From: a virus
IMG/VR virus record: IMGVR_UViG_3300030328_001638
Span: 1 to 64,000 of that record
Reading direction: 5' to 3' (one strand)
Length of the DNA stretch: 64,000 nt
Part shown: positions 1 to 64,000 of the stretch, piece by piece
How the letters are laid out: each line of letters begins with the position of its first letter
How positions within the stretch are numbered: position 1 is the first letter of the stretch
Translations under genes and position numbers: made by a program
The notes under the pieces: generated by a model
The model's database searches: none
Seen by the model: the letters and a program-made list of their open reading frames with translations, nothing else
What the model was told of the DNA's origin: nothing

Positions 1-1611
1 TATTTTTTCGTTAGCAGTTCCGTCAACACCAACTAAGTAATCTGCAGCTGGGTCAATACTTGTAACTGTAGTTACTTCAGATAAATCAAGACTAACAGTT
101 ACTGTACCTCCAGACTCCGCTGTATCAATACCTGTAGAACCAGCTACTGTTGCTGTGTCTGAGTTTGAGATAGTTGAAGAACCACTATCCCCTGCTAAAG
201 TCCAAGAACTCATTGTCCCTGGAGAAGATCCCGATGAGGCAGCAGTTAACCTACCCTGTGCATCTACTGTGATGGATGCGTATGTATAACTTCCTGCACT
301 AACAGCTGTATCGTCAAGATTTAAAGTTACTGTGTCAGAAGAACTTGCTATACCTGATATAGCTGTCCCCCCTAATATACTAACTGTATTTCCGTCTGCT
401 ACTGATTCTGAAGTACCACTATTACTTTCTAATGTCCAACTTGACATAGTTCCAGGAGTTGCTCCTGAAGACGCTGCAGTTATTCTACCTTGTTGATCTA
501 CCGTAAAACCTGCATATGTGTATGAACCTGGTGTAACAGCTGTATCATCAAGGGTTAATGTTACGGTTCGTGTTCCGCCTATAACACCTGAAATTCCTGT
601 TCCACCAACTACATCTACTGTTTGGCCGTCACCTACAGACTGATCCGTTCCTGTTGTAGAACCAATCTTCCACGAAGACATTGATCCTGAAGACCCACTT
701 GAAGCTGCAGTAATACGACCCTGTTGGTCTACTGTAATACTTGCTAAAGTGTATGAGCCTGGCGTTACTGCAGTATCATCTAAAGTAATAGTTAAATCAT
801 CTGTTGCGGATGCCGCAGTTGTAATTGCTGTTCCTCCAATAAAAGTTGCTGTATTTCCCGAACTAATAGCTTGTGATCCTGAATCACCAGCTAATGTCCA
901 CGAATAACTTTCAGCACTTGGGAAAGTAATAGTTTGAAGGTCTATTGCGGTAACGTGACCTGTAGCATTAGTTGTAACTGTATTAACTACATCAACTGTT
1001 CCCCCATATCCAGGTGAAGCAGAACTTGTGGTATCACTTCTTGTAGTTGAATCGTGTGTTACTGTTAAAGTGTTGGTTGCACTGGCAGCTGTAGTTATAT
1101 ATGTTCCGCCCGCTATATCAACAGTCTCTCCGTCATCTATTGTTTGCGTACCTGAATCTCCTGTTAATATCCAAGTAGACATTGTCCCTGGAGATGAGCC
1201 TGAAGAAGCTGCTGTTAAACGTCCTTGGGCATCAACAGTTATACTTGCATAAGTGTATGACCCCGCACTAACAGCTGTATCATCAAGGTTTAGGGTTACC
1301 GTATTGGTAGCTCCCACAACAGAGGATAGTCCTGTACCTCCTGCGATGTCTACACTTTCTCCATCATCAATAGTTTGGTTTGAACCACTATCTGCAGTTA
1401 ATACCCAATTAGACATTGAGCCTGAACTTGTTCCTACTGTTACCCATGTTCCAGAACCTGTGTGATATTTTAACGCATTAGTATCAGTTCTATAAATTAA
1501 CTGACCTTCGCCCGATAGGGCTGCTGGGTCTGAGGTTACATTATCGACTTTAAACTCTTCAAGTTCTGAGTTTTGAAGGTTTATATTTGCGTAATACTTA
1601 ATATCTGCCAT
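1..1611 (-). CDS. Repetitive tail-fibre-like protein (C-terminus outside window)
   Basis: An open frame of 537 codons starts at the ATG whose complement is at 1609-1611 and stays open to base 1, so the gene is partial. After an N-terminal segment beginning MADIKYYANINLQNSELEEF, the protein carries at least five divergent copies of a module of roughly 75-110 residues. Each copy has a W-x-L-x-x-DSGSQ-type motif, a DDGE/IAGGT-type motif and an ITVDAQGRLT-type motif. Near the window edge it reads DPAADYLVGVDGT. Glycine/serine/threonine-rich beta repeats of this sort are typical of phage tail fibres, so a host-binding fibre is inferred. It lies just downstream of another fibre-like gene (1630-2367) in the same direction. 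Start confidence is high because the next upstream gene ends only 18 bases away. Confidence 0.85.
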   Translation of the reverse strand, partial: MADIKYYANINLQNSELEEFKVDNVTSDPAALSGEGQLIYRTDTNALKYHTGSGTWVTVGTSSGSMSNWVLTADSGSNQTIDDGESVDIAGGTGLSSVVGATNTVTLNLDDTAVSAGSYTYASITVDAQGRLTAASSGSSPGTMSTWILTGDSGTQTIDDGETVDIAGGTYITTAASATNTLTVTHDSTTRSDTTSSASPGYGGTVDVVNTVTTNATGHVTAIDLQTITFPSAESYSWTLAGDSGSQAISSGNTATFIGGTAITTAASATDDLTITLDDTAVTPGSYTLASITVDQQGRITAASSGSSGSMSSWKIGSTTGTDQSVGDGQTVDVVGGTGISGVIGGTRTVTLTLDDTAVTPGSYTYAGFTVDQQGRITAASSGATPGTMSSWTLESNSGTSESVADGNTVSILGGTAISGIASSSDTVTLNLDDTAVSAGSYTYASITVDAQGRLTAASSGSSPGTMSSWTLAGDSGSSTISNSDTATVAGSTGIDTAESGGTVTVSLDLSEVTTVTSIDPAADYLVGVDGTANEKI

Positions 1612-1629
1612 AATTTCTTTTCTTTATTT

Positions 1630-2367
1630 TTAATTAAAAAATGCTTGTCCTGTAAATTGATCATTAAAAGTCAACGTACATTGATTTAAACTATTATACT
1701 CCACCTCACATTCAATTATTATTCCTGAGCCGTCTACAACATCAACAGAAACATACTTGTTTAAATTATGATTCACAACAAAAGCCGTATTTGAAGGGGT
1801 TAAAGTTGCGACATAGTTTTTATCGCCAGGAACATTTGTTCCATAGTCCAACAAAGATATAAAATAATCTTCATTATGCTCGAAGCCCCCATTGCTTGCG
1901 GTAGAGGTTACTACTATATCATAAAAATTGGAATCTCCTGCATTTACAGTTGAACTTACCCAACTAAAAATCCCCCATTGAGATATATCAGAACACTTAG
2001 AAATAATCACCGAGGAACCTACTAAAGGAGAAGTGTACCAAGATGATATATCGACATTGGGGTGTCCTATTTGTGATTTACTAAGTATAAAATTTGTTAC
2101 TGAACTAAATGTAACAAGTGCGCCTTGTTGTGGATTAAAAGTTATTGTGCCTGGGTTTCTTACTGTCTGTCCTGGAATAAGGGGGTCTATAATCTGATAT
2201 TTAAAACGAGGTACATCCAGCTGTATTCTCGCATCTAAGTTTAAAAAATCTGCAACCGATTGAGCGGTAAAATTTTTAGTAGCATTTAAAAATGTAGAAT
2301 CTGTTCCAATCCACTTATCCTCAGCTACAACAGGCTCAGCATTTACATATGTACTAATTCTTGCCAT
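1630..2367 (-). CDS. Putative tail fibre or tail tip protein
   Basis: A 245-aa protein. The N-terminus (MARISTYVNAEPVVAEDKW, then a GTDSTF segment) resembles the short N-terminal part of the 61616-62149 protein and other short fibre starts. The C-terminal third has an AFVVNHNLNKYVSVDVVDGSG-like stretch followed by a beta-rich end, a pattern common at the C-terminus of tail appendage proteins. There is no signal peptide or TM segment. It sits between the holin and the long repetitive fibre, so a role in the adsorption apparatus is inferred from position and composition. No enzyme motif is visible. Confidence 0.6.
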   Translation of the reverse strand: MARISTYVNAEPVVAEDKWIGTDSTFLNATKNFTAQSVADFLNLDARIQLDVPRFKYQIIDPLIPGQTVRNPGTITFNPQQGALVTFSSVTNFILSKSQIGHPNVDISSWYTSPLVGSSVIISKCSDISQWGIFSWVSSTVNAGDSNFYDIVVTSTASNGGFEHNEDYFISLLDYGTNVPGDKNYVATLTPSNTAFVVNHNLNKYVSVDVVDGSGIIIECEVEYNSLNQCTLTFNDQFTGQAFFN

Positions 2368-2372
2368 TCTTT

Positions 2373-2804
2373 TTATCTATGCTTATTATTCCCCATTACT
2401 TTTTCAATTCCTCTTGATCCGAAATATGCTCCAACAATCAAGGATAAGACTCCTGCTACAGAATCTAATTCGTAGTCTAAATACCATCCAATTATATAAG
2501 CAACAGAAAAAAATATTAATGTCATCGGTCTTACGTTTTGGCTCATCCAGCTTGTAGAAGCCATATCTGCCGTCCATCTTTTACTTACCTCTTGCATTTC
2601 TATCATATCTAACTCCAAGAGTTTCATCGCTTTTTCTTTATCTTCAGGTGGTAGTGTATTATCCTTTTGAATCAAATTTTTTACTACTCCTAACACTCCT
2701 TGATTAGGCAACACATCTCCAATAGTACCTAAAAGACCTGGTGCAGCTTTTGATAAAAAAGCTCCTACTTTTGTGTCACGAAATTTCTTTTTTTGTTTTG
2801 CCAC
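2373..2804 (-). CDS. Putative three-TM-type phage holin
   Basis: A 143-aa protein with a basic N-terminus (MAKQKKKFRD), a central charged segment containing KRWTADMAS, and two or three hydrophobic segments in the C-terminal half (around residues 88-108 and 113-130), ending in a basic tail. The pattern K-R-W-x-x-DM followed by NVRPMTLIF is characteristic of the small holin-like proteins of this phage group. It overlaps the start of the M15 endolysin by one base, the classic holin/endolysin pairing. Its inferred role is forming the inner-membrane lesion at lysis. Confidence 0.7.
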   Translation of the reverse strand: MAKQKKKFRDTKVGAFLSKAAPGLLGTIGDVLPNQGVLGVVKNLIQKDNTLPPEDKEKAMKLLELDMIEMQEVSKRWTADMASTSWMSQNVRPMTLIFFSVAYIIGWYLDYELDSVAGVLSLIVGAYFGSRGIEKVMGNNKHR

Positions 2805-3262
2805 TATATTACTTTATATTTAGTTTTATAACTTTCTTTATAGGCTTTTAAACACCTATTTCTATTCTCTTCTTTTGAAACAAAAGAAACATGAATCCAA
2901 TTAGGGTTCATATCCGTTCCGAATTCCCATATAAGCTGGTCGAAACAAAGATTATCTTTAATCCAATGAAACATTTCTGCGTTGGATTTTCTCCCATAAA
3001 CATCATCCAGGTCAATTGCTTGTCCTTTACAATGCTGTGAGGAAGCTACTCCCCCAATTGCCTCATTAAGGGCTACAGATCTAAAAAACGAATTCACTTT
3101 AATTGGCCCTCCTACCCATTCACGTAATGGTTCAAACACCTCTTCAGCCGTAAGCTTCATCGCCTCCACTTGTGTTGGATTAGGCGTGTTGTCTATTCTT
3201 TTACGTTTTGCCGTATTTGAATGAATAGCTTCTGCGTAAGTAATATGTTCGCTTATGGTCAT
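2804..3262 (-). CDS. M15-family peptidase, probable endolysin
   Basis: A 152-aa single-domain protein matching the D-Ala-D-Ala carboxypeptidase-like M15 fold. The zinc-ligand motif S-Q-H-C-K-G-x-A-x-D places His77 and Asp84, and the second histidine is in WIHVSF (His124). Family members cleave peptidoglycan cross-link peptides and serve as phage endolysins. There is no signal peptide, so release would depend on the adjacent holin. It overlaps the gene upstream by 4 bases (ATGA-type junction) and the holin by 1 base, which indicates a translationally coupled lysis cassette. Confidence 0.85.
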   Translation of the reverse strand: MTISEHITYAEAIHSNTAKRKRIDNTPNPTQVEAMKLTAEEVFEPLREWVGGPIKVNSFFRSVALNEAIGGVASSQHCKGQAIDLDDVYGRKSNAEMFHWIKDNLCFDQLIWEFGTDMNPNWIHVSFVSKEENRNRCLKAYKESYKTKYKVI

Positions 3263-4548
3263 AATTCAATGTTTAGTCCTATAGTGGATTTAAATATTTC
3301 TGCGTCCCAAAACTTAGTATATTCTCCTTCTACAAATATACCTAATTTTGAATTAATGTTCCAGCCCGCAATTATTCCAAACTGATAGTCCTCCCATTGT
3401 TCTAATTCAGAGTCTTCTATTAAACCTCCAAGCCCCCAATTGTTTCTGTTTAAATAGCTAAATGCCTCATCTCCTTTAAAATAGGAATGATAAGGTAATA
3501 TATAATTTGCATATGCATGTACCCATAGCTTGTCAGTATAGGTATAATAATCTGCTCCGATGATAGGGGCGTATTCGGCAAACGCATCTAATAAATCCCA
3601 TTGCTCTCTATTATATCTATTCATTAAATCAGCAAATACTGTTTCTCTAAATTCTAAATCGGTATTAGCTACTATGTTCCCTTCAGGGTCTACCCAATAC
3701 CAATCCGATATATTATTTCCTAATGCATCTTGCTGGGTATAATATATATCGTCATAACCATATTCAAATCCTAAAGTGTACCAAGGATTTAATGCTTGCC
3801 CATCCTCATTTGTTTCATTTAACCAAATCTCCACTGGATTATATCCAAAAGCTTGCTGATGAGTTCGAGCAATAACACCTGCAGAAATACTAAACTTTTT
3901 TCCAATTGGAAGTCTTCCTCTTACTTCTGCAGAATTATATTCAAAACCTACATTTCCTTCAGCTCTTGATTCTATTTTAACAATGTGATACTTACCCGTA
4001 TTCCTAAGAAAGTAGCGGTGATTAGTAAACACCTCACCTCTCTCTCTTTCTTTCTCCCAATGAAATAAATATTCCCAACCATCAAATGCGGCTGTGGGAG
4101 ATGATAATGCTACATTTTTTTCTGTACCATCATAATAAGCTTTTTCTTTATTTTCATAATCAAATCTGGCTATACGTCTAATTCCTAATCCATACCTATA
4201 ATCAAATTCATGATACTCGGTAGCGTCTTCAACCACAGGTACATCATATAAGCTTCCGCTTGGATTAGTTCTTACTACATAATCTATGGATTGTTTTTGG
4301 TATGGATTACTTATATCTCCTGCTATATAAAAAGTTCCGTACCTTAAAAGGTTTTCGTAAATGTTTTTAAAAAATTTACTTTTCTTTTGTTTTTTTTCAA
4401 ACCCTTCTATAAGTGTTTGTTCTTGTGCTGAGTCTAATTCTTGTACAACTTGCCCTTGTGCTGCTATACAAAACAAGGAAATAAGTATTATTATTATTAT
4501 ATATATTATTTTAGAAGCAAGCTCTTCGGTTTTTTCTTTTCTATTCAT
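3259..4548 (-). CDS. Exported outer-membrane-like protein of the lysis region
   Basis: A 429-aa protein. The N-terminus is basic (MNRKEKTEELASK), then a strongly hydrophobic run dominated by Ile/Leu (about residues 14-30) ending AAQGQ, which reads as a signal peptide. The rest is rich in aromatic residues and alternating polar/hydrophobic stretches, and it ends in a beta-strand-like GLNIEL. This is the composition of outer-membrane beta-barrel proteins. It is unusual in a phage. Possible roles are outer-membrane disruption at lysis or receptor masking. Neither is proven, and I do not recognise the family. Confidence 0.6.
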   Translation of the reverse strand: MNRKEKTEELASKIIYIIIIILISLFCIAAQGQVVQELDSAQEQTLIEGFEKKQKKSKFFKNIYENLLRYGTFYIAGDISNPYQKQSIDYVVRTNPSGSLYDVPVVEDATEYHEFDYRYGLGIRRIARFDYENKEKAYYDGTEKNVALSSPTAAFDGWEYLFHWEKERERGEVFTNHRYFLRNTGKYHIVKIESRAEGNVGFEYNSAEVRGRLPIGKKFSISAGVIARTHQQAFGYNPVEIWLNETNEDGQALNPWYTLGFEYGYDDIYYTQQDALGNNISDWYWVDPEGNIVANTDLEFRETVFADLMNRYNREQWDLLDAFAEYAPIIGADYYTYTDKLWVHAYANYILPYHSYFKGDEAFSYLNRNNWGLGGLIEDSELEQWEDYQFGIIAGWNINSKLGIFVEGEYTKFWDAEIFKSTIGLNIEL

Positions 4549-4551
4549 ATT

Positions 4552-4890
4552 TTAAAATTTACTTTTTACTATTTTATTTATATGCGTTTGTATTGTTTCT
4601 ATAGAATTATCGGGTAATTTTAATGTTATATCGCTTTCCACTTTTACTATCAACCTACGATTATGGTATAAGCATACTGTAGGTAAAAACTTTATTTCTT
4701 CTTTTTCAAAAATTTTGGGATGTTCAGTAAGAGCAAGACGTAATAACTCAGCTCCTTCTAATTTGCTGATATCTATCTCGTTAGCTTTGACAAAGTCTGC
4801 TGAATATTGTATTACAACTAAGCCATCTTTATAAGATTGAGCAAATGTTAGAGTAGGTATTAAAAATAATATTATAATCCATAATCTCAT
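4552..4890 (-). CDS. Small secreted protein, unknown function
   Basis: A 112-aa protein with a clear signal peptide (MRLWIIILFLIPTLTFAQ, cleavage probably after TFA or FAQ). The mature part is short, mixed alpha/beta and rich in Ile and Lys, with no cysteines and no visible enzyme motif. It overlaps the preceding gene (4887-5171) by 4 bases and is followed at once by the outer-membrane-like gene. An envelope-located accessory of lysis, for example a spanin-like partner, is a guess from position only. Confidence 0.6.
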   Translation of the reverse strand: MRLWIIILFLIPTLTFAQSYKDGLVVIQYSADFVKANEIDISKLEGAELLRLALTEHPKIFEKEEIKFLPTVCLYHNRRLIVKVESDITLKLPDNSIETIQTHINKIVKSKF

Positions 4891-5171
4891 CTTTCTCGTG
4901 TTAATTCAAATATTCGTTCTTCTAATTTCTCAAGAGTCGCTTTCATTTCCTTGACATCTTCTTGAGTTGTCATAATAGCGTCACGAATTATTTGATCTTT
5001 GTAAGTAAACTCAGTTTTAGTAACTTCAGGTTTGGGTAATTCCATAGCTTTAGCTATATCAGCTTGGAGAACAAAATACATGCTCACAATAGAAATAGTG
5101 AACCCTACAATCATAGAAATGGTTTTAAGGTCTAAAGTAACTTTAGTGTTTTCTCCTATTTCCTGTGCCAT
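4887..5171 (-). CDS. Single-TM coiled-coil protein
   Basis: A 94-aa protein. A short polar N-terminus is followed by a hydrophobic segment at about residues 17-36 (containing MIVGFTISIVSMYFVL), then a charged C-terminal helix with heptad spacing ending RIFELTRER. This is the layout of an inner-membrane-anchored coiled coil, such as an i-spanin or a small holin-associated protein. It lies between a structural gene and the secreted 112-aa protein in the lysis region. An inner-membrane spanin role is plausible but not shown. Confidence 0.6.
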   Translation of the reverse strand: MAQEIGENTKVTLDLKTISMIVGFTISIVSMYFVLQADIAKAMELPKPEVTKTEFTYKDQIIRDAIMTTQEDVKEMKATLEKLEERIFELTRER

Positions 5172-5172
5172 A

Positions 5173-5970
5173 TTACCAGATTGCTAAAAGTCCGTCACAG
5201 TTAGTTCCTGATGCCATAACTTGTACAACTTGTACAGGTAAGTAGGTTCCTACTTTAGCATTATAGAATGTCACTATATCTCCTGCTACTGTTCTTACGG
5301 TAACATTGTAATATTCAGTTGCATAAGTAGTAACTGCAGTCTGGTCGGATACATAAATTAAACAACCTTCTCCATTAGCTTCTGTTGCAACTCCTCCAAA
5401 TGATCCACCATAAGCAGGATACCATTTCTCTCCTGTTCCATTTTGTGAATAAATTCTAAAGTTGTCATTATATGTGGTGTCTGTTCCAAATATATTTGCG
5501 CTTAATGTTAACTGATCTGCATTTACGACAGCGGTTACTGACGCAATAGTTCGAGCATCTGTGTTTAAAACAATATCTCCTACTTGCACGCCTGTAGCAA
5601 CAAAGTCTACTTCGTCATCTACTAAAGCATCTTGCCTTACTATTAAATAGTTTTCGGGAGAAGCTGCAAATATATTAGATCCAAAGGCCAACTGTGTGGT
5701 AGAATCTACTGCGGTAACTGCCGCATTTGCAGGAGTTGTTGTGTTATAAGCTACATCACCAACAACTACAGGGAGTGGGGTAGTAGTGCTTTCAAATGTT
5801 GCTCCACTATCAACTAACTTGTTTGTTGTTACTGAGGTATTAGCACCAGCGTCCACGCTGTTGCCGACTCCTGTGCATGCTAAGTATCCTGGGTTTGGAA
5901 TAGGTATGGTGTCGCTGGGTACTACTACAACTACCTGACCTGTGTTTACGGTAATTTTTGGGTATGCCAT
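5173..5970 (-). CDS. Virion protein with repeated VGD/NTT modules
   Basis: A 265-aa protein with at least two copies of a module of about 60 residues of the form KLVDSGATF...VVGDVAYNTTT...VTAVDSTTQLAF...ENYLI (about residues 45-115 and 112-165). The same module appears in the proteins at 50828-51682, 49796-50743 and 43779-48869, all in the virion region, so this is very probably a structural protein even though it sits beside the lysis genes. There is no signal peptide and no enzymatic motif. The N-terminal MAYPKITVNTGQVVVVVPSD is beta-rich. Confidence 0.6.
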   Translation of the reverse strand: MAYPKITVNTGQVVVVVPSDTIPIPNPGYLACTGVGNSVDAGANTSVTTNKLVDSGATFESTTTPLPVVVGDVAYNTTTPANAAVTAVDSTTQLAFGSNIFAASPENYLIVRQDALVDDEVDFVATGVQVGDIVLNTDARTIASVTAVVNADQLTLSANIFGTDTTYNDNFRIYSQNGTGEKWYPAYGGSFGGVATEANGEGCLIYVSDQTAVTTYATEYYNVTVRTVAGDIVTFYNAKVGTYLPVQVVQVMASGTNCDGLLAIW

Positions 5971-5998
5971 TTTTTTATTTTAGAGGGTTAAAAATCTC

Positions 5999-6172
5999 TT
6001 AATTCTTCCTGTACGGAAACATTCGATTAAGACTGTCACGTCTGTCATTACAGCCACATCCTCCGTTAGATATAGTGTCTGCTATTTTTTTTATTCCTGT
6101 TGCTTGAGTAAACTTTTCTATTGTGTCACCAAGTCCTTTTGAAGGAGTGGAATTTATTTTAGTTCTTTTCAT
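5999..6172 (-). CDS. Small Cys-x-Cys protein (57 aa)
   Basis: The protein starts MKRTKINSTPSKGLGDTIEK and ends RMFPYRKN. The central region reads TGIKKIADTISNGGCGCNDR, with a C-x-C pair that could bind metal. Pro/Tyr-terminated short basic proteins with this CxC motif recur among small genes of Bacteroidota phages, but no function is known to me. The ATG is at 6172 on the minus strand and the TAA at 5999. It is separated by one base from the neighbouring 45-aa gene, which supports both as real genes. Confidence 0.6.
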   Translation of the reverse strand: MKRTKINSTPSKGLGDTIEKFTQATGIKKIADTISNGGCGCNDRRDSLNRMFPYRKN

Positions 6173-6173
6173 T

Positions 6174-6311
6174 TTACTTACAAGTACACATCTTGTTTGG
6201 GCAATTTTTAACTGAAAATAATAGTTTAGATACTAACCAATTCCAACTACATTGAAATCTGCACCACCATCCTTGTATTTTTAGCCCTAACTTTTCTAAT
6301 AATTTTCCCAT
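6174..6311 (-). CDS. Small Trp/Cys-rich protein (45 aa)
   Basis: The reading frame gives MGKLLEKLGLKIQGWWCRFQ followed by a Trp/Leu-rich segment and a Cys-rich end (NCP...MCTCK). It is short, amphipathic and possibly membrane-active, with six Cys or Trp residues clustered. It is packed 1 base from the 57-aa gene and 6 bases from the lysine-rich 82-aa gene. No homologue is recognised. Its support is a clean ATG, a tight fit between neighbours and the same strand. Confidence 0.45.
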   Translation of the reverse strand: MGKLLEKLGLKIQGWWCRFQCSWNWLVSKLLFSVKNCPNKMCTCK

Positions 6312-6317
6312 TCTTTT

Positions 6318-6566
6318 TTATTTTACTCCTTGTGCTTTTAAATAATTAAACTTTGGTTTTACATAAACTCTTTGTATCGCTTCATGATCCAAAGCTACCT
6401 CTATAACAGGAGGTTTTTCTTTTGTTTCTTTTGTTTCTTTTGTTTCTTTTTTGTCAATTACCTTTGCTTTAGAATCTTTAACTTCAATAACTACTGAGTC
6501 TTTGACTTCAATAGCTTCAGCTTTGACTTTTTTAGAAACTTTCTTACGAGTTTTTCTTCTTGCCAT
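6318..6566 (-). CDS. Lysine-rich protein, unknown function
   Basis: An 82-aa protein. The first 15 residues are almost entirely Lys/Arg (MARRKTRKKVSKKVK), followed by charged repeats (VKDSxxIEVKDS) and a KETKETKETKE run encoded by a short trinucleotide-like repeat around 6417-6445. The C-terminal 30 residues look more ordered (VALDHEAIQRVYVKPKFNYL). It could be a nucleic-acid-binding or virion-packaged basic protein. Nothing specific can be assigned. Confidence 0.55.
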   Translation of the reverse strand: MARRKTRKKVSKKVKAEAIEVKDSVVIEVKDSKAKVIDKKETKETKETKEKPPVIEVALDHEAIQRVYVKPKFNYLKAQGVK

Positions 6567-6598
6567 TAAATTAAATTTTAGTTAAACTTTATTTTGAC

Positions 6599-6787
6599 TT
6601 ATTTATTTTTACAGCCAAAATTATTTGCGTAGTTAGCCATTTCTCTTACATGAGTAGAATACTCATCAGTATTACTCATAACATGGGAAGCTGCACTACA
6701 CGCATCTTTAAAACCGTTTTTCTTAGCCCATCTTGTGAACTTGCCTCGGTTTTTCTTTTTTATTTGTGGAAAAGGTTTTTGAGCCAT
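6599..6787 (-). CDS. Small basic conserved-type phage protein
   Basis: A 62-aa protein beginning MAQKPFPQIKKKNRGKFTRW and containing CSAASHVMSN and a C-terminal NNFGCKNK. It is Lys-rich with two Cys and several Ser/His. It is co-directional with, and 1 base from, the 68-aa gene upstream. Small KKKNRGKFT-type proteins are common near structural genes of Bacteroidota phages, but I know no function. A DNA-binding or virion accessory role is only a guess from charge. Confidence 0.55.
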   Translation of the reverse strand: MAQKPFPQIKKKNRGKFTRWAKKNGFKDACSAASHVMSNTDEYSTHVREMANYANNFGCKNK

Positions 6788-6788
6788 T

Positions 6789-6995
6789 TTATGATTTTAA
6801 ATGATCATGAGTTTTCCATGTAGAAGTATGTCTATATCCCATTCCTGAATCAGCACCATATGCGTGGCCCCAATCTTTTTTAGACATTGCTTTAGATTCA
6901 TCTCTTCTATCTTTTAAAGATTGAGAGTGATGACCTCTGTGTCGTCCGCCTAATGACTCATCGAGTCTTGCGTTATATCCTTGCTTTTTTGCCAT
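6789..6995 (-). CDS. Small His/Arg/Lys-rich protein (YNARLDESLG type)
   Basis: A 68-aa protein containing GYNARLDESLGGRHRGHHSQ followed by KDRRDES and a histidine-rich end. This NARLDESLG...RRDES pattern recurs in small proteins of marine phages, which supports it as a real gene, but its role is unknown. It is hydrophilic and basic and probably soluble. A TATATTTG promoter-like element lies about 35 bases upstream (7028-7035). Confidence 0.6.
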   Translation of the reverse strand: MAKKQGYNARLDESLGGRHRGHHSQSLKDRRDESKAMSKKDWGHAYGADSGMGYRHTSTWKTHDHLKS

Positions 6996-7027
6996 AATAT
7001 TATTTTTTTTATCTATTAATTAATATA

Positions 7028-7035
7028 CAAATATA
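7028..7035 (-). promoter_or_regulatory. Bacteroidota-type -7 promoter element
   Basis: The plus strand reads CAAATATA, so the minus strand reads TATATTTG, matching the TAnnTTTG -7 consensus of the Bacteroidota primary sigma factor. It is placed to transcribe the 6789-6995 gene and the small genes below it. No convincing TTTG -33 box is seen about 20 bases further upstream. Confidence 0.45.
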
Positions 7036-7056
7036 TGAATTTATTTTTTGGTTTTT

Positions 7057-7212
7057 TTAATACATTTTAGACCCCATAGTTTTTTCACTATGATATCCTG
7101 GATTGTTTTTTACTTTTCCTCCATTGCTTTTTGCGTAAGAATCTGCCTGAGCTTTCCCTACTGCATTATAAGGAAATTGTTTTTTCTTACCATTTACTAT
7201 TACTGTAGGCAT
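7057..7212 (-). CDS. Small basic protein (51 aa)
   Basis: The frame reads MPTVIVNGKKKQFPYNAVGK...SNGGKVKNNPGYHSEKTMGS and ends KMY. It starts at ATG 7212 and stops at 7057. This pattern (short beta start, Lys-rich, Ala/Gly middle) matches small hypothetical proteins seen in Bacteroidota phages. It lies 2 bases from the 7215-7460 gene and fills what would otherwise be an unexplained gap. Function unknown. Confidence 0.55.
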   Translation of the reverse strand: MPTVIVNGKKKQFPYNAVGKAQADSYAKSNGGKVKNNPGYHSEKTMGSKMY

Positions 7213-7214
7213 AA

Positions 7215-7460
7215 TTATGATTTTAAATTTTTAATTTTTCTTTTTTTCCTCTCAATGGCGTCTTTCTTTCTCTTAATTATCTTCTCATAAGTTCCTGCGT
7301 GATAATCTTTAACAGGATTCCATCCTTTGCCTGTCATTTTAGACTCCGTCTTTAATGTTTCCTCCATAGCTTCTATTTTTTCTTCTTTTCTCCTTATAGC
7401 ATCCTCTTTGTTTTTGATTCTACGCAGTTTTCCCGCACTCATCTTATTATTTGCGCCCAT
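7215..7460 (-). CDS. Basic coiled-coil protein
   Basis: An 81-aa protein. Nearly the whole chain is helical and charged (KLRRIKNKEDAIRRKEEKIE, later IIKRKKDAIERKKRKIK), split by a Gly/Pro/His-containing hinge (GKGWNPVKDYHAGTY). The two halves look like a duplicated basic helix. It is the first gene of the small-gene run and has a TATCTTTG promoter element 16 bases upstream. It may be a nucleic-acid or virion-binding accessory; no family is recognised. Confidence 0.55.
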   Translation of the reverse strand: MGANNKMSAGKLRRIKNKEDAIRRKEEKIEAMEETLKTESKMTGKGWNPVKDYHAGTYEKIIKRKKDAIERKKRKIKNLKS

Positions 7461-7476
7461 AATTTTTGTATTTTAG

Positions 7477-7484
7477 CAAAGATA
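7477..7484 (-). promoter_or_regulatory. Bacteroidota-type -7 promoter element (TATCTTTG)
   Basis: The plus strand reads CAAAGATA. The identical octamer recurs in gaps upstream of minus-strand genes at 41515, 50762, 52387 and 62477, so it is probably the phage's standard late promoter box. It would start transcription of the 7215-7460 gene and the run below it. A -33 box is not evident. Confidence 0.55.
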
Positions 7485-7503
7485 CAAATTAAATTTAATT
7501 GAA

Positions 7504-7968
7504 TTGAGAAGAAAAAACTACGATCGTAAAGTTCCTACACATAACTATTTAAAATATTGGCGCATTATAAGGTATTGGGCTAAAGCTAAATACGGATTTA
7601 CTACACCTGATTTAGATATGATGCTGTTTTTATATAGTGAAGATTACTTTAATAAGACAAAATTTAAAGAATTTGAAGAAGTAATGTCGTGGGATATTAA
7701 TCGGTTTAACTCATTGCTTAGAGATGGATGGATACATGTATGGCGTAAAAGAAGTGGTAAACAAACTACATTATATGAGCTTTCGTTTAAGGGTAAGATG
7801 GCTATTAATACTATTTATAGAAAATTAAATGGGGAAGAGATTGCGGAATCTCCTAATATAAATCCTTTATTTAAAACTAATGTTAGTTATATGGATAAGG
7901 TTTATAGACAAAAAATAATAGAAATGAATGAGTTTATAAAACAACAACGACATCACGCTCCTGAATAA
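7504..7968 (+). CDS. Putative winged-helix protein
   Basis: A 154-aa protein, the only plus-strand gene between 1 and 10.9 kb. The start is a TTG at 7504, with no better ATG nearby. The middle (about residues 38-110) reads as a winged-helix fold: PDLDMMLFLYSEDYFNKTKF, then a recognition-helix-like EEVMSWDINRFNSLLRDGW, then a beta wing (HVWRKRSGKQTTLYELS). MarR-like proteins with this layout bind DNA. Its 3' end overlaps the groES 3' end by 35 bases on the opposite strand. A transcriptional regulator of the late or chaperonin genes is inferred from fold and position. Confidence 0.6.
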   Translation: MRRKNYDRKVPTHNYLKYWRIIRYWAKAKYGFTTPDLDMMLFLYSEDYFNKTKFKEFEEVMSWDINRFNSLLRDGWIHVWRKRSGKQTTLYELSFKGKMAINTIYRKLNGEEIAESPNINPLFKTNVSYMDKVYRQKIIEMNEFIKQQRHHAPE

Positions 7969-8191
7969 TAGTAACAGATTCGTTTCCTAATAACATTTCA
8001 TGACCTGCGTTTCTATCGTAATAAATTACATCGCTGGTATTTATAACCTCCACAGAAGATCCAGGAGTTATAACCTCTCCTTTTCTATATCTAAAACTAC
8101 TCACATCTTCAGCTGAAAGTAATATTCCTGATTCTGTTTTTAATTCTTCTTCTATAGGTTTAACAACTATAAACTTTCCGATTGCTTTCAT
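7934..8191 (-). CDS. groES: GroES-type co-chaperonin
   Basis: An 85-aa Cpn10-like protein, shorter than bacterial GroES (about 97 aa). The N-terminal beta strand (KAIGKFIVVKPIEEE) is followed by the mobile-loop region with a GILL tripeptide (the GroEL-contact IVL motif in bacteria), then RKGEVITPG and the GHEMLLGNESVTIIQERDVV strand that forms the barrel. The dome loop looks shortened. It lies 9 bases downstream of groEL, so the order is groEL-groES, the reverse of the usual bacterial operon. It would cap the phage GroEL or the host GroEL for folding of virion proteins. Confidence 0.88.
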   Translation of the reverse strand: MKAIGKFIVVKPIEEELKTESGILLSAEDVSSFRYRKGEVITPGSSVEVINTSDVIYYDRNAGHEMLLGNESVTIIQERDVVVVL

Positions 8192-8200
8192 TTTATTTTT

Positions 8201-9826
8201 TTATTTAGCTCTTTGATGAGTAACAATAGCGTTTGTACTTAAGATAGTAGTAGCTACACTTATAGCATTGCTTAATGCATGTTTAGTTACTTTAAGTGGA
8301 TCAATAACTCCTAACTTAAACATATTCCCATACTTTTCATTTTTTACATCATACCCTAAAAATTCTTCTTCTTCTAATATTTTTACAGGAATATTGCTTT
8401 CCTTAAGTATGTCTTTATAATCTAACCCTGCGTTATTTAAGATTTGGACAAGGGGGGCTTTCAGAGCTTCCATCAATATATGTTTCGCTGCTTTGTCATT
8501 TTTATTATTCTTGTTTCCGCAGTCACAGTCCTGTAATGAGGTAGAGGCATTCCATAAAGCGTATCCTCCTCCAGCGATAATACCTTCTTCAAGTGCTGAC
8601 TTGACAGCACATACCGAGTCATCGACTCGGTCAAATTTTTCTTTTTGCTCTACATCACTATTACCTCCTACATATATACATCCTATTCCTCCTGATAGAC
8701 TTGCTATTCTTTCATTTAAGAATGTTTTTTGATTTACATCTGTAGTTGTTTGTTGTTGAACCTTAAGTTCTGCTATACGATTATCTATTTCTTCAGTACG
8801 AATATTCTCTTTTAATATAACTGTAGATTGTTGGCCTACTATTATTTTGTTTGCATGTCCTAAATCATTAGGAGTAATTAAACTTAAGTCGTCTCCTGTC
8901 TTTTCAGAATAGTATTTAGCTCCTACTGCTAAAGCAATATCTTGCATTAACTCATGTTGTTTGTATCCAAACTGCGGAGGTTGTATATTACAAAACTTTA
9001 AACCATTACGAACTACATTAGCTGCAAGGGTATTTATTACATTGGTAGTACACGTTCCTATTATTAATAATTTTTGATTATTATTAATGACGGGTTTTAG
9101 TACATTTTCAATTTGAAGTATATTGCTTATTTCACTATCACAAACTAAAACCTTAACATCATCTAATATACACTCATCTTTTCTTTGGTCATTAATAAAT
9201 AAATTAGAAGTGTATCCTCTATTTATTTTAATTCCGTTTGTTATCTCAGAATAAGTTTCTGATGTCATAGATTTCTCTACCGTTACTACTCCGTCTTTTC
9301 CTACCTTGTTATATGCCTGGGCAATAATCTTTCCTAACTCTTTATCATTGTTAGCCGAAACAGAAGCTACATCTAAAAGTTTCTTTTTATTTACTTTCTG
9401 TGATCCTTCTTTTAAATACTTAAATACTCTTTCTTTGTTTTCATTAACAAACCTAATGACCTCAGTAATATTGTGGGTATCATTTATAATCTCTTGACCT
9501 GCTTTAATAATTGCTTCAGTCAATACAATAGCTGTAGTTGTTCCATCACCCGCTGAGTTAGCAGTTCTATTAGCTGCATCCTTCATCATCTGTATTGCAA
9601 GATTAGATACAGGGTCGTCTAACTCAATCGACCTCGCTACCGTCACTCCGTCTTTGGTAACTGTAATATTATTAGTATGTTCTGGGGATTCTATTAAAAC
9701 TGTATTACCCTCTGGGCCGAGTGTACTTTTTACAGCTTTAGATATTATGGAAATTCCTTCAATTAGTTTTTGTCTTCCTTCATCATCAAAGCAGACATCT
9801 TTTGGTATATAGCCTGAAACGCTCAT
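8201..9826 (-). CDS. groEL: GroEL-type chaperonin (Cpn60)
   Basis: A 541-aa full-length group I chaperonin. Motifs are in the canonical order: TLGPEGN (about 35-41), TKDGVTVA (57-64, with Asp60 matching the ATPase Asp52), GDGTTTA (93-99, with Asp94 matching Asp87), RVDD then EEGIIAGGG, and a C-terminal GVIDPLKVTKHAL. The C-terminus lacks the GGM-rich tail and ends THQRAK. The lid region carries an extra Asn/Lys/Asp-rich Cys-containing insert (QDCDCGNKNNKND). It forms an operon with groES. Its upstream region has a TATATTTG box and iteron-like repeats. It is probably used to fold capsid, terminase or other virion proteins. Confidence 0.97.
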   Translation of the reverse strand: MSVSGYIPKDVCFDDEGRQKLIEGISIISKAVKSTLGPEGNTVLIESPEHTNNITVTKDGVTVARSIELDDPVSNLAIQMMKDAANRTANSAGDGTTTAIVLTEAIIKAGQEIINDTHNITEVIRFVNENKERVFKYLKEGSQKVNKKKLLDVASVSANNDKELGKIIAQAYNKVGKDGVVTVEKSMTSETYSEITNGIKINRGYTSNLFINDQRKDECILDDVKVLVCDSEISNILQIENVLKPVINNNQKLLIIGTCTTNVINTLAANVVRNGLKFCNIQPPQFGYKQHELMQDIALAVGAKYYSEKTGDDLSLITPNDLGHANKIIVGQQSTVILKENIRTEEIDNRIAELKVQQQTTTDVNQKTFLNERIASLSGGIGCIYVGGNSDVEQKEKFDRVDDSVCAVKSALEEGIIAGGGYALWNASTSLQDCDCGNKNNKNDKAAKHILMEALKAPLVQILNNAGLDYKDILKESNIPVKILEEEEFLGYDVKNEKYGNMFKLGVIDPLKVTKHALSNAISVATTILSTNAIVTHQRAK

Positions 9827-9851
9827 AGTAAATTACATTTAATTTTATTAG

Positions 9852-9859
9852 CAAATATA
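9852..9859 (-). promoter_or_regulatory. Likely groEL-groES promoter (-7 box)
   Basis: The plus strand CAAATATA reads TATATTTG on the minus strand, 26 bases upstream of the groEL ATG. Just beyond it, at 9883-9900, lies an inverted pair of the 11-bp repeat described separately, so a repeat-binding protein could act here as an operator. No clear TTTG -33 box is seen. Confidence 0.5.
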
Positions 9860-9882
9860 ATAAAATAATAATTATCTAAAAA

Positions 9883-10076
9883 GTGTTGAGTGTCGATTTT
9901 TATTAACTATTTACAACTATAGGTGTTTTATATTATTTTTATTTTTTACTATTTATATAATTATAGTATAAAATCTACACTAATTTATAAATAAAGATAT
10001 AAAGATATAATAATCAATAACTTAAGAAAAAAAAAATCTACACAAAATCAACACTAATTTATTAATAATCGAACAC
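9883..10076. repeat. Iteron-like 11-bp repeats upstream of groEL
   Basis: The non-coding stretch 9827-10144 is strongly AT-rich and contains several copies of a repeat of the form AAAATC(A/T/G)ACAC. Plus-strand copies are at 9970-9980, 10033-10043 and 10044-10054 (the last two in tandem), with a degenerate AATCGAACAC at 10067-10076. Minus-strand copies lie within 9883-9900 (GTGTTGA and GTGTCGATTTT). Copies at 9970 and 10044 are both followed by TAATTTAT. The same 11-mer occurs in front of the primase-helicase gene. This is consistent with initiator-protein iterons or shared operators. No gene is seen in this gap. Confidence 0.6.
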
Positions 10077-10144
10077 TAACTACAAAAAAAAATAGGATTC
10101 TATAAAAGAACCCTACTTTTCAAAACAAAACAAAAGGAAAATTT

Positions 10145-10357
10145 TTAGTACTCGTATATATCACGATCGCCTTCCATGCGCATTTTAGCTCTTTCAATAC
10201 CGTCTGCGATACAGTCTATCTTATATTGTTTTTTCATTTGTTTTCTATACATAGATGCTTGTTCAATTCCAGAAATTCCATCAGGTCTTGAGTTAATCAG
10301 CCTTCCGTCTTTCATATAAAGACCTTCTACGTAGTCGGATATTTTATTTTCTGCCAT
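10145..10357 (-). CDS. Small hydrophilic protein, unknown function
   Basis: A 70-aa, charged, probably helical protein containing YVEGLYMKDGRLINSRPDGI and ending GDRDIYEY. It is isolated between the iteron region and the control region, with a TATCTTTA promoter-like box 14 bases upstream. An early-turned-on regulator or accessory is possible. No domain is recognised. Confidence 0.6.
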   Translation of the reverse strand: MAENKISDYVEGLYMKDGRLINSRPDGISGIEQASMYRKQMKKQYKIDCIADGIERAKMRMEGDRDIYEY

Positions 10358-10371
10358 AGCTTATTTTTTTG

Positions 10372-10379
10372 TAAAGATA
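10372..10379 (-). promoter_or_regulatory. -7-like promoter box for the 70-aa gene
   Basis: The minus strand reads TATCTTTA, one base off the TAnnTTTG consensus, and lies 14 bases upstream of the ATG at 10357. Its spacing matches the other minus-strand boxes in this window. No -33 box is evident. Confidence 0.35.
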
Positions 10380-10530
10380 ATAAAAATTTTTCAGATACTC
10401 AGAGGTATAGGGTTATTATATAATATACGAGTGGCCCTCCCCCAAAAGAAAGTCATATTTTTTATCAGATTGAATAGGATTCCTTTCGGTTTCTCCAAAC
10501 TTTTTACCTTTTTTTCTCAGGAAGGGATGA

Positions 10531-10577
10531 GTCCTGCTCTCCTCTCTCTGTCCTGCTCTCTCTCCTGCTCTTGCTCT
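10531..10577. repeat. CT-rich imperfect repeat (TCCTGCTCTC units)
   Basis: Within the 10358-10919 gap, a pyrimidine-rich tract repeats TCCTGCTCT/CTCTCTC units three to four times on the plus strand. This composition is unlike the AT-rich surroundings. The only ORF crossing it, about 80 codons on the plus strand, has low-complexity content (SLSCSLSCSCS) and is judged not a gene. It could be a protein-binding or unwinding element of the control region. Confidence 0.4.
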
Positions 10578-10598
10578 CTTGATTGCATAGGTATAACT

Positions 10599-10683
10599 AC
10601 CTTCCCTTACCCCATACCCCTTACCCCTACCTACCTTCCCTTAAAAGAAAGCAAGTTAATGAGGGATGCTTAACCTTCCCTTA
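10599..10683. repeat. Three direct repeats ACCTTCCCTTA upstream of early promoter
   Basis: The 11-mer ACCTTCCCTTA occurs exactly at 10599-10609, 10633-10643 and 10673-10683, with further related CCCTTACCCC/ACCCCTTACC text between the first two. The copies are on the same strand, spaced 34 and 40 bases, and lie 150-240 bases upstream of the putative early promoter at 10839. Regularly spaced direct repeats ahead of an operon suggest operator or activator sites. The 10358-10919 gap otherwise holds no gene I can support. Confidence 0.5.
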
Positions 10684-10838
10684 ATCACACAACGACACAC
10701 AAAAAGAATAAACAATTTCCAGTGTATATTATATCAAGAAAATAATACCTAAAATACTGATCCTGAATGCGTTGCAGAGGTTACAGCTCGGAAAAATATA
10801 TGTGTGATAATATAGCATTGAAATTAGTGCGTAAAATG

Positions 10839-10870
10839 TTTGGTTATGTACATACAATTGCGTACTTTTA
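10839..10870 (+). promoter_or_regulatory. Probable early-operon promoter
   Basis: TTTG at 10839-10842 is followed after exactly 20 bases by TACTTTTA at 10863-10870. This fits the Bacteroidota TTTG-N(17-23)-TAnnTTTG consensus with one mismatch in the last base. Predicted transcription start is around 10876-10880, giving a leader of about 40 A-rich bases before the ATG at 10920. It is the only well-spaced two-box promoter I found ahead of the plus-strand operon. Confidence 0.55.
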
Positions 10871-10919
10871 CATCAGTTATGCACGAAGTATAACAGAAAT
10901 ATTAACAAAACAAACAAAA

Positions 10920-11135
10920 ATGACAACAAACGAAGTATCATTACAAAGCAAACTTGCAGAAGGAATGCCCTTCATCAAGCAATCTAATTCAGAAGGATTA
11001 GTGAAACAAACAAACGAGTTAATCGTAATAGATAATTACTCAAATATACCAACAATCAAATGTCCACCTGAAGTTCAGGTAGCATTACGATTTGTAGGTT
11101 TCAAAGGAATAACAGATTATATATTTAACTATTAA
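10920..11135 (+). CDS. First early-operon protein, unknown function
   Basis: A 71-aa protein starting MTTNEVSLQSKLAEG and ending GFKGITDYIFNY. A longer in-frame start at 10767 is possible, but it would place the promoter inside the gene and adds a Cys/Lys/Tyr-rich stretch unlike the rest. The 10920 ATG follows an A-rich ACAAAACAAACAAAA leader like those of the other genes here. No family is recognised. It is followed 11 bases later by the next gene. Confidence 0.55.
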   Translation: MTTNEVSLQSKLAEGMPFIKQSNSEGLVKQTNELIVIDNYSNIPTIKCPPEVQVALRFVGFKGITDYIFNY

Positions 11136-11146
11136 AAACAACAATT

Positions 11147-11647
11147 ATGAATACTAAAATGAACACTTTAATGACAAAAATTACGAATGGCGATATGGCA
11201 AGATTATCAATCATATTGCACAGACATATCGTTGTGAATAATCCTCAAGATTGTACAGAGGGATTAGAAGAATTAAATTCTAAACTAAAACAGATGGTTG
11301 AGAGCAATACTCATTCTCACTACTCCCTTGATATTCAAGGTTGTTCTGATGCACACAAGTTGCACGAGGGACAAACCATATCATTGGGTTTAGGAGTGAA
11401 TAGATTAGAGGAGTTAGAGAAGGAATTTGAAGAATGGATGAATGAGAATGTTTATCAGAATGTGGATGGTAGTTTCTCAACACAAGATGCACAATGGAGA
11501 AATAGAATCCAAACAAAGAATGAGTTGAAAAAATACTTTCTACGAGAGTTTAGAGAGTTGGAAGAGATAAGCGATAGAGAGAAAAATTACAATCCTAATG
11601 AAAACTATATAAGGGGAGGATTTAATCCATTTAAAACTAAATTATAA
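11147..11647 (+). CDS. Early protein, unknown function
   Basis: A 166-aa acidic, mostly helical protein. It begins MNTKMNTLMTKITNGDMARL, has a His/Ser segment (VESNTHSHYSLDIQG) and a charged helical second half (NRLEELEKEFEEWMNENVYQ). Its stop codon TAA (11645-11647) forms the 5' strand of stem I of the hammerhead ribozyme that follows. Translation through the stop would therefore disturb that fold. No conserved domain is recognised. Confidence 0.65.
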   Translation: MNTKMNTLMTKITNGDMARLSIILHRHIVVNNPQDCTEGLEELNSKLKQMVESNTHSHYSLDIQGCSDAHKLHEGQTISLGLGVNRLEELEKEFEEWMNENVYQNVDGSFSTQDAQWRNRIQTKNELKKYFLREFRELEEISDREKNYNPNENYIRGGFNPFKTKL

Positions 11648-11704
11648 CTGATGAGGATTCAAAATCCGAAACAAGATGATTGTGAAATTCTCTTGTATTA
11701 TAAT
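11641..11704 (+). ncRNA. Hammerhead ribozyme, type I (HHR1)
   Basis: All elements of the family consensus are visible. The core CTGATGA is at 11648-11654. Stem II GGAT/ATCC (11655-11658 with 11664-11667) has a 5-nt loop and the required G10.1-C11.1 pair, followed by GAAA (11668-11671). Stem III ACAAGA/TCTTGT (11671-11676 with 11691-11696) closes a 14-nt loop. The cleavage-site base is A11697 (GUA triplet). Stem I is 7 bp, ATTATAA (11641-11647) with TTATAAT (11698-11704), and open-ended, hence type I. Cleavage is predicted after 11697, 25 bases before the ATG at 11723, separating the upstream message from the downstream one. Sequence-based only; activity is not tested. Confidence 0.9.
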
Positions 11705-11722
11705 AAAAATAAAACAATAATT

Positions 11723-11941
11723 ATGAAAACCGAACACTTAACTTATGAATGGGAAATCTCTCCTAACAATATTGTAGAGATTGACTATACCTACTCTCAA
11801 GAGAGTGGAGACTATCTACAACCACCTTACGAAGAAATTGAGATAGACAGAATGACTTTAAATGGAGATGATGTAACAGATAGATTACACGATACATTTG
11901 AGTATGAAATTATAGAAGAAATTACTAACCAAACACTTTAA
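11723..11941 (+). CDS. Small acidic protein downstream of HHR1
   Basis: A 72-aa protein from the ATG at 11723 (MKTEHLTYEWEISPNNIVEI). An earlier in-frame ATG at 11651 lies inside the ribozyme core and would encode a basic extension unlike the rest, so the 11723 start, preceded by AAAACAATAATT, is preferred. The protein is rich in Glu/Asp/Tyr, with no recognised domain. It is followed 3 bases later by the 155-aa gene. Confidence 0.65.
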   Translation: MKTEHLTYEWEISPNNIVEIDYTYSQESGDYLQPPYEEIEIDRMTLNGDDVTDRLHDTFEYEIIEEITNQTL

Positions 11942-11944
11942 ATT

Positions 11945-12412
11945 ATGACAAAACAAGAATTTTTAAACAGGGCGAAAGCTATTAATGTAAAAGAATCACG
12001 AGGACACGATGCACCTTCTTATGAATGGGACATCAAATTTGACAATGTCAAAGTATGCAATTGTTGGGATGATTCTTATGGTGGAGAATTAGAAATAAAT
12101 AATTATAGCCATCATTCTATTGAGAAGATTTATTCAACAATAGACAAAGACTCTTTATGGGATGAAAAATACCAATGGACTACTACACTTGAGTTATTAA
12201 TGTCTGAGTTGCTTGATAACCATTACCGAGACAAAGATGCTAAAAAAGGAGTAGTGTTCACTAATGGGAAAATTAGAGGATACAAACACACCATCCCAAC
12301 ATTAATAAAAAGAGGAGAAGGTTTCTTGATTCAGGACATTATTGATTCTGTCAAGGATAAATCTACCATTGTAAATCACGAATATTTAACTAACCTAAAA
12401 TTTAAAATATGA
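11945..12412 (+). CDS. Early protein, unknown function
   Basis: A 155-aa soluble mixed-charge protein. Visible features are VKVCNCWDDSYGGELEINNY (one C-x-C), an aromatic/acidic centre, and a Lys-rich C-terminal half with KRGEGFLIQDIIDSVKDKST. It overlaps the next gene by 4 bases (ATGA-type), so they are probably translationally coupled. No catalytic motif is identified. Confidence 0.65.
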   Translation: MTKQEFLNRAKAINVKESRGHDAPSYEWDIKFDNVKVCNCWDDSYGGELEINNYSHHSIEKIYSTIDKDSLWDEKYQWTTTLELLMSELLDNHYRDKDAKKGVVFTNGKIRGYKHTIPTLIKRGEGFLIQDIIDSVKDKSTIVNHEYLTNLKFKI

Positions 12413-12642
12413 ATCCATTTAAAATAACACCGAGTAAAATCTCAGATTCAGTACAGAAGAATATCTCAATTCAATTGGAGTTTGCTATCAATCAAATTGC
12501 AAGTGATTTGGATATAAATACTTTTGATGAGATTGATTTAGCATTGACTATTGTAAATGACATTGATGCCTTGAAAAAAACTATTGTTCACGAGATTATG
12601 AAGCAATGTCATCAAGAGTATAATAGGAGAAAAGGATTCTAA
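12409..12642 (+). CDS. Small helical protein, unknown function
   Basis: A 77-aa protein, MNPFKITPSKISDSVQKNIS then an acidic stretch (DLDINTFDEIDLALTIVNDI) and a basic end (HQEYNRRKGF). Predicted all-helical and soluble. It is translationally coupled to the gene upstream. It is followed by a 92-bp gap holding the conserved hairpin element at 12656-12705. Confidence 0.6.
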   Translation: MNPFKITPSKISDSVQKNISIQLEFAINQIASDLDINTFDEIDLALTIVNDIDALKKTIVHEIMKQCHQEYNRRKGF

Positions 12643-12655
12643 CAATCCCTTACTC

Positions 12656-12705
12656 AACACCTTGCCTTGCATAGAGATATGCGAGGTTTTGGTGGTAGTA
12701 GGCAA
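12656..12705 (+). ncRNA. Conserved GNRA-hairpin RNA element, copy A
   Basis: The stem CCTTGCATA (12665-12673) pairs with TATGCGAGG (12678-12686) around a GAGA tetraloop, directly followed by TTTTGGTGGTAG (12687-12698). An outer pairing TTGCC (12662-12666) with GGCAA (12701-12705) is possible. Copy B at 16093-16133 has a different stem sequence but the same stem length, a GNRA loop and an identical 3' tail GGTTTTGGTGGTAG, so the stem covaries. The element ends about 30 bases before the methyltransferase ATG at 12735. Identity unknown: leader element, protein-binding site or uncharacterised ribozyme. Confidence 0.6.
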
Positions 12706-12734
12706 TAGTGCCTTAACAATTAAATAACAAAACA

Positions 12735-13433
12735 ATGAAACTATTAGAATTATTTAGTGGCTCTCGTTCAATCGGCAAAGTAGCTGAAGCAAGAGGACAC
12801 GAGGTATTCTCGGTTGATAATGTAGCTTATCCAAAAACTAATTGGGTAGGAGACATTTTAGATTGGGACTACCGATTAAATGAAATGGAAGTAGGAGAAT
12901 TAGATGAATTCTACATTCCTGATGTCATATGGGCATCTCCACCTTGCACCGACTTTTCGGTGGCTTGTATTGGTCGTAAATGGGTCAAAGGACACGAATT
13001 TATGCCGAAGGACAATCAGCTTTTAGGAATCAAGATCTTGGAAAAAACTTTAGAAATTATAAAATTTTACCTTGAGAAGAATCCTGAATTAATTTGGTAC
13101 ATAGAAAATCCAAGAGGTAAAATGCGTAAAGCACCTCATTTCCAACATATTTATCATAAAAGAGAAACCATTACATATTGTCAATATGGGGACTCCAGAA
13201 TGAAACCTACTGATATCTGGACCAATGATATTGGATGGAAACCAAAACCTATGTGTAAAAATGGGGACACTTGTCATACTCCTGCACCGAGAGGTTCACA
13301 GACAGGTACACAAGGACTTAAAGGTAATCACGAACGAAGCAAGATACCATCTGACTTATGTCAGGAGATTATAGAATCAGCAGAGTTTGAGGTTAACTTT
13401 AAGGAAAACATATTACTAACAAAAACTAAATAA
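12735..13433 (+). CDS. C5-cytosine-methyltransferase-like protein
   Basis: A 232-aa protein with a shortened DNA (cytosine-5) methyltransferase core. Motif I is ELFSGSRSIG (5-14), motif IV has the catalytic Cys in SPPCTDFS (Cys71), and motif VI is seen as IENPRG. The usual target-recognition domain between motifs VIII and IX is very small. It has a Cys/His segment (KNGDTCHTPAPRGSQTG). Such proteins methylate phage DNA to evade restriction. The gene is preceded by RNA element A and followed 2 bases after its stop by the next ATG. A second methyltransferase-like gene lies at 24230-24853. Confidence 0.75.
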   Translation: MKLLELFSGSRSIGKVAEARGHEVFSVDNVAYPKTNWVGDILDWDYRLNEMEVGELDEFYIPDVIWASPPCTDFSVACIGRKWVKGHEFMPKDNQLLGIKILEKTLEIIKFYLEKNPELIWYIENPRGKMRKAPHFQHIYHKRETITYCQYGDSRMKPTDIWTNDIGWKPKPMCKNGDTCHTPAPRGSQTGTQGLKGNHERSKIPSDLCQEIIESAEFEVNFKENILLTKTK

Positions 13434-13642
13434 CTATGAAAAAACCGAAATTTAGGTTGTGGTGGTTTACAGATTGCAATAAAAAAGATGAGAGATTGCA
13501 TTCTAAAGACTTTAAAACTTTAATAGAAGCTAAACAATTTATCAAAGACAATCAAGATTGTGTGTTTGGTAAATCTATAAGAGATGTTGTAAATAAATCT
13601 TTTATCAAACCATCATTACTAACTAAAACTAAATAACTATGA
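13412..13642 (+). repeat. Repeated gene-junction sequences flanking the 66-aa gene
   Basis: The junctions at 13412-13440 and 13616-13642 share the pattern ATTACTAAC(A/T)AAAACTAAATAACTATGAA, differing in one base. Each copy covers the last codons of one gene (both proteins end LTKTK), the stop, the leader and the ATG of the next. Shorter versions (AACTAAAACTAAATAATTATG) occur before the ATGs at 14032 and 14247. The 66-aa gene is thus bounded by nearly perfect direct repeats, which could allow cassette gain or loss by recombination. Confidence 0.6.
13436..13636 (+). CDS. Small basic protein between junction repeats
   Basis: A 66-aa protein, MKKPKFRLWWFTDCNKKDER then a mixed Lys/Asp region (LIEAKQFIKDNQDCVFGKSI) and end SLLTKTK. 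It is probably a small soluble alpha/beta fold. Its last residues and leader are duplicated from the preceding gene's end, so it looks like an inserted cassette. No function can be assigned. Confidence 0.55.
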   Translation: MKKPKFRLWWFTDCNKKDERLHSKDFKTLIEAKQFIKDNQDCVFGKSIRDVVNKSFIKPSLLTKTK

Positions 13643-14019
13643 AGAATACAATAAAAGATGTTCAACAAGCTGAATGCAATTTAGAGCCATTACATTGTCT
13701 CAATTGTGATAGTACAGAAGTTACATATCATCAATATATAGGAGATGCATATTGTTCTGATTGTGGAGAGTGGCAAGAGGACATAAGCGATAGAGAGAGA
13801 TTAAGAAAAGAAAACTTAATTGAAGCTATTGTAAGTTTAAATGATGAGGATAGCGTACATTTTTGCAATAAATGGGATTTAGCTCATTATGGCGAAGAAG
13901 TTAGTGCGACAGACCATTTATATAACTATGCAACAAATGTTGTAGAGGGAGAGTGCAAAACTCTTGAAGATATAAAGGAAATGGAAAACTATTTAAAGAA
14001 ATATAAATCACTTAACTAA
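13639..14019 (+). CDS. Zinc-ribbon protein
   Basis: A 126-aa protein with a clear zinc-ribbon knuckle pair: HCLNCDSTEV (C-x2-C) and AYCSDCGEW (C-x2-C), about residues 19-45, as in small Zn-ribbon regulators and transcription factors. The rest is acidic and helical (ETSxxNDEDSVHFCNKWDLA type). It might act as a small transcription or replication accessory. It is followed 12 bases later by a 39-aa membrane protein. Confidence 0.7.
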   Translation: MKNTIKDVQQAECNLEPLHCLNCDSTEVTYHQYIGDAYCSDCGEWQEDISDRERLRKENLIEAIVSLNDEDSVHFCNKWDLAHYGEEVSATDHLYNYATNVVEGECKTLEDIKEMENYLKKYKSLN

Positions 14020-14031
14020 AACTAAATAATT

Positions 14032-14151
14032 ATGAAAATCAGAGAATTCATACAACATATTATCAACAATCCTTTTCAGGTATTTGCTGAAGTATGTTTT
14101 TTAATCATATTGTTTTTATGCTTACTATGTGTATTGCATATATTTCAATAG
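14032..14151 (+). CDS. Small single-TM protein (39 aa)
   Basis: The frame reads MKIREFIQHIINNPFQVFAE, then a hydrophobic helix (VCFLIILFLCLLCVL type) and ends HIFQ. It has the AACTAAATAATT leader of its neighbours. A short membrane protein of unknown role is likely, for example an early inner-membrane factor. It is followed by a perfect hairpin at 14158-14172 and the second hammerhead. Confidence 0.6.
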   Translation: MKIREFIQHIINNPFQVFAEVCFLIILFLCLLCVLHIFQ

Positions 14152-14157
14152 TGGAGT

Positions 14158-14172
14158 GGGGACTTTGTCCCC
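14158..14172 (+). other. Perfect hairpin directly upstream of HHR2
   Basis: GGGGAC (14158-14163) pairs with GTCCCC (14167-14172) around a TTT loop. It abuts the 5' strand of stem III of HHR2 (14173-14177), so it could stack coaxially on the ribozyme. After cleavage it would sit at the 3' end of the upstream message and could protect it from exonucleases. There is no U-tract, so it is not an intrinsic terminator. Confidence 0.6.
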
Positions 14173-14221
14173 TCTGTCGTAAGGTGTGTGCCTTGCCTGA
14201 TGAAGCGAAAGCAGAAACAGA
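14173..14221 (+). ncRNA. Hammerhead ribozyme, type III (HHR2)
   Basis: Order along the RNA: stem III 3' strand TCTGT (14173-14177); cleavage base C14178 (GUC triplet); stem I hairpin GTAAGG/CCTTGC (14179-14184 with 14191-14196, one G-U pair, loop TGTGTG); core CTGATGA (14197-14203); a short stem II GC/GC with GAAA loop (14205-14212); GAAA (14214-14217); stem III 5' strand ACAGA (14217-14221). Stem III pairs exactly and is open-ended, hence type III. The weak point is A14204/A14213, where most natural hammerheads have a G-C pair, so it may cleave slowly. Predicted cleavage is after 14178, about 68 bases before the ATG at 14247. Confidence 0.78.
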
Positions 14222-14246
14222 AATAAAAACTTAAAACTAAATAATT

Positions 14247-14744
14247 ATGGGACAATATTATATGCCGATAAACAAGACCAAAAAAGAGTATCTAAATCCT
14301 CATACTTTTGGCAATGGACTTAAACTAATGGAATTCACAAGTGATGGAAGAGGAGTGTTACAAGGACTATCTCTACTACTTGCTAATGGTAATGGTAGAG
14401 GGGGTGGAGACCATCCAAGTGGAGACAAGCTGATAGGATCATGGAGTGGAGACAACATCACAATTGAAGGAGATTATGCTGACAATTCACTATGGGATGT
14501 TATAGCTAAAGATGAGGACAAGAAGAAACCACAATGGAAAGATGTAAGCATACCTACATACAGACTCTTACTGCAAAATACTTGGGTTGGTAGAGAGATG
14601 GAAGAAAGAATACTTAAAAGTGGTACACAATTTATGATGCAAGATGAGAAAAAGTTAATGGAAGAGTTATTTCCAAAAGCTTGTGTAGAAGGAGATTTGC
14701 GACAGAAATTTGACTTTGTAGAAAAAGGACAATCTGATGAGTAA
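14247..14744 (+). CDS. GQYY-type early protein, unknown function
   Basis: A 165-aa protein with the N-terminal MGQYYMPINKTKKEYLNPH and GNGLKLMEF, a Gly/Asp/His centre (GNGRGGGDHPSGDKLIGSW) and IEGDYADNSLWD. A family of bacterial and phage hypothetical proteins starting MGQYY and containing GDYAD is known to me, without an assigned function. The last five codons form part of stem I and the core of hammerhead HHR3, and the stop (14742-14744) lies in stem II. Confidence 0.7.
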   Translation: MGQYYMPINKTKKEYLNPHTFGNGLKLMEFTSDGRGVLQGLSLLLANGNGRGGGDHPSGDKLIGSWSGDNITIEGDYADNSLWDVIAKDEDKKKPQWKDVSIPTYRLLLQNTWVGREMEERILKSGTQFMMQDEKKLMEELFPKACVEGDLRQKFDFVEKGQSDE

Positions 14745-14788
14745 AGGTTTAAACACCTACGAAACACCTCAATTTGAGGTGTAATTGT
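14729..14788 (+). ncRNA. Hammerhead ribozyme, type I (HHR3)
   Basis: Stem I 5' strand is ACAAT (14729-14733). The core CTGATGA is at 14734-14740. Stem II starts G14741 and ends C14760 (GTA/TAC, two-base bulge, then GGT/ACC). GAAA is at 14761-14764. Stem III is a perfect 8-bp hairpin ACACCTCA/TGAGGTGT (14764-14771 with 14775-14782, loop ATT). The cleavage base is A14783 (GUA), and stem I 3' strand is ATTGT (14784-14788), extendable by two G-U pairs. All invariant bases fit. The 5' part is inside the coding sequence of the upstream gene, and cleavage would fall 24 bases before the ATG at 14808. Confidence 0.88.
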
Positions 14789-14807
14789 TTAATTTAAAAA
14801 TAAAATT

Positions 14808-15011
14808 ATGAGTAATTTAAGCTATTGCAGATTTCAAAATACTGCACGAGATTTAAGAGATTGCCTAAACGCAATTGAAGATGGTCAGATAGATGACTTA
14901 TCATTTGAGGAATTCAAAGGAATACAACAAATTCTGCAGGATTGCGAAACCTTAATGTTTATGAAGGAAGAGATTGAAGATGAGATAGGAGTAGAGCCAT
15001 CCAGAAACTAA
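14808..15011 (+). CDS. Small acidic protein downstream of HHR3
   Basis: A 67-aa protein, MSNLSYCRFQNTARDLRDCL then an acidic helix (EEFKGIQQILQDCETLMFMK) and end GVEPSRN. The start MSNLSYCRFxNTxxDLxDC is a pattern I associate with short conserved phage and plasmid proteins of unknown function. It is the first gene after the predicted HHR3 cut, with a TTTAAAAATAAAATT leader. Confidence 0.6.
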   Translation: MSNLSYCRFQNTARDLRDCLNAIEDGQIDDLSFEEFKGIQQILQDCETLMFMKEEIEDEIGVEPSRN

Positions 15012-15033
15012 TAAATAACTAAAATAAATAACT

Positions 15034-15363
15034 ATGAAAAAAGATTTAAATTATGAATCAGTAGGAGAGTATTTTGAAGATGAGTTAGGTACTCTTATGG
15101 ACAAGTATATAATGGAAACAAGTAAATATCAATATGTCAATGAGGATGGGGAATTATTTTTTGAAGATAACGACAGGATGGATAGATATTATGAGACTGC
15201 GTTAGCTAACTTAATCTATCTGCTAAAAAAGACATATAATTCTCCTAAACTTGCTTGTAAAACGACAGGTAAAGTTATAAATAATCCTGACTATGTTGAA
15301 GATAAAGAAAAAGAGGTTTTTCAAAATTTTGGACAAGGATATTTATACAGGATCACAAACTAA
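15034..15363 (+). CDS. Early protein, unknown function
   Basis: A 109-aa acidic protein: MKKDLNYESVGEYFEDELGT then YIMETSKYQYVNEDGELFFE and a C-terminal Lys/Glu segment with YVEDKEKEVFQNFGQGY. It has the standard AAATAAATAACT leader. Likely alpha-helical and soluble. No domain is recognised. A hairpin follows within 5 bases of the stop. Confidence 0.6.
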   Translation: MKKDLNYESVGEYFEDELGTLMDKYIMETSKYQYVNEDGELFFEDNDRMDRYYETALANLIYLLKKTYNSPKLACKTTGKVINNPDYVEDKEKEVFQNFGQGYLYRITN

Positions 15364-15365
15364 AT

Positions 15366-15395
15366 ATGCGAATTTATGTTTCGCATTAATATTTT
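15366..15395 (+). terminator. Possible weak terminator hairpin
   Basis: ATGCGAA (15366-15372) pairs with TTCGCAT (15380-15386) around a 7-nt loop, then AATATTTT. The stem is A/T-rich at the ends and the U-run is short, so termination would be partial. The remaining gap to 15464 holds no further feature apart from an AT-rich leader. Confidence 0.4.
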
Positions 15396-15464
15396 AAGTT
15401 TGTACTATTATTAATTTAAATAGTAGAAATTTTCAATAAATACATTACAAACAAAAAAATTGAT

Positions 15465-15725
15465 TTGCGAAAAATAGTAACAAATCAAGATGCAGAAATA
15501 GTTTTAGACATATTTCAAATTAGAGATTTCCTCACAGAAGTAGCTGAAGGAAATTATCAGATACATAATGAGTATGGAGAATATAATCATTATGCAAATA
15601 GCTATTGTATGGCTATGGTAGAAAAATTTGATTATCTAAATGGATTAAATATTCCTCATTCAGAAAAAAGGAGTATAGAAAAATATTGTTTAAAATTACA
15701 TTTGAAACATAAATTCGGTAAATAA
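15465..15725 (+). CDS. Early protein, unknown function (TTG start)
   Basis: An 86-aa protein. The frame opens at a TTG (15465) with no in-frame ATG until the middle (MAMVEKFDYL), so the start is uncertain. The sequence includes DAEIVLDIFQIRDFLTEVAE and many Tyr/His residues (NEYGEYNHYANSYC). It ends GKLHLKHKFGK-like basic. It is followed 6 bases later by the tRNA gene. Function unknown. Confidence 0.5.
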   Translation: MRKIVTNQDAEIVLDIFQIRDFLTEVAEGNYQIHNEYGEYNHYANSYCMAMVEKFDYLNGLNIPHSEKRSIEKYCLKLHLKHKFGK

Positions 15726-15731
15726 AACAAT

Positions 15732-15806
15732 TGCGAGGTAGAGCAGTCAGGTCAGCTCGTTGGGTTCATATCCCAAAGGTCGCAGGTTCAAATCCTGCCC
15801 TCGCAC
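15732..15806 (+). tRNA. tRNA-Met (anticodon CAT)
   Basis: A full cloverleaf. Acceptor TGCGAGG (15732-15738) pairs with CCTCGCA (15799-15805). The D-arm is GAGC/GCTC. The anticodon stem TTGGG/CCCAA has loop TTCATAT (anticodon CAT). The T-arm is GCAGG/CCTGC with loop TTCAAAT. The first base pair is T-A rather than the C-A mismatch of bacterial initiator tRNA, so elongator Met is favoured; a lysidine-modified Ile2 tRNA cannot be excluded. CCA is not encoded. The apparent discriminator base is C, which is unusual. Confidence 0.9.
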
Positions 15807-15837
15807 CTAAAGGCAAAAAGTTTTTTATATTAATTAG

Positions 15838-15909
15838 CTATGAAGTATACGAAGCTGATATGTGAGCCATAGGTTTAACTCATAGAAGTTGCAAATTCTT
15901 GTTAAACCT
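15838..15909 (+). other. Structured leader: two adjacent hairpins after the tRNA
   Basis: CTATG (15838-15842) can pair with CATAG (15868-15872). AGGTTTAAC (15871-15879) pairs perfectly over 9 bp with GTTAAACCT (15901-15909), with an inner AGAA/TTCT pairing. The two stems overlap by two bases, so they may be alternative folds. The segment fills the gap between the tRNA and the 30-aa gene at 15941. It is not a canonical tRNA, and no hammerhead core is present. Possibly a processing or regulatory leader. Confidence 0.45.
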
Positions 15910-15940
15910 AAAATATTTATTAACCTAAACCTATATCAAT

Positions 15941-16033
15941 ATGAGTAAGTACGAAGATAAAATCAAAGCATCTTTTTATTCCTTTCTGGTCATGATCCTA
16001 ATATTAATTTATTTAATTATGAGTAATTATTAG
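15941..16033 (+). CDS. Small single-TM protein (30 aa)
   Basis: The frame reads MSKYEDKIKASFYSFLVMIL then a hydrophobic LILIY segment and ends MSNY. A charged head, one TM helix and a short tail suggest an inner-membrane micropeptide. The leader CTATATCAAT before the ATG is A/T-rich. Support is limited to composition and position between an RNA leader and a promoter box. Confidence 0.45.
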   Translation: MSKYEDKIKASFYSFLVMILILIYLIMSNY

Positions 16034-16053
16034 GATTTAAGGATTTTTTTAAC

Positions 16054-16061
16054 TATATTTG
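16054..16061 (+). promoter_or_regulatory. -7-like promoter element (TATATTTG)
   Basis: An exact TAnnTTTG match on the plus strand, about 105 bases upstream of the Api92-like gene. No TTTG is seen at -33. A transcript starting near 16067 would carry RNA element B (16093-16133) in its leader. Confidence 0.45.
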
Positions 16062-16092
16062 CACAAGATGTAAACATTATATTGTTTTGTTG

Positions 16093-16133
16093 ACCTCTAC
16101 CTCACTATGAAAATAGTGGGGTTTTGGTGGTAG
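16093..16133 (+). ncRNA. Conserved GNRA-hairpin RNA element, copy B
   Basis: CCTCACTAT (16100-16108) pairs with ATAGTGGGG (16113-16121) around a GAAA tetraloop, one G-U pair, followed by TTTTGGTGGTAG (16122-16133). CTACC (16097-16101) can pair with GGTAG (16129-16133) as an outer stem, competing with the first two stem bases. Copy A at 12656-12705 shares stem length, GNRA loop and the exact 14-nt tail while the stem sequence differs. Covariation over the stem argues for a selected RNA structure. It lies in the leader of the gene at 16169. Confidence 0.6.
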
Positions 16134-16168
16134 AAACGAAAATTTATTATTAACTTAAAATTAAAATT

Positions 16169-16987
16169 ATGCCAAATCATTGCTTTTGTAATATCCAAGT
16201 TTACGACAAAAAGGATATTAAATTATTAAAACAAATCGAACAAATAGACACTGGACTTGCAGGATTTATTAAGCCAATGCCTGAATGTTTAAACAACACT
16301 ACAATGCCTGTCAATATTATTTCTCAAAAGGAATATGATGAGCAAGAACTGAAAAGAAAAAACAATCCTGAAGAGAGAATCTTTTCATCAGGAATTACTA
16401 AAGAGATGCAAACAGAATACAAGGATAAATTTAAATTTGACAATTGGTACAATTGGGCATCATTCAATTGGGGAACAAAATGGGGGTGCTATGAGAATGA
16501 GGTTAATTTAGACTCTTATACCTTTACTACTGCGTGGTCTCCACTTGATGATGATATTCTCGAAGCTTTTGCTAAACTAACCACTAAAGGATTCTTTTAT
16601 ACTTTTGAGGAAGAAACAGGATGGGGTGGAGTGAGAGAATATGATGAAAATGGAGTATGTAAATCCTATTTTAATTATGAAGAACCTAATTGGGAGGAGA
16701 TGAGACAATTTTGGATTAACAAGGAAGGGGTTATTAAGGAAGTTCCTTATGAAGAACATTTAGAAGAGCCTGCAGAAGATTTTGAATATCTATGTGAGGT
16801 CTCAGAACTTAAAGAGGATCATGACAATGGATCAGACCAATATTCTGTAGGATTTTATGAATGTTATAACCTTCAGGAATACTATGGAAAAACCCTTGCA
16901 GATGTTTTTAATGAGGTGTGTAAGGATAAGAATATAGACTCTTGGGTTTTTCATTCCCTTCAACAATCCATATCAAGCTTAATTTAA
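16169..16987 (+). CDS. Api92-like (DUF1281-type) protein
   Basis: A 272-aa protein with the family's landmarks: MPNHCFCNIQVYD at the start, IKPMPE, then WYNWASFNWGTKWGCYENE, FTTAWSPLDDD, and GFFYTFEEETGWGG. Phage and plasmid proteins of this family (Api92, YubB-like) have a ferredoxin-like domain and an unknown role in host take-over. The C-terminal part is acidic with an added NLQEYYGKTLADVF tail. It is the largest gene in the small-gene operon and follows RNA element B. Confidence 0.75.
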   Translation: MPNHCFCNIQVYDKKDIKLLKQIEQIDTGLAGFIKPMPECLNNTTMPVNIISQKEYDEQELKRKNNPEERIFSSGITKEMQTEYKDKFKFDNWYNWASFNWGTKWGCYENEVNLDSYTFTTAWSPLDDDILEAFAKLTTKGFFYTFEEETGWGGVREYDENGVCKSYFNYEEPNWEEMRQFWINKEGVIKEVPYEEHLEEPAEDFEYLCEVSELKEDHDNGSDQYSVGFYECYNLQEYYGKTLADVFNEVCKDKNIDSWVFHSLQQSISSLI

Positions 16988-17001
16988 ATAATAACAATAA
17001 T

Positions 17002-17043
17002 GGGGGGGGGAGAAAGTTTAAGATTGCACTTCTATCATCCCCC
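17002..17043 (+). other. G9 tract and complementary C5, in the gap before 17068
   Basis: A run of nine G (17002-17010) in an otherwise AT-rich gap, with CCCCC at 17039-17043, could form a long-range GC stem enclosing 28 bases. Homopolymer G runs are prone to replication slippage. No coding role is seen. A longer ORF crossing this run (start 16942) would give Asn/Gly low-complexity sequence, so I place the next gene's start at 17068. Confidence 0.45.
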
Positions 17044-17067
17044 TTCTATTATTATAACCCAACAATT

Positions 17068-17322
17068 ATGAACAAAATAGATACAATACAGATGATTTTA
17101 GAGACTGCACCTTTAGACCAAATTACACCTCATACTTTATATGAAGTAATAATGGAAGTAATAGAATCTGAAGAAAAAGCAAATGAAATCGGATTAAAGG
17201 AAATAAGACGCATAACAAAACAATTAGATTGGAGTAATGACTTTATAGATTATGTAGAAGATCAAATGCCTAATATATATAATGAAGCGTGTGCGTGGGC
17301 AGATAAAATGGAAATACAATAA
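17068..17322 (+). CDS. Small acidic helical protein
   Basis: An 84-aa protein, MNKIDTIQMILETAPLDQIT then YEVIMEVIESEEKANEIG and WSNDFIDYVEDQMPNIYNEA. The start at 17068 follows an AACCCAACAATT leader. The protein is all-helical and acidic, with no recognised domain. A DNA-mimic or adaptor role is conceivable from charge alone. Confidence 0.6.
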   Translation: MNKIDTIQMILETAPLDQITPHTLYEVIMEVIESEEKANEIGLKEIRRITKQLDWSNDFIDYVEDQMPNIYNEACAWADKMEIQ

Positions 17323-17335
17323 CAAATAAATAACT

Positions 17336-17560
17336 ATGAAAAATAAATTAACTCCTTTTCAAGAGGAACAAATGATTCACTTATGCAATAAACTTTTAGA
17401 GTATATGTATGAGCCTGAATATACTGATTTTAATGAACGACATTTGTCAGATATAGTTGGTTTAAAAAATTTTAGCCAAGAGTATCAAGATGAACTAAAC
17501 AAAAGCGACCATATATTTAAATACATATATGCGTTAGAAAAACTAATAAATCAATTATGA
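17336..17560 (+). CDS. Small protein, unknown function
   Basis: A 74-aa protein, MKNKLTPFQEEQMIHLCNKL then EYMYEPEYTDFNERHLSDIV and a C-terminal LEKLINQL. Leader CAAATAAATAACT. Predicted helical. It overlaps the next gene by 4 bases. Confidence 0.6.
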   Translation: MKNKLTPFQEEQMIHLCNKLLEYMYEPEYTDFNERHLSDIVGLKNFSQEYQDELNKSDHIFKYIYALEKLINQL

Positions 17561-17802
17561 AAAAATATAAATTAAAAAAATCAAGGTTTTTGGATTGGAT
17601 GTTCAGCGACTTTGATGACCAACAATATTGGGGTGGATATTTCCTTAAGGAATTAAAACAAAATGGGAGAATTGAGTACACTATCGACCAGATGTTAGCT
17701 GAAAGAGATGAACTACCTATGTGGATCATGGAAGGATTTCAGTTTCAATATATGGATGAGGAGATGGTGTCAGATATGAACGAAGTAGAATTAATAGATT
17801 AA
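17557..17802 (+). CDS. Small protein, unknown function
   Basis: An 81-aa protein, MKKYKLKKSRFLDWMFSDFD then QYWGGYFLKELKQNGRIEYT and an acidic C-terminus (DEEMVSDMNEVELID). Coupled by a 4-base overlap to the gene upstream and 1 base from the next ATG. No domain is recognised. Confidence 0.6.
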   Translation: MKKYKLKKSRFLDWMFSDFDDQQYWGGYFLKELKQNGRIEYTIDQMLAERDELPMWIMEGFQFQYMDEEMVSDMNEVELID

Positions 17803-17803
17803 A

Positions 17804-17983
17804 ATGGATATAGCAATAATAAGATTTACGGAAAACACAGGGAGAGAGTATATAGTAGAAATTACTAACGATCCTGACAAGTGGCTAATAGAAAACAACA
17901 CTTTTAGAGATGAGCCTGAAAAATTATCGGACTTTGATATAGAATGGACTACATTAAAACACTATGACAATGGAACTATATAG
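17804..17983 (+). CDS. Small acidic protein (59 aa)
   Basis: The frame reads MDIAIIRFTENTGREYIVEI then TNDPDKWLIENNTFRDEPEK and ends HYDNGTI. A beta-hairpin start followed by a helical NDPDKWL segment resembles small conserved hypothetical proteins. It starts 1 base after the previous stop and overlaps the next gene by 14 bases. Confidence 0.55.
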   Translation: MDIAIIRFTENTGREYIVEITNDPDKWLIENNTFRDEPEKLSDFDIEWTTLKHYDNGTI

Positions 17984-18140
17984 ATACGAGGAAACAGATG
18001 ATGATGTTATGTATTTCATTACAGACATTAGAGAGTTTATACAAGATCATAATGAGTGTATGGAAACCGAATACACTTCAGTAAAAGAATATAATAAGGG
18101 AGAGCCACACAGAATAATAACACAAATTAATTTAAACTAA
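17970..18140 (+). CDS. Small acidic protein (56 aa)
   Basis: The frame reads MELYRYEETDDDVMYFITDI then REFIQDHNECMETEYTSVKE and ends TQINLN. Its ATG lies inside the last codons of the preceding gene. It is acidic and probably soluble. No homologue is recognised. A clean overlap chain in one direction supports it. Confidence 0.5.
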   Translation: MELYRYEETDDDVMYFITDIREFIQDHNECMETEYTSVKEYNKGEPHRIITQINLN

Positions 18141-18143
18141 CCT

Positions 18144-18299
18144 ATGAATGAATTAGAAAGAATTATCTTGAAAGAAAAACTAAAACCAATGCCTAACTTC
18201 GACTATATTAGGTGGTTACAGCAACTAAATTTAGAGCAATATAAAAAATCTTCTGTCTTTAAAAATAAAGACAATAATAGTTTGTTTATACCAAAGTAA
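18144..18299 (+). CDS. Small protein (51 aa)
   Basis: The frame reads MNELERIILKEKLKPMPNFD then YIRWLQQLNLEQYKKSSVFK and ends SLFIPK. It starts 3 bases after the previous stop and is the last gene before the long hairpin at 18347-18443. Lys-rich and helical. No function. Confidence 0.5.
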   Translation: MNELERIILKEKLKPMPNFDYIRWLQQLNLEQYKKSSVFKNKDNNSLFIPK

Positions 18300-18346
18300 T
18301 TGATTATTTTTACCCAAGTTATCATAATAGTTTGTTTTTGTTTGAG

Positions 18347-18443
18347 AGAGGGGGCGATCGGTTAATAATGCCAAATAATTTTAATGGGTGTAAAAAGAAC
18401 ATCCTTTTAATATTAAATGTTTTGATGCCCCCTCTTTTTTTTT
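18347..18443 (+). terminator. Terminator with large structured loop (or small RNA)
   Basis: GAGGGGGC (18348-18355) pairs with GCCCCCTC (18427-18434), extended by an A-U pair, followed by nine T (18435-18443): a strong intrinsic terminator. The loop is about 70 bases and itself contains GGGTG/CATCC and AT-rich pairings, far longer than a usual terminator loop. The next ATG (18451) follows only 8 bases after the U-run, so read-through or antitermination would be needed to express it from upstream. An attenuator or a short stable RNA is plausible. Confidence 0.65.
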
Positions 18444-18450
18444 ATTCCCT

Positions 18451-18663
18451 ATGTCACATTACTTAATACAACAATTAAAGCAAAGCAACGATCTAAATAA
18501 ATTTTATAAGGAAATTTATATAGAACTTGATTGTTATTTTAAATATAGTGGAATGATTGAATATAAAAACCGATTTACTGCCCAGCATCCTGTTCATGAT
18601 CCTGTGGTAAAAGAAAAGATTAACAATGATATGTCTAAATATAAATTAAAAAAAAATAAATGA
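18451..18663 (+). CDS. Small basic protein, unknown function
   Basis: A 70-aa protein, MSHYLIQQLKQSNDLNKFYK then ELDCYFKYSGMIEYKNRFTA and a basic end. Located immediately after the structured terminator and overlapping the next gene by 4 bases. No domain is recognised. Confidence 0.55.
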   Translation: MSHYLIQQLKQSNDLNKFYKEIYIELDCYFKYSGMIEYKNRFTAQHPVHDPVVKEKINNDMSKYKLKKNK

Positions 18664-18884
18664 CTAAAGATGATAGAGTCCCTCATTATTATGTAGGGCA
18701 AAATAAAGAAAGAAATTACCAAGCACGATATGTAGTAAGCGATTTTGATTGCACATATAATATTGGTACTGCTGTGACTTACTGCCTACGCAGTTCACGA
18801 AAACACGACACTCCTATTCAAGATTTATATAAAGCAATAGCACATTTAGAATTTGAAATAGAGAGATTAAAGGAGATTAATTAA
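18660..18884 (+). CDS. Small protein, unknown function
   Basis: A 74-aa protein, MTKDDRVPHYYVGQNKERNY then QARYVVSDFDCTYNIGTAVT and RSSRKHDTPIQDLYKAIAHL. The middle strongly resembles a short conserved phage family with YxARxVVxDF...GTAxxYxxRxxRK, in which DUF3310-like proteins also carry P-(I)-D-L-KA-I-HL. DUF3310 (nucleotide kinase-like) affinity is therefore possible but weak. Overlaps the previous gene by 4 bases. Confidence 0.6.
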   Translation: MTKDDRVPHYYVGQNKERNYQARYVVSDFDCTYNIGTAVTYCLRSSRKHDTPIQDLYKAIAHLEFEIERLKEIN

Positions 18885-18894
18885 AATAAATAAA

Positions 18895-19191
18895 ATGAAA
18901 AAAGCAATTTTTGACAAGTACGCATACGCAATAGCAGAACAATTTCATCTAAAGTTAGATGAGATGTTTGATAAAAGTAGAAGAAGAGATTTAGTAGATG
19001 CAAGGCAACTACTATTTTATCTTTGTTTAGAAAGACCGATTAGAGTATCTTATGTTCAAAAGTTTATGGAAGATAATGGATGCAAAGTTGCTCATTCTAC
19101 TATAATTCATGGATACAAACAAGCCAAAGCATTAATTGACTCAGACTCAGATTATAGTGAGATGATAGAGAAAATTAATAATGAAGTATAA
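18895..19191 (+). CDS. DnaA domain IV-like DNA-binding protein
   Basis: A 98-aa protein lacking any AAA+ part. The C-terminal half has the DnaA duplex-DNA-binding signature: R-x-L-VDARQLLFYLCLERP followed by VSYVQKFMEDNG and the HSTIIHG motif (67-73). In DnaA these helices bind DnaA boxes. A stand-alone copy could recognise phage origin sequences or compete with host DnaA. It overlaps the next gene by one base. A second protein of the same type lies at 26626-27054. Confidence 0.75.
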   Translation: MKKAIFDKYAYAIAEQFHLKLDEMFDKSRRRDLVDARQLLFYLCLERPIRVSYVQKFMEDNGCKVAHSTIIHGYKQAKALIDSDSDYSEMIEKINNEV

Positions 19192-19589
19192 TGAGATACA
19201 CCTTAAAAGAAGTTTATAATCAAGCGATTACCGATACTAACTCTACCATTAATAAAATGGGTAGAGGAGTGTTTGTTATAAGCTTGGGAGTAAAGCTTCA
19301 ACACTTTCCAAGTAAAACTGAAATCCTCAATTGTTCAAAGGGTGGAGATTACTATAGAGAGTTAGATGACCAGGAGTATGAGTTTTTTTTTGAGTTCGGT
19401 TGGAAGAAAGGAGTTTTATTAATTGCATTAAGCAATTGTAATTACAAACTCCAACTAATTGAAGATCGAATGAAAACAGAAATGAATACTCGGAAAAACG
19501 ACAAGCATATACAGAATCTCAAAACACGAAGAGACAATGTGTTAAAAAAATATGCTAAATATAAAATTAAATTAAATCAATTAAATTAA
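19191..19589 (+). CDS. Early protein, unknown function
   Basis: A 132-aa protein, MRYTLKEVYNQAITDTNSTI then RGVFVISLGVKLQHFPSKTE and EFFFEFGWKKGVLLIALSN, with a Lys-rich coiled-coil C-terminal third (RMKTEMNTRKNDKHIQNLKT). It sits between the DnaA-like gene and ERF, so a replication/recombination accessory is possible. No motif is recognised. Confidence 0.6.
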   Translation: MRYTLKEVYNQAITDTNSTINKMGRGVFVISLGVKLQHFPSKTEILNCSKGGDYYRELDDQEYEFFFEFGWKKGVLLIALSNCNYKLQLIEDRMKTEMNTRKNDKHIQNLKTRRDNVLKKYAKYKIKLNQLN

Positions 19590-19595
19590 AACATT

Positions 19596-20222
19596 ATGGA
19601 AAAGAAAAACATTTTTAAAGCGTTAGCTGAATTTCAGCAAGAAGTACCTGTTCTATTAAAAGGAACAGATGGTTATGGATATAAATATGTTCAGCTTGAA
19701 CACATTATAGCACAGATTAATCCAATATTAAAAAAACATGATCTCGGTTTTACCCAACTTGTAGAGGGTAATGGGCTAAAAACAATTTTGTTTCACACTA
19801 TTAGTGGAGAAACAATTGAATCTCATTCTTTTATTCCTGAATGCGATATGAAAGGTATGAACGCATACCAATCAGCAGGTGCAGGTATCACATATTTTAG
19901 AAGATATGCCTTATCTTCAATGCTTGGGATTATAGCTGATGCTGATACTGATGCAAAGGTTTATACTGCTACACCTAAAAGAACTGATTCTAAAAAAGCA
20001 TTAAATAAATTAATAGATGCTTTTGATCTTGAAGTTACTAATGTAAAACAATTAATTACTTTAAAAGAAAATGATGAGAATTGGGAGAGAGTAATTGAGT
20101 ATATGAACAATCATCCAAAGGCCAAAGGAAAAAGCCTGGACAAGATTGTAAAGGATCTTCAAGAAAAGTATGTGATAACATCAGCAGTTAAGAAAAAGCT
20201 GTCTAAACATTTAGATTTATAA
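19596..20222 (+). CDS. erf: ERF-family single-strand annealing recombinase
   Basis: A 208-aa protein matching the ERF family: GYKYVQLEHIIAQINPILKK near the N-terminus, HTISGETIESHSFIP, and the signature GAGITYFRRYALSSMLGIIA with DADTD. ERF proteins anneal complementary single strands in phage recombination. The C-terminal third (PTPKRTDSKKALNKLIDAF) is a separate helical domain. It is followed by a PD-(D/E)XK exonuclease and an SSB-like protein, forming a red-type recombination cassette. Confidence 0.88.
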   Translation: MEKKNIFKALAEFQQEVPVLLKGTDGYGYKYVQLEHIIAQINPILKKHDLGFTQLVEGNGLKTILFHTISGETIESHSFIPECDMKGMNAYQSAGAGITYFRRYALSSMLGIIADADTDAKVYTATPKRTDSKKALNKLIDAFDLEVTNVKQLITLKENDENWERVIEYMNNHPKAKGKSLDKIVKDLQEKYVITSAVKKKLSKHLDL

Positions 20223-20284
20223 TACCTTAAATTCAAAGGTAGTTAGGTATCAAGAGGGTGGAGATAGTTCATTAGAACGCATCT
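20223..20284 (+). other. Intergenic hairpins between ERF and exonuclease
   Basis: ATACCT/AGGTAT form an outer stem near 20222-20251, with ACCTT/AAGGT possible as an alternative. GTTC-ATTA-GAAC (about 20269-20280) forms a second hairpin flanked by GAT/ATC. The text GATAGTTCATTAGAACGC resembles a tRNA D-arm, but there is no anticodon or T-arm, so it is not a tRNA. No gene is seen in the gap. Confidence 0.35.
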
Positions 20285-20326
20285 ATGGAGGTCAAAATTA
20301 TAAAAAAACTAAAAAAAAAGCATAAA

Positions 20327-21061
20327 ATGAGTGAAATAGGAGATTTAGAGAAATTAAAGGATGATAAGAATTACTATGGAGAATTTGGAAAAAAATGGTT
20401 ATCAAATTCAGATATTTATTCTTTGCTTAATGATCCATTATCTTTTCGTGTAGCCAAAGAACAAACCAAAGCAATGATAGAGGGTAGGTATTTTCATACT
20501 GCTTTATTAGAGCCACATAAAATTAAAAACTATAAAGTGGTGGATATGTCAAGTAGAAATACTAAAGCATACAAAGATTTGTTAGAGGATCATGGAGAGA
20601 TTATGTTGTTAAAAAAAGAACAATCTAACTTGGACCAGATGGTTTCAGTTATTAAAAACAACAAGGAAATGATTAAACAAATCTATGATATGGATAATCA
20701 ATATGAAATTCCTGGTGTTAAAGAGATTATGGGGGTTATGTGGAAAGGCAAAGCTGATATAATTTGTGAAGATAAAATAATTGACATCAAAAGTTCTGCT
20801 GACATTTCAAGATTTAAATGGTCAGCTTCTAAATATAATTATGATAGCCAAGCTTATATTTACCAAAAGTTATTTGGAAAGCCTGTAGAGTTCTTTGTGA
20901 TTGATAAAACAACACATCAATTAGCTATCTTTACTCCATCTTTAGATTTTTTAGAAAGAGGTCAGGAAAAGGTAGGACAAGCTGTTGAGATTTATAATAC
21001 TTTTTTTACACCTGAATCTACTGAAGATATAAATCAATATGTACATTACGAAACTTTATAG
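20327..21061 (+). CDS. RecE/YqaJ-like PD-(D/E)XK exonuclease
   Basis: A protein of 244 aa from the ATG at 20327 (258 aa from the alternative ATG at 20285, whose extra 14 residues are almost all Lys). Catalytic features are GRYFHTALLEPH (His57 region), GKADIIC (Asp144) and DIKSS (Asp153-Ile-Lys155), plus a Gln/Tyr helix (YDSQAYIYQ). This is the putative exodeoxyribonuclease 8, PDDEXK-like domain. It would resect DNA to load the ERF annealase encoded just upstream. Confidence 0.82.
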   Translation: MSEIGDLEKLKDDKNYYGEFGKKWLSNSDIYSLLNDPLSFRVAKEQTKAMIEGRYFHTALLEPHKIKNYKVVDMSSRNTKAYKDLLEDHGEIMLLKKEQSNLDQMVSVIKNNKEMIKQIYDMDNQYEIPGVKEIMGVMWKGKADIICEDKIIDIKSSADISRFKWSASKYNYDSQAYIYQKLFGKPVEFFVIDKTTHQLAIFTPSLDFLERGQEKVGQAVEIYNTFFTPESTEDINQYVHYETL

Positions 21062-21063
21062 CA

Positions 21064-21216
21064 ATGAAGAAAAGAAAATTAAATAGCAAGAATCCTAAAT
21101 ATAAAAAAGAGGAAGAAAAAGAAAAAAAGAAACTAACTAAAATACTAATAAATGAAAAAAAGAATTTTAAAATTTATGCAGTCTTTGAAGAACATCTTTC
21201 CGAAAAGAACGCCTAA
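21064..21216 (+). CDS. Small very basic protein (50 aa)
   Basis: The frame reads MKKRKLNSKNPKYKKEEEKE then KKLTKILINEKKNFKIYAVF and ends SEKNA. It starts 2 bases after the exonuclease stop and overlaps the next small gene in another frame by 65 bases. One of the two overlapping frames may not be real. Lys/Glu-rich, no domain. Confidence 0.4.
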   Translation: MKKRKLNSKNPKYKKEEEKEKKKLTKILINEKKNFKIYAVFEEHLSEKNA

Positions 21217-21328
21217 AGGTACTATTATGTGGATAAGAGTTCCAATGTCCGTTAATAGTAAGGTCGAAAAAGAAGATTTAATCTTTGAGACAATGAATCA
21301 TTTGGAACGAACAATTAAAATTATATAA
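21152..21328 (+). CDS. Small basic protein (58 aa)
   Basis: The frame reads MKKRILKFMQSLKNIFPKRT then PKGTIMWIRVPMSVNSKVEK and ends TIKII. It starts at 21152 inside the previous small frame and stops 1 base before the SSB-like ATG at 21330. The amphipathic basic N-terminal helix could be membrane- or DNA-binding. No function. Confidence 0.45.
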   Translation: MKKRILKFMQSLKNIFPKRTPKGTIMWIRVPMSVNSKVEKEDLIFETMNHLERTIKII

Positions 21329-21329
21329 T

Positions 21330-21581
21330 ATGAGTGAAGAAAAAATCTATGTAGGATCAGGAACATCTAAATTTGATGGAGATCAAGTTGCGTGTTCTGT
21401 TTGTTTAACAGACTTACCTCAAGAACATATGTTTGAATATAGTGGTAAAAAATACATTAAGCTAATCGTTCAAAAGAAACGAGAGGTTGATCAGTATGGT
21501 AAAAGCCACTATGTCGCAGTTGACACTTGGAAGCCTGAAGAACAAAGCAAAGCAAAGGTAGAGAAAGATCTACCCTTTTAG
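21330..21581 (+). CDS. Small SSB-like protein
   Basis: An 83-aa protein, MSEEKIYVGSGTSKFDGDQV then CLTDLPQEHMFEYSGKKYIK and LIVQKKREVDQYGKSHYVAV. Beta-rich, with a charged linker and the tip KDLPF, very like the acidic DxxxPF tip by which bacterial SSB recruits partner proteins. It lies directly downstream of ERF and the exonuclease. A compact single-strand-DNA-binding or SSB-mimic role is inferred; a full OB-fold is not demonstrable by eye. Confidence 0.55.
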   Translation: MSEEKIYVGSGTSKFDGDQVACSVCLTDLPQEHMFEYSGKKYIKLIVQKKREVDQYGKSHYVAVDTWKPEEQSKAKVEKDLPF

Positions 21582-21601
21582 TGTTTGATTGTTAAATTAA
21601 G

Positions 21602-21625
21602 GGGGGCAATCGCCCCTCTTTTTTT
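21602..21625 (+). terminator. Intrinsic terminator after SSB-like gene
   Basis: GGGGC (21603-21607) pairs with GCCCC (21612-21616) around AATC, followed by TCTTTTTTTT. It ends the recombination cassette. The next gene, the primase-helicase, therefore probably has its own promoter in the repeat-containing leader. Confidence 0.75.
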
Positions 21626-21642
21626 TGGCCTTTTTTAAAAAG

Positions 21643-21818
21643 GTGTTGATTTTAGTTGGGTTTTATAAGCTTTTATATAATTTTCTACTCTTAATATTTT
21701 TATATATCATATTTATTAACTAATTTTCAACACTAAAATGAAGAAAAATAGATAAGTAACTAATAATTAAATAGTTACAAAAAAAATAATCAACACAAAA
21801 TCAACACAAAATCGACAC
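21643..21818. repeat. Iteron-like 11-bp repeats ahead of primase-helicase
   Basis: In the 240-base gap the motif AAAATCAACAC appears as GTGTTGATTTT (minus orientation) at 21643-21653, TCAACAC at 21727-21733, and a tandem array AATCAACAC (21788-21796), AAAATCAACAC (21797-21807), AAAATCGACAC (21808-21818) ending 3 bases before the ATG at 21822. The same 11-mer recurs at 9883-10076. A candidate origin or autoregulatory operator for an initiator protein is inferred. Otherwise the gap is AT-rich with no gene. Confidence 0.65.
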
Positions 21819-21821
21819 CAA

Positions 21822-24233
21822 ATGGAGATAACTATATTTAAAGACATTAAAAATACCTCTCAACCCTTCTATAGAGAGGTCGAAGTAGTATTAAAAAGGA
21901 TACAAGAAGGAGCATCAAAAGATACTGTAAAAAGTATACGACAAGAAAAAGACAAGTCAGAAAGAAACGTAATAAAGCAATCATTACCAGCTATATGTTT
22001 TTCTGGACAATTTACAAAAAGAAATGATTCCTCTTTAAGCGAACATTCAGGATTGATATGTTTGGATTTTGATGGGTATAATTCTACAAAGGATTTACTC
22101 CAAGAGAAAGAAAGATTATCTAAAGACAAGTATGTTTTTTCTACCTTCATAAGCCCAAGTGGACAAGGCCTGAAAGTGTTAGTAAAGATACCAAAGGAAG
22201 CAGAAAATCATAAGAATTATTTTTCTTCTTTAGAAAAACATTTTAATTCCCCATACTTTGATACTACATCTAAAAATATATCAAGAGTATGTTACGAATC
22301 TTATGATCCTCTAATTCATATCAATGTCAATTCAAGTCTTTGGGATACCATAATAGACCAAGAGTATACTGAGGTAACAAAAAATCAAGGGGTAGTGACT
22401 ATTCCTGTAAGCGATGAAAATAAAATTGTAGAAATTTTAATGAAATGGTGGGAATCAAAGTATGGTTTAAAGTCAGGAGAAAGAAACAATAATGTATATA
22501 TTTTAGCATCTGCGTTTAATGACTTTGGTGTTAATCAAAATTTAGCTGAATATGTAATGAGTCAATTTTCCTCTAAAGATTTTCCCTCTGCAGAAGTAAA
22601 GAGAACAATACAATCTGCTTATTCTAATAAACAAAATTTTGGTACTAAATTTTATGAGGATGAAGAGAAGGTAAATCAAATAAAGCAAAAATTAAGAAGT
22701 GGAGTAACAAAAAAAGAAATTAGATCTCAATTAGTAGATGAAAATATTGAGGTCGGTATAATTGATAATGTCATCAACAAGTTAGAAGAGGAATCAGCTA
22801 ATCATATTTTTTGGAGTAAAAATGAAAAAGGAGTAATTAAAATTGTACATATACTTTTTAAAAATTTCCTGGAAGAAAATGGGTTCTACAAGTTTAACCC
22901 TGAAGGAAGTAAATCTTATGTATTTGTCAAAGTAACCAACAATTTAATTGACCATACCTCTGAAAAAGAAATTAAAGATTTCATTCTAAATTACCTCTTA
23001 CAAGTAGAGGACTACACTATCTATAACTACTTTGCAGAACACACACGATATTTTAGAGAAGAGTTTCTTACCCTACTATCTTCTATTAATGTATATTTTA
23101 TAGAGGATACAAAGGATACAGCTTATTTATATTATAAAAACTGCGCTGTTCAGTTGACTAAAGACCAAATTACTACAATAGATTATATAGATTTAGGTGG
23201 GTATGTATGGAAGGATCATGTAATAGACAGAACATTTACTTTATGTGATGTAGGGGGTTGTGAATACAAAACCTTTATCTCAAATATTTGTGGTGCTGAT
23301 GAGTCAAGAATCAAATCTATGGAAACCACCATAGGATATTTATTGCATGGATGGAAAAATTTAGCTTATTGTCCCGCAGTTATTTTAAATGATGAAGTGA
23401 TTACAGACAATCCAGAAGGTGGTACAGGAAAAGGACTTTTTATGAATGCATTAAGTCATATGAAAAAATTAGTTTTTATTGATGGAAAATCTTTTAATTT
23501 TGAAAGATCCTTCGCTTACCAAACAGTATCTGCTGATACTCAAATTTTATGTTTTGATGATGTAAAGAAGTATTTTGATTTTGAAAGACTCTTTAGTGTT
23601 ATTACAGAAGGATTAACTTTAGAGAAGAAAAACAAAGATGCTATTAAGATTCCTTTTAGCAAGTCGCCTAAGATTGCTATAACTACCAACTATGCAATAA
23701 GTGGAGAAGGGACAAGTTTTGAAAGAAGGAAGTGGGAGTTAGAACTTGCTCAATACTATACCAAAGATTTTACACCCCTTGTAGAATTTGGAAGATTAAT
23801 GTTTGGAGAATGGAATGATGATGAATGGTGTCAGTTTGACAACTATATGATAAAGAACTTACAAAACTATTTAGGATCAGGATTATTAAAGAGTGAATTT
23901 GTTAATCTTAGAATTAGAAAACTTTCTGCTAAGACAGGGCATGATTTTATAGAATGGTGTGGGATAATTGGTACAACTCCATATCAAGATAAACTAAAGT
24001 ATAATCAAAAGATATATAAAAATGATTTGTATATAGATTTTGTTGAAGAAAATCCTGACAGATCCATAAGAGGTAAGATGACTATTAGTAGGACCAGGTT
24101 TTATAAATGGTTAATATCTTATGGAATATTTCAATATGGAATTGCTCCAGATGAAGGAAGAGATAATTCAGGAAAATGGATAAAGTTTGTGAGTAAGCAA
24201 TCTAAAGAAGTAAATGGAAGATTAGACTTATGA
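21822..24233 (+). CDS. Primase-helicase (VirE_N-type primase, D5-like ATPase)
   Basis: An 803-aa protein. The N-terminal part (about 1-175) has the VirE_N/BT4734-like layout, HSGLICLDFDGYN (LDFDG at 81-85) and FISPSGQGLKVLVKI, an archaeo-eukaryotic-primase-related domain of Bacteroidota elements. A middle linker is charged. The C-terminal half is an SF3/D5-like helicase: Walker A in NPEGGTGKGLF (530-540), Walker B LCFDDVKKYF (Asp579-Asp580), and a sensor-like KIAITTNYAIS. It would prime and unwind phage DNA. It overlaps the next gene by 4 bases. Confidence 0.88.
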   Translation: MEITIFKDIKNTSQPFYREVEVVLKRIQEGASKDTVKSIRQEKDKSERNVIKQSLPAICFSGQFTKRNDSSLSEHSGLICLDFDGYNSTKDLLQEKERLSKDKYVFSTFISPSGQGLKVLVKIPKEAENHKNYFSSLEKHFNSPYFDTTSKNISRVCYESYDPLIHINVNSSLWDTIIDQEYTEVTKNQGVVTIPVSDENKIVEILMKWWESKYGLKSGERNNNVYILASAFNDFGVNQNLAEYVMSQFSSKDFPSAEVKRTIQSAYSNKQNFGTKFYEDEEKVNQIKQKLRSGVTKKEIRSQLVDENIEVGIIDNVINKLEEESANHIFWSKNEKGVIKIVHILFKNFLEENGFYKFNPEGSKSYVFVKVTNNLIDHTSEKEIKDFILNYLLQVEDYTIYNYFAEHTRYFREEFLTLLSSINVYFIEDTKDTAYLYYKNCAVQLTKDQITTIDYIDLGGYVWKDHVIDRTFTLCDVGGCEYKTFISNICGADESRIKSMETTIGYLLHGWKNLAYCPAVILNDEVITDNPEGGTGKGLFMNALSHMKKLVFIDGKSFNFERSFAYQTVSADTQILCFDDVKKYFDFERLFSVITEGLTLEKKNKDAIKIPFSKSPKIAITTNYAISGEGTSFERRKWELELAQYYTKDFTPLVEFGRLMFGEWNDDEWCQFDNYMIKNLQNYLGSGLLKSEFVNLRIRKLSAKTGHDFIEWCGIIGTTPYQDKLKYNQKIYKNDLYIDFVEENPDRSIRGKMTISRTRFYKWLISYGIFQYGIAPDEGRDNSGKWIKFVSKQSKEVNGRLDL

Positions 24234-24853
24234 AAATTTTAATTGCTTGTGAGGAGTCTCAAACTATAACTAATCTATTTAGAGCTAAAGGATATGAAGC
24301 TTATTCTTGTGATCTGTTGGATTGTAGCGGGGGTAATCCTCAATACCATTACAAAGGAGATGCTTTAGTTTATGCTTATAGTGGTCAATTTGATATGATG
24401 ATTGCTCATCCCCCTTGTACATTTTTAGCAGTTAGTGGAGCGAGATGGATGTATAATAAAGATGGGAGTGTTAATCAAGAACGCTTATTAAATCAAAGGA
24501 AAGCTTTAGAGTTTGTCAGGTTATTAATGAATGCACCGATTGAAAAAATTGCTATAGAGAACCCTGTTAGCGTTATCTCCACTAAAATAAGAAAGCCTGA
24601 TCAGATAGTACAACCTTATTGGTTTGGAGATGAAGCTCGTAAAACCACTTGTCTATGGTTAAAAAATTTACCCTTACTTAAGCCTACTAACATAGTAGGG
24701 AAGGGAGAGCAGGTAGTTTATAAAAGTGGAAAATCACACCCTAAATGGTATGCTGAAGCTTTAACCAAAGCTAAAACTCCTGAAGAGAGGAGAAGATTAA
24801 GAAGTAAAACTTTTCCAGGAATGGCTAATGCAATAGTTGAGCAATGGGTATAG
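24230..24853 (+). CDS. Phage-type cytosine methyltransferase-like protein
   Basis: A 207-aa protein with motif-I-like KILIACEESQTITNLF, acidic SCDLLD, and a HPPCTFLAVSGARW segment (Cys63 in the position of the catalytic cysteine of C5 methyltransferases). IENPVSVIS corresponds to the ENP motif. The recognition domain is minimal. Members of this family are common in phages but rarely tested. It overlaps the primase-helicase by 4 bases and the helicase by 10. It could modify phage DNA during replication. Confidence 0.7.
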   Translation: MKILIACEESQTITNLFRAKGYEAYSCDLLDCSGGNPQYHYKGDALVYAYSGQFDMMIAHPPCTFLAVSGARWMYNKDGSVNQERLLNQRKALEFVRLLMNAPIEKIAIENPVSVISTKIRKPDQIVQPYWFGDEARKTTCLWLKNLPLLKPTNIVGKGEQVVYKSGKSHPKWYAEALTKAKTPEERRRLRSKTFPGMANAIVEQWV

Positions 24854-26100
24854 AACTACGGCCATATCAACAAGATATTATAACACGAGGTGTTACTGTG
24901 TTACAAAACCATAAATTTATTTATTTAGCTATGGAAGTTAGGACAGGTAAAACTATTACATCATTAAAAATGCTAACTTATTTATGGGCGAAGCTTGTTA
25001 ATTCAGATGAGAAAAAAGTTTTATTTATTACCAAGAAAAAAGCTATCTCAAGTATTGAAAGAGATTACGACTTATCTCATTCTAATTTTGACATAATGAT
25101 TACTAACTACGAATCTTTACATAAAGTGCCGACAAAAGGATGGGACGGGGTAATTTTAGATGAAGCTCATTCTATGGGAAAATACCCTAAACCAAGTAAG
25201 AGAGCTAAGCAGGTAAAGGAATTGCTTTACAAGTCTAAACCCTATGTTATCTTATTGTCAGGTACGCCTACACCAGAATCTTATAGTCAAATGTATCACC
25301 AAGTATATGGGATAGAAAGAAATCCTTTTATTCAATATAAAAACTTTTATGCATTCTCTAAACGATATGTTAATGTTACTCAAAAAAAATTTGGTGGAAT
25401 GGTGGTTAATGATTATTCAAATGGATCAGAATTAATTCTACACCATATGAAACCTTTTACTATTTCTTATACGCAAAAATTAGCAGGATTTGAAACAGAT
25501 ATAGAAGAAGAGATCATGTATGTAAACCTTCAAGAAAAAACTACTCAGCTAATTAAAAGATTAAAGAAAAATTTAGTAATAGAAGGAAAAGGAGAAGTTA
25601 TTCTTGGAGATACTGCAGTAAAATTAATGATGAAAATACATCAGCTATGCTCGGGTACAGTAAAATTTGAATCAGGTAACTCTATGGTTTTGGATTATAA
25701 TAAAGCACATATTATATACAATAAGTTTAAGGATGTTAAAATAGCTATGTTTTATAAATTTAAAAAAGAGTTAGAAGCTATACAACACATCTACAAAGAG
25801 CAGGTTACAACTGAATTAGATGAGTTTAACAATACAGATAAGTCTATTGCTTTACAGATTGTTAGTGGGCGTGAAGGTATAAGTTTAAAGAATGCTAAAT
25901 TTTTAATTTATTATAATATAGATTTTAGTGCCACATCGTATTGGCAGTCAAGAGATAGAATGACTACTAAAGACAGGAAGTATAATAAAATCTATTGGAT
26001 TTTCAGTAAAAACGGTATTGAAGATAAAATTTATAAAGCAGTAATTAAGAAAAAAGACTATACTCTTAATCATTTTAGAAGAGATTTATTAGATTTGTAA
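24844..26100 (+). CDS. SNF2/DEAD-type superfamily 2 helicase
   Basis: A 418-aa protein with LRPYQQDIITRG (Q-like motif), Walker A VRTGKTITS (32-40), DEAH in ILDEAHSMG, motif III LSGTPTPES, and C-terminal motifs V/VI IVSGREGISLKNA and YWQSRDRM. These are the SNF2-like helicases of phage replication modules, acting as ATP-driven DNA translocases. It is encoded in one tight string between the methyltransferase-like gene and the VRR-NUC nuclease, with which it commonly pairs. Confidence 0.85.
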   Translation: MGIELRPYQQDIITRGVTVLQNHKFIYLAMEVRTGKTITSLKMLTYLWAKLVNSDEKKVLFITKKKAISSIERDYDLSHSNFDIMITNYESLHKVPTKGWDGVILDEAHSMGKYPKPSKRAKQVKELLYKSKPYVILLSGTPTPESYSQMYHQVYGIERNPFIQYKNFYAFSKRYVNVTQKKFGGMVVNDYSNGSELILHHMKPFTISYTQKLAGFETDIEEEIMYVNLQEKTTQLIKRLKKNLVIEGKGEVILGDTAVKLMMKIHQLCSGTVKFESGNSMVLDYNKAHIIYNKFKDVKIAMFYKFKKELEAIQHIYKEQVTTELDEFNNTDKSIALQIVSGREGISLKNAKFLIYYNIDFSATSYWQSRDRMTTKDRKYNKIYWIFSKNGIEDKIYKAVIKKKDYTLNHFRRDLLDL

Positions 26101-26101
26101 T

Positions 26102-26341
26102 ATGACAGAACAACAAATACAAGCTAAGCGAATAAAGCAATTAGAAAATCAAGGATACTATGTAATAAAGCTTATTAAAACAAATAAAAATGGGATACCT
26201 GATCTTATTGCTATACCCCACAATTGTGGAGTAGTGTTTAGTGAAATTAAAAAACCTAAAGGAAAGGTTTCTGCAATTCAGCAGTTTAGAATAAATGAAT
26301 TAAAAAAACATGGAATCGAGACTGAAATTTATAGAGGATAA
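26102..26341 (+). CDS. VRR-NUC domain nuclease
   Basis: A 79-aa protein consisting almost only of the VRR-NUC core: a basic Gln-rich helix (MTEQQIQAKRIKQLE), KNGIPDLIAI (Asp34), VVFSEIKKPKGKVSAIQQFR (Glu48-x-Lys50, Gln60-Gln61). These stand-alone PD-(D/E)XK nucleases may resolve branched DNA. It starts 1 base after the helicase stop, a frequent phage pairing. Confidence 0.85.
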   Translation: MTEQQIQAKRIKQLENQGYYVIKLIKTNKNGIPDLIAIPHNCGVVFSEIKKPKGKVSAIQQFRINELKKHGIETEIYRG

Positions 26342-26684
26342 TGAATTTGATGTAGATGATTTTTTTATAGAAGCAATGTTGGAAATTGAAATGCCTGTTG
26401 CTTTGAAGATTGCTATGTTTTTAAATGAAAATAATATAGAAGTAACAACAAATAATTTAGTGTCCCACGTGTTAGGCGGATTGATTATGTATAATAAAAA
26501 ACCTATAACATTTGCAGTAGAAATCATAAAAGCTGATTCAGAATATATGACCTTTACAGATATTACTTTAATTTCTATAGATGAGTACTTAGACTTAATG
26601 AACTTAAATTTATATATAAAATCCAATGAACGTACTAAAAGTAAATCGTTTAAAAACGATAGTCAACAATGTCTTCAATGTTAA
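26310..26684 (+). CDS. Early protein, unknown function
   Basis: A 124-aa frame, MESRLKFIEDNEFDVDDFFI then EIEMPVALKIAMFLNENNIE and SEYMTFTDITLISIDEYLDL. It overlaps the nuclease by 32 bases and the next gene by 59. The start is uncertain; the in-frame ATG at 26376 (MLEIEMPV) would remove the upstream overlap. Acidic alpha/beta composition, no domain recognised. Confidence 0.5.
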   Translation: MESRLKFIEDNEFDVDDFFIEAMLEIEMPVALKIAMFLNENNIEVTTNNLVSHVLGGLIMYNKKPITFAVEIIKADSEYMTFTDITLISIDEYLDLMNLNLYIKSNERTKSKSFKNDSQQCLQC

Positions 26685-27054
26685 TGTGGACAGTAAAAAC
26701 CGAGAAACAAACACTATAGAGGCTCGAGCTACCTGCTATACCATCCTTCGCAAAGAGTGTCATATAAGCTATCAGGAGATAGGAAAATACTTTTTAAAAA
26801 ACCATGCCACAGTAATACATGGGGTTAATGAATTTCCTTACATGCTTAAATATAATCCTCGTTTATCGATTAATTATGAATTGTGCAGAAAAATGTTCAA
26901 AGAAAATAATGAGTTGTTTGATGATAGTTTAGATGTTGTTGATATGATGTTAATAAAAAAAAGTGTGGATAAGTTAGAAAAAGCCAATTGTGTTTTATCT
27001 TTAGCTATAACTAAACTTGAGGAAGAATTAGATAAATTAAAGAACCCATTATAA
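26626..27054 (+). CDS. Second DnaA domain IV-like protein
   Basis: A 142-aa protein. Residues about 34-66 read IEARATCYTILRKECHISYQ and GKYFLKNHATVIHG, the helix-turn-helix and (N)HATVIHG motif of the DnaA DNA-binding domain. It has no AAA+ module. A helical coiled-coil tail follows (VDKLEKANCVLSLAITKLEE). Together with the protein at 18895 it could mark the phage origin or modulate host DnaA. Confidence 0.75.
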   Translation: MNVLKVNRLKTIVNNVFNVNVDSKNRETNTIEARATCYTILRKECHISYQEIGKYFLKNHATVIHGVNEFPYMLKYNPRLSINYELCRKMFKENNELFDDSLDVVDMMLIKKSVDKLEKANCVLSLAITKLEEELDKLKNPL

Positions 27055-27246
27055 ATGTCCCGTATTGCTAAAGAAGATGTCAATGCTATTAATCACATCA
27101 ACTATGTGGCTAATAACATTCACGACTTTGGAGATGATATTTATGAGGATTTAATGGAAAGAGATCATGAAGAAGCAAAAAAGAAGGCGCAAAAATTAAT
27201 TCAAATTCTCGCTGAACTTATTCAATCCCTTACCGATGAAATATAA
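27055..27246 (+). CDS. Small acidic helical protein
   Basis: A 63-aa protein, MSRIAKEDVNAINHINYVAN then HDFGDDIYEDLMERDHEEAK and end QSLTDEI. It starts immediately after the preceding stop and overlaps the phosphoesterase by 11 bases. No domain is recognised. Confidence 0.6.
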   Translation: MSRIAKEDVNAINHINYVANNIHDFGDDIYEDLMERDHEEAKKKAQKLIQILAELIQSLTDEI

Positions 27247-27994
27247 TACCCCCGACCTTATTCCTGGAGACAAAAACACTATAGACGAAATTAGACCTCG
27301 TCTTTCAGGGAATAAAAGAAAAGCTTTTGAAAACCTCAATAAAAAAGAACGTAGAATTTTAATTATAGGAGATTTACACGCTCCTTTTGTATTATCTGGA
27401 TACTTAGAGCATTGTCAAGAAGTGTACGCTAATTATAACTGCAATCAAGTAATCTACATAGGGGATATTTTAGATAATCACGCTTTTTCATATCACGAAC
27501 CAGATCCTGACGGTCTTTCTCCAGGCTCAGAACTTAAGATGGCTAAAAAGTTTGTAAAAGAATGGTATGCTGCCTTTCCTAAAGCTGATGTGCTAATTGG
27601 AAATCATGATCGTATGGCTTCCAGGAAGGCCATGACAGGGGGAGTACCTTCAGCGTGGATAAGATCATATAACGATGTCTTAGGCACTCCTAAGTGGAAT
27701 TGGGTAGAAAATATAGTGTATGATAATGTTCTTTATGAGCATGGAGAGGGAGGACAGGCTCGTACTAAAGCTAAAAACAATATGATGTCAAGCGTTTGCG
27801 GTCACACCCACACAGAAGCTTATGTTCATTGGTTTGTGGGAAAGAGGTTTAGAGTGTTTGCAATGCAGGTAGGGTGTGGAGTAGATGCTAAATCTTATGC
27901 TGCTGCTTATGCTAAGAATTTTAAAAAACAAAGTATATCTTGTGGGGTGGTTATAGGAGGCCATACTGCTATAAATTGTATGATGGAGTTATGA
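27236..27994 (+). CDS. Calcineurin-like metallophosphoesterase
   Basis: A 252-aa protein with all signature blocks: GDLHAPF (45-51), GDILDNH (76-82), GNHDR (122-126), and CGHTHTEA (188-195), giving the dinuclear metal site. Phage members occur as DNA-repair or nucleotide phosphatases. Its substrate is not predictable here. It overlaps the next gene by 4 bases (ATGA), so the two may be translationally coupled. Confidence 0.85.
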   Translation: MKYNTPDLIPGDKNTIDEIRPRLSGNKRKAFENLNKKERRILIIGDLHAPFVLSGYLEHCQEVYANYNCNQVIYIGDILDNHAFSYHEPDPDGLSPGSELKMAKKFVKEWYAAFPKADVLIGNHDRMASRKAMTGGVPSAWIRSYNDVLGTPKWNWVENIVYDNVLYEHGEGGQARTKAKNNMMSSVCGHTHTEAYVHWFVGKRFRVFAMQVGCGVDAKSYAAAYAKNFKKQSISCGVVIGGHTAINCMMEL

Positions 27995-28380
27995 AGCACC
28001 CTAAAGGCGATTATTTAGAAATGCTCAAAAAAATAGGAGTAACTGAGGAAGAAATGACTGAGATAACTCATAACTGCAAGGTGATTAAGTTTCCTAACGA
28101 CTCTGTAAAAAGAAAGAAATCTAAGATTCATGGCTATGGTATGTTTGCGAAAGTTAATATAAAATCAGGGGAGATTATAGGCTTAGCTTCTATTAATGCT
28201 TTACATAAAACTTATATAGGGAGATATACTAATCATTCTTCTATCCCAAATGTCGAATTTTTATATTTAGATAATTACGATACCATTGCGCTGGCTAAAA
28301 GAAAAATAAAAAAAGGAGAAGAATTGCTGGTAGATTATAGCAACCATCTCTTAAATCCAAAATTTTATATTTTAAAATAA
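27991..28380 (+). CDS. SET-domain protein
   Basis: A 129-aa protein from the ATG at 27991 (an earlier in-frame ATG at 27940 overlaps the phosphoesterase far more). It shows the SET core: SKIHGYGMFAKVNIKSGEII (44-63), YTNHSSIPNVEF (79-90, the NHS..PN motif) and KKGEELLVDYSNH (107-119, GEELxVDY). SET proteins transfer methyl groups to protein lysines using SAM. No pre-SET region is present. A phage-encoded lysine methyltransferase targeting host or phage proteins is inferred. Confidence 0.8.
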   Translation: MKHPKGDYLEMLKKIGVTEEEMTEITHNCKVIKFPNDSVKRKKSKIHGYGMFAKVNIKSGEIIGLASINALHKTYIGRYTNHSSIPNVEFLYLDNYDTIALAKRKIKKGEELLVDYSNHLLNPKFYILK

Positions 28381-28784
28381 TGAATAAAACAATAGCTCAA
28401 GAATTAAAAGTGTTTGCAACGGTTGTTGCTAATAGGTTTTCTCAAACTAAGAGAGAAGGAAATGTTTCAGATGAAACTTTTGAAGTTTATGAAATAATAC
28501 CTACCTCTGATCAGACAGCTATCGTATTTTTTAAAAAGAATACCGCTAAGTTAGGCATGGGATTTTTTTATTATATAGCTCGTGGAGTTTCGCAAGGGTG
28601 GAAATATTTTTTTCCTACTGATTCTCATATTGTTGGAATGATGGCATCCCATTATTATAAATTAGAGGTTGAAAGAAAAAATTATGGAAAAAACTTTATT
28701 GATCCCAATTCTTTAGTAGATCAGTATAATAGAAACCGATCTCCTGAAGACCATATATCTTCTCCTGAAGAGATTAAAAGATAA
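28380..28784 (+). CDS. Last early-strand protein, unknown function
   Basis: A 134-aa protein, MNKTIAQELKVFATVVANRF then FKKNTAKLGMGFFYYIARGV and SHIVGMMASHYYKLEVERKN, with an acidic, Pro-containing end (NRSPEDHISSPEEIKR). It overlaps the SET gene stop by one base. Its 3' end overlaps the convergent 78-aa gene by 11 bases. No domain is recognised. Confidence 0.65.
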   Translation: MNKTIAQELKVFATVVANRFSQTKREGNVSDETFEVYEIIPTSDQTAIVFFKKNTAKLGMGFFYYIARGVSQGWKYFFPTDSHIVGMMASHYYKLEVERKNYGKNFIDPNSLVDQYNRNRSPEDHISSPEEIKR

Positions 28785-29010
28785 ATTTATTTAACTCTTT
28801 CATTTGCAACAGCTCGTGGCATTTTTCATATTCTTCTGTGGAGATATAGTAATCTATCAAACAATCGTATGCATCGCCTTCCATTACTTTTATAGGTTGG
28901 TACGGATTAAAAATAACAGCTAACTCTTCTTCAGTTTCTAATATCTCTTCAAATGTCTTACGGCCTGTTATTAATAAATAACTATCTTCCATTAACTTTC
29001 TATCATCCAT
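28774..29010 (-). CDS. Small acidic protein, unknown function
   Basis: A 78-aa protein, MDDRKLMEDSYLLITGRKTF then EETEEELAVIFNPYQPIKVM and ending NKFIF. Acidic alpha/beta. It is the last gene of the late transcription unit, 1 base after the giant protein's stop, and converges on the early operon. Confidence 0.6.
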   Translation of the reverse strand: MDDRKLMEDSYLLITGRKTFEEILETEEELAVIFNPYQPIKVMEGDAYDCLIDYYISTEEYEKCHELLQMKELNKFIF

Positions 29011-29011
29011 A

Positions 29012-32000
29012 TTAATTATTATATCGTTGGTTTAAATACTGCTGTCTACGCTGTTTCTCTAAATCTTTTAATCTTTGTCGCTCTCTATATTGCGGACTAT
29101 TTCTTATAGCGTCTTGCTGTTGCTTGTATCTGAAATAAGCTTCAGGGTTATATCTTTTCATCTCCTCCACACTCAGCTTGTCTGCCTTTTTTTCTTTTGT
29201 TCTCTTAGCTTTTCTATCAGCGTCACTTTCCACGACATACTCTGAATATTGTAATGCTAATAAAATAAATTCTTGTGGAGAAACATTTCCGTTTAATATT
29301 TTATCTGAATTTTTTATTAATCTATCTATCTGTCTGGTAGGTAACCCCAATGAGTTTAGTAAATCAAAAATAGCTTTTTTGTACAGCTCTTCTTTGGCTG
29401 CCTTACTTTTAGCTATAGCTTCAGGTTTACGAGGCTTTCCATTTTTATCAAATGGTGTTACATTATATTTGTCCGCTTTTTGCAATTCTTTGAAAAATTT
29501 AGCAGACACTTCTAATATAGGAATACCCCCCGAGGTTTCTCCTGTCCAAGGTTTTCCTGTCCACTTATCTCCGTAATAAGTAACTATTTCACCGAGTATA
29601 AACATTGCATTTAAATTGCCTAATACTCCTGCTCTCATTAGGTCTAAGTTATCTTCCTCATCCCATGGGGCTAATATTCCTGGTAAACCTGCGGCAACAT
29701 ATTGAAAGGCTATTGGTAATAAAGAATGGTAAACCATTAATCTTCTTGCATTTTCCTTATATGTTCCTTTTCCTTCTTTACTTCCTGACATTGCTTTTCT
29801 ATATATATTTATCGCAGCCATTAATTCTTGTCTAAAATACTGTTTGATAGAAGTTTGAAACATATTTAAACCTCTTGCGTACCATGCGCCTGTTTGAAAC
29901 TCATCTCTGTCTTGTAGGTCACTTGACTGCTGAGTCATCTTTGTGTCTCTTTCAAAAAGTCTTACCGCATGCTCGATAGCCTCTTGTTCGGTGGCTTGAG
30001 GATTGGCAGCTTTAAATTTATTTTTATAGTGAATATAGTTAGGTACTCCCCCTATTACTATTGCCCCTTTATCTCCTTGTTTTACCAACCACATCATGAC
30101 ATCTATAAATCTACCTTTCGCTCCTGCAGGAATAACACTTTTTACATTGCTTTCAGAATAAGACTCTAAAGTTCTTAATATACTCTCCCCATATCTATCT
30201 TGGATGTATACAGAATTATTTGATATTTCTTTCCATATCTTTGAGTATTGAGTAGCATTCATTGCCGCAAGTTTAGACCAATTTCTAAACCCAATAAATG
30301 CAGCGTATGCGGGAGCGGATGTTAACTGCTTGATAAATATAGTAGGATTAATAGATAATTTACCTATGACAAAAGCAGTAGTTATGTTGTTTACCCATTC
30401 CATAGATTTCTCATTACTAACACCTCTATTACCTAATTTTGTTATCATATTCATAATGCTCTCGTACGGAGTTTTACCAAAATTAAATACAATTTGAGAT
30501 TTAATATCTTTGTTCTTAAATAATTTACTCATATCATTTATCACTTCACCCATTGAAGCAAAATAATTCATATCATTAACATAGGATATTAAAGTAGACA
30601 TTTGATCCATATCGGCTATAGCCAGAGCATTATTCATCCTTACTTTTGTGGAAGCAGGAGCGGCAAAGTTTTTAAAAGCATTAGTTCCTGAAGACATTAA
30701 CTGCATTATATCAGTTTCAGGATTTCTTCCTTCTCTATATATTCTCCCTGCGTAATATTGATTCCAAGGCATTGAAGTTCGGTATATCTTTTTATAAGCC
30801 TCATTATACCCCTCATATAGTGATGGGAAAAATTCTTCCACCTGCCAACGAGATAACTCTTTAACCTCATCGTTTAGCTTAGCTTCCATTTCCGCCATTA
30901 TTCTTTTATAACCCTTCCCATATTTAGTTTCAAAAGATAATTCATTGGCAGGGTCTTTATATTGTGCTACTAAATAAGCCATTTGATTTTGGCTTAACGG
31001 AGGCAGTTCTACTCCTGAATCAGTAAATATTCCTGTCGGCTGTATACTACTATCGTTTTGTGCTTTTGTTTGCCAATTTTTTCCATATACTTCTTCCAGC
31101 TTATTATTTATAGCTAAAGTGGTCATCATTTTTCGAGCTTTATATTCTCGTGTACCTTCGTTTACTTTAACAGAAGTAATTTTTTGTGTTTCATTTCCTA
31201 ATATATCACCAGGCATTTTTCCAATAACACCCATCCATGTGGCTAAATCGGAGTTCATATATATAAAATTTCGTGTCGCTATTCCTAAATTCCTAAATGC
31301 CTGTACAGCTCTATTTCGTACCTTATTTTTTCTGGCTTCAGATATTAACCTTGTATCACGCAATAAAACCTCCACTTCTGGATTTTTAATTAGTCGTGGG
31401 TTTGCATTTGATTCAGGGAGAAGTTCATTAAAATCAGGGTTTTCTATATAAGACTTAACTCGCAATCCTGTAATATCATAATACAAAGTTTCAAATTCAG
31501 CCACATACTGTAAGTGTTTATCGAATAATTCTTTTTGCAATTGAGTTTTCCCTGTCTCAACTAAAGAATTAAGATTATTCAACACATCGTCTAATGCTTC
31601 AGTTTTAGAAGTCTCTACATCTTGAGATAATTGAGCATTTAAAAAATCAATTACAATATTCAAATCAGCTATACTATTTCTATCTTTAGGTGTTAAGTCT
31701 GTTTGACTTTCTAATTTAGCTATTTCATCTAAAATTGCCTGCACTTTATCGTCTATTTGAGTGGTATCATTGAAATTAATTTCATTAATCATTGCTTTGA
31801 TACCTTTAAGCCTTTTATGAACCTCATGACTTACCTTATAGCCTTTTGGTCTACCTGCCTGTATATCTTCATACTTTCCATTAAGAATCTCTTCAATCTT
31901 GTTTGTTAAAGCTTGATTTGTTTTCTTATTAACAAACTCTACAACCTCAGCTTTTTTATTTTCTATATTTTCTAAATTCGCATTAGTTATACTTCTAATA

Positions 32001-35000
32001 AGCTTTACAACTTCAGGTCGAGAAAATACATAGTTAGGTAAAGCTTGTCTTATAAAGTTTCTTAAATCTCGCTTTACTTCATCTAATTCTTTTCTTCCTT
32101 TTACTCTTTGTGTTAATATTTGTTTAGCTCTTTTAATTCTTCCTCCAACATCTTGCAATACTGTACCTGAAAAGGCAGTTTTCATTTGCGCTATCATTTG
32201 AGCTTGTTGAGTACTGAATCCATTTTCAAAAGTTTCACCCTGATATTCAGGAGTACTTTCTAAAAACTCGACTGTCATTTCATCTATTTGACCTTGAGTA
32301 TATTTATAAAGCTTTTTACCATCCTTCTGAGCTTTATCTTGAAGAGTATTAATTTGTTTTTGAATCTTTTTAATTTCATTATTTATCTTCTCAACTCTTT
32401 TTTTGTTTTTAAAAATTGTAGGTTGATCTAAATCTATTTTAAGCTTGTCTATTTTACTTAATAGGTTAGTTATTTTTTTACCCACAGGGGTAAGATTATT
32501 ATTCATTAACTTATTTCTATAAGCCACAACCTTATCAAATAGCTTTAAACCATTCATCATACCTCCTGCAATATTTCCAAAAGCCTTTGGTACATTCTCT
32601 AAAGTATATCCGCTTATTTTCATAAGAGGATTTATCTCACTCATCTTATATTTTAATCCTTTTAAATAAGTAATAATCGTATTTTCTTTTATATTATTCA
32701 TACGTCCTAATCTCACGATATCAATAATATTTTTAGACTCTCGTCCAATTTCATTAATAGATTTTTGTTTACGTACCGTTTTAAACGGATTAAAAAATCT
32801 ACCATTTCTTTTAAAATAATGCCCTACTAATTCTCCACTTCTATACCCTTCTCTTATGTAAGCAGCATGTACTGTTAAACCTAATTCTGCTGCCGCTCTT
32901 TTTAAGTTTTGAATATTATAAATATTAGCGGGCATAAATCCTTTAAAATTCATGTTGTAGTTACTTCCTAAATTTTGTGCGCTTTTTTGTTTACGCACAC
33001 TAATAGTTCCTACTTTAGGTATTGCTCCTGCAGAACTCGATACATTACTTTGTTTAAACTTCGTATCTCCTACTAACTTTTTAACTGATGTAGCAGGGGT
33101 TGATCCTTTATTAAATTTAGTGTAAGAATTAGTTACCTCAGTAGACTGATAAAATTCAGTTGGCTGATAAATACCTTCAATTTTTGCTTTTATCGTCCAA
33201 CCAAAAGACGGGTGATAATCCACATCCCCTGGCTTAGGTTGTGAAATAACCATACTCTCAGGAACAAATTCTGTTATACCTATTAAATCAAATGCTTGAC
33301 TATTTTTATTAGCAGGGTCTTCTAAACGGCCTGCAAATTCATTTTTGTTTTTTACACCTATTGCTTCTTGATATGCTTTGTTTGCTGATAGTTTATCATT
33401 TAATGCTTTTCTTAAATTAGGTGAAAAATTGTTTTCTATATTTAATCCTTCAACTATTTCTTTAATAGTTAAATCATTAAAACTTTTTATATCATTTCTC
33501 CCTGATTTCTTTTTGTATTGCTCAAAAGCTTTTTTCCCTACCTCATTAGTCAATACTTCATTAAATACATTTTTCATTTCTTGTTCGGTCAAAATCTTGT
33601 TGTCTAAAGCTACATTTACCAAGCCTTCAAATATAGCTTGTTGAAATTGCCAAGAGTTTTGATCCGTCCCTCTATGAGGTATAAATAAATTAGCATCTCC
33701 TTGTAAGACATTACGAATAAAAGTGGCAGCCTGACTTTCAGTATTGAACGCAGCTAAATTAGATATATCCCCTAAATTTTTCCCTGCTCTTTCCATCATA
33801 TCAGCTACATAGTTTTTTCCTCCATACAGCGTCATGCTTAGACCATTACCTAATTCAGTAAGTCCTGACATAGTAAAGTCATACATATTAGTAACAAAAT
33901 TTCTTCCTGCAAAATCAGCTAAAGATTTATCTTTTATATGTTTTGCAAAAGGTCTTTGGTCATTAGATATAGGAGGGGCTTTTCTTCCTTTTTGTTTTCT
34001 TTGTTGATTAATATTTATATCCGTACCAACTTGACCTCCTGTCCCTTGTTCTTGTTTTTGATTAAATTTAGTTTTCATATCCAAAGCTGCTATATCTGAT
34101 TCAGTTATAGTCTCTCCTGTTTGAATTTTACCTGCTAATCTATTGAGTAAATTAATTACATCTTGAGAAGATTGACCCACCTCTATACCTAATTTTTCTG
34201 CAATAGCCTCTATCCATTTTCTTATTTTACTTTTAGTAGGAGCATCAAACTGAGTATAGTTATCTGCTATCATTCCAAATATTTCTGCAAGTCTTTCTTC
34301 ATTCTGTATTTCACTATCGTAATTTTTAATAAATTTCCTTAACTCCCCTCTTACTTCCTTTGGTATACTTCTACTTCTTACTAAAGCTTGAACCATACGT
34401 TTTGTAACTGCTTGAGCTAATTTGTCATTAAATTTTAATTTATTAATTAATACTGCATGAAATATTTCATGACCTACGGTTCTTCCTGTAGCGTTTGCAA
34501 GATTAATATGAATAGTGTTGTCCAGTCTTTGATAAAATGCATTATCATTATCTTTATCTAATTTAGTATAAGAGTCCTCATCTCGATGTACTACTATTTT
34601 TAAACTTGGAAATATTTTAGCTACAGCTCGAGCTGCCATTTTAGCTTGCTCTACAATACTTTGCTTGCCTTTAACTCTATTGTTAGGAGATGATGTAAAA
34701 GATAAGTTTTCACTTACTTCATTTACTTCTATATCGCTTTCTTTATTTTCGACATTAAATACTTTCTTTTTAGAAGTAGGGTTAGAGTCTATATCTTGAT
34801 CTGATTTAGATTCAGGGTCTACCATAGCTTCAAAGTCAGATAGCTCTTGACTATCTACTTCCTCTTCGGTCTGTACCCTGTCTTGACTCTCTGTTTCGGC
34901 TTCGTTCTGGTTTCCGATGTCACCTTCTCTGGTAGGATCTGATTGGGATTCCTGTTCTTCCACAGGTGATATATTTGAGGCAGATTCTTTTTTAGCCAAT

Positions 35001-37678
35001 TCTTCTGCCTTTCGCTTTTGAAGCTCATTTAATTTCGTGTTTATTTGTTCTGGAGTGGGATTTTCCACACCCTCTTCTTTTAATTGATTTATAGCGTCTT
35101 CTTCAGTTATCTCATCTTCTTCTACTCTCCCTCTTGTGGTCTCTTGATTTTGTTGATAAGCTTTATAACTTAATGAAGCTAACTCTGAGGCTATAGTTTT
35201 TAACTGATCCATTTGTCTGGTAACAGAACTTGGGTCTTTACCTGCAATTTCTTGTTCTATTCTTTGTTTGTTTAACAACAATCCTAATGCTTCCTTTTTT
35301 TGTTGAGTACTATAATCTTCAGGTATTTGTGAATAAACTCCTTTAATTTCATTAAACATAGCCTCTTGTTCTTTGGCTTCTTCCAGAGTCAGTTTACCTT
35401 GATTAACTTGGTCTTTTAACCACAATGTATATATTCGTGAAGACTTACCATCATTCTTATCATCATTAGCCATATCTTCAAAAACCTCAAACATACCATC
35501 ATCCATACGAGTAAAATCCTTACTCGCTGCCATATTACTCATTGCTCCTGGTACACCCATAATCCAACCACCAACCATCTCTTGCGCACCTGCTCTTAAA
35601 GTTTGTAATACAGCATCTCCAAAGGTCTCTGGAAGAACAAACATGTCTTTATTTTTTATAAGTTCGTTATAAACATATTTACCTCCAAGGTCAGCAATTT
35701 CTTGAGCAAAACCTGTTTCAAATTCAGCAAAACCTGCGGCACCTACAGTTAAAACTCCACGAGCCACCATGTTATCTACTTCGTTTCTAACTACTTCTGA
35801 AAAATTTCTTCCTCTTACTTGTGCCACGTTACGGTACTTCCCTATAGACCTTAATAAAACTGCATTTAAAATTCCTTTTTGGCTCAGTACATTTCTTAAC
35901 CCTATAGCTTCTAAAGTTGCTACTACCGCACCTATAGGAAGCATAATAGCTTGCCTTTCATTTTCAGATATATCTGCAAACTGAGGGTTATTCTCCATTT
36001 CTTCATTTAAATGATCTGAAACTTGCGAATACATTTGTGCTGTACGTTGCGCCCAACCTGCAGGGTTATTACCCCCTATCATTGCAGGAAGAGATTCTAC
36101 TAAACCTAAATAGGCTCCTCCCCAAAATCCTTGCTTTGTTAAATCATTATATTCTTTTGTAGCACCGCTTGATCCTAATACTTCTCTTGCTCCCGCTCTT
36201 TGAAAATCTATCATCCCCATATTTTCAGGTAACTCTTTCCATTGTTTAAGTGATTCTTTAGAATAATAAGTTCCTAAAGGAGCTGTTTTTTTAACCGCCA
36301 CCCCTCTATCATCATAATCATAAGTATTGTATTTTAAATCCTTTTTTAAAATATCTTGAACCTTATCAGTTACTTCTTGTTGTTGTTCAGCTGTAAGCTG
36401 CTCAAGATATTCTTCCCAAGTTCTGCTATCATTTTTACCAGGGAAGGGTATCTGATACATCTCTTCAGCAACTCCTGCAAACATTTTTCTAAAATTTTGC
36501 TCACCCGCACCTCCAGAAGGAAGGGCTTCTACCGCCATATCTATTATTGCATTCATTCCCCCTGCACCCATCCGAGCTACTCCATCCCAAAATGCATTTT
36601 GAGTTGCTGCTGATGTCTCTCCTTGCTCAGTTTGCATTTGATTGTACTCACCCATTACTCTATCAATTTCACCACCTCTTGTTTTTAACTTACTATCTCT
36701 CACCATTAATTCGGCTTGCATAGTATTTAATTGCTGCTTTTTCTGTATATATTGGTTATATAAAGGACGAGTAGAAGGTTCATTAATTTGTTCTTGAGTT
36801 AAACCTCCAAAGACTGCATCTAATGCATCAACCTCAGTTTTAAATCGAAGGAAGCTTTCAATATCTTTATTAAAATAATTAGCGTCTTTATTTAACAGGG
36901 TTATAGTAGCATCAATTTTTTTATCAGTTAGGATTTTTCGTTCCAACTTAGAATAACCTTCTTCAGCTAATTTTAATCTTCTACTTTCCTTTTTATTTTC
37001 TATAAGAAAATCAGCAAGTTTATTTCTTTGTTTTTTCTTTCCGCCTGAAAACCATTGAGGTACATCTATTATAGCTGTGATGTCTCTAAATAAACTGTCA
37101 CCTCCAATTAAATCTAAATTAACATTAATTGATTCTCCATTAGCTGCTGTAACAGTCATAGCATCACCTAACCCTCCTGCCTCTTCAAAAGTAAATCCAT
37201 ATTGATTAAAATGATAATTTAATAAAGGAACAACATATTGTTCTTCGTGAGTCATTAAGTCTTGACTAACAGCCTGCATAGAGTGAAGAAATGGGTCGTC
37301 TTCTTGTTTTTTTACTTCTTCATGTGCCGCACTATATTCTTGAAATTCTTGTTGAGTTACCTCTTGGCCATCGATAGTATAAGTTTCAGTCTCTTCATCA
37401 TATTGAGCTGTTTCTTGACCTTCTGAAAAATCACCACCTTCTGGAGTGACGGGTTTATCAATCTTAAACCACCCTTCGTAATCAGGCTGACTACGCTCCC
37501 TTGCAGTTGATTGTGTGAGTAAACTTTTTAAACCTCCCCAACTCTCTCTTCCTGATGTTTGGGAAGGTGTTAGTCCAGCATCAAAATATTCTTGGTCAAG
37601 AGTTGTGGTGCTTTGATCTGTGGTTTGAGTGGTAGATTGGGAAGTATCCGAAGGTGAAGTTGTCTGACCTGTACCCAA
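29012..37678 (-). CDS. Giant internal virion (ejection-type) protein
   Basis: A 2888-aa frame as called from ATG 37678; with -1 frameshifting at 37705-37711 it would extend the 37570-37911 ORF to about 2966 aa. N-terminal ~150 residues are Ser/Thr/Gln-rich. A zinc-peptidase-like HEIFH motif lies at 1070-1074 in GRTVGHEIFHAVLIN. Long charged helical regions follow, then a C-terminal 500-residue part with GDKGAIVIGGVPNYI and TKMTQQSSDLQDR, typical of large polyvalent proteins injected with phage DNA. No N4/crAss-type RNA polymerase motif was found. It lies last in the internal-protein block. Confidence 0.8.
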   Translation of the reverse strand: MGTGQTTSPSDTSQSTTQTTDQSTTTLDQEYFDAGLTPSQTSGRESWGGLKSLLTQSTARERSQPDYEGWFKIDKPVTPEGGDFSEGQETAQYDEETETYTIDGQEVTQQEFQEYSAAHEEVKKQEDDPFLHSMQAVSQDLMTHEEQYVVPLLNYHFNQYGFTFEEAGGLGDAMTVTAANGESINVNLDLIGGDSLFRDITAIIDVPQWFSGGKKKQRNKLADFLIENKKESRRLKLAEEGYSKLERKILTDKKIDATITLLNKDANYFNKDIESFLRFKTEVDALDAVFGGLTQEQINEPSTRPLYNQYIQKKQQLNTMQAELMVRDSKLKTRGGEIDRVMGEYNQMQTEQGETSAATQNAFWDGVARMGAGGMNAIIDMAVEALPSGGAGEQNFRKMFAGVAEEMYQIPFPGKNDSRTWEEYLEQLTAEQQQEVTDKVQDILKKDLKYNTYDYDDRGVAVKKTAPLGTYYSKESLKQWKELPENMGMIDFQRAGAREVLGSSGATKEYNDLTKQGFWGGAYLGLVESLPAMIGGNNPAGWAQRTAQMYSQVSDHLNEEMENNPQFADISENERQAIMLPIGAVVATLEAIGLRNVLSQKGILNAVLLRSIGKYRNVAQVRGRNFSEVVRNEVDNMVARGVLTVGAAGFAEFETGFAQEIADLGGKYVYNELIKNKDMFVLPETFGDAVLQTLRAGAQEMVGGWIMGVPGAMSNMAASKDFTRMDDGMFEVFEDMANDDKNDGKSSRIYTLWLKDQVNQGKLTLEEAKEQEAMFNEIKGVYSQIPEDYSTQQKKEALGLLLNKQRIEQEIAGKDPSSVTRQMDQLKTIASELASLSYKAYQQNQETTRGRVEEDEITEEDAINQLKEEGVENPTPEQINTKLNELQKRKAEELAKKESASNISPVEEQESQSDPTREGDIGNQNEAETESQDRVQTEEEVDSQELSDFEAMVDPESKSDQDIDSNPTSKKKVFNVENKESDIEVNEVSENLSFTSSPNNRVKGKQSIVEQAKMAARAVAKIFPSLKIVVHRDEDSYTKLDKDNDNAFYQRLDNTIHINLANATGRTVGHEIFHAVLINKLKFNDKLAQAVTKRMVQALVRSRSIPKEVRGELRKFIKNYDSEIQNEERLAEIFGMIADNYTQFDAPTKSKIRKWIEAIAEKLGIEVGQSSQDVINLLNRLAGKIQTGETITESDIAALDMKTKFNQKQEQGTGGQVGTDININQQRKQKGRKAPPISNDQRPFAKHIKDKSLADFAGRNFVTNMYDFTMSGLTELGNGLSMTLYGGKNYVADMMERAGKNLGDISNLAAFNTESQAATFIRNVLQGDANLFIPHRGTDQNSWQFQQAIFEGLVNVALDNKILTEQEMKNVFNEVLTNEVGKKAFEQYKKKSGRNDIKSFNDLTIKEIVEGLNIENNFSPNLRKALNDKLSANKAYQEAIGVKNKNEFAGRLEDPANKNSQAFDLIGITEFVPESMVISQPKPGDVDYHPSFGWTIKAKIEGIYQPTEFYQSTEVTNSYTKFNKGSTPATSVKKLVGDTKFKQSNVSSSAGAIPKVGTISVRKQKSAQNLGSNYNMNFKGFMPANIYNIQNLKRAAAELGLTVHAAYIREGYRSGELVGHYFKRNGRFFNPFKTVRKQKSINEIGRESKNIIDIVRLGRMNNIKENTIITYLKGLKYKMSEINPLMKISGYTLENVPKAFGNIAGGMMNGLKLFDKVVAYRNKLMNNNLTPVGKKITNLLSKIDKLKIDLDQPTIFKNKKRVEKINNEIKKIQKQINTLQDKAQKDGKKLYKYTQGQIDEMTVEFLESTPEYQGETFENGFSTQQAQMIAQMKTAFSGTVLQDVGGRIKRAKQILTQRVKGRKELDEVKRDLRNFIRQALPNYVFSRPEVVKLIRSITNANLENIENKKAEVVEFVNKKTNQALTNKIEEILNGKYEDIQAGRPKGYKVSHEVHKRLKGIKAMINEINFNDTTQIDDKVQAILDEIAKLESQTDLTPKDRNSIADLNIVIDFLNAQLSQDVETSKTEALDDVLNNLNSLVETGKTQLQKELFDKHLQYVAEFETLYYDITGLRVKSYIENPDFNELLPESNANPRLIKNPEVEVLLRDTRLISEARKNKVRNRAVQAFRNLGIATRNFIYMNSDLATWMGVIGKMPGDILGNETQKITSVKVNEGTREYKARKMMTTLAINNKLEEVYGKNWQTKAQNDSSIQPTGIFTDSGVELPPLSQNQMAYLVAQYKDPANELSFETKYGKGYKRIMAEMEAKLNDEVKELSRWQVEEFFPSLYEGYNEAYKKIYRTSMPWNQYYAGRIYREGRNPETDIMQLMSSGTNAFKNFAAPASTKVRMNNALAIADMDQMSTLISYVNDMNYFASMGEVINDMSKLFKNKDIKSQIVFNFGKTPYESIMNMITKLGNRGVSNEKSMEWVNNITTAFVIGKLSINPTIFIKQLTSAPAYAAFIGFRNWSKLAAMNATQYSKIWKEISNNSVYIQDRYGESILRTLESYSESNVKSVIPAGAKGRFIDVMMWLVKQGDKGAIVIGGVPNYIHYKNKFKAANPQATEQEAIEHAVRLFERDTKMTQQSSDLQDRDEFQTGAWYARGLNMFQTSIKQYFRQELMAAINIYRKAMSGSKEGKGTYKENARRLMVYHSLLPIAFQYVAAGLPGILAPWDEEDNLDLMRAGVLGNLNAMFILGEIVTYYGDKWTGKPWTGETSGGIPILEVSAKFFKELQKADKYNVTPFDKNGKPRKPEAIAKSKAAKEELYKKAIFDLLNSLGLPTRQIDRLIKNSDKILNGNVSPQEFILLALQYSEYVVESDADRKAKRTKEKKADKLSVEEMKRYNPEAYFRYKQQQDAIRNSPQYRERQRLKDLEKQRRQQYLNQRYNN

Positions 37679-37911
37679 AGCCTCTTCTCGAGAAGTGCCA
37701 AAATCTTTTTTTTTTTTATTTTCTCAGTCCATAAACTAATAGGTTCTCTCTTGGCAAAAGTAGCATCTTTAGAGGCTATCCATTGATACATTTCATCTGC
37801 ATACTGAAGATCCTGCATGTTGTTTTCAAAATCCTCATAGCTATACCTTTGATTAAAAGTGCTGTCTTGAGTTTGAATCCAGTTAAATAATTCTACTAAA
37901 TATTCATTCAT
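37570..37911 (-). CDS. N-terminal ORF of giant protein (-1 frameshift)
   Basis: A 113-aa frame, MNEYLVELFNWIQTQDSTFN then YADEMYQWIASKDATFAKRE. Residues 1-69 contain two WI..D.TF repeats that look like the conserved N-terminus of this kind of large virion protein; the residues after KIKKKK become Leu/Pro/Gln-rich and look random. The giant frame lies -1 relative to this frame, and the two meet at an A12 tract. The natural product is therefore probably a fusion of these first 69 residues with the giant protein, with this short form as the unshifted product. Confidence 0.6.
   Translation of the reverse strand: MNEYLVELFNWIQTQDSTFNQRYSYEDFENNMQDLQYADEMYQWIASKDATFAKREPISLWTEKIKKKKILALLEKRLWVQVRQLHLRILPNLPLKPQIKAPQLLTKNILMLD
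37705..37711 (-). other. A AAA AAG slippery heptamer in an A12 tract
   Basis: On the minus strand twelve A (37717 to 37706) precede G37705. In the frame of the short ORF the codons are AAA AAG preceded by A, the efficient bacterial -1 slippery heptamer. Shifting -1 continues with GAT TTT GGC into the giant ORF. About 10 bases downstream lies the palindrome CTTCTCGAGAAG, which could form a small stimulatory hairpin. Transcription slippage or a sequencing length error in the A run are alternatives. Confidence 0.6.
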
Positions 37912-37912
37912 A

Positions 37913-40219
37913 CTATGAAATTTTATTAAAATCTACATCTACTTTATTGTAATCTACAAATAAATAATCACCTACAGATACAGTAGCCCAAGGAACTTCT
38001 TGAGCAATTACGCCAGAGAAATTACCCTCCCCATATTTATCAGGGTTTATATAATTCCAGGAATATATATTTATGCCATTAGGTGATTGCCCTACTAATT
38101 TAATGTTTTCTTTTAATCTTTTGTCAGAGGGTGCGCCTCCGCCTCCGCCTCCGCCTCCGCCTTGACGCCTTTTAGTGTTTAATTTATCAATAAGCTCATT
38201 AATATGACGAGTAACTTCTCCTTGTAATTTAACAGTATCGTCATCAAATACAAAAACTTTACGCATATCTCTATTAGTAGTAGGGTCTTTATAGGTAACT
38301 ATAACTTTGTTGTCCCCACTCATCGTTACATCAACACCCTCTACACTTACAGGTAAGCCATGTTGGTTTAATGCGTTTGTATAAGCTTGATTTACAGCCT
38401 CAGCCGCCTTATTTATCTCCCCACCTGCACCCGTCAGAGCTTTAAATAAAGTAGCGGTTTCAGCACCTTGAAGACCATCCAGAGCTGGGTTATATGGTGC
38501 TATATCAGTTATTATTTCTGTAGTTTCAAACACCTCTTCACCTTTATAGTTTGGATTAGGAATCATTTTTTTAGGGTTATTCGGGTCTTTAATCATCCTT
38601 GGTTCTAAACTAAAATTTTCTTCTTCTTTTAATAAGTTAATAAACCCATCATATGCATAATTATCTAATATTTCTTTAGGCACTATAACTCTATAAAGTT
38701 TTCTTGCTATATCGTCTTGTGATAATGCACCTGTGTTGTCAATAGTAACAGATATATCTGTTTGTCGATTATATTGATCTGTCATAGTTCGCTTAATAAC
38801 AATCTTTTCACCATCTCTTTTTATAGAGTGTATTTTGATACCATCTTTATTAAGACGCATATTCATATCTTCAATACGGTCATCCGATACAGCTCCTGCA
38901 GTTCCGCTTGCGGCTTCCATAATATTTTTAATATCACTACCTATACCTGAGATTGCACTTACTTTATCAGCTTTAGCATCATCATAAACTTTTTTGTTTA
39001 AACGATAATTTAACATTGCAACATTTGGCCCTGTTTTTTCTACCTTCAAATCAATCTGAGAATTTACCGCTTCATCTATTTCTAACTTAGCGTTTTCCTT
39101 CAGTTTGTCTATGTCACTTACAACACTCACCTCTCCATTCTCTATATTCAATATAATTACATCACCACCTTCGTCAACCGTTTTAGCATCTGCCCCATAT
39201 TTTGTTTTCATATCTGATAATGAGGTAGCAATTTTTTTACCTCCAATCTCTGTCATTACTTGAACAATTCCATTAGGAGTAGACAATAATGAATTTTGTA
39301 AGTCTTCTAAAATCTCATCATAAGCTGTTGAACCTGGTGTAACTCCTGGCATCTTTCTAAAATCATAAGTAGTAGTTTTTGATCCGTCATAAGAACTTAC
39401 CTCTGTAGTTACATAGGCTGCTAAAGCATCAACTTGATCTGAAATTGCACCACCTACATCCACCGTAGTTGAATCATCTCCACTATACATAAATAACTGA
39501 GCTAATTGGTCAACTCCAATAAAATCGTCTCTGTTAGTGCTAAACTCTGTGCCGTATCCTGAGTTTTGTTGTATGTATTTTTCTACCTCTTCTTGAGGAA
39601 TATCCTCTTTCTGGTAAACTTTGTTTTCGGATCCCTGATGTCGTAGTTTAACAATCGCAGCTCGAGCCTCTTCTTCAGTCATTTTGTATTTTAACTTTCC
39701 TATTTGAATCATACCATCTTTTCCTTGAACGATATTATGCCCTTTAAGGCCTCCAAATCCTTGTAGATAATCATATACGGCTAAATCCATATTAGTCGCT
39801 GAATCATTATCAATTCTCTCTTTAATGGCTTGTGTCCATCCTCCAATATTTTTTAAGATTGCTCCAGTGGTTTTGTATTGAGATTTTTGATTTACTTGAA
39901 ATAGAGAGAAATCTTCTGGAGATATTATCCCATCCTTTACTTGTTGATATCTATCCTGTAAAGTTGCCATAGATATCTGAGAAGCTTTAATTAATTTAGC
40001 CTGTACATTTAAATCATCTGTTTCAGGGATGTCCCCTAACTTTTCTGCGGAAGCTTCAAATTCTTTTTTTACTTTTTCTCGCTCATCAAGTTTTCTTTTT
40101 CTGGCATCCATAAGCTGTCCGCTAAAATCAGACGCTACTTCACCCCAATTTATTGACTGATTCTCTCCTTTTGTAGGAGTTAAATCATAATCTGATACTG
40201 ATCTTCTTGTTAATGCCAT
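37913..40219 (-). CDS. Internal virion protein with S74-like C-terminus
   Basis: A 768-aa protein. Most of it is charged and helical (EKVKKEFEASAEKLGDIPET type), as in ejection-pore proteins. Near the end a run of nine Gly (about 687-695), encoded by a perfect GGAGGC-type repeat, precedes APSDKRLKENIKLVGQSPNG (Ser698-Asp699), then YSWNYINP and SGVIAQEV. This matches the intramolecular chaperone/peptidase S74 signature, in which the chain is cut next to the Ser-Asp pair. An autoprocessing internal protein is inferred. Confidence 0.7.
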   Translation of the reverse strand: MALTRRSVSDYDLTPTKGENQSINWGEVASDFSGQLMDARKRKLDEREKVKKEFEASAEKLGDIPETDDLNVQAKLIKASQISMATLQDRYQQVKDGIISPEDFSLFQVNQKSQYKTTGAILKNIGGWTQAIKERIDNDSATNMDLAVYDYLQGFGGLKGHNIVQGKDGMIQIGKLKYKMTEEEARAAIVKLRHQGSENKVYQKEDIPQEEVEKYIQQNSGYGTEFSTNRDDFIGVDQLAQLFMYSGDDSTTVDVGGAISDQVDALAAYVTTEVSSYDGSKTTTYDFRKMPGVTPGSTAYDEILEDLQNSLLSTPNGIVQVMTEIGGKKIATSLSDMKTKYGADAKTVDEGGDVIILNIENGEVSVVSDIDKLKENAKLEIDEAVNSQIDLKVEKTGPNVAMLNYRLNKKVYDDAKADKVSAISGIGSDIKNIMEAASGTAGAVSDDRIEDMNMRLNKDGIKIHSIKRDGEKIVIKRTMTDQYNRQTDISVTIDNTGALSQDDIARKLYRVIVPKEILDNYAYDGFINLLKEEENFSLEPRMIKDPNNPKKMIPNPNYKGEEVFETTEIITDIAPYNPALDGLQGAETATLFKALTGAGGEINKAAEAVNQAYTNALNQHGLPVSVEGVDVTMSGDNKVIVTYKDPTTNRDMRKVFVFDDDTVKLQGEVTRHINELIDKLNTKRRQGGGGGGGGGAPSDKRLKENIKLVGQSPNGINIYSWNYINPDKYGEGNFSGVIAQEVPWATVSVGDYLFVDYNKVDVDFNKIS

Positions 40220-40222
40220 AAT

Positions 40223-40987
40223 TTATGATTTTCTTTTAAACACCATCTCCCCATCTATAACGGAAAAATCAAATAAACTTGAGTCTTGCTGATAATCATA
40301 TAAGTCTTGTTGTGAAACATTCTTTTTCAAGAAACTTGAAATATCCCCTTTACTGAAGTTTTCAAAAGGTTTTGTTGTGGCGATATCAGTTGACACATCT
40401 GTAATAGCTTTAGCTTGTTTTCCTTTTCCAAATGTTGAAGAGGCATCTGACATCGTTGCTGCAGCAGAGCCAATACTTTGAACTCCTGATATAACAGCTT
40501 GGTTGGCTGATTCTTCTAAGTCTTGTGATTCTTGGAATAAACCTTTTGCCTCACCTAATCCCATAGTAATTAACTCATCATCAACTTCCATTTTCTTTTC
40601 TAATTTCCACTTTCTATGGTCGTATAAATCTTTAGCTTTATCTGTTCTTATTGTCTCTAAAGAATCTACACCAACTTGATTAACTGCTCCAATACCTGCG
40701 GCTAAATTTCTTGGGTCACCTTCTTGAAGTGCTTGAATAGACATTTTTTGGGTTAAGCTTACAGAGTCTTCAGCTTGTTTATATACATCTAAAGGAATAT
40801 TTAGTTCGTCAAAAGAGTATTTTAATTTTTCTAAATTTCTTCTTGCTTCTGCTCTTAGCTTTTCTGCTCTTATTTTAGCGGTTTTAGCATCTTTCCTTGC
40901 TTTTTTAGCTTGGCTAAATGACATACCTGCACTTGTAAGTGCGCCTGCTGCGGCTACTGCTGCTAATATTGTTGCTGCTCCTGACAT
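40223..40987 (-). CDS. Small internal virion protein (gp14-like)
   Basis: A 254-aa protein. The N-terminal MSGAATILAAVAAAGALTSAG is hydrophobic (one TM-like segment), followed by long Lys/Ala-rich coiled coils (AKKARKDAKTAKIRAEKLRA, KWKLEKKMEVDDELI). Small podoviral internal core proteins have this layout and help form the ejection channel. Position upstream of the 768-aa and giant proteins supports this. It overlaps the upstream gene by 25 bases. Confidence 0.65.
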   Translation of the reverse strand: MSGAATILAAVAAAGALTSAGMSFSQAKKARKDAKTAKIRAEKLRAEARRNLEKLKYSFDELNIPLDVYKQAEDSVSLTQKMSIQALQEGDPRNLAAGIGAVNQVGVDSLETIRTDKAKDLYDHRKWKLEKKMEVDDELITMGLGEAKGLFQESQDLEESANQAVISGVQSIGSAAATMSDASSTFGKGKQAKAITDVSTDIATTKPFENFSKGDISSFLKKNVSQQDLYDYQQDSSLFDFSVIDGEMVFKRKS

Positions 40988-41499
40988 ATTTTTTTATTTT
41001 TATTTATCACCTCTATTGGTAATTCCATATATTTATCCGCATATATCTCTAACTCTGCCTCTTCTACTGTAGTTGCATCTGTTTTATACACGCAAGTCCA
41101 TACACTTTCTTGATGCACATAAAAAACTCTTTGAGTTCCTTCTTGTGTAAAAACAGTATGCGGTGCTTTAATTCTTTTTACCTCACCTTCATCTGTTAAA
41201 TATGACAACTCCCCTTTTAATAAAAAAGAAGGATGTTGTTGTCTATGTATCATACTTACTATTATAGACCCTTTAGGCATATACATTGTTCTGGTGTATA
41301 ATCCTCCTTCAAAATTATGTTTTAAAGGAGCTATTTTTTTAAGCCCTTTGCTTTGTACTTCTCCTGCTTTGTGGGTTAATACCCCTTCAACCTCTTCTAA
41401 TTGAGATTGAAATTCAGCTATTTTTTCCCACAATACCCCTTTTTTTGTCGATATTCCTCCTAATATCTTTTGAGCTATAACTGCTTCCTCTTTATTCAT
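40963..41499 (-). CDS. Putative virion-associated protein, unknown function
   Basis: A 178-aa protein: helical N-terminus (EEAVIAQKILGGISTKKGVL), then a beta-rich segment with YTRTMYMPKGSIIVSMIHRQ, SFLLKGELSYLTDEGEVKRI and HTVFTQEGTQRVFYVHQESV, which reads like a cupin-type jelly roll. A phage structural or capping protein is likely from position. No catalytic residues are clear. Confidence 0.55.
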   Translation of the reverse strand: MNKEEAVIAQKILGGISTKKGVLWEKIAEFQSQLEEVEGVLTHKAGEVQSKGLKKIAPLKHNFEGGLYTRTMYMPKGSIIVSMIHRQQHPSFLLKGELSYLTDEGEVKRIKAPHTVFTQEGTQRVFYVHQESVWTCVYKTDATTVEEAELEIYADKYMELPIEVINKNKKICQEQQQY

Positions 41500-41514
41500 T
41501 TAATTAAATATGAA

Positions 41515-41522
41515 CAAAGATA
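41515..41522 (-). promoter_or_regulatory. TATCTTTG promoter element for internal-protein block
   Basis: The plus strand reads CAAAGATA, 16 bases upstream of the ATG at 41499, inside the 31-base gap after the 41531-42364 gene. Identical to the boxes at 7477, 50762, 52387 and 62477. It would start a transcript covering the internal proteins down to 28774. Confidence 0.5.
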
Positions 41523-41530
41523 CAAAAATT

Positions 41531-42364
41531 CTATGGAAAACTTTTCATTACACTTCCCGATACAGCAAAAAGTTCTACAGGACGGAGAGAGTTATTACTA
41601 AGTTTAAATTCTAAATAATATCCTCTTGCTCCAAATGATTCTGCAACACTATTTTTATAATATAATATAAGTTCTCCAGGAACTGGTGTAGGATAAGTAG
41701 GGGGAGGTGCAGCATTTACATTATTTATGGTAATACTGTAATCTCCAACTACATTACTAATAGCTGTAACTAATCCTAAAGCATCTGTAACTGCTCCGTT
41801 TAATCTATAAGCCATATCTCCTACGCTAATTATATATCCTGGAGGTGTGGCAAAAGTTATTATCATTGTCGCAGTTCCTCCTCCTGTTACGGTAACGGCA
41901 GGAGCAAGACCATGAGCTGATCTTAATTTCCAATTTACTGTTGAAGCATCCGACCTAATATATGAATACCATTCTCCCTCTTTTTCTACAAAATTATCTT
42001 CAGGAATAGTAGGTGTAGTTGGGTCTGTATTAGGAAAAGCAATTAAATCTGTATTTAACGATTCTACAGCCCATCTGGCTTCTGTAGATGCATATAATCC
42101 TATATTAGTGTTAGCTTCATAAGAAATAGTTTTGTATAATTTTATTTCTAAAGGCTTGTCATTTAACACCCCTGTTACCGTAGATATACCTTGAATTCCA
42201 TAAAAGTTATTTCTTGATACAGTACTTGAATTATGCCTGTATAAATTACCACCTTTAAAAGTGTATAAATAAGCATTCATCCCTCTAATAAATTCAGGAT
42301 AAAAAGAGTAGAAGGAGGGCCATCCTTGACTATCTGGGTTGTATGTTAATGTATAATTTGCCAT
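41531..42364 (-). CDS. Putative tail protein with VGD module
   Basis: A 277-aa beta-rich protein: MANYTLTYNPDSQGWPSFYS, RGMNAYLYTFKGGNLYRHNS, and a later VSVGDMAYRLNGAV...VTAIS segment that resembles the shared structural module. It ends SGSVMKSFP. The FYSFYPEFIRGMNAYLYTF start is common for proteins next to the large tail protein in this phage type. A tail-spike or tail-tip component is inferred. Confidence 0.6.
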   Translation of the reverse strand: MANYTLTYNPDSQGWPSFYSFYPEFIRGMNAYLYTFKGGNLYRHNSSTVSRNNFYGIQGISTVTGVLNDKPLEIKLYKTISYEANTNIGLYASTEARWAVESLNTDLIAFPNTDPTTPTIPEDNFVEKEGEWYSYIRSDASTVNWKLRSAHGLAPAVTVTGGGTATMIITFATPPGYIISVGDMAYRLNGAVTDALGLVTAISNVVGDYSITINNVNAAPPPTYPTPVPGELILYYKNSVAESFGARGYYLEFKLSNNSLRPVELFAVSGSVMKSFP

Positions 42365-42374
42365 AATTTTTATT

Positions 42375-43766
42375 TTAAAGTACTACGCATAATGGGCCTG
42401 AGCATTGTCTTAAACTTATTACTTCATTGTTAGAATCTATTTCCATTATTCTATAAGTTCCTACAGTAGTGTCTGTGCTGGTAGCAGCATATGCATACCA
42501 TCCTGCAGCTATTGATGCTCCTGCTATTATACTTCCTATAGTAACTGACCCATAAGTTTCACATGAAATAGTTTGTTTTTGACTATTAATAAGATAGTTT
42601 GTTCCATCACAGAAATCAGTACAAGCGGCTCTCATAGTTGATATATATATGTCGTTACTACATGCAGGACATCCTTTAATCTGAGTTATAACTCCATTAG
42701 TGGATACAAATATAAGATTCTCCACAAGATTAGTAGATATTAAGTTAGTTATACTATACCACCCTGTTGCTAATGCAGTAACCCCATAAGCATCTGTGTA
42801 AGCCCAATCATGTAAGCCTACTTGTGTAGCTGGTGTAGCTGCAATTGGGCCTCCTTGTCCTGCAGGTCTTAATGGATTACCTTTTGTATTTACTGCAGCA
42901 TTATAGTAAGTATTTACTTTAGCTTTTCCACAAGCATCTGCCTCAAGAGCCTCAACATTAGAACATCTAAATCCATTTAAAAGACTTGGACATTGAACTT
43001 CAAATGTAAAAAAAGTACTTACACATGGTGCAGTTATTTCAAAATCTACCACCGAGCTACCCGCTCCAACAGGTACAGGAACTACCATAGTGGCATTATA
43101 TGAGGCATAACCTACTGTAGGTACGGTGGAAGAGCATACCGTTAAAGTTTGATCTCCTCCTCCATCATTAACTCCTGTTTGGGTAGCGTTTCCTCCCCAA
43201 GCAGGGATAGTAGTAGTTGCTCCTGAGTTTACAAATGCTCCATTAGTATATGTGTATATACTTACACCTGTAAATGAATTTCCATTTGTACCATTACTTA
43301 CTGTTAAACCTCCTGATCCTAACACAGTTACATCACAATCTTGGCAACATACACAAGCATCAGGAGAACCAATATATCCTGTCATATATCCTCCTAAATA
43401 AGAAGAATATTCAGAAGCTGTTGTGCCGTCAAACGTCCAAGTCATTTTATCAGGCACAGGATTCTGTGAATTTGCATCTGTCCCTGGGTTAAAAGTTACA
43501 ATAGACGCCCCTGTATCTGTACCAAAATCAAAAGATATTCTGTAAACTCCTGTATTTCCTGATCCTGAAACAGGAGAGCCACAAGGTACTTGGCAGGTAG
43601 GACAATTTACAGGAGCCATTAACACTCCACCTGAAACTTCTCTAAAAATACCGTTTTGTGAATACCATCCATCTGCCGCATGAATACTTAACGCTGCGTC
43701 TGTATATATACCAGTGGATGATAAAAAATCTAATCCATCATAATAATATTGTCCGTATGTAGCCAT
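42375..43766 (-). CDS. Cysteine-rich tail protein with GWY/GVI..C modules
   Basis: A 463-aa protein with three or four copies of a module starting (A/T)GWY and ending V-x-x-x-x-x-C-P/x-x-C (GVITQIKGCPAC, EVISLRQCSGPLC, GGVLMAPVNCPTC). The cysteine pairs (CPTCQVPC, DACVCCQDCD) may bind metal or form disulphides. The same module ends the 1696-aa neighbour (GVITQISNC). Appendage proteins with such modules are probably exposed on the tail. No enzyme motif. Confidence 0.6.
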   Translation of the reverse strand: MATYGQYYYDGLDFLSSTGIYTDAALSIHAADGWYSQNGIFREVSGGVLMAPVNCPTCQVPCGSPVSGSGNTGVYRISFDFGTDTGASIVTFNPGTDANSQNPVPDKMTWTFDGTTASEYSSYLGGYMTGYIGSPDACVCCQDCDVTVLGSGGLTVSNGTNGNSFTGVSIYTYTNGAFVNSGATTTIPAWGGNATQTGVNDGGGDQTLTVCSSTVPTVGYASYNATMVVPVPVGAGSSVVDFEITAPCVSTFFTFEVQCPSLLNGFRCSNVEALEADACGKAKVNTYYNAAVNTKGNPLRPAGQGGPIAATPATQVGLHDWAYTDAYGVTALATGWYSITNLISTNLVENLIFVSTNGVITQIKGCPACSNDIYISTMRAACTDFCDGTNYLINSQKQTISCETYGSVTIGSIIAGASIAAGWYAYAATSTDTTVGTYRIMEIDSNNEVISLRQCSGPLCVVL

Positions 43767-43778
43767 ATAATTTAAATT

Positions 43779-46700
43779 TTAACAATTACTAATTTGAGTT
43801 ATTACTCCATTTGCATCTACAACAAGATATGTTCCTGAGTTTGTTCCATAATATCCTGAAATCGCTGTTGCGGATGATTCACAACCTGCTGCATTAAATA
43901 ATAAATCTCCTACTACAGGAGTAGCTCCTTGACCTATAAAATAATAAGTCTGATTTCTTACCATATTACACGCAAGTAGAGATGAAGTTTGAGGTTCAGA
44001 AAGGGTGATTGATGTACAAGGAATTGTGCAATTACAACACGCATCACTTAAACTTATATTACTATAACATAAATATTGATCAGCAATAGTCCTAAAGTCA
44101 TATATTAAATATAAATACTCATTCGCATCAGGAATGGTTGCGCTATTTTGTATCCCTCTAAATACATTAGTAGAAGGTTGGGTTACAACTAAAGAGTTTA
44201 AAGATTGACCTAATAAAGCTGCAATATCTGTAGCATTATTCCCATATAAAGTGTTGCTTGAAAACCATTTCAGCGTATCAGTTGCTGTGTCAAAATCATA
44301 ATTATCTTGAAATATTTTATTAGTCTGTACAATTAAATTAGCCCCATCATAAGGAAAATATCCTGTTGACCGAATCCCTTGCTCTAAGTAATATAAAGAA
44401 GCTATAGTGGAATCAGAACCAAAAATCATTTGGTTACTTAATATAGGAGAAGTACTTTGTGCATTAGACCAACCCATTTGACAATGTAATAATTTATTTG
44501 CATCGTTAATTGTATTTAAACCGACTTGCACGATAGTTATGGTTTTCTCTACAGGACAATCTACTACAATCTCATAATTACAAATTCCTGAAGGAGTAAG
44601 CTCTAAGCTAATGGTATCAGGAGTAGCTGATGTTTTATTAATTGTTATAGTGTAAACACCTGCTCCTGTAGGGCTGATAGTTTGAGGAACTCCATTCCAC
44701 ACCGCTGTTAAAGAACAACCACCACTTCCTGTAAATAAAGTTAATGTTACAACAACACTTCCAATAATAGACCCTACATCTACAGTATAAGAAGTTATCC
44801 CCGAACAGTCTATATCAGCTATAATTGTTCCACAAGGAACAGGTGGGTCTGGAAAAGGTACTTGGATATCGTTTGTTCCCAATACATATTCATCCATATA
44901 TGGGTCAAAACCTCCTAATTTTTGCGTAGTTAAAGAAACTTGAAACTGATCCCTAAACCATGAACGCATTCCTTCACTCGAAATTACCACTAACTCATCT
45001 GTATTAAAAGACGAACCACGTAGTTTTAATACCGCTCCTCTTTTAGCATCTGTAAAATACATATCGTAACCATATGATATAAAACTTTCAGGATTAAAAC
45101 TATTTCCATATTCTTCTAATCTTGCAACTTGCTCTCCTAAAACTTCAGGTACAGAAGTTACTGTTCCACCTCCTACTGCATCTGTTAATATATTTTTTCC
45201 CGCTAAGACATAGCTTATTCTATCTTCTTGTAAAACTAATATGTCAGTTTTTCTTGCATGTAATACTTGGATTTCTCCAAAATGAGTTTCTAAATCTTTA
45301 AAATTAACTAACCCTAAATTAAACTCATTTAAGTTATTTTGATTGGATTCACCGCTAAATATTCCACTATAAGTTACTCCTGCAAATCTATTAGCTTCTT
45401 TAAAATCTTGATTTGATACAGCTAATGCTCGTTCTCCTAATTGAAAAGACATTCCATCTAATCGGTCTTGTATCTTATAACTTTCCACTCCATTTCCAAA
45501 GCTATAGCAGTTAAAAAATGGAATTGTCAGTATAGATGGACTTCCTGCTGCTGTTTGATTTTGATCCGCACTATTGTCGGTATGGATAATTACATAAGCC
45601 TCCCCTGGGGTTGTAAATATAGGTGTATCTAAAGTTAATTGAATATTGCTATTAACTACTGTTACAGTTGCAGTTGCACCTGTAGTTGTGTTATAAACAA
45701 AATCACCTACCTGTACTGAAACTGAAAATATTCCTGTAGTGTCATTTAACTCTGAACCGTTTACACTTGTTACAGTTCCATTAGCTACTTCTGATCCTGA
45801 CGCATGTTGCCCTGCAACAATCGGGTAGCTAACTGATGAATCATAAAAAATCTCTGAATTAGCTTCATTTGGTTCAGTCTCAAAAACTATTAAATCCCCT
45901 CCTTGTGTTACGTCCACGCTTAATCTTGAACGAGCTGTTCGGGCTGCTGTTCCTGAAAGTCCTGGTCTATAACAGAGATATATAGGCGAACCATCAACCA
46001 ATGGGTTGTCTGCGACAAACTGAATATTACCATACCATTGGCCTTGGGGACAGTTAGCTGAAGTCATTGGGTTATTATTATCCCTACAAGGTGGTACGTA
46101 TATGTTTAATCCAAATGCCCCCGTACAGGAACTACCTAAATCGTAAGCAGCCTTGGACGATAAAGTTGTCTCAAAGAAAACATCGTCATAATCCCCGTTC
46201 CCTGTATTTGTACCACTACCTAAATCTGGTTGTGCGGCTACCCACCATAGATATAAATTGGCAAAATTTTGAGCAGCGGTAAAAGTTTGTTTATAATTAT
46301 ATTCTATAGATTCAGTATTTCCGCTATTACTTTCATTTCTCCATACATGAAGCGTGATAGTAATTTGTGCGCCTGCATTAATAGGTATATTAGTTTTTAC
46401 GCCATTATTACCTTCTATTACATAATCCTCATCATACCACCACCCTTGTGCTGTGGTTGAGCCTGGCGTACAAACATTACCGCTGGTGGTTTTTCCAAAC
46501 CCATTTGGATTCCACCAAGTCTGTGGTACAGCGTCATCACTAACTCTCCATTGTTGAGGAACCATATTCATATAAAAACCTGCAGGACTTTTTACTGTTG
46601 AATCAGCAGGGTCAGGGCGAGGGTCAATAAAGTTTATTTCTTGTGCTTCAGCCGCCAATACCTCAGCTTTTATTTCGTTATTTTGCGCACCATCTGCGTC

Positions 46701-48869
46701 AATCTTTACTATTAATTGTTGACCAACTTTAACTTTTTCAGTATTATCCCCACGTAATAAAAACCATATACTTCCATCTAATGCTTTTACAAAAAAGTTT
46801 GTGTATATAGTTTCATAATTAGTTGCACTTGGTTTTACTACATACTTCCATCTTTTTGCCCACGATGGTGGTCGACTGAATAACTCAACTTTAATTTTAT
46901 TTATTAAATCTGAACCTGAAGGCGGAATAAATATGGTATTAAATTGAGCCACTAATACTGTTGATGCTCGTGCATACTCATCCATATACACTAATCCTAC
47001 CTCATAATCTCTATTACTATGCAGACTTCCTTGTTCTGTTACATTTATTATATCTATATCAGTAGAGGTAATAGTAAAGTATTCAAAACTATGAATAGTA
47101 TAGCCAGTCCCTACATTGTTATACTGATATTCTATTGCTAAATTTTGAAGCCCAAAAGTAGTATCAGTAGTAGTAGCAGGAGGAGTTATTCTTACTCCTT
47201 GCTGATTTGAAGAATTATCTATAGAGCTGTTATATTTTGTATAATTAACAGGAGCAATAGTTTCGGTATTAAAACTATCAGTTAAAGAAAACCCTTGTGC
47301 AGCATTTGCCATAGTCTCAATATTAGCATTAGGAGTTGGAGGAGCAATAGTCCCTATAGCATTAGCAAACTCTGTAGAATTTATAAAATCAAACACAGCA
47401 GTTGGCCCTGTGTAGTCTTGAGATAAATCAATAAAACACTCTATATCAACATTAGTAGTAACGGCTTCTTGTTCCCAACCTGTACATCCTGTGGCAGGGT
47501 CATTATCACCTACACATGTTACAATTGTACCCAAAGCATTATCTACAGCATAAGCTTGAACTTGGTAAGTTGTTAGGCTCATACGTAAAGAAAACTGCGA
47601 ACCTGCTGTTAAATTTCCAGCTATACTTGCTAAATCCCAAGTAGCTTTGGAGTTAGGTATGGTGACAGGAGAAACATTAGTATTAATCTGATAAGTAATT
47701 CCAGAGGACAATACAGGAAAATCCACACTATATACACCCACAGACGATGTTACTCTTTGTAGATAATATTCTAAATCTAAAACTTGACCTGTAGCGTTTG
47801 TTATATTGTATCCATCTGTGTAATTTCCATATATAAGCCTATTAGCCATAATGGTTTGTGCTTTAGCTAATTTAGGAACATTGTCGTATAGCCTTAATAT
47901 TTCATCATTACCTAAAACAGTATAAATTTTACTGTTAGTAAACGTAATAGTATGAGTAGTATTATCAGCCCAACCTTCATTAACCTTATCAAATCTTTCA
48001 ATTAAAAAGATAGTTGTGCTATTAGTGTATTTAAACAAAATATCCACAGCTATAACCCTTCGTGATCCTGTATTGAAAGATACTTCTGCTGCATTATATT
48101 TGTTTTGCATGGATTCGTTAGAAAAATTTTCATAACTAAACTCAAAAACCCCAGGCTCAAATGCAGGAGTGGTAAATAAAGATGTAGCACTATATTCTTG
48201 ATCTTCATATCTATAACGATAAGCAAAACTTAAAAACCTATCTTCCATATAGTTTTCTTCAGACGCAAGATTAATCAGCTTAACCGTTGGGGAAGTTATA
48301 TTGTCTAAATCTTGAAATCCAGGAGGTTTTCTAACAACACTTACATCTTCTTCCACTAACTGATCAAACCCACCTGAAGGTGTTGGGTAATTTCTTCTTA
48401 CATCAATTTTTCGTGGAGGATTTTTATCGTCTGTCCAAAATAATAGATTATCTATTAGATTAACTCCTGTTATTAAATACGCAGGGTCAAAGTTCAACAC
48501 ACTCACACTTTCTACGTGATAAGTAACTTGATTAGTAACGGTATTATAGGAAACAACTAAATCTACTTTATCGGTTTCTGGAGATTGAGGATTGGCAGGG
48601 TCGTGAACAAACCAATACATAGTTTCATTCATTGAGTCTTCATAAGCCCCTATACATTTAGCTTGATTAGAAAGAAGAACAGAATTAAAACGTAATTGAG
48701 TAATTTGTTCATTTCCACGAGTATTTTCTACAGCTCCAATCTCTGTGGTTTCAGTTGCACCAAGACGTACATTCATTGCGTCAATATACTCACCCTGTGG
48801 TATAAGACGCTCATCAACGCTTTTATTCATCCTACCTTTTATAAAGGTAGCAACTGATTTTATATCCAT
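43779..48869 (-). CDS. Large tail nozzle/stabilisation-type protein
   Basis: A 1696-aa protein. The N-terminal FIKGRMNKSVDERLIPQGEY, then DAMNVRLGATETTEIGAVEN, is the hallmark of the large tail/stabilisation proteins of podovirus-like and crAss-like phages. Long beta-propeller-like repeats follow (NLLFWTDDKNPPRKIDVRRN, RYRYEDQEYSATSLFTTPAF). It includes one copy of the shared VQVGDFVYNTTTGATATVTVV module and ends with the Cys module. It lies just below two connector-like proteins. A tail tube or nozzle component is inferred. Confidence 0.75.
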   Translation of the reverse strand: MDIKSVATFIKGRMNKSVDERLIPQGEYIDAMNVRLGATETTEIGAVENTRGNEQITQLRFNSVLLSNQAKCIGAYEDSMNETMYWFVHDPANPQSPETDKVDLVVSYNTVTNQVTYHVESVSVLNFDPAYLITGVNLIDNLLFWTDDKNPPRKIDVRRNYPTPSGGFDQLVEEDVSVVRKPPGFQDLDNITSPTVKLINLASEENYMEDRFLSFAYRYRYEDQEYSATSLFTTPAFEPGVFEFSYENFSNESMQNKYNAAEVSFNTGSRRVIAVDILFKYTNSTTIFLIERFDKVNEGWADNTTHTITFTNSKIYTVLGNDEILRLYDNVPKLAKAQTIMANRLIYGNYTDGYNITNATGQVLDLEYYLQRVTSSVGVYSVDFPVLSSGITYQINTNVSPVTIPNSKATWDLASIAGNLTAGSQFSLRMSLTTYQVQAYAVDNALGTIVTCVGDNDPATGCTGWEQEAVTTNVDIECFIDLSQDYTGPTAVFDFINSTEFANAIGTIAPPTPNANIETMANAAQGFSLTDSFNTETIAPVNYTKYNSSIDNSSNQQGVRITPPATTTDTTFGLQNLAIEYQYNNVGTGYTIHSFEYFTITSTDIDIINVTEQGSLHSNRDYEVGLVYMDEYARASTVLVAQFNTIFIPPSGSDLINKIKVELFSRPPSWAKRWKYVVKPSATNYETIYTNFFVKALDGSIWFLLRGDNTEKVKVGQQLIVKIDADGAQNNEIKAEVLAAEAQEINFIDPRPDPADSTVKSPAGFYMNMVPQQWRVSDDAVPQTWWNPNGFGKTTSGNVCTPGSTTAQGWWYDEDYVIEGNNGVKTNIPINAGAQITITLHVWRNESNSGNTESIEYNYKQTFTAAQNFANLYLWWVAAQPDLGSGTNTGNGDYDDVFFETTLSSKAAYDLGSSCTGAFGLNIYVPPCRDNNNPMTSANCPQGQWYGNIQFVADNPLVDGSPIYLCYRPGLSGTAARTARSRLSVDVTQGGDLIVFETEPNEANSEIFYDSSVSYPIVAGQHASGSEVANGTVTSVNGSELNDTTGIFSVSVQVGDFVYNTTTGATATVTVVNSNIQLTLDTPIFTTPGEAYVIIHTDNSADQNQTAAGSPSILTIPFFNCYSFGNGVESYKIQDRLDGMSFQLGERALAVSNQDFKEANRFAGVTYSGIFSGESNQNNLNEFNLGLVNFKDLETHFGEIQVLHARKTDILVLQEDRISYVLAGKNILTDAVGGGTVTSVPEVLGEQVARLEEYGNSFNPESFISYGYDMYFTDAKRGAVLKLRGSSFNTDELVVISSEGMRSWFRDQFQVSLTTQKLGGFDPYMDEYVLGTNDIQVPFPDPPVPCGTIIADIDCSGITSYTVDVGSIIGSVVVTLTLFTGSGGCSLTAVWNGVPQTISPTGAGVYTITINKTSATPDTISLELTPSGICNYEIVVDCPVEKTITIVQVGLNTINDANKLLHCQMGWSNAQSTSPILSNQMIFGSDSTIASLYYLEQGIRSTGYFPYDGANLIVQTNKIFQDNYDFDTATDTLKWFSSNTLYGNNATDIAALLGQSLNSLVVTQPSTNVFRGIQNSATIPDANEYLYLIYDFRTIADQYLCYSNISLSDACCNCTIPCTSITLSEPQTSSLLACNMVRNQTYYFIGQGATPVVGDLLFNAAGCESSATAISGYYGTNSGTYLVVDANGVITQISNC

Positions 48870-48870
48870 A

Positions 48871-49794
48871 TTATTTTATCCACTTATCCTGACCTCTTAA
48901 ATTTTGTAAAAGCCTGCCAGGATGTATATTACTTAATCTAATTTTTGCATTTCTTAATAAAGAAGCTTTGTCTTTTCTTGCTCTATTAACAATGTATTCC
49001 TGAACACCTAATCTGCCATTTAATAAAGAATAACGAATAAATGAATATAAATAATCTTCAAATAATTTATTTACGCTTATATTAGCATTGTCGCCATTTT
49101 CCATTCCATCAGAAACATATTCTAAAACGGCTGTTCGCCCAGACATTGTTGAGTCAAAATTAATAACCCCTCCTTTTTTGTTTACACTAAATGTTGGATT
49201 AGCATTTGCAGTTTCAGTATTTAAACCGAATCTTTGTCCTAAATTATAATCAAAATACCAACCTCCATCTAAAAAATATCCTAATGAATTATTATAAGGA
49301 CTGTTAGCATTTAAATATAAAGTTTTTTTAGTACCTTTTATTCTGTCATAAGTTACTGTAGAAAATTCTGGTTTTAAAACATTTCCGTCCTGGTCAAATA
49401 AAATTTTTGCATTATTGTCTTGTAAATACGCCCCTGCCCAATTAGCCTGTATGTTTTCTGTTAATGGATATAAAATTCCATTCTGATACATAGAAACTCT
49501 AACCCAATTTACATAATCTTGAGGTAAAATAAATCTTAAATCTTCTCCTATTTCGAGTTCTAATATTTTTATTTCTTTCATAGCATCATAGTTTAACTCT
49601 TGAATGCCTCGTTTAGCATAAAATAAAACTTGATATCTACTTATATTATTTAATAATTCGTTATTGCCTTGATAGATAAGCATAAAATTATTTACAATTT
49701 CTTGTAAACTCACATACTGATACGAACCCCAATTTTCATTTTCGGGATTTGCTCCACTATTTTCGTAATATTGATAATCGGTTATATATGCCAT
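48871..49794 (-). CDS. Ring/adaptor-like tail connector protein
   Basis: A 307-aa protein, MAYITDYQYYENSGANPENE then YVSLQEIVNNFMLIYQGNNE and ISRYQVLFYAKRGIQELNYD. This pattern of an early helical AKRGIQELNYD with beta-rich LRFILPQDYVNWVRVSMYQN matches the adaptor/ring proteins below the portal. It lies 1 base from the 1696-aa tail gene and from the second ring-like gene. Confidence 0.65.
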   Translation of the reverse strand: MAYITDYQYYENSGANPENENWGSYQYVSLQEIVNNFMLIYQGNNELLNNISRYQVLFYAKRGIQELNYDAMKEIKILELEIGEDLRFILPQDYVNWVRVSMYQNGILYPLTENIQANWAGAYLQDNNAKILFDQDGNVLKPEFSTVTYDRIKGTKKTLYLNANSPYNNSLGYFLDGGWYFDYNLGQRFGLNTETANANPTFSVNKKGGVINFDSTMSGRTAVLEYVSDGMENGDNANISVNKLFEDYLYSFIRYSLLNGRLGVQEYIVNRARKDKASLLRNAKIRLSNIHPGRLLQNLRGQDKWIK

Positions 49795-49795
49795 C

Positions 49796-50743
49796 TTACT
49801 TTATTTGTTGTATATCTGTTGCTTGTTCTGTTGCTCCGAACTTATAAACGTCCGCTTCTCTAATTTCTATCCCTACATATTGACAAATCTTTGCAATTAA
49901 GCCTGGTTGGTCAGAAGCGGGTAATTCAAAATTCTGATAATCTACTTGCCCTGGATTAAATACAGGCTCACCTGCCGTTATTGTACTAAATGTCCAATTA
50001 GGTGCTAATGGGTATCTAATATATTGCGTTTTAATGCTTGTAGCCCCTAATATAGTAGAGGGGTATACAGTAACATTATTGCCGCTTAAAACGTAAGCAG
50101 GATATGTATTTGAAGGTGCTGTTAACGGAGAGCTTGTTAAATAAAATAATTTATTTTGACTTACTCTTTCTACCTCTACAATATTCGTGTTAGTATAAAT
50201 AACATATGCATCGTTTAAGTTCATTATATTCGCACTAATAGATAATGTGGTACTATTATCTACCGCTGTTACATAGCATTGTTGCTGTGTAGTGGTATTA
50301 ACAATAATACTACCTACAGGCGGTGTAGTAGGGTTGGTTAGTACTGAAAAAGATGCGGCCGAATCAGTCAATTTAAATGCAGCTACAAAAGTATTTGTTC
50401 CTGTAGCAATAGAATCAGGATAATAAAATAATTTGTTTATTAAATAGTAATCCGCTGGTAATGCGTAAGTATTGTCAGCTCCTACTTGCGCCAAAAAAGC
50501 TTCCACAGAAAAAGAGTCCATAACTTCCTCTAAGTTTTTTACAATATCTGCATATCCTGCTCCTGATACTCGTTGATTTTGTTTTGTTACCCAACTATTG
50601 TATTGATAAAAATAATCTTCAAACATATCCATTTGCGCCTGCTCTGCATATAAATTAAAATCTTGAGGTGTTATATAGCCATAGTTATTTTTATTAGCTA
50701 TTGCTAAAACTGTTGTTCTTACCTCATTTATATTTGCTGGCAT
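49796..50743 (-). CDS. Ring/adaptor-like protein with inserted VGD module
   Basis: A 315-aa protein. The helical start (VLAIANKNNYGYITPQDFNL, YAEQAQMDMFEDYFYQYNSW) and a C-terminal QPGLIAKICQYVGIEIREAD are typical of tail adaptor proteins. In the middle (about 120-185) it carries the module seen in other virion proteins: KLTDSAASF...PVGSIIVNTTTQ...VTAVDNSTTLSISANI. It lies just below a TATCTTTG promoter. Confidence 0.65.
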   Translation of the reverse strand: MPANINEVRTTVLAIANKNNYGYITPQDFNLYAEQAQMDMFEDYFYQYNSWVTKQNQRVSGAGYADIVKNLEEVMDSFSVEAFLAQVGADNTYALPADYYLINKLFYYPDSIATGTNTFVAAFKLTDSAASFSVLTNPTTPPVGSIIVNTTTQQQCYVTAVDNSTTLSISANIMNLNDAYVIYTNTNIVEVERVSQNKLFYLTSSPLTAPSNTYPAYVLSGNNVTVYPSTILGATSIKTQYIRYPLAPNWTFSTITAGEPVFNPGQVDYQNFELPASDQPGLIAKICQYVGIEIREADVYKFGATEQATDIQQIK

Positions 50744-50761
50744 TGTTTAAAATTATTTTAA

Positions 50762-50769
50762 CAAAGATA
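50762..50769 (-). promoter_or_regulatory. TATCTTTG promoter element for connector/tail block
   Basis: The plus strand reads CAAAGATA. It lies 19 bases upstream of the ATG at 50743 and immediately downstream (in transcription order) of the terminator at 50772-50806, so the gap acts as a stop/start boundary between two late transcripts. Confidence 0.6.
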
Positions 50770-50771
50770 AG

Positions 50772-50806
50772 AAAAAAAAAAGGAGCTACTTTTTTTGTAA
50801 CTCCTT
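50772..50806 (-). terminator. Intrinsic terminator after 284-aa structural gene
   Basis: On the minus strand AAGGAG-T-TAC and GTA-G-CTCCTT form a stem around seven A, followed by nine T. It ends transcription after the 50828-51682 gene. A promoter box follows directly. Confidence 0.8.
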
Positions 50807-50827
50807 CTCCTTCTTAGTTTAATTTAC

Positions 50828-51682
50828 CTACTGAACTCGTAGAATAAAGTAATTTTGTCCTCCTAACCAAGTAGTGTTAGTGGTACATGGATCAGAACTA
50901 CATGCATTATACTCCCCTGGGAAGTCATATACAGGTTCTGACCAATCTTGCTCTAAAGAAGCTTGAATTGCATCTTGAATTGCATTTCTCATTAATTCTA
51001 CACCTACAGCCCCCGAATCTGAGTAAGCATACACAAGGTCACTTGCTGATGAAGCAGCATCATATGTAATATCCACTCTACTATTGTTAGCTGCAAGAGC
51101 GTTGTTCTCTACAAGACCAACTCCTTGAGACCTCATTAGTTTGTCATGGTCATCAGGCTTAATAGCAGAGATTAAATAATTTTCTGCACTTGCCATTATA
51201 TCTGCGCTTAAACTTAACTGAGTAGCTGAATCTATAGCGGTAACCGTAGCAACTGTATCGTCTGTAACATTATTTACTTGGTCTCCAACAGCAATTCCTT
51301 GATATAAAAAGTTTTCAGTACTATCCACAAGTTTGTTTGCTGCTACACCATCTGTAGTTCCATATATTTTTTTAGTTAACTCAGGCATATAAATATGATA
51401 TGCTGTCGCATCAGGCACACCGCCTCCTTGCGCTCCTGTCGGCCCTATAGCCACAAGAGATAACTGAGTGTCACTATCTACTGCAGTAACAATATACATT
51501 TCACCTCCTGCGGAAGCGTTAGTAGCTCTATCCCATACAATCGCATTAGGAAGAACTGTTTGTGTAAAGTTTGCGCCCGTCTGAATAAGCTTCAAAGAAG
51601 CAGATCCATTTGATGTAGAAGTACCTGTCTTGACTACATTTAATTGTTTAAATCTTATAAATTTTTCCATTTTCTGTATCAT
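50828..51682 (-). CDS. Minor virion protein with VGD modules
   Basis: A 284-aa protein. The N-terminus (MEKFIRFKQLNVVKTGTSTS) is similar to those of its two smaller neighbours (MEKYLSIPV, MDKFLSIPV). Two modules follow: a VTAVDSDTQLSLVAI-type copy and a full KLVDSTENF...AVGDQVNNVTDD...VTAIDSATQLSLSADI copy. The C-terminal part includes LMRNAIQDAIQASLEQDWSE, again shared with the neighbours. A capsid- or connector-decorating protein is inferred. Confidence 0.6.
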   Translation of the reverse strand: MIQKMEKFIRFKQLNVVKTGTSTSNGSASLKLIQTGANFTQTVLPNAIVWDRATNASAGGEMYIVTAVDSDTQLSLVAIGPTGAQGGGVPDATAYHIYMPELTKKIYGTTDGVAANKLVDSTENFLYQGIAVGDQVNNVTDDTVATVTAIDSATQLSLSADIMASAENYLISAIKPDDHDKLMRSQGVGLVENNALAANNSRVDITYDAASSASDLVYAYSDSGAVGVELMRNAIQDAIQASLEQDWSEPVYDFPGEYNACSSDPCTTNTTWLGGQNYFILRVQ

Positions 51683-51684
51683 TT

Positions 51685-52014
51685 TTATGCTACTACAATT
51701 GAAGCGAGCGGGTTAGTAATTGGGTCAGAAGACGTAGCTCCTGGAACAGATCCTTTAGGGTCGTATTCGTGAGCTATATTTGTCCATCCTGAAGACAATG
51801 CGTCTACAATTGCTGATTCTACTGACTCTAATAAAAGAGGAGAAGCGTAAGCATTTGGCCACGTTAATGTTGCTGTTTTTCCATCAAGATATTTCAATAA
51901 CACAGTTGTTGTAGTGGCTTGAGAAACAATTCTCAAACCTGAAATTGAAACTAATTGATCTTGACTATTAGTACCATGTGCATCTATCACAGGTATACTT
52001 AAATATTTTTCCAT
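51685..52014 (-). CDS. Small structural paralogue (109 aa)
   Basis: A protein starting MEKYLSIPVIDAHGTNSQDQ with LVSISGLRIV, a beta-rich middle (VLLKYLDGKTATLTWPNAYA) and a helix LLESVESAIVDALSSGWTNI. It is clearly related to the 105-aa neighbour (MDKFLSIPV...LVPMTGVKAI...WLQDNMISALGTDWTNVV) and the ends of the 284-aa protein, so the three are tandem paralogues. Likely a head decoration or minor virion protein. Confidence 0.6.
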   Translation of the reverse strand: MEKYLSIPVIDAHGTNSQDQLVSISGLRIVSQATTTTVLLKYLDGKTATLTWPNAYASPLLLESVESAIVDALSSGWTNIAHEYDPKGSVPGATSSDPITNPLASIVVA

Positions 52015-52036
52015 AATAATAAAAGGTTTTAATTAG

Positions 52037-52354
52037 TTAATAAGTTGCAATCACAATTCCAGACACAGCATATTTAGGTTCAACTGAATTAACTACATTA
52101 GTCCAATCAGTACCTAATGCACTAATCATGTTGTCTTGTAACCATGTTCTAAACTGTGTTGCAGAGTTAGATGCAGTTGCTGCACCTACTGTTGCGTGAG
52201 TAATAGTTACAACTTTTCCTGATTGATAAAATAAAGATGTATTGGTAGCATCGTTTGCTCCAGCAGCATCTCCTACATTAATTGCTTTAACGCCTGTCAT
52301 TGGAACTAATTGGTTTCCTTCATTAGTTACAGGTATGCTTAAAAATTTGTCCAT
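52037..52354 (-). CDS. Small structural paralogue (105 aa)
   Basis: A protein starting MDKFLSIPVTNEGNQLVPMT with GVKAINVGDAAG, then TSLFYQSGKVVTITHATVGA and a helix (RTWLQDNMISALGTDWTNVV). Closest to the 109-aa gene 22 bases downstream. Its gene follows a TATCTTTG box at 52387. A decoration or minor virion role is inferred. Confidence 0.6.
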   Translation of the reverse strand: MDKFLSIPVTNEGNQLVPMTGVKAINVGDAAGANDATNTSLFYQSGKVVTITHATVGAATASNSATQFRTWLQDNMISALGTDWTNVVNSVEPKYAVSGIVIATY

Positions 52355-52386
52355 AATAATAATATGATTTATGAGTTAATAAAGTA

Positions 52387-52394
52387 CAAAGATA
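52387..52394 (-). promoter_or_regulatory. TATCTTTG promoter element for paralogue block
   Basis: The plus strand reads CAAAGATA, 32 bases upstream of the ATG at 52354 and just after the stop of the 252-aa gene. No -33 box is visible. Confidence 0.5.
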
Positions 52395-52397
52395 AGA

Positions 52398-53156
52398 TTA
52401 TTTTTTGTCTTTATTTAAGAGGCTTTTTAACATTTTAAAAGCTTCCACTCCTTCATCAGATTGAAAGTATGAGGCTACAATATAGATAGAATCTTGTCCA
52501 TAAGGAACAGTTAGCATTTTTTGCTTATTCTTTTTTAAATTATAGTACACATCTTTATTAGAATTTCGCATAGTTAATAAATTAGCTTCAAAAAATCTAT
52601 ATACCATATCTTGTAAATCTAACATAGGGTCATTTAAAACACTCATAAATTCTTGAGGTTCGTTTTTAGAATACACTAAAATATCTCTTTTTAATTCTTG
52701 TGTTGACATTTTATCTACACGAGAACCCATTAAAACTCGGGATACCATAAGTAATTTTTCTAACGATAAATTTTTAGCCATTATCTGCGCATCTAATGCT
52801 TTTTCTACATATTCTAATTCTCGTGCAGCATCTTTCTGATGGTTTACTTCAGCGAATATACTGCCATTACCAGGATGATAATGTAAAAACTTTTGTAAAG
52901 ACTGATCTTGTTTATTAACTATTAACATTCCGTCTTCAAAGATTATAGGCTCTAAAACTGCATTTCCATCTTGCTCTTCTTCAAAAGGAGAACGCTGGTT
53001 TCTTGCATATCTAAGTGCTTTATTTTGACCTGTTTCTTCGTCAAACCATAATAATGGAGAACGGGATGAATGTCTTGAGGATAACATATAAGAAAGTGGC
53101 GATCTGCCATTAAGAAGTCTATATGTTTTGTCGGTAAATTGTTGTTTCTTTTTCAT
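52398..53156 (-). CDS. Conserved-position protein after major capsid, unknown function
   Basis: A 252-aa protein. The N-terminus is basic (MKKKQQFTDKTYRLLNGRSP then SSRHSSRSPLLWFDEETGQN), followed by GNAVLEPIIFEDGMLIVNKQ and a helical C-terminal half (EYVEKALDAQIMAKNLSLEK, FMSVLNDPMLDLQDMVYRFF). It lies directly downstream of the major capsid gene and its terminator. A head-associated protein is inferred. No domain is recognised. Confidence 0.55.
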   Translation of the reverse strand: MKKKQQFTDKTYRLLNGRSPLSYMLSSRHSSRSPLLWFDEETGQNKALRYARNQRSPFEEEQDGNAVLEPIIFEDGMLIVNKQDQSLQKFLHYHPGNGSIFAEVNHQKDAARELEYVEKALDAQIMAKNLSLEKLLMVSRVLMGSRVDKMSTQELKRDILVYSKNEPQEFMSVLNDPMLDLQDMVYRFFEANLLTMRNSNKDVYYNLKKNKQKMLTVPYGQDSIYIVASYFQSDEGVEAFKMLKSLLNKDKK

Positions 53157-53191
53157 GATTATATTTTAATTTAAGTTGATTTATAAAAATA

Positions 53192-53213
53192 AGAGGGGAG
53201 GCGAACCTCCCCT
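53192..53213 (-). terminator. Strong terminator after major capsid gene
   Basis: AGGGGAGG (53194-53201) and CCTCCCCT (53206-53213) form a perfect 8-bp stem with a UUCG loop on the minus strand, followed by CTTATTTTT. UUCG is an extra-stable tetraloop. It ends or attenuates the terminase-to-capsid transcript 17 bases after the capsid stop. Confidence 0.85.
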
Positions 53214-53229
53214 ATTATTGTGTTACTTC

Positions 53230-54678
53230 TTAGTTTTCAAATAAGAAGAAGTTGTTTGCACCTAAAGTACATACTGCTCTTTCAGATAAGAAGTTAACTT
53301 CCATTGCATCTAAAGAAGATGTTCTTGCTCCACCAGCTGAACCAGTAATCCAAGTTTTATATCTTCTATCTTCAGTTTCAGAAGCTCTATATCTTACGTG
53401 TAAGAATGGTCTCTTAGCGTTTTTACCTAAGATTTGGTCATATACAGTAGTTGAACCAGCTGGAACTAATAGTCCGTTAACTGCTCCTGCATTAATTCCG
53501 CCTCTCATCGTAGGGTCGTTAAGATATTTCCAATCAGACTTATAAAAGTCATAACCTCTTCTAAATCCTGTAAATCCAAGATTTAAAGCCATGTCTTTAT
53601 CATTGTCAAATAGACCATATGAAGTTCCACCTGCTCCGTAAGAGTTTTGGGCTGCTAACATATCATCAATATCAAATGAGAATTGTCTGTTTACAAATAT
53701 TACATTTTCTTCGATTGAACCTTGCTTATCAAGTCTCTGAATTACATCGTCAAACTGAGAAAGTACTACAGGGTTTCCACCACCGAATACATTACCTCTA
53801 TTTTTAACAACGTAGAAAATTCCTTCAGAACCTGCATTTACAATTCCTGCTCCACCTGCTGCAGAACTTAATGCACTTTCTGCACCAGAACCTTGAGCTG
53901 CAGGAACAGCTTCAATCATAGAAGTTTCCATATAATCTTCAAAACGTAATCTTGTGTCATGCTCAGACTTTAGATACCAAAGGTATCCTGTCGCACCATT
54001 TTCACTTTGTACTTCAACCCAACCAATTTGAGCCATATCTGATCCAGAAACTGAATACTTATCTTTTAAGATAATAGGCTTGTTTTGGAAGAAAAAGTCG
54101 TCTGACTCCATTGAGCCAACCATTCCTGATTCTCCTTTTTTGAATTCAGATCCATATACAAATATTGTACAATTAGTTGCATCAGGAATAAGCTGAGTAG
54201 CTTCGTAGAAAGCAATTGTTAAAGTGTTTGCAGCACCTACAGGAGCTACAGTTACTACTGCTTTATTACTTAATGAAGAACCAGCTGTGTTGTCTGATAA
54301 CATAATTGTTTGACCTTTTCTTAATGCTAATCCTGTTTGGTTCGCAACTAATGTCGGATCCATAGTGTCATTAACAGTTAAAGTCGCTGTTGTCGCTACA
54401 CCTGCGCCACCACCTGCCGATAATTGACAAGATGTGTATTTAGTGTGTAATCTACCTTGCTCAGCCCATTTAATCATATCTGAGTTAGTAGGCATTTCTG
54501 CACCAACCATTCTTAAGAATGATGCTACAGTTCTATTTCCATAACGCTCAAATTCCTTTTCATACGTATCTGGAAGATACTGATTCAAGAAATCAAAATT
54601 TGTTATGTAGTTTGTTTCTAAGACTTGTTGTTGCGCACTTGGCTGCAACTGAAAGCCTGGAGATGGTAATACTGCCAT
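53230..54678 (-). CDS. Major capsid protein
   Basis: A 482-aa protein: MAVLPSPGFQLQPSAQQQVL, FDFLNQYLPDTYEKEFERYG and SFLRMVGAEMPTNSDMIKWA, then long beta-rich segments. Its C-terminal end has FLSERAVCTLGANNFFLFEN. Size, the position after the acidic scaffold-like gene, and the strong dedicated terminator fit an HK97-fold major capsid protein. No protease motif or signal is present. Confidence 0.8.
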   Translation of the reverse strand: MAVLPSPGFQLQPSAQQQVLETNYITNFDFLNQYLPDTYEKEFERYGNRTVASFLRMVGAEMPTNSDMIKWAEQGRLHTKYTSCQLSAGGGAGVATTATLTVNDTMDPTLVANQTGLALRKGQTIMLSDNTAGSSLSNKAVVTVAPVGAANTLTIAFYEATQLIPDATNCTIFVYGSEFKKGESGMVGSMESDDFFFQNKPIILKDKYSVSGSDMAQIGWVEVQSENGATGYLWYLKSEHDTRLRFEDYMETSMIEAVPAAQGSGAESALSSAAGGAGIVNAGSEGIFYVVKNRGNVFGGGNPVVLSQFDDVIQRLDKQGSIEENVIFVNRQFSFDIDDMLAAQNSYGAGGTSYGLFDNDKDMALNLGFTGFRRGYDFYKSDWKYLNDPTMRGGINAGAVNGLLVPAGSTTVYDQILGKNAKRPFLHVRYRASETEDRRYKTWITGSAGGARTSSLDAMEVNFLSERAVCTLGANNFFLFEN

Positions 54679-54697
54679 AATTTTATAATTTTTTTAG

Positions 54698-55837
54698 TTA
54701 AACTTTTTTAATACTTCTAATTTTGAGACCTCTTCCGCTTGTTGTGTTTCCTACTGACCTAATCTTTAATCCGTCTTTGTTGTAAGATGTGTTTGTTTGT
54801 CTAACATCCATATCGATATTTTTAGACTTTTTTGCCACATTTTCAACTGCCGCAGTAACTCCTTGGTCATAAAAAAACTGTGCAAATTTCTCAGGATTCA
54901 TTGCTGCCGCTAATGCTTTATGGTAGCCCTTTGCATCCGTCATAAAACCATCTTTGTCTACATAGTTATTTACAAAATTTCTAACTATATCACTCTGACG
55001 ATTATTTAATTCTTTTGCATCTCCTGGTTTAAAAGTAAAAGTGTTTTCTCCTACGGTGTACTCAAAACCTTTGAATTCATCGCTAAAAACCTCATTGGTT
55101 TTTTCCAGAAACCACTTGTGCTTTTTTGCAGTTTTTTCTCTTGCAGAATCAGTTTCATCTATATAACTTTTATAAGCATTAAGTTGTTTTTCTTGATCTT
55201 CCGATAATCCACCCCCACTTGACTCAAGAGGAATTTTATACTTATCTTTTTGTTCATTCAAAAACTTCTTTGCTTTCGCAAGTTCTCTTTTTTTAGCTAA
55301 CTTGATTTTCTTAATTTGTTTGGCATCATCTAAATCCTCATCCCATGAGAATTTATCCTCCATTAAATCCTGTATATCTATAGCATCCAAACCTTCTTCG
55401 GTACTACTATAATAGTTAGCTAACAGTTGGTCGTCATCCATAGAACTATAATCTTTTTGTAATGCTACAAAATCTTCTATGCCACGCCCTGTTTCTTTTT
55501 TATACTTAAAATATGCAGAAACATCTTCTGGCAATTCTTCATTTGCTTCTTGTTGAGCAAATAAATCATCTACTGAATTTATTTCTTTATCATATCTATT
55601 TTTAATATATGAAAGAACATCTTCGTCACTTAACTCTGACGAGGGAGTTTCTTTTTCTGAGGCTTCTACAGTAGTTTCTTCAGCGGGAGCTGGAGGAGCT
55701 TCTGTTTGTTCTGCCTCTACCTTTTCGTTTTGAGGGGTCTCTTCTAACTTTTCCTCGTGTTTTTTTAATAAATCCGCCTCAATCTCTTGGGCCGACTTTT
55801 CTTCTACTAAGTTTACTTCTTTTACTTTTATTTCCAT
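54698..55837 (-). CDS. Scaffold-like capsid assembly protein
   Basis: A 379-aa protein, highly acidic and helical. The first 90 residues are Glu/Ala/Pro-rich (EKLEETPQNEKVEAEQTEAP type), the centre is charged coiled coil (KIKLAKKRELAKAKKFLNEQ), and the C-terminal tail is basic and Gly-rich (RGLKIRSIKKV). This composition, between portal and major capsid, is typical of phage scaffolding proteins, whose basic C-terminus binds the capsid protein. Confidence 0.7.
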   Translation of the reverse strand: MEIKVKEVNLVEEKSAQEIEADLLKKHEEKLEETPQNEKVEAEQTEAPPAPAEETTVEASEKETPSSELSDEDVLSYIKNRYDKEINSVDDLFAQQEANEELPEDVSAYFKYKKETGRGIEDFVALQKDYSSMDDDQLLANYYSSTEEGLDAIDIQDLMEDKFSWDEDLDDAKQIKKIKLAKKRELAKAKKFLNEQKDKYKIPLESSGGGLSEDQEKQLNAYKSYIDETDSAREKTAKKHKWFLEKTNEVFSDEFKGFEYTVGENTFTFKPGDAKELNNRQSDIVRNFVNNYVDKDGFMTDAKGYHKALAAAMNPEKFAQFFYDQGVTAAVENVAKKSKNIDMDVRQTNTSYNKDGLKIRSVGNTTSGRGLKIRSIKKV

Positions 55838-55853
55838 TAGATTAAATTTTTTA

Positions 55854-55861
55854 CAAAGTTA
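55854..55861 (-). promoter_or_regulatory. TAACTTTG promoter element for scaffold/capsid
   Basis: The plus strand reads CAAAGTTA, so the minus strand is TAACTTTG, an exact TAnnTTTG match, 17 bases upstream of the scaffold ATG. It would boost scaffold and major capsid expression ahead of the strong terminator at 53192-53213. Confidence 0.5.
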
Positions 55862-55887
55862 ATATTTATTTATTTAAATTTTTTAGG

Positions 55888-58323
55888 CTACCTTGGGTCA
55901 AACTCAGCCAAGTCAAAACCATCTAAACTATCTTCGTTAGATTCAAAATTTATAGATGGTAAATCTCTTTTCCTTTGCTCAATCATTTTTGATTGCTGAG
56001 TAGCCTGAAGTTTAGTTCTAAAATCTTTAGCGTCTTCTTTTTTCTGCTCTCTGGCGTCTAATTGGGATTGCTCCACTCCTTTTAATTGCATTTGATACTG
56101 AAACTCAGTTTGCATTAATTCACCTTTTAACCTGGCTTCTGCTGTTAGTTTTTCTATTTCAAACGCTATATCAGCTTGCCTGTACTGCATTTTAGCCTGA
56201 GCTTCCATTTGTATTCTTTGAGCATCTAATTGAGCAGTAGCTTCCGCTTGCTGCATGTCCATTTGAGCTTTCATTTGAAGCTGCATTTCTTGCTGCTCAC
56301 TTTCTCTTTCTTGTTGCTTTTTACGTTTTAACTTAAGGAGTTCATTAGCCATTTTCAAATTCCTAATATTCCTAACATCAATCGCATCCTCTAAACTTAT
56401 ATCATTTTTAGATAGGGCCATTTGAATATTAGCTTCCAACATCGCTTTTTCTTCTTCATCAGGATGTAATTCTATGAAAATACCAAAACTATGTAAATAT
56501 AAATTTTTTATATCACTTAGTAACTTTACATTATATTTTCCTATTTGCATAGCAAACTCATCCGCAAACTCCGAATATTCTAAAATATCTGCAACTCTAA
56601 TTGAAATAGCTTCTGCTAATTTTTTAGTTATATATAGGCTTGATTGTAGTATGTGACGAGTTGCAGTATTAGAATTTAATGCCGCTAATTTTTGAACTCC
56701 AACTAAAGAATTTGGATCAGGTGTAGATCCGTCTCTTGCTTCATTTAATCCTGTGACTTGTCTAATCATATCTAAATAATGATTATAGTTTTGAATTAAC
56801 ATTTGCATTTTATTAGCACCACTTGACGCAGTTAGTTGTTGAATAGGAACTCGAGCATTATTAAATTCACCATCTTGAGTATAACTTCTACCCACAACAC
56901 TACCTGTTTGGAAATATAATCTTAAAGCGTCTTCAGGATTATATGCATTTCCTGTACCTAAATCAACTTCATTTAATCCATCAGCGTCAATAAACACACC
57001 GTCAGGAACAACTCTGGATACAACTTGTTGTATTTTTAAATGAGTCATCTGTATTAAATCGGCAAAAGGAATCATTCTTCTTACTAAAGACTCAATATTT
57101 CCTTTATACATACGAGGAGCGCAAGCTATATAATTAGGTAATGCATATTGTGAAGCTGCTGCAGGTCTAACCATATTTTTAGCAAGCTCCCATTTTAACA
57201 TAATATTTGTACCCATTACCATAACACCTTCATACCACACATCTATTTTCTTCTCTATTCTTTCAAACTTACCTTCTTTTTGCATTTCTTCAGGAGGATT
57301 AAACTGATCATCTTTTTCAACGGTTTTAAAATTTCCTGAAGGTGTTGATTTTTTCTTGTAAACAAAACTATTAGTAGTTTTATAATTAAAATACATCAAG
57401 GTGCAGGTATCTCGAGCAAACATGCTGTTCTCATAAAACTGAGCTACATTAAAGTAATTATACCACGCTTGACTATATTTAGCAATAGTCGATAAGTCAT
57501 CATTAGTTATATTAGGATCAATTTTAACCAATTCCGTAATAGGAACAGTTTTAATTTCTCCCCAATAAAAACAATCTTTAAAATAAGGATCTTCTGTATA
57601 ACTATACACCACATTAGCTGGATCTACATAATCTAAAACAACACCTTGTCCAAGTTGAAACTGATGTCTTGCGATTCCAATACCTATTGTAGTAATATCA
57701 TAGTCTACTCTTTTTCTAATATCGTTATAATGGTTTTGAGCTAATACAGTATTTAAAGCCTCTTCTTCTGCGATTTCAATAGCAGGTTTGTATTTTAAAT
57801 TCATATATAAAGCTAATTCCTCGTCATTTTCAGGAATATCATCTTCATTCATGGTAAATACATCTATCCCGAAATCATCCTGTATTTGTTTAAATAAAGG
57901 TTGAGCTAACATATTCCCTCTTACATTGTCTTCAAACTCTCCACGCCTTTCTGCTGATAAAGCATCTTCAGCGTAAACATTTATATCAAACAAACGGTCA
58001 GACATGCCGTTCACCACTATATCTACAAATTTTGGAATAATTGCAATAGGAGTCCAATCTAAGTTTAAATAACTTAAATCTCCATCTACAGCTAATTCAT
58101 TTTTATATTTAGCTATTGACTGTTCTCCTCTGGCATATAAACGTAGTTTGTTAAATTGTTGCCATTGACTGTAAAACCTGCATTGGTTATTATCTTTTCT
58201 AAACCACTCGTATTGAATAGCCTGTCCTATTTGTAACCCGTAAGCATCTGTTTCTTTAGTGGCATCAGAGACAAATTGATTAGGAAATGCTGCAGACTGT
58301 AAATTTATTTCTACTTCTTTCAT
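55888..58323 (-). CDS. Portal protein
   Basis: An 811-aa protein next to the terminase, of the size found in podovirus-like and crAss-like portals. The N-terminal region has QWQQFNKLRLYARGEQSIAK and LNLDWTPIAIIPKFVDIVVN; the middle contains LVRRMIPFADLIQMTHLKIQ and TGLNEARDGSTPDPNSLVGV. The last ~130 residues are a Gln/Met/Ala-rich helix (QQEMQLQMKAQMDMQQAEAT), matching the portal crown. It overlaps the terminase stop by 4 bases. It forms the DNA channel of the head. Confidence 0.85.
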   Translation of the reverse strand: MKEVEINLQSAAFPNQFVSDATKETDAYGLQIGQAIQYEWFRKDNNQCRFYSQWQQFNKLRLYARGEQSIAKYKNELAVDGDLSYLNLDWTPIAIIPKFVDIVVNGMSDRLFDINVYAEDALSAERRGEFEDNVRGNMLAQPLFKQIQDDFGIDVFTMNEDDIPENDEELALYMNLKYKPAIEIAEEEALNTVLAQNHYNDIRKRVDYDITTIGIGIARHQFQLGQGVVLDYVDPANVVYSYTEDPYFKDCFYWGEIKTVPITELVKIDPNITNDDLSTIAKYSQAWYNYFNVAQFYENSMFARDTCTLMYFNYKTTNSFVYKKKSTPSGNFKTVEKDDQFNPPEEMQKEGKFERIEKKIDVWYEGVMVMGTNIMLKWELAKNMVRPAAASQYALPNYIACAPRMYKGNIESLVRRMIPFADLIQMTHLKIQQVVSRVVPDGVFIDADGLNEVDLGTGNAYNPEDALRLYFQTGSVVGRSYTQDGEFNNARVPIQQLTASSGANKMQMLIQNYNHYLDMIRQVTGLNEARDGSTPDPNSLVGVQKLAALNSNTATRHILQSSLYITKKLAEAISIRVADILEYSEFADEFAMQIGKYNVKLLSDIKNLYLHSFGIFIELHPDEEEKAMLEANIQMALSKNDISLEDAIDVRNIRNLKMANELLKLKRKKQQERESEQQEMQLQMKAQMDMQQAEATAQLDAQRIQMEAQAKMQYRQADIAFEIEKLTAEARLKGELMQTEFQYQMQLKGVEQSQLDAREQKKEDAKDFRTKLQATQQSKMIEQRKRDLPSINFESNEDSLDGFDLAEFDPR

Positions 58324-60563
58324 TTATTAAGTAATTGACTTACTGAGCTTTTATTATTATATCTTGCAAAGTTAATGCTTATTTTTGATTGTTTTTGAAT
58401 AGGAGTGTATAAATGCTTTTGATTACCCATAATAGCTAAACCAGAACTAATAGAAGCATCGAATTTAGTTCGATTGCTAATATCAAATCTTGCCCAATCA
58501 GCTAAGGTTCTACCAAAAAACATTTCTCCCATATCATCTTTCGTTCTATATTCTCCTGTCAAATCCAATCCTATATGTTTTTCTATATAAGATTCAATGG
58601 CTGACGCATGTGACTGTTTCACATCTTCCGAAGTATTAGGTATTCCCCCTAATTCTCTTTCGGTTCGAGATAATTTATTATATTTTTTATCAGGTCTATT
58701 CATGCAAAATCCTCGATACCCTCTGTTTTTAAAATGATATAATAAACGAGGTTTATTATTTTCGCAAAGAATAGGCATTCCATAAAAAATGCAAGCCATC
58801 AAAACTTCTTCAAAAAATATCTCAGCCGTTTGTGGTCGTGCTATATACTCTAAAAAAAAGTGATTAGAAGGGGCTTCATCCATATTAAATTTAGTAAGTC
58901 CATGCAAAGATCCGTTAGATCCTTTGCCCACAACTACTCCTGAAATATCATATGAATCACATCCAAAAGTTCCTAAATGCTCATTGCCTGGATACTTCCT
59001 TCCACCTTTTTCTATTATCCTATTTTGTAATTCTTTTCTCGGTGTCCAAGTTACAAAAAATCTTCCATTTTTATTTGGACTCCAAATAACCTTAGTATCT
59101 TTAACTCCATCCTGCCATCTGAATGAACCTTGAGTAACAAAATGATCAATAATTAAAGAGTCATTATAATCTATTTGTTGATAAATTTTAGTTAAATTAA
59201 ATAAAGATTGTTTACTCTCATCTCTAAATGCATGAGATTCAGAGCGAGGAAATTGTCGGTAAAATTCATTTAATGCGTCAGGGTCTTGAGCTAAAGAATC
59301 AACTTCATTTTTCCAATAATTAATTGCCCCTATTCTTACATCTTCTCCGTCAATACCTACAAGAGGCGTGTTAGGAGTATTTAATACAGGCATACCAAAC
59401 TTATCTATATAGCCTTCAAAATTCCATTCCATAGGAATAAATAAACTATAAAGACCAGATTTTGTTTGTCCATTTTGATTTCTTTTAGTAACATCTGAAT
59501 CTTCAAATAATTTTTTAAAATTACCACCTCCTTTATCTAAAGCATTAGAGGTTGAACCCATCATACATTTACCTATAATTTTACTACCTAATCGTAGACA
59601 TGTTTTTGTTACCCTCCAATTGTTTAAAATATTTTCAGGCCTCTCCCATTTACCGCTTTCATCATGTAATAGTAATTGTAGTTTTTCTCCATCATAAGAG
59701 TTATCAGAAGTATTTTTCCAATCTATAGTAGTATCTAACCCTTCTAACTCTTCATCTCCAATATCATACATGTTCTTTTTTGTAATTTTAGATGCTGGGA
59801 CTCTGTAAGCTAATTCAGTTTTAGGTTTATCCATCCCGTCTTGTATAGGTTTAAAAAAGAAAGGATAATTGTTAGATATAGGAACAACCTTGTCAGTAAA
59901 CATTTTTTTAGCATCAGCACCTGTTTTAGACAGTATGCCTATACGGGAATCTTTAGAAATAGTAGCTCTATTTACACCTTCAGCTGACGCCATGAAAGAA
60001 AATCCTGAACGCCTAATTTTTAAATAGCACATTCCAAAACTCCTTTTATCTGCTTTACATGCCTCCCAAAATATAAAAAATATTCTATTAGCTTCTCTGA
60101 AATCAGGATGCCCTACATCAATTTTTGTCCATTGCAAATACATATAATGTGTTCCTGTAATATAGGTAGGGATACCATTGTTTAAAAACCAGTGACCTTG
60201 TTCTCTTCTATCAAATTCTTCTTCTATATAATCAACCCATTTTGATTTAAAAGCAGGAGGAGTGTCATGCCATTGAAATATGCTTTGAATTCTTTTAAGT
60301 TCTTTAGGTAAGTTTTTTACTTCCCAAACTTGATTTTCTTTTTTTAATGTAGAAGTTAATTTAGGAGTTTGAGGTAGAGCTACGTTTAAGCCACTAATAT
60401 TATATATATCACCTATTGTTCCATTATTAGATATAATTGTTATATCATATTTTTCATTATAACCATACTTCCAAGAACGGGAACGATTTTTTATTGTCCT
60501 AACTTTATTAGGAACAATTTTATTATTTATATAATATATTTTATTTTGATCTTGATTCAGCAA
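58320..60563 (-). CDS. terL: Large terminase subunit
   Basis: A 747-aa protein. The ATPase Walker B is LQLLLHDESG with His300-Asp301-Glu302. The adenine/Walker A region is atypical (LKIRRSGFSFMASAEG, about 175-190), without a classic GKT. The nuclease domain begins GTFGCDSYDISGVVVGKGSN (Asp536) and continues PILCENNKPRLLYHFKNRGY and VKQSHASAIESYIE. It packages the genome into the prohead. It overlaps the portal gene by 4 bases and the upstream gene by 23. Confidence 0.88.
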   Translation of the reverse strand: MLNQDQNKIYYINNKIVPNKVRTIKNRSRSWKYGYNEKYDITIISNNGTIGDIYNISGLNVALPQTPKLTSTLKKENQVWEVKNLPKELKRIQSIFQWHDTPPAFKSKWVDYIEEEFDRREQGHWFLNNGIPTYITGTHYMYLQWTKIDVGHPDFREANRIFFIFWEACKADKRSFGMCYLKIRRSGFSFMASAEGVNRATISKDSRIGILSKTGADAKKMFTDKVVPISNNYPFFFKPIQDGMDKPKTELAYRVPASKITKKNMYDIGDEELEGLDTTIDWKNTSDNSYDGEKLQLLLHDESGKWERPENILNNWRVTKTCLRLGSKIIGKCMMGSTSNALDKGGGNFKKLFEDSDVTKRNQNGQTKSGLYSLFIPMEWNFEGYIDKFGMPVLNTPNTPLVGIDGEDVRIGAINYWKNEVDSLAQDPDALNEFYRQFPRSESHAFRDESKQSLFNLTKIYQQIDYNDSLIIDHFVTQGSFRWQDGVKDTKVIWSPNKNGRFFVTWTPRKELQNRIIEKGGRKYPGNEHLGTFGCDSYDISGVVVGKGSNGSLHGLTKFNMDEAPSNHFFLEYIARPQTAEIFFEEVLMACIFYGMPILCENNKPRLLYHFKNRGYRGFCMNRPDKKYNKLSRTERELGGIPNTSEDVKQSHASAIESYIEKHIGLDLTGEYRTKDDMGEMFFGRTLADWARFDISNRTKFDASISSGLAIMGNQKHLYTPIQKQSKISINFARYNNKSSVSQLLNK

Positions 60564-60816
60564 ATCCTTTAGGGGTATTATTAACTTTTACATCTTTTCC
60601 TTGTATAATATTTTCCTCTTCTTCAATTCTTTTAAGTATTTCAAAAGCGTCAAAAATAGCCAGCTTTTTTGTAGCTGCAGCATTTTTTAATCTATCTGCA
60701 GCTAACTCATCGTCTTTGTCATATTTTATTATATCTTCTTTTGCTACTTTAATTAGTTGAATTACGGCAAGTTCCCCTGCTTTAATAATCTGTTCTTTTA
60801 TTTCTTTGGAATTCAT
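60541..60816 (-). CDS. Putative small terminase subunit
   Basis: A 91-aa helical protein, MNSKEIKEQIIKAGELAVIQ then YDKDDELAADRLKNAAATKK and FDAFEILKRIEEEENIIQGK. It sits immediately upstream of, and overlaps, the large terminase gene. Size and position suggest a small terminase subunit, but a DNA-binding helix-turn-helix is not certain by eye. Confidence 0.5.
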   Translation of the reverse strand: MNSKEIKEQIIKAGELAVIQLIKVAKEDIIKYDKDDELAADRLKNAAATKKLAIFDAFEILKRIEEEENIIQGKDVKVNNTPKGFAESRSK

Positions 60817-60817
60817 A

Positions 60818-61381
60818 TTAAATTGCTAAAGTTATATTACGAGTGTACATGCGATAAAGTTTTTCTCCCTCTATTGTAAACTCATATTCAGAATTTGGTT
60901 GATAACTCACTTCATCCCCTATATTTAAACCTAAAGATAACAACTCATCGTTAATATACTTTATAGTACCGAATAAAGCTTCTTCTTTAGAAAATTTTTC
61001 AATAATATATTTTTTTTCTTTTGAAGGTTTTATAAAGCAATAAGGGTTAAATGCTTTCCATTTATCAAGATGTTTGTATAAAAAAAACTGATCAGGGTCT
61101 ACAAAAAATAAATCGTCCTTAAAATAGCTTTTACCACTTTTTCTTCGTCCATACATATCATTATAAAATTTAAATACATTATGATGGACTAATAATGTGT
61201 CTCCAACTTGAATATCTCCTGAGTAATTTAAGGGTAGGGCTACTACTTGAGCGTAGCGATTAGAAGATTTAAAATCTTCTTCAGACGTACTTGTTATAAA
61301 ATCCACTTCTCCATAAGATTTTATATTATCGTATCGTCTGTTGTTAAAGGGCTTAACAATAAACGAAAAAGGTGATTGCAT
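60818..61381 (-). CDS. Possible tandem Cpn10-like-fold protein
   Basis: A 187-aa protein. Two segments read like GroES barrels: QVVALPLNYSGDIQVGDTLL in the first half and LFGTIKYINDELLSLGLNIG, then DEVSYQPNSEYEFTIEGEKL and YRMYTRNITLAI in the second (compare the GroES VGD-V-x-F and LDGEEYLILREDDI ends). The middle is aromatic and basic (FYNDMYGRRKSGKSYFKDDL). No GIVL-type mobile loop is evident. A co-chaperonin-like assembly factor beside the terminase is inferred, with moderate doubt. Confidence 0.45.
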   Translation of the reverse strand: MQSPFSFIVKPFNNRRYDNIKSYGEVDFITSTSEEDFKSSNRYAQVVALPLNYSGDIQVGDTLLVHHNVFKFYNDMYGRRKSGKSYFKDDLFFVDPDQFFLYKHLDKWKAFNPYCFIKPSKEKKYIIEKFSKEEALFGTIKYINDELLSLGLNIGDEVSYQPNSEYEFTIEGEKLYRMYTRNITLAI

Positions 61382-61611
61382 TAAAAATTTATATTATATT
61401 CGACTGATATAGGTAAAGTCAACTTAAACTCTTTCCATAGAACAACCTCATTTTTATTGTCTGATTTTATCCAAATTTTATAAGATTCGTCTCTGTGGTC
61501 ATTTTGAATTAAATGAATATGGTAATTACCATTTAAAACATCTTGCCCCGCAATATAATGCATTGCGCCAGACTTATAATCTGCCCCTATAGAAATTTTT
61601 CTTATATCCAT
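61381..61611 (-). CDS. Small protein, unknown function
   Basis: A 76-aa beta-rich protein, MDIRKISIGADYKSGAMHYI then NYHIHLIQNDHRDESYKIWI and ending SVEYNINF. It overlaps the Cpn10-like gene by one base. No domain is recognised. Confidence 0.6.
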   Translation of the reverse strand: MDIRKISIGADYKSGAMHYIAGQDVLNGNYHIHLIQNDHRDESYKIWIKSDNKNEVVLWKEFKLTLPISVEYNINF

Positions 61612-61615
61612 TTAA

Positions 61616-62149
61616 TTAAAATGATGCGCCTACATTGAGAACTCTATAAAATACATTTGCATATAAAACCCCGTCTCCTTGTGTTGGGTTTGCAAGAGCC
61701 TCTAAGGTAAGTGCGGTATTCTGAGCTATAATTTCATTACTCGTAGGTACTTCAGGTTTAAATACGGCATCAGCAGCTGAGTTAATAGCACTACCACTAT
61801 TTGGTATACTTGCTACTTGTTCACTTCCTATTTTTATAGGTAATGCTCCTGTACCAAAATCATACACAGTTAAACCAGCGTTTAAATAAAACATGATGCT
61901 TATCACATCAATTACTTTGGAAACCCCAGGTGCAGCAACTAAATCTATTGGTGTGTCTGCTAATGTTAAAAGTGAGGCTGATGGTATTGCAACTTTCGCC
62001 ACCTTTGTATCTCCGTCAAATAAATCTTGTAAAGCACTTAGAGTACAGGTTTTTGTTGCTAAGTCACTATCAGAATCAGTTAATACAAAATAATCATCTA
62101 ATACAGGAGCTATAGCTGGGTATGCGGTTTTGTTGCTTATTTTTGACAT
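61616..62149 (-). CDS. Putative virion protein, fibre-like N-terminus
   Basis: A 177-aa protein. MSKISNKTAYPAIAPVLDDY, then VLTDSDSDLATKTCTLSAL, matches short fibre N-termini; the remainder is beta-rich and Ala/Val/Ile-rich (PIDLVAAPGVSKVIDVISIM). Position in the terminase-side late block suggests a virion component. It overlaps the coiled-coil gene by one base. Confidence 0.55.
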   Translation of the reverse strand: MSKISNKTAYPAIAPVLDDYFVLTDSDSDLATKTCTLSALQDLFDGDTKVAKVAIPSASLLTLADTPIDLVAAPGVSKVIDVISIMFYLNAGLTVYDFGTGALPIKIGSEQVASIPNSGSAINSAADAVFKPEVPTSNEIIAQNTALTLEALANPTQGDGVLYANVFYRVLNVGASF

Positions 62150-62433
62150 TATGCTTTTTTAAGTTCGTTAGGTTTTTCTACCTCGGTTTTTTCTTTTTCT
62201 TTTTCTACCTCTTCTTTTGTTTTAACTTCTCCTGTTTGTAAATTAATTACAGAATCTTGTCCAAACTCTTCTATTAAAGCAGCTTCCATTGCAGTAAACT
62301 GATCTTTTAATTGATCAATTTTTTTTACCAATAATGATTGCTTATAAACTAAATCTCCTAAATGTAATTTACTGTTAGAAAATTCGTTTTGTAATTCTTG
62401 AACGTTTTTTAATTGCTCTTCATTTAATTTCAT
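62149..62433 (-). CDS. Coiled-coil protein
   Basis: A 94-aa protein, almost entirely a charged heptad helix (NEEQLKNVQELQNEFSNSKL, LVKKIDQLKDQFTAMEAALI) with a Glu/Lys-rich C-terminal repeat (KEEVEKEKEKTEVEKPNEL). Possibly a chaperone or structural linker. It starts 43 bases downstream of a TATCTTTG promoter. Confidence 0.6.
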   Translation of the reverse strand: MKLNEEQLKNVQELQNEFSNSKLHLGDLVYKQSLLVKKIDQLKDQFTAMEAALIEEFGQDSVINLQTGEVKTKEEVEKEKEKTEVEKPNELKKA

Positions 62434-62476
62434 TTGATTTTTTTTTATTAATTAAACTTTTTTTAGTAATTAACCA

Positions 62477-62484
62477 CAAAGATA
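62477..62484 (-). promoter_or_regulatory. TATCTTTG promoter element for terminase block
   Basis: The plus strand reads CAAAGATA in the 69-base gap between the 62503-63198 and 62149-62433 genes. It would start the transcript for terminase and portal. The same octamer is used at 7477, 41515, 50762 and 52387. Confidence 0.55.
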
Positions 62485-62502
62485 GTTATTTTTTTTTTAA
62501 TA

Positions 62503-63198
62503 TCACACACCTATAACCTTGCCAATATTAGCTGAAGCTACATTAATTACTTCACCAACATTAGAAGAAGAGACTCCAACAATATCATTACCATATCCAC
62601 TTGCGACAGCGGTAAAACTTATATAAGGCGTGAATCCACTTGTACTAACTTGAGCATTCATATACCCATAATTATTAAAAGCAATACTACCAGGGTTGGT
62701 GTTTTCATAGTCATACTCATACTCTACAACAGCTATTCTTAAATAACTATTGCTAAACTGACTTACAGCCGTTGAGTTTAAATCTACCTCTATATCAGAA
62801 TCTGAATCTGGCCAATTAAAATTACTACTATAAGCTGTAGCAAAATCTACATCTGAATAAAAATCACTGGTAGATAAATCAGTATCCGCCTCTCCTTGAG
62901 CTGTAGATTTTACTACGATTCCTCCTACAGATCCAGCCCCCACATCATCCGATCTAAAATTAAAGGTTAAATCTGATATGGTATATCCGCTTGCATAAGC
63001 GGAAACATCAAAAGCTGCAAAAAATCTTCTTACCCAATAGCTTGTTCCCCCTCTACCAGTGCTTACTCTAACTTGTGTAGGGAAGAAATTTGTAGGAGGT
63101 TGATTATAAGCTGTGGCTCCAGAGGTTCTGGCGGTAGCCCATGAACCATCAACAGTACCCACAATATATCCGTATTTTCCTGCGTCAACTGTTGGCAT
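62503..63198 (-). CDS. Beta-rich virion (tail) protein
   Basis: A 231-aa protein, MPTVDAGKYGYIVGTVDGSW then TSYWVRRFFAAFDVSAYASG and DIEVDLNSTAVSQFSNSYLR. Much of it resembles a carbohydrate-binding jelly roll. The last ~30 residues repeat a G-x-(V/I)-x-x-V-x-S pattern (VGVSSSNVGEVINVASANIG). An appendage protein is likely. It lies one base from the methyltransferase gene. Confidence 0.6.
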   Translation of the reverse strand: MPTVDAGKYGYIVGTVDGSWATARTSGATAYNQPPTNFFPTQVRVSTGRGGTSYWVRRFFAAFDVSAYASGYTISDLTFNFRSDDVGAGSVGGIVVKSTAQGEADTDLSTSDFYSDVDFATAYSSNFNWPDSDSDIEVDLNSTAVSQFSNSYLRIAVVEYEYDYENTNPGSIAFNNYGYMNAQVSTSGFTPYISFTAVASGYGNDIVGVSSSNVGEVINVASANIGKVIGV

Positions 63199-63761
63199 TA
63201 ATATTCTTTTTTAGGTAAATAATAATATTCGTGATTAAAATAAGTATTGAATGGAGGGTTTATTGCTATTTTTTCATAAGTGACCTCACTTATCCCTAAA
63301 GAGTTATTTTCTTCACTAAGGTTATTCCACCATGTTACTTTACATCCACTCTTAGTTAAATTCTCAAGAGCGTCTTTAAGATGAGAAAGATTAGTGTCTC
63401 CAAAGGCATCATAAAATATTCCATCATAAGTAGATAAGCTGTCTTTAACGGTATACCAATCTCCCGCCATAATATTTACGTTTGATTTTCCTTCAGCCCA
63501 CGTATAAGCTTTGTTTAGAACATCAGGATGTATTTCTACTATAGTGTGTGAGTTAATATTATTGGCCTGTATATAGTTTGCACTTATCCCCATTCCAAAT
63601 CCTATTTCTAAAATATCACCACCATTCTCACATACATAGTTTGCTGATGCTTGCATAATAGAATCTTCCCAATCCATCATTACCTCTTCTCTATCATGCT
63701 CTGCTTCACCAAAGTATATTTCATTTTCAGTAAAGATTAATGTTTCATCTTTGTATGCCAT
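63198..63761 (-). CDS. Class I SAM-dependent methyltransferase
   Basis: A 187-aa protein with a Rossmann-type methyltransferase core: GGDILEIGFGMGISANYIQA (motif I, about 48-67), HTIVEIHPDVLNKAYTWA (motif II acid loop), NVNIMAGDWY and STYDGIFYDAF (motif IV). The family resembles guanidinoacetate or protein-arginine N-methyltransferases and spermidine synthases. The target is unknown. It lies among tail and fibre genes, so modification of a virion protein is a possibility. Confidence 0.75.
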   Translation of the reverse strand: MAYKDETLIFTENEIYFGEAEHDREEVMMDWEDSIMQASANYVCENGGDILEIGFGMGISANYIQANNINSHTIVEIHPDVLNKAYTWAEGKSNVNIMAGDWYTVKDSLSTYDGIFYDAFGDTNLSHLKDALENLTKSGCKVTWWNNLSEENNSLGISEVTYEKIAINPPFNTYFNHEYYYLPKKEY

Positions 63762-63771
63762 AATATAGTTA

Positions 63772-64000
63772 TTAAGCTGTTACTTTAACCCAAGTATTAT
63801 CTGGGTTAAAATATATTTCATCTGTTGTTATTGCATATCCCACTACTCTTGCAACATCATTATTTCCACTTGGTGCAGTAGTAGTAAGGTCGCCATTAGT
63901 AGCGGTAGATAAATATAAAGGTGCGCCAATTGTAAAACCATGACCTGAATCAAATACTATTCCGCTTAATACCATACGATTACTACTTGAAGATCCTGAG
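63772..64000 (-). CDS. C-terminus of fibre-like protein (gene runs off right edge)
   Basis: The frame is open to the window edge, with SGSSSSNRMVLSGIVFDSGH upstream of and including the internal Met at 63975, so the gene is partial and the Met is not necessarily the start. FTIGAPLYLSTATNGDLTTT, then NNDVARVVGYAI and FNPDNTWVKVTA, is the common C-terminal cap of phage fibres and appendages. It is followed by the SAM methyltransferase gene 10 bases downstream. Confidence 0.7.
   Translation of the reverse strand, partial: SGSSSSNRMVLSGIVFDSGHGFTIGAPLYLSTATNGDLTTTAPSGNNDVARVVGYAITTDEIYFNPDNTWVKVTA

Follow-up and report, generated by a model that had tools for sequence, protein, structure and literature searches.

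Putative self-cleaving type I hammerhead ribozymes between early genes of a phage genome and their relatives in other phages

Two junctions between early genes in the window, which is the complete stretch of 64,000 nucleotides of viral DNA analyzed in this study (IMG/VR record IMGVR_UViG_3300030328_001638, positions 1 to 64,000), each carry a type I hammerhead motif. The assignment of the first motif (HHR1) to the type I hammerheads is strongly supported, with core, stems, covariation, homologues and position all pointing in the same direction. It appears likely that HHR1 and the second motif (HHR2) are self-cleaving ribozymes which would separate the cistrons of an early polycistronic transcript in cis. 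Hundreds of related ribozymes are similarly placed in other phages, and phages equipped in this way probably split long messages into separate mRNAs without the help of a protein. The coordinates of both motifs and of the adjoining genes are given in Table 1.

Table 1. Coordinates of HHR1, HHR2, the adjoining genes and the predicted leaders in the window.
Feature	Position	Strand	Remarks
Early gene upstream of HHR1	11147..11647	+	166 aa, no family match
HHR1, type I hammerhead motif	11641..11704	+	sequence, descriptor, covariance model (47.6 bits, E = 2.5e-12)
HHR1 stem I, 5′ strand	11641..11647	+	last 3 bases are the TAA of the upstream gene (11645-11647)
HHR1 core CUGAUGA	11648..11654	+	
HHR1 stem II, GGAU-UCAAA-AUCC	11655..11667	+	strands 11655-11658/11664-11667; stem covaries in relatives
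HHR1 core GAAA	11668..11671	+	final A is A15.1, pairing with U11696
HHR1 stem III hairpin	11671..11696	+	ACAAGA/TCTTGT, 11671-11676/11691-11696, 6 bp; hypervariable among relatives
HHR1 cleavage triplet GUA	11695..11697	+	predicted cut 11697/11698
HHR1 stem I, 3′ strand	11698..11704	+	start of the predicted downstream fragment
Predicted leader after the HHR1 cut	11698..11722	+	25 nt (family median 26 nt)
Gene downstream of HHR1	11723..11941	+	start set by homologues
Gene upstream of HHR2	14247..14744	+	final codons (GQSDE, stop) inside the ribozyme
HHR2, second type I hammerhead	14727..14790	+	descriptor, covariance model (36.5 bits, E = 9e-9)
HHR2 stem I	14727-14733/14784-14790	+	
HHR2 core	14734-14740, 14761-14764	+	CUGAUGA and GAAA
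HHR2 stem III and triplet	14764-14782, 14781-14783	+	triplet GUA; predicted cut 14783/14784
Predicted leader after the HHR2 cut	14784..14807	+	24 nt
Gene downstream of HHR2	14808..15011	+	67 aa, phrog_8760, function unassigned

The helices of HHR1 (7, 4-5 and 6 bp) form a three-way structure which is open at stem I. Stem I has no internal loop, while stem III continues past a 1x1 mismatch into an extension of 4 bp that is capped by a GTGA tetraloop. The pairs G10.1-C11.1 (G11655-C11667) and A15.1-U16.1 (A11671-U11696) are present and the triplet GUA fits NUH. An earlier sequence-only reading had described HHR1 as a complete hammerhead of type I at a junction of early genes, with CTGATGA, GAAA, GUA, stems of 7, 4 and 6 bp, an intact G10.1-C11.1 pair and the stop codon of the upstream gene in stem I, and direct inspection confirmed all of these elements. 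Its predicted 5′-OH end at 11698 is likewise the position expected from the motif. That a chance agreement is very improbable, as had also been claimed, is borne out by 300 dinucleotide shuffles, which together yielded ten loose descriptor matches (0.033 per 64 kb) and no strict match. HHR2 was absent from that reading; it has the same size as HHR1 (64 nt), but its stems differ.

Searching both strands of the window with the descriptor returned exactly two type I motifs, HHR1 and HHR2. Both were also found by a covariance model built from 33 relatives with the window excluded (scores in Table 1), and beyond these two the model gave no match above noise in the whole window. Its third match (45827-45864; 15.8 bits, E = 0.035) was rejected as noise, the structure being mostly absent. 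Further CTGANGA...GAAA matches in the window (17 vs. 3.7 expected) were also rejected, as their stems are absent, and this surplus probably results from the coding composition.

A search of the window with Rfam 15 at gathering thresholds reported neither HHR1 nor HHR2, the sole match being a tRNA. Of the known models, RF00163 (Hammerhead_1) and RF03152 (RAGATH-1-hammerhead) describe the same core and type I topology as present in HHR1 and HHR2, yet for neither motif does either model reach its cut-off. With relaxed thresholds, RAGATH-1-hammerhead matched HHR1 with 24.6 bits compared to a cut-off of 56.3. The sequence-only reading had named the lack of an Rfam hit above threshold as an outcome that would speak against its assignment, and formally HHR1 does fall below threshold. 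This is no refutation because Rfam also overlooks nearly all of the evident relatives, calling only 2 of about 74 descriptor-positive copies at 12 related loci. The miss of HHR1 is a false negative.

Several properties of HHR1 are less favorable. It belongs to the least stable 4% of the family folds because its stem I consists entirely of A-U pairs, and its GUA triplet is rarer in the family than GUC (38 vs. 222). When HHR1 is folded with flanks of 40 nt, a rival fold is favored by 2.5 kcal/mol (-17.1 vs. -14.6). The segment GGATTTAATCC at 11615-11630, just 5′ of HHR1, is similar to HHR1 stem II, and the two can pair in the rival fold. The idea that the rival fold (141-nt context) acts as a switch was dismissed, as there is no sign of its conservation, and the fold was instead counted as evidence against cleavage.

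Starting from the gene upstream of HHR2, homology searches arrived at viral contigs in which one to four type I hammerheads lie between early genes. Pattern scans of IMG/VR retrieved 8 stretches with the HHR2 core, 98 with the HHR1 core and 108 with a GUGA-loop variant, while a viral control scan with the reversed HHR1 core pattern retrieved none. A general core pattern gave 39 matches in 13 related records and its reversed control gave 0. The HHR1 core was found in only 2 stretches of about 85,000 bacterial and archaeal genomes, compared to the 98 viral ones, and the HHR2 core in no stretch of the bacterial and archaeal genome contigs. In the related phages the copies lie on the coding strand, with up to 14 per record, and the largest arrays in single viral records comprise 14, 13, 10 and 10 copies. 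A contig of 5.8 kb that was binned into an Aliivibrio MAG contains nine type I hammerheads (L228:534-4571) and is probably a stray phage contig.

The sequences CUGANGA and GAAA are invariant in the relatives. Within an alignment of 33 sequences, 14 of 16 pairs changed on both sides (145 cells), among them all six pairs of stem I, and all three stems covary. None of 500 shuffles came near this result, and sliding the partner by one column lowered the pairing to less than 40%. Standard pairs occupy 98.5% of the cells, a percentage that is partly built in since the 33 members were picked with the descriptor; the diversity of pair types is not affected by this choice. The MAFFT alignments A1-A3, in which the 3′ half was wrong in some rows, were left out of the model. 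Copies near HHR1 (L013, L014 and L018) have an identical stem I and core and a near-identical stem II, together with a stem III whose sequence is wholly unlike that of HHR1 and which carries long inserts in some of them.

Although the scan pattern admits both type I and type III hammerheads, 162 of 166 distinct instances were type I (137 clear and 25 weak), the others being one type III and three without assignment. An apparent type III hammerhead was observed at L037:4380-4450, in the same genome as type I copies. Stem I is flanked on either side by a conserved unpaired A (96% and 96% in the 6/4 stem class), and loop II is constrained. A minimal hammerhead does not account for these flanking A residues, which may contact loop II.

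The placement of the ribozymes relative to genes was analyzed for 287 non-redundant copies, which were gathered via their core pattern and thus represent a sample and not a census. From the predicted cut to the next frame-opening ATG the median distance is 26 nt (IQR 21-32), and 81% of the copies, compared to 16% of random positions, have a distance of 15-40 nt. Of the 287 predicted cuts 21 fall within a same-strand ORF with a length of 60 aa or above, vs. 1758 of 2870 random positions. Stop codons were counted for 267 copies: in 229 of them the upstream stop lies at most 12 nt before the ribozyme or inside it (111 copies have it at most 12 nt 5′, 73 within stem I, 30 within the core and 15 within stem II or beyond), and in the other 38 it lies far 5′ of the ribozyme. 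The leaders are A-rich when pooled (46% A), and 75 of the 254 that were inspected for motifs contain AGGAG or GGAGG.

For the gene downstream of HHR1, an ORF start at the in-frame ATG at 11651, inside the HHR1 core, was ruled out because the homologues begin at 11723; the alignments with L014_9, L017_10 and L048_3 open at residue 25 of the 11651 ORF. Both this mechanical gene start and the annotated one at L219:6035 fall within a ribozyme, and the true starts are probably further downstream. No relatives turned up in a search with the protein encoded upstream of HHR1. The early gene run also includes a tRNA with a CAT anticodon (15732-15807), and a gene for a GroEL-like chaperonin (phrog_5725) is located at 8201-9826.

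Early transcripts of phage T7 are cut between cistrons by the host RNase III, which leaves a hairpin at the 3′ end of the upstream message. A similar outcome is proposed here for the window phage, with cuts between early cistrons and a hairpin at the upstream 3′ end, but whereas T7 relies on a host protein, the cutting agent would be the RNA itself. HHR1 and HHR2 would self-cleave co-transcriptionally between two cistrons. The upstream mRNA would then end, shortly past its stop codon, with stems II and III and a 2′,3′-cyclic phosphate, an end expected to resist 3′ exonucleases, while the downstream mRNA would begin with a 5′-OH end and a short A-rich leader of ~25 nt. A type I cut would place all hairpins of the ribozyme on the upstream message and leave the downstream one with only 5-7 nt of stem I. 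This topology would fit the cutting of cistrons because the downstream leader would be unobstructed and the 3′ end protected. Cutting between cistrons would account for the small spread of leader lengths, for the almost exclusive type I topology and for the arrays. Counted against it are homologous genes without an adjoining ribozyme (in L007 behind the HHR2-type gene, and in the window itself at the DNA methyltransferase gene), together with the weak fold, the rival fold and the GUA triplet of HHR1. The restriction to two junctions counts against it as well: as this genome has many early junctions and a ribozyme at only two of them, the ribozymes are no general cistron separator here.

An unlikely, though not far-fetched, alternative is that the purpose of cleavage is the 5′-OH leader itself, as a shield from 5′-monophosphate-dependent decay or as a standard leader, and not the separation of cistrons. 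The narrow leader length would fit this idea, as would the ribozymes of L115, L119, L121, L126 and others, which directly follow a TTGACA-17-TATACT-like promoter; these promoter-like sites were, however, recognized by eye, and the ribozymes of the window, like those of most relatives, are found after a stop codon within a gene run. Furthermore, such a role overlaps with the cutting of cistrons and does not exclude it. Hammerheads with a GUGA loop located after a promoter-like site and before a small gene were observed in L115, L119, L121, L126, L128, L129, L155, L162 and L190, the small gene in L115 being phrog_4973. For the hammerheads of this L115 group a role restricted to the 5′ end, i.e., the trimming of a 5′ end, seems likely.

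It is quite improbable that, as the sequence-only reading had suggested for HHR1, the ribozymes act as translation-gated switches, in which a ribosome terminating in stem I, the core or stem II keeps the ribozyme unfolded so that cleavage reports on upstream translation. The stop codon does lie inside the ribozyme in 118 of 267 copies, 30 of them in the CUGANGA core, and close 5′ of it in the 111 copies mentioned above, and HHR2 and two relatives even encode the C-terminal residues of the preceding gene product (GQSDE in HHR2, with its TAA in stem II, and EQSEE and EQSDE in the relatives; in a third homologue the protein ends just before the ribozyme). Yet the compact gene packing of phages predicts an equal overlap, the stop codon is located just before stem I in many copies and far upstream in 38, and there is no evident reason why small unrelated genes should all need such a coupling. 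A cut between cistrons that always leaves the stop codon of the upstream gene on the 5′ fragment would be simpler than a coupling to ribosomes and would explain more.

The gene content next to the ribozymes varies, and L014 is distinguished from L017 by exactly one gene together with one ribozyme, located between two ribozymes; in L008 an additional gene separates HHR2 from the homologue of the gene located downstream of HHR2 in the window. These observations would be in line with ribozyme repeats serving as boundaries of cassettes, i.e., as recombination homology by which small early genes are shuffled, with cleavage being a by-product or shielding neighbors from inserts. We regard this explanation as decidedly doubtful: recombination does not need covarying base pairs, a type I topology or a fixed distance to the ATG, and the free variation of stem III weakens the ribozyme as a block of homology. 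That the motif is a non-catalytic conserved hairpin, such as a terminator or a protein site, which merely looks like a hammerhead is highly improbable given the invariant CUGANGA and GAAA, the correct three-way topology and the covarying stems, as such a conserved core is a requirement of catalysis and not of a terminator.

Copies at or near gene junctions are also present in Flavobacterium Elemovirus strains, Methylophilales phage MEP301, Pelagibacter phage Jormungand and Cellulophaga phage phi18:3, while the relatives-based model had no match in phi40:1, Calle_2, Gundel_1, Panino, MW202828, phi14:2 and crAss001. At the ribozyme junction 68 Elemovirus records align. Among the inspected Elemovirus strains stem II reads GGTT/AACC in some and GACT/AGTC in elemoA 13-1A, a difference which, judged from the sequences, is a natural compensatory change; in elemoF 6-3D it is mispaired (GACT/AACC). 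The terminase and structural proteins of the window phage match those of Elemovirus, Pachyviridae and Pervagoviridae phages, which by sequence places it as a relative of phages of marine Flavobacteria, with members of these three groups as its closest cultured relatives. A classification as crAss-like was rejected, as the terminase and structural matches lie elsewhere and Cellulophaga phi14:2 and crAss001 are without a ribozyme copy.

Hammerheads of types I, II and III are known from bacteria, many of them near integrase genes, and prophage hammerhead clusters flanking single genes or short blocks were described for Agrobacterium tumefaciens (a triple at ardA), Azorhizobium caulinodans and Clostridium scindens; three tandem arrangements cleaved in vitro, and one triple array did so in E. 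coli (Perreault et al., 2011; PMC3088659). As mRNA processing was already proposed for these arrays (PMC3088659), the kind of system is not new. Both the prophage arrays (PMC3088659) and the present family have several hammerheads flanking genes or blocks, with two in the window and up to 14 per relative. In contrast to the prophage arrays (PMC3088659), which sit in bacterial chromosomes, the present family is nearly absent from host genomes and occurs almost only on viral contigs, nearly all of its members are type I and the spacing from stop codon over ribozyme and leader to the ATG is narrow. No report of hammerheads in these phages was found in the open literature, which is weak evidence as most subscription papers were outside this scope, and the paper on the Elemovirus host (PMC7077304) does not mention ribozymes. 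New aspects are a branch unseen by Rfam, the near-absence of this branch in host genomes, its narrow spacing, its almost exclusive type I topology and the cultured phages that carry it.

As Rfam annotation overlooks most of this hammerhead family, self-cleaving RNAs in phages are under-counted. The position rule predicts 5′-OH ends ~26 nt 5′ of start codons and 2′,3′-cyclic-phosphate ends shortly 3′ of stop codons, and it bears on the role of phage hammerheads, a question since the array report of 2011. With Elemovirus, phi18:3, MEP301 and Jormungand being cultured carriers, this role can be tested now. It is conceivable, though we would stop just short of calling it probable, that a scheme widespread in phages uses type I hammerheads as a regular component of early operons, in the order stop codon, ribozyme, 5′-OH leader of ~26 nt and start codon. 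If so, each such cistron would gain a 3′ end that is protected from the outset and a leader of uniform type without any need for host RNases, and the scheme would suit phages irrespective of whether their hosts use Shine-Dalgarno leaders.

Follow-up and report, generated by a model that had tools for sequence, protein, structure and literature searches.

What becomes of the messenger RNA of a phage operon whose gene junctions carry self-cleaving ribozymes? The question is raised by a 64,000-base stretch of viral DNA (the window), positions 1-64000 of a linear 67,139-base IMG/VR virus record, in which an earlier note had proposed that three hammerheads split one polycistronic RNA. The phage was assigned to the Flavobacterium/Cellulophaga phage group. 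Its large terminase matches phages of Flavobacterium (Elemovirus), Cellulophaga, Tenacibaculum and Maribacter; with the terminase of MW202828, the Manatee Spring podovirus contig, it shares 72% identity. GroES-like and GroEL-like genes (window 7934-9826, minus strand) are annotated in MW202828 and in Elemovirus too.

The region around the ribozymes is a rightward operon whose small genes run on into an ERF recombinase, a DUF3799 nuclease-like gene and a primase. By gene content alone the operon would be classed as early, and by gene layout the three hammerheads appear to belong to it. The small-gene block is closed by a tRNA with a CAU anticodon (window 15732-15806, plus strand), and Elemovirus phages have a tRNA-Met near the corresponding operon. 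Upstream of the operon lies a low-complexity pyrimidine-rich stretch (10500-10690) with CCCTTACC/CTTCCCTTA repeats. The count returned by a sigma-70 promoter scan was not above that of shuffles, and a plain search for TTG/TANNTTTG over the region from 9 to 29 kb gave a single match (at 12497), which is not evidence of function.

Detection and anatomy of the three hammerheads

When a strict descriptor was run over both strands of the 64 kb, two elements alone were returned: the type I hammerheads HH-A (11640-11706, plus strand, C3 at 11648) and HH-C (14726-14792, plus strand, C3 at 14734). With a looser descriptor, 100 shuffled genomes gave a total of three type I, two type II and one type III matches. 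The type III hammerhead HH-B (14170-14228, plus strand) escaped the descriptor on account of a short stem II that has an A.A mismatch at 10.1/11.1. Covariance models were built from relatives alone, without window sequences (R1: 19 type I elements; R2: 5 type III elements). Given that the calibration was short, their E-values are rough: HH-A (E=1.9e-11) and HH-C (E=6.7e-6) were recovered by R1 and HH-B (E=1.9e-13) by R2, and the next-best matches (E=2.6 and 0.07) were at chance level. A core-variant scan of the window found no additional hammerhead. Descriptor and independent models together bear out the original description of three hammerheads of two topologies (I, III, I) within 3.2 kb of the coding strand.

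In HH-A, stem I (11641-11647 with 11698-11704) encloses the core CUGAUGA (11648-11654), stem II (11655-11667), the GAA (11668-11670), stem III (11671-11696) and H17, which is A11697; stems I, II and III have 7, 5 and 6 bp. HH-C is built from stem I (14727-14733 with 14784-14790), the core (14734-14740), stem II (14741-14760), GAA (14761-14763), stem III (14764-14782) and H17 (A14783), with stems of 7, 3 and 8 bp. Minimum-energy folding of either element alone returns the hammerhead fold. HH-B has a stem I of 6 bp with a UGUGUG loop, a stem III of 5 bp, C14178 as H17, and a short stem II made of the A.A mismatch, two G-C pairs and a GAAA loop. The conserved core (CUGANGA and GAA) is intact in all three, as are the three-helix junction, the A15.1-U16.1 pair and an H17 other than G. 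The closing pair of stem II, usually G10.1-C11.1, is standard in HH-A and HH-C and A.A in HH-B.

The same reduced stem II occurs in a related element (L067 in G021, 6668-6726, minus strand) together with a compensatory change in stem I, which argues that the variant is not simple decay. Two further hammerheads (L070:2159-2214 and L105:10714-10771) have U.U at 10.1/11.1, where G-C is normal, and with L067 these make the HH-B stem II look like a tolerated variant. Given the non-standard pair, the rate at which HH-B would cleave is uncertain. The conserved loop II UNANU of the type I relatives and the loop I UGUGUG of the type III elements are no more than suggestive of a tertiary contact between stems I and II.

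Rfam 15 contains no model that detects these elements: no hammerhead was reported in the window at gathering or permissive thresholds (E 10), nor, at the gathering score, in the seven relatives' loci that were scanned. RAGATH-1-hammerhead (RF03152) was the best-scoring Rfam hammerhead for the L141 elements of a distant relative, at 42.0 bits against a gathering score of 56.3, and had no match to the window elements at E 10. Hammerhead_1 (RF00163), which shares the type I topology and core, reached 31.5 bits in one L141 element (gathering score 34) and likewise had no match in the window. This silence, even at permissive E-values, and the mismatch in stem II of HH-B are what could be expected of chance resemblances or dead relics. 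That explanation is hardly credible in view of the independent model E-values, the intact cores and the conservation at protein-anchored junctions described below. On sequence grounds, the three elements are confirmed as genuine hammerheads, far above chance.

One other structured RNA was seen in the operon, in the leader of the methyltransferase-like gene (leader 12642-12734, plus strand). Its fold, found in seven phages, has z of about -2.6 to -4.4 in the six that were folded, with no Rfam match and little covariation by consensus folding. It was considered as an additional hammerhead and rejected, as the fold is not that of a hammerhead. In L146, a hammerhead precedes the methyltransferase in place of this leader structure.

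Conservation in close and distant relatives

The close set comprised 13 genomes, window included, with terminases at least 79% identical; they were picked by protein and not by ribozyme. Hammerheads are present in nine, of which G007 and G008 share all three elements of the window. The other four lack them, among them the closest relative (G011, terminase 87%), in which no p8 orthologue was found either; the ribozymes are thus dispensable. Among the cultured Elemovirus phages, elemoE and elemoB each combine a single type III with a single type I hammerhead; no type I match was obtained in the Cellulophaga phages phi13:2 and phi38:1 or in MW202828.

The HH-C junction could be followed by protein search with p8, the gene that it shares with orthologue loci. 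A hammerhead stands directly after the gene in six of eight distinct orthologue loci; the stem III sequences differ yet stay paired, and in one phage group stem II takes another form at that position. The earlier note had suggested looking for hammerheads at the same junctions in related phages, and at the p8 junction they were found. HH-A could not be anchored in this way, since p1 returned no orthologues in a homology search at E 1e-8.

Two pattern scans of viral contigs added 104 and 13 stretches. Many of the distant examples were selected by hammerhead pattern, and their frequency is not an estimate of prevalence. The descriptor gave 254 hits in 2.2 Mb against 0.2 after shuffling, figures that include some overlapping loci and much pattern-selected sequence. 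A covariation count is in line with retained pairing, but it is partly circular, its sequences having been selected by a pairing descriptor, and was not used as the main proof. In bacterial genomes the pattern had a single match, in Flavobacterium sp. A45. The richest contig (G023) has 14 type I and two further type III hammerheads, 16 on one strand; G025 has 13 and G054 has 10 of type I. In G023, G024 and G054, one gene and one hammerhead alternate over long runs. All hammerheads lie on a single strand in each of the 57 sequences that have two or more (57/57).

The neighbouring genes are variable: 214 protein clusters surround 188 hammerheads, and relatives of HH-B precede unrelated genes. 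Stem I is also more alike within than between genomes (similarity 0.77 vs 0.52), even where stem III is dissimilar. Together with G011, which lacks both the hammerhead and a detectable p8 orthologue, these observations could mean that the elements mainly mark or help the exchange of cassettes of small accessory genes, by offering near-constant homology at junctions, with cleavage secondary or neutral. Recombination alone, however, requires neither that core and pairing be retained while stem III is freely swapped with compensation, nor that the distance from cut to AUG be constrained, and we regard exchange as the main role as unlikely.

Predicted cut sites, message ends and the proposed role

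The predicted cuts fall at 11697/11698 (HH-A), 14178/14179 (HH-B) and 14783/14784 (HH-C), so that the next AUG would come after leaders of 25, 68 and 24 nt, in agreement with the 24-68 bases given before. Hammerhead chemistry produces 5'-OH and 2',3'-cyclic phosphate ends. Upstream of HH-A lies p1 (11147-11647, plus strand, 166 aa, product unassigned), whose UAA stop (11645-11647) forms the final three bases of the 5' strand of stem I and abuts the core. The first gene past the cut is p2 (11723-11941, plus strand, 72 aa), with the 25-nt leader. The HH-A core contains an AUG in the reading frame of p2 (11651-11941, plus strand); a 96-aa form of p2 started there may arise, from uncut RNA only, and the frame may be a coincidence.

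The predicted fragment 11698-14178 (2481 nt) would carry several genes, including the methyltransferase-like gene (12735-13433, plus strand; PHROG 757, E=2.4e-33), so the window itself does not have one gene per message. The following fragment (14179-14783, 605 nt) would carry p8 alone (14247-14744, plus strand, 165 aa), and past the HH-C cut the first gene is p9 (14808-15011, plus strand, 67 aa; PHROG 8760, E=2.5e-13), with the 24-nt leader. Each hammerhead had been placed in a junction; all three do lie at junctions, but HH-C starts before the upstream gene has ended, with the UAA stop of p8 (14742-14744) inside stem II.

These positions follow rules that could be read from the relatives. 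An ORF starting with AUG lies downstream at 176 of 178 unique type I sites, and the AUG follows the cut by a median of 25 nt (18-40 in most cases). The stop of an upstream ORF falls between -70 and +25 of C3 at 161/178, with peaks at -3 (41 cases), +1 (17) and +8/+11 (14). At 163/178, the upstream RNA would end after cleavage in a hairpin whose folding energy is -4 kcal/mol or better. At HH-B, a separate hairpin (GGGGAC-UUU-GUCCCC, 14158-14172, plus strand) lies just 5' of the cut and would serve as the 3'-terminal hairpin of the fragment before it; hairpins also stand upstream of the type III sites in G012, L193, L234 and L164, and are absent at some other sites. A scan for terminator-like structures catches stem III of HH-C. 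The type I leaders, profiled for hammerhead-led genes alone, are rich in A (A-3 at 86%, A-11 to A-13 at 71-80%), which may be a general trait of these phages; the profile matches the initiation signal of F. johnsoniae, where the same leader region promotes initiation (PMC6847099).

The reading that fits this anatomy best is the splitting of the polycistron, and it is strengthened by the strand, junctions, AUG spacing and per-gene runs of the relatives. The polycistronic RNA would cut itself at each junction, probably during transcription, with ends at 11697, 14178 and 14783. Two things would follow from each cut. The next gene would begin its message with a short and unstructured leader rich in A, 24-25 nt long where the ribozyme is type I, such as Flavobacterium ribosomes favour. 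The preceding message would end in a hairpin, supplied by stem III in the type I elements and by the separate hairpin at HH-B, and in a 2',3'-cyclic phosphate. As built-in end-formers, the ribozymes would spare the phage group a promoter and terminator at every gene and still yield near-monocistronic messages. It is thus probable that these hammerheads cut the small-gene operon RNA into fragments and form both the leader downstream and the hairpin upstream. The splitting that the earlier note proposed is thus supported in part: strand, junctions and spacing are observed in the relatives, and the chemical ends are those expected of hammerheads. From the anatomy we infer that cleavage would occur in vivo, with fragments that may be separately stable and a possible benefit for decay or translation.

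At many sites, both type I sites of the window among them, the upstream stop codon shares bases with stem I, the core or stem II, and a further layer of control may be imagined: ribosomes ending the upstream gene might unfold the ribozyme, and cleavage would then occur only when upstream translation is low, tuning the operon. Such a switch would supplement the processing role and not displace it. Compact genomes favour overlap anyway (the overlap counts have no control for packing), and the type III sites show none; we consider the switch rather improbable, if worth bearing in mind. More broadly, and tentatively, the lineage may have replaced the promoters and terminators of individual genes by one hammerhead per gene. 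Given the likeness of stem I within a genome, the messages of one phage would, once processed, tend to have similar beginnings: monocistronic, they would share a genome-specific 5' start (the 3' strand of stem I) and a 3' hairpin, and their release would possibly be gated by translation of the upstream gene.

The cut ends are of the type joined by RtcB, and the segments could in principle be rejoined or circularised, an idea prompted by the clustered hammerheads of PMC3088659. This is very unlikely: the RtcB ligase was absent from 32 of the 33 records searched, the window phage included, and the lone carrier is phi38:1, which has no type I hammerhead. Its absence from the phage and the tested hammerhead-bearing relatives argues against rejoining by a phage-encoded RtcB, and in PMC3088659 such products were sought and none found.

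Precedents and significance

Phage hammerheads had been thought to be reported mostly singly. This does not hold: multiple hammerheads of mixed type in prophages were published by Perreault et al. (PMC3088659) in 2011, clustered or triple, flanking single genes or short blocks. Three tandem arrangements were tested in vitro and one (A. tumefaciens) in E. coli, with cleavage shown, and processing into gene-length mRNAs was proposed. The window resembles these clusters, with several mixed-type hammerheads at the gene junctions of a phage-derived operon (three within 3.2 kb, on the same strand, flanking genes), and taken alone is a further example of a known arrangement. The largest arrangement named in the text of that paper is a triple. 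Unlike those, the relatives described here, phages of the Flavobacterium/Cellulophaga phage group, reach 14 type I and two type III hammerheads per contig, mostly one per gene and at a fixed distance from the AUG. The available text of PMC10085705 places self-cleaving ribozymes near genes of Mu-like phages and near one another; the association is alike, the phages are different, and per-gene arrays are not described in that text. The scale (up to 16 per contig), the one-per-gene spacing rule and the presence in cultured relatives (Elemovirus) look new. No description of this scale, one-per-gene order or strict spacing was found in the literature searched; as most subscription papers lay outside it, this does not prove novelty.

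Such arrays are probably under-annotated, as the Rfam gathering score misses the window and the seven relatives' loci. The function of phage hammerheads has been described as an open question (PMC6155905, PMC10085705). Arrays of up to 16 elements with per-gene runs, set at a fixed distance from the start codon, suggest a definite task in the making of message ends, and the cultured relatives (Elemovirus on Flavobacterium sp. BAL314) make this role directly testable.

Follow-up and report, generated by a model that had tools for sequence, protein, structure and literature searches.

What does a hammerhead ribozyme do when it lies across the end of a phage gene? This question is raised by a locus in a 64,000-nucleotide stretch of virus DNA (positions 1 to 64,000 of IMG/VR record IMGVR_UViG_3300030328_001638), hereafter named the window. 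The role of bacterial and phage hammerheads has been called an open question (PMC6155905). The terminase, portal and capsid-region proteins encoded in the window match tailed-phage PHROGs, and the protein encoded at 54698-55837 matches a Manatee Spring podovirus (52%) and structural proteins of Elemovirus phages of Flavobacterium (38%). The window also carries a phage-encoded GroEL (phrog_5725) at 8201-9826 on the minus strand, as do Elemovirus and the Manatee Spring phage, and a clear tRNA-Met (CAU) gene at 15732-15806 on the plus strand, downstream of the ribozymes. The features discussed below are the following:

11641-11704, plus strand: the window's other type I hammerhead (core 11648-11654, predicted cut after 11697)
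14173-14221, plus strand: type III-like hammerhead candidate ahead of the 165-aa gene, with an A-A mismatch at 10.1-11.1
14247-14744, plus strand: upstream gene, 165 aa, MGQYY family, ending within the ribozyme
14727-14790, plus strand: type I hammerhead ribozyme, with all conserved positions and three stems
14727-14733, plus strand: 5' strand of stem I, GGACAAU, pairing with 14784-14790 and doubling as codons of the 165-aa gene
14734-14740, plus strand: catalytic core CUGAUGA (C3 to A9), from the sequence
14741-14760, plus strand: stem II, GUA-AA-GGU-UUAAAC-ACC-UAC, with an AA bulge, near-invariant in 15 loci
14742-14744, plus strand: TAA stop codon of the 165-aa gene, within stem II
14761-14764, plus strand: core GAAA (G12, A13, A14, A15.1), from the sequence
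14764-14782, plus strand: stem III, ACACCUCA-AUU-UGAGGUGU, 8 bp from A15.1 to U16.1, from the fold and covariation
14783, plus strand: H17, an A; predicted cut 3' of this base, from the NUH rule in relatives
14784-14790, plus strand: 3' strand of stem I, AUUGUUU, pairing with 14727-14733
14784-14807, plus strand: 24-nt leader that the cut would leave ahead of the next gene
14808-15011, plus strand: downstream gene, 67 aa, phrog_8760

Every position that defines a type I hammerhead is present in 14727-14790 (C3 U4 G5 A6 N7 G8 A9, G12 A13 A14, the A15.1-U16.1 pair and H17). A preliminary description of the locus had reported such a ribozyme with the core elements CTGATGA and GAAA, a stem I of at least 5 bp, a bulged stem II and an 8-bp stem III with a GUA site, and all of these were recovered. 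Stem I is open and counts 7 bp, two of them G-U; stem II has 6 bp and the AA bulge; stem III has 8 bp, the A15.1-U16.1 pair included, and an AUU loop. The description had placed the element at 14729-14788, which is the right site, but the full span is slightly wider. The core-adjacent pairs are A-U at 1.1-2.1, G-C at 10.1-11.1 and A-U at 15.1-16.1. The predicted cleavage site is GUA, with the cut between 14783 and 14784. H17 is an A here and a C in most relatives; an A at this position usually cleaves more slowly than a C. The minimum free energy of the element is -16.0 kcal/mol (z -2.7), and the corresponding structure recovers stem I, stem III and the upper part of stem II. Judged by comparison with its relatives, described next, 14727-14790 is almost certainly a true type I hammerhead.

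Relatives were analyzed with a structural descriptor for types I, II and III that requires pairing. It detected 207 hammerheads (195 of type I) in 87 strand-loci of the fetched phage relatives, and none in about 3.06 Mb of reversed control sequence. At least two hammerheads were found in 44 of the 87 loci, never on both strands of one locus. The compensatory changes that the preliminary description had proposed to look for are evident, since stems I and III covary among relatives: stem I pairs 1-5 form in 41/41 distinct type I elements with several pair types, and stem III likewise keeps its pairing with different pair types. Pairing reached 88.9% in stem I and 98.4% in stem III, against 48.7% and 63.6% with partners shuffled, although these percentages are inflated because the descriptor selects for pairing. 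Loci fetched by DNA patterns spanning the core and stem II only avoid this inflation. Among them, 101 of the 102 usable type I cases have stems I and III as well, compared with 8 of 143 when the 3' flank was shuffled. The class of the window element (class A) contributes 14/14 type I cases, its fifteenth member, L053, being of type III, and class B contributes 87 of 88 usable cases. Positions 16.1 and 17, left unconstrained, are likewise free of the inflation; U16.1 together with A or C at 17 was found in 106 of 107 relatives, and G at 17 never. N7 varies freely. A short reading frame (MSKGLNTYETPQFEV) that would use the core's ATG as its start was considered and rejected, as N7 can be T, A, C or G and the ATG is not kept.

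Across 15 loci, the stem II of the window class is near-invariant (GUAAAGGUUUNAACACCUAC), AA bulge and loop included, in contrast to stems I and III, whose sequences have diverged but still pair. Relaxing stem II in the pattern added only one locus, and the exact class A pattern had no match in GTDB genomes, which were searched for a host. The near-invariance suggests that more than pairing is under constraint; loop II may, for instance, make a tertiary contact with the stem I region. In class B loci, including L078 and L116, AA is often conserved on both outer sides of a 6-bp stem I, and the leaders of these and other class B loci often read ACTATCAA ahead of the ATG; a tertiary contact and an initiation signal, respectively, are possible explanations. 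Stem III accepts inserts of roughly 30-45 nt, some with hairpins of their own, in L029:13214 (minus strand), L027 and L024. A scan lists 14764-14782 as a weak intrinsic terminator match, which would make the stem III hairpin a mere terminator. This reading was rejected for want of a solid T-run after the hairpin, here and in relatives; it also leaves the core, stem I and the NUH rule unexplained, and we consider it hardly credible.

The element lies across the end of a gene. The 165-aa reading frame ends ...CAA TCT GAT GAG TAA (QSDE, stop) within the core and stem II, so that its last sense codons and stop are spread over stem I, the core and stem II; the 5' strand of the ribozyme does encode the last residues of the protein, as first described. 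Pfam and PHROGs searches returned no function for this protein, and no relatives of it were found in named phages. To ask whether protein or ribozyme dictates the shared sequence, C-terminal ends were compared with stems. A tail of the form [GE]QS[DE]E and the window ribozyme class are common to four diverged proteins, those of the window, L002, L008 and L046, the last three being 53-71% identical to the first. Orthologues in L003-L006, which have a different ribozyme class, end in ...DFVEK and lack the QS[DE]E tail; in L003, the other class directly follows this end. In L001, the protein ends in a short tail of unrelated sequence, and its gene is separated from the ribozyme by another gene, of 90 aa. 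Orthologues without the window ribozyme class are thus also without the tail, indicating that the tail follows the ribozyme and not the protein. No relative keeps the protein end and loses the stems, the outcome that the preliminary description had held to count against it; the reverse was seen. The orthologous junctions of L003-L006 retain a hammerhead despite a stem II class differing from that of the window. The coding role of the overlap at the window site is therefore probably incidental.

Such overlap is also common. Of 168 hammerheads with a clear upstream reading frame, 111 contain the upstream stop or directly adjoin it, so the overlap in the window is nothing special. The stop lies inside or beyond the core start in 31 of the 168 (20 at +4, 5 at +11 and 6 at +14). 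The preliminary description had suggested that translation and cleavage could be coupled. Ribosomes ending the upstream gene would then hold the ribozyme open, and the RNA would be cut only when poorly translated, giving feedback on expression. A ribosome terminating in stem II must indeed cover stem I and the core, and in 163 of 168 cases no more than about 20 nt separate the stop from the core. However, the stop of relatives can fall anywhere between -18 and +14 relative to the core, which speaks against a fixed geometry; orthologues lack the overlap itself, and short gene gaps account for it without regulation. While a type I hammerhead overlapping the gene end is well supported, coupling is possible but nothing favours it over plain compactness, and we regard it as unlikely. 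Selection for a three-frame stop cassette was also considered and set aside as weak only (stops in all three frames in 87/188, where a shuffle null gives 37%); stem I ends in TAA about equally often when this is not the stop of the gene.

The placement of the ribozymes relative to the next gene follows a rule. The hammerheads of relatives lie at gene junctions on the coding strand, and in 161 of 175 the cut precedes the next ATG by 16-34 nt (median 23, 5th percentile 19). In the window, the next ATG, at 14808, is 24 nt past the predicted cut. By simple ORF calls, genes at ordinary same-strand junctions in these regions are separated by a median of 11 nt, and the gap is below 18 nt in 58%. Given the bounded leaders at ribozymes, a minimum leader is thus a property of ribozyme junctions. 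A cut 16-34 nt before the ATG keeps the downstream initiation region 3' of the cut, and this shared rule agrees with cutting at junctions in which the following gene keeps its initiation region.

The ribozymes also form arrays, with 11 copies in 11 kb in L078, 9 in L116 and 8 in 4 kb in L148. The last is a 5.8-kb contig binned as an Aliivibrio MAG and is probably a phage contig in the wrong bin. In the window, the descriptor returned two strong type I elements, with cores at 11648 and 14734, both on the plus strand and flanking genes of one operon, an arrangement that qualifies as clustered. The first, at 11641-11704, is flush with the stop of a 166-aa gene and has its cut 25 nt before the ATG at 11723. 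The element at 14173-14221 (UCUGU/ACAGA, GUC, a 6-7 bp stem I hairpin and a 2-bp stem II) is listed as a candidate only, because the closing-pair rule of stem II fails; it may be weak or dead. Hammerheads ahead of the same MGQYY gene in L008:5930 and L007:2576 have a T-T mismatch at 10.1-11.1, where the window has A-A, and are possibly attenuated variants.

Another reading takes the ribozymes for mobile or selfish cassettes, or for relics, that hardly affect expression. In its favour, several stem II classes are seen at equivalent junctions, members of one class are found next to unrelated genes, and inserts in stem III are frequent. Against it, elements whose stems have diverged strongly still retain the core, the NUH rule and pairing, and the distance to the next ATG is tightly bounded, where relics would drift. 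We hold this reading to be improbable.

From structure, conservation, covariation, strand, placement and leader length, all read from the sequence, we infer cleavage, its timing, its effect on the mRNA and the assignment of the region to an early operon. The element at 14727-14790 is in our view likely to be a genuine type I hammerhead that cuts the nascent transcript of a phage early operon at a gene junction. The RNA would fold when the polymerase has moved beyond about 14790, and would cut after A14783. The released RNA with the 165-aa gene would end in the structure formed by stems II and III and carry a 2',3'-cyclic phosphate; the RNA of the downstream gene would start with a 5'-OH, followed by a leader of 24 nt. 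Together with the other ribozymes of the operon, this would split a polycistronic message into mRNAs of one or a few genes. The overlap would reflect compact packing, the reading frame running into the ribozyme and ending at a TAA that stem II happens to carry. Not all junctions carry ribozymes, and several genes separate the two clear ones of the window, so most mRNAs here would still be polycistronic. More tentatively, hammerhead arrays might serve as general operon punctuation in some phages: a portable unit with an optional stop codon, cutting about 18-34 nt before the start, so that most genes would be released as separate mRNAs with intact initiation regions.

The same RNA ends could have another fate. 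A doubly cut RNA, with a 5'-OH and a 2',3'-cyclic phosphate, might be religated by its 3'-terminal hammerhead or by RtcB into a circular mRNA. Adjacent hammerheads have an identical stem I 5' strand in 43 of 110 pairs, against 7% between loci, and an RNA released between two such copies can pair its 5' end again with the ribozyme that closes its 3' end. The other 67 of 110 pairs do not match, however, local duplication can also yield a shared stem I, and a search by Perreault et al. for spliced or circular products did not detect any (PMC3088659). We give circular mRNAs little credence compared with the cutting of operon messages.

Hammerheads of this kind are also present in cultured phages, namely Elemovirus on Flavobacterium sp. 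BAL314, Methylophilales phage MEP301 and Pelagibacter phage Jormungand. A 201-base segment, at least 99% identical, was found in 68 of 68 matched Elemovirus records and carries a type III hammerhead, which sits in the leader of a leftward operon; elemoC has a second hammerhead copy, of type I. These Elemovirus hammerheads are at L061:17894 and at L150:5073 and 3004, all on the minus strand. In MEP301 (L151:708), the core is at 708 and the annotated gp02 ends at 722, within the hammerhead. In Jormungand (L152:38225), the core at 38225 lies inside the annotated gp49 (38083-38265). A class B hammerhead is also found at L149:4216 (minus strand), on a 95-kb contig of the isolate Flavobacterium sp. 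A45, which is possibly a prophage. With more than 200 copies, a strict position rule, nearly all members under Rfam thresholds and some in cultured phages, this set bears on the role of phage hammerheads. The overlap with stop codons is a natural example of one sequence serving as both codons and catalytic RNA.

The window element shares with the Rfam hammerhead family RF00163 the three-way junction, open stem I, CUGANGA, GAAA and an NUH site. It differs by its AA-bulged, near-invariant stem II, by the upstream stop inside stem II and by falling below reporting level: Rfam gave no hammerhead match at the element even at E <= 10, nor any in the whole window at E <= 5, and the element remains under the RF00163 gathering score of 34 bits. 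With Rfam 15, one of about 50 copies, a relative with 35.7 bits, reaches this score. Some relatives have sub-threshold matches to the hammerhead variant RAGATH-1 (RF03152), the best at 42 bits against a threshold of 56.3 bits; the window has no match, and the upstream hairpin of that model was not seen at the window element. Sub-threshold Rfam matches to snoRNA and sRNA families in the region were dismissed as chance-level.

The closest known system is that of prophages in which clustered hammerheads flank single genes or short blocks (Perreault et al. 2011, PMC3088659). Some of these tandem sets were shown to cleave in vitro, cleavage in vivo in E. coli is reported for A. tumefaciens, and transcript processing was already proposed in that work (PMC3088659). 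A literature search for hammerhead arrays in lytic or marine phages, with subscription journals mostly outside its coverage, found only this study and reviews. Both systems have several ribozymes per phage region around genes and lead to the same processing idea. In contrast to the prophages, the loci described here are phage contigs and cultured aquatic phages, hold up to 11 ribozymes in 11 kb, nearly all of type I, and combine a narrow cut-to-start distance with frequent overlap of the upstream stop codon. Neither the ribozyme class nor the proposal that it processes phage transcripts is new; within the literature searched, the new points are the density, the distance rule, the frequent stop overlap, the class with an invariant bulged stem II and the near-total absence from Rfam matches.
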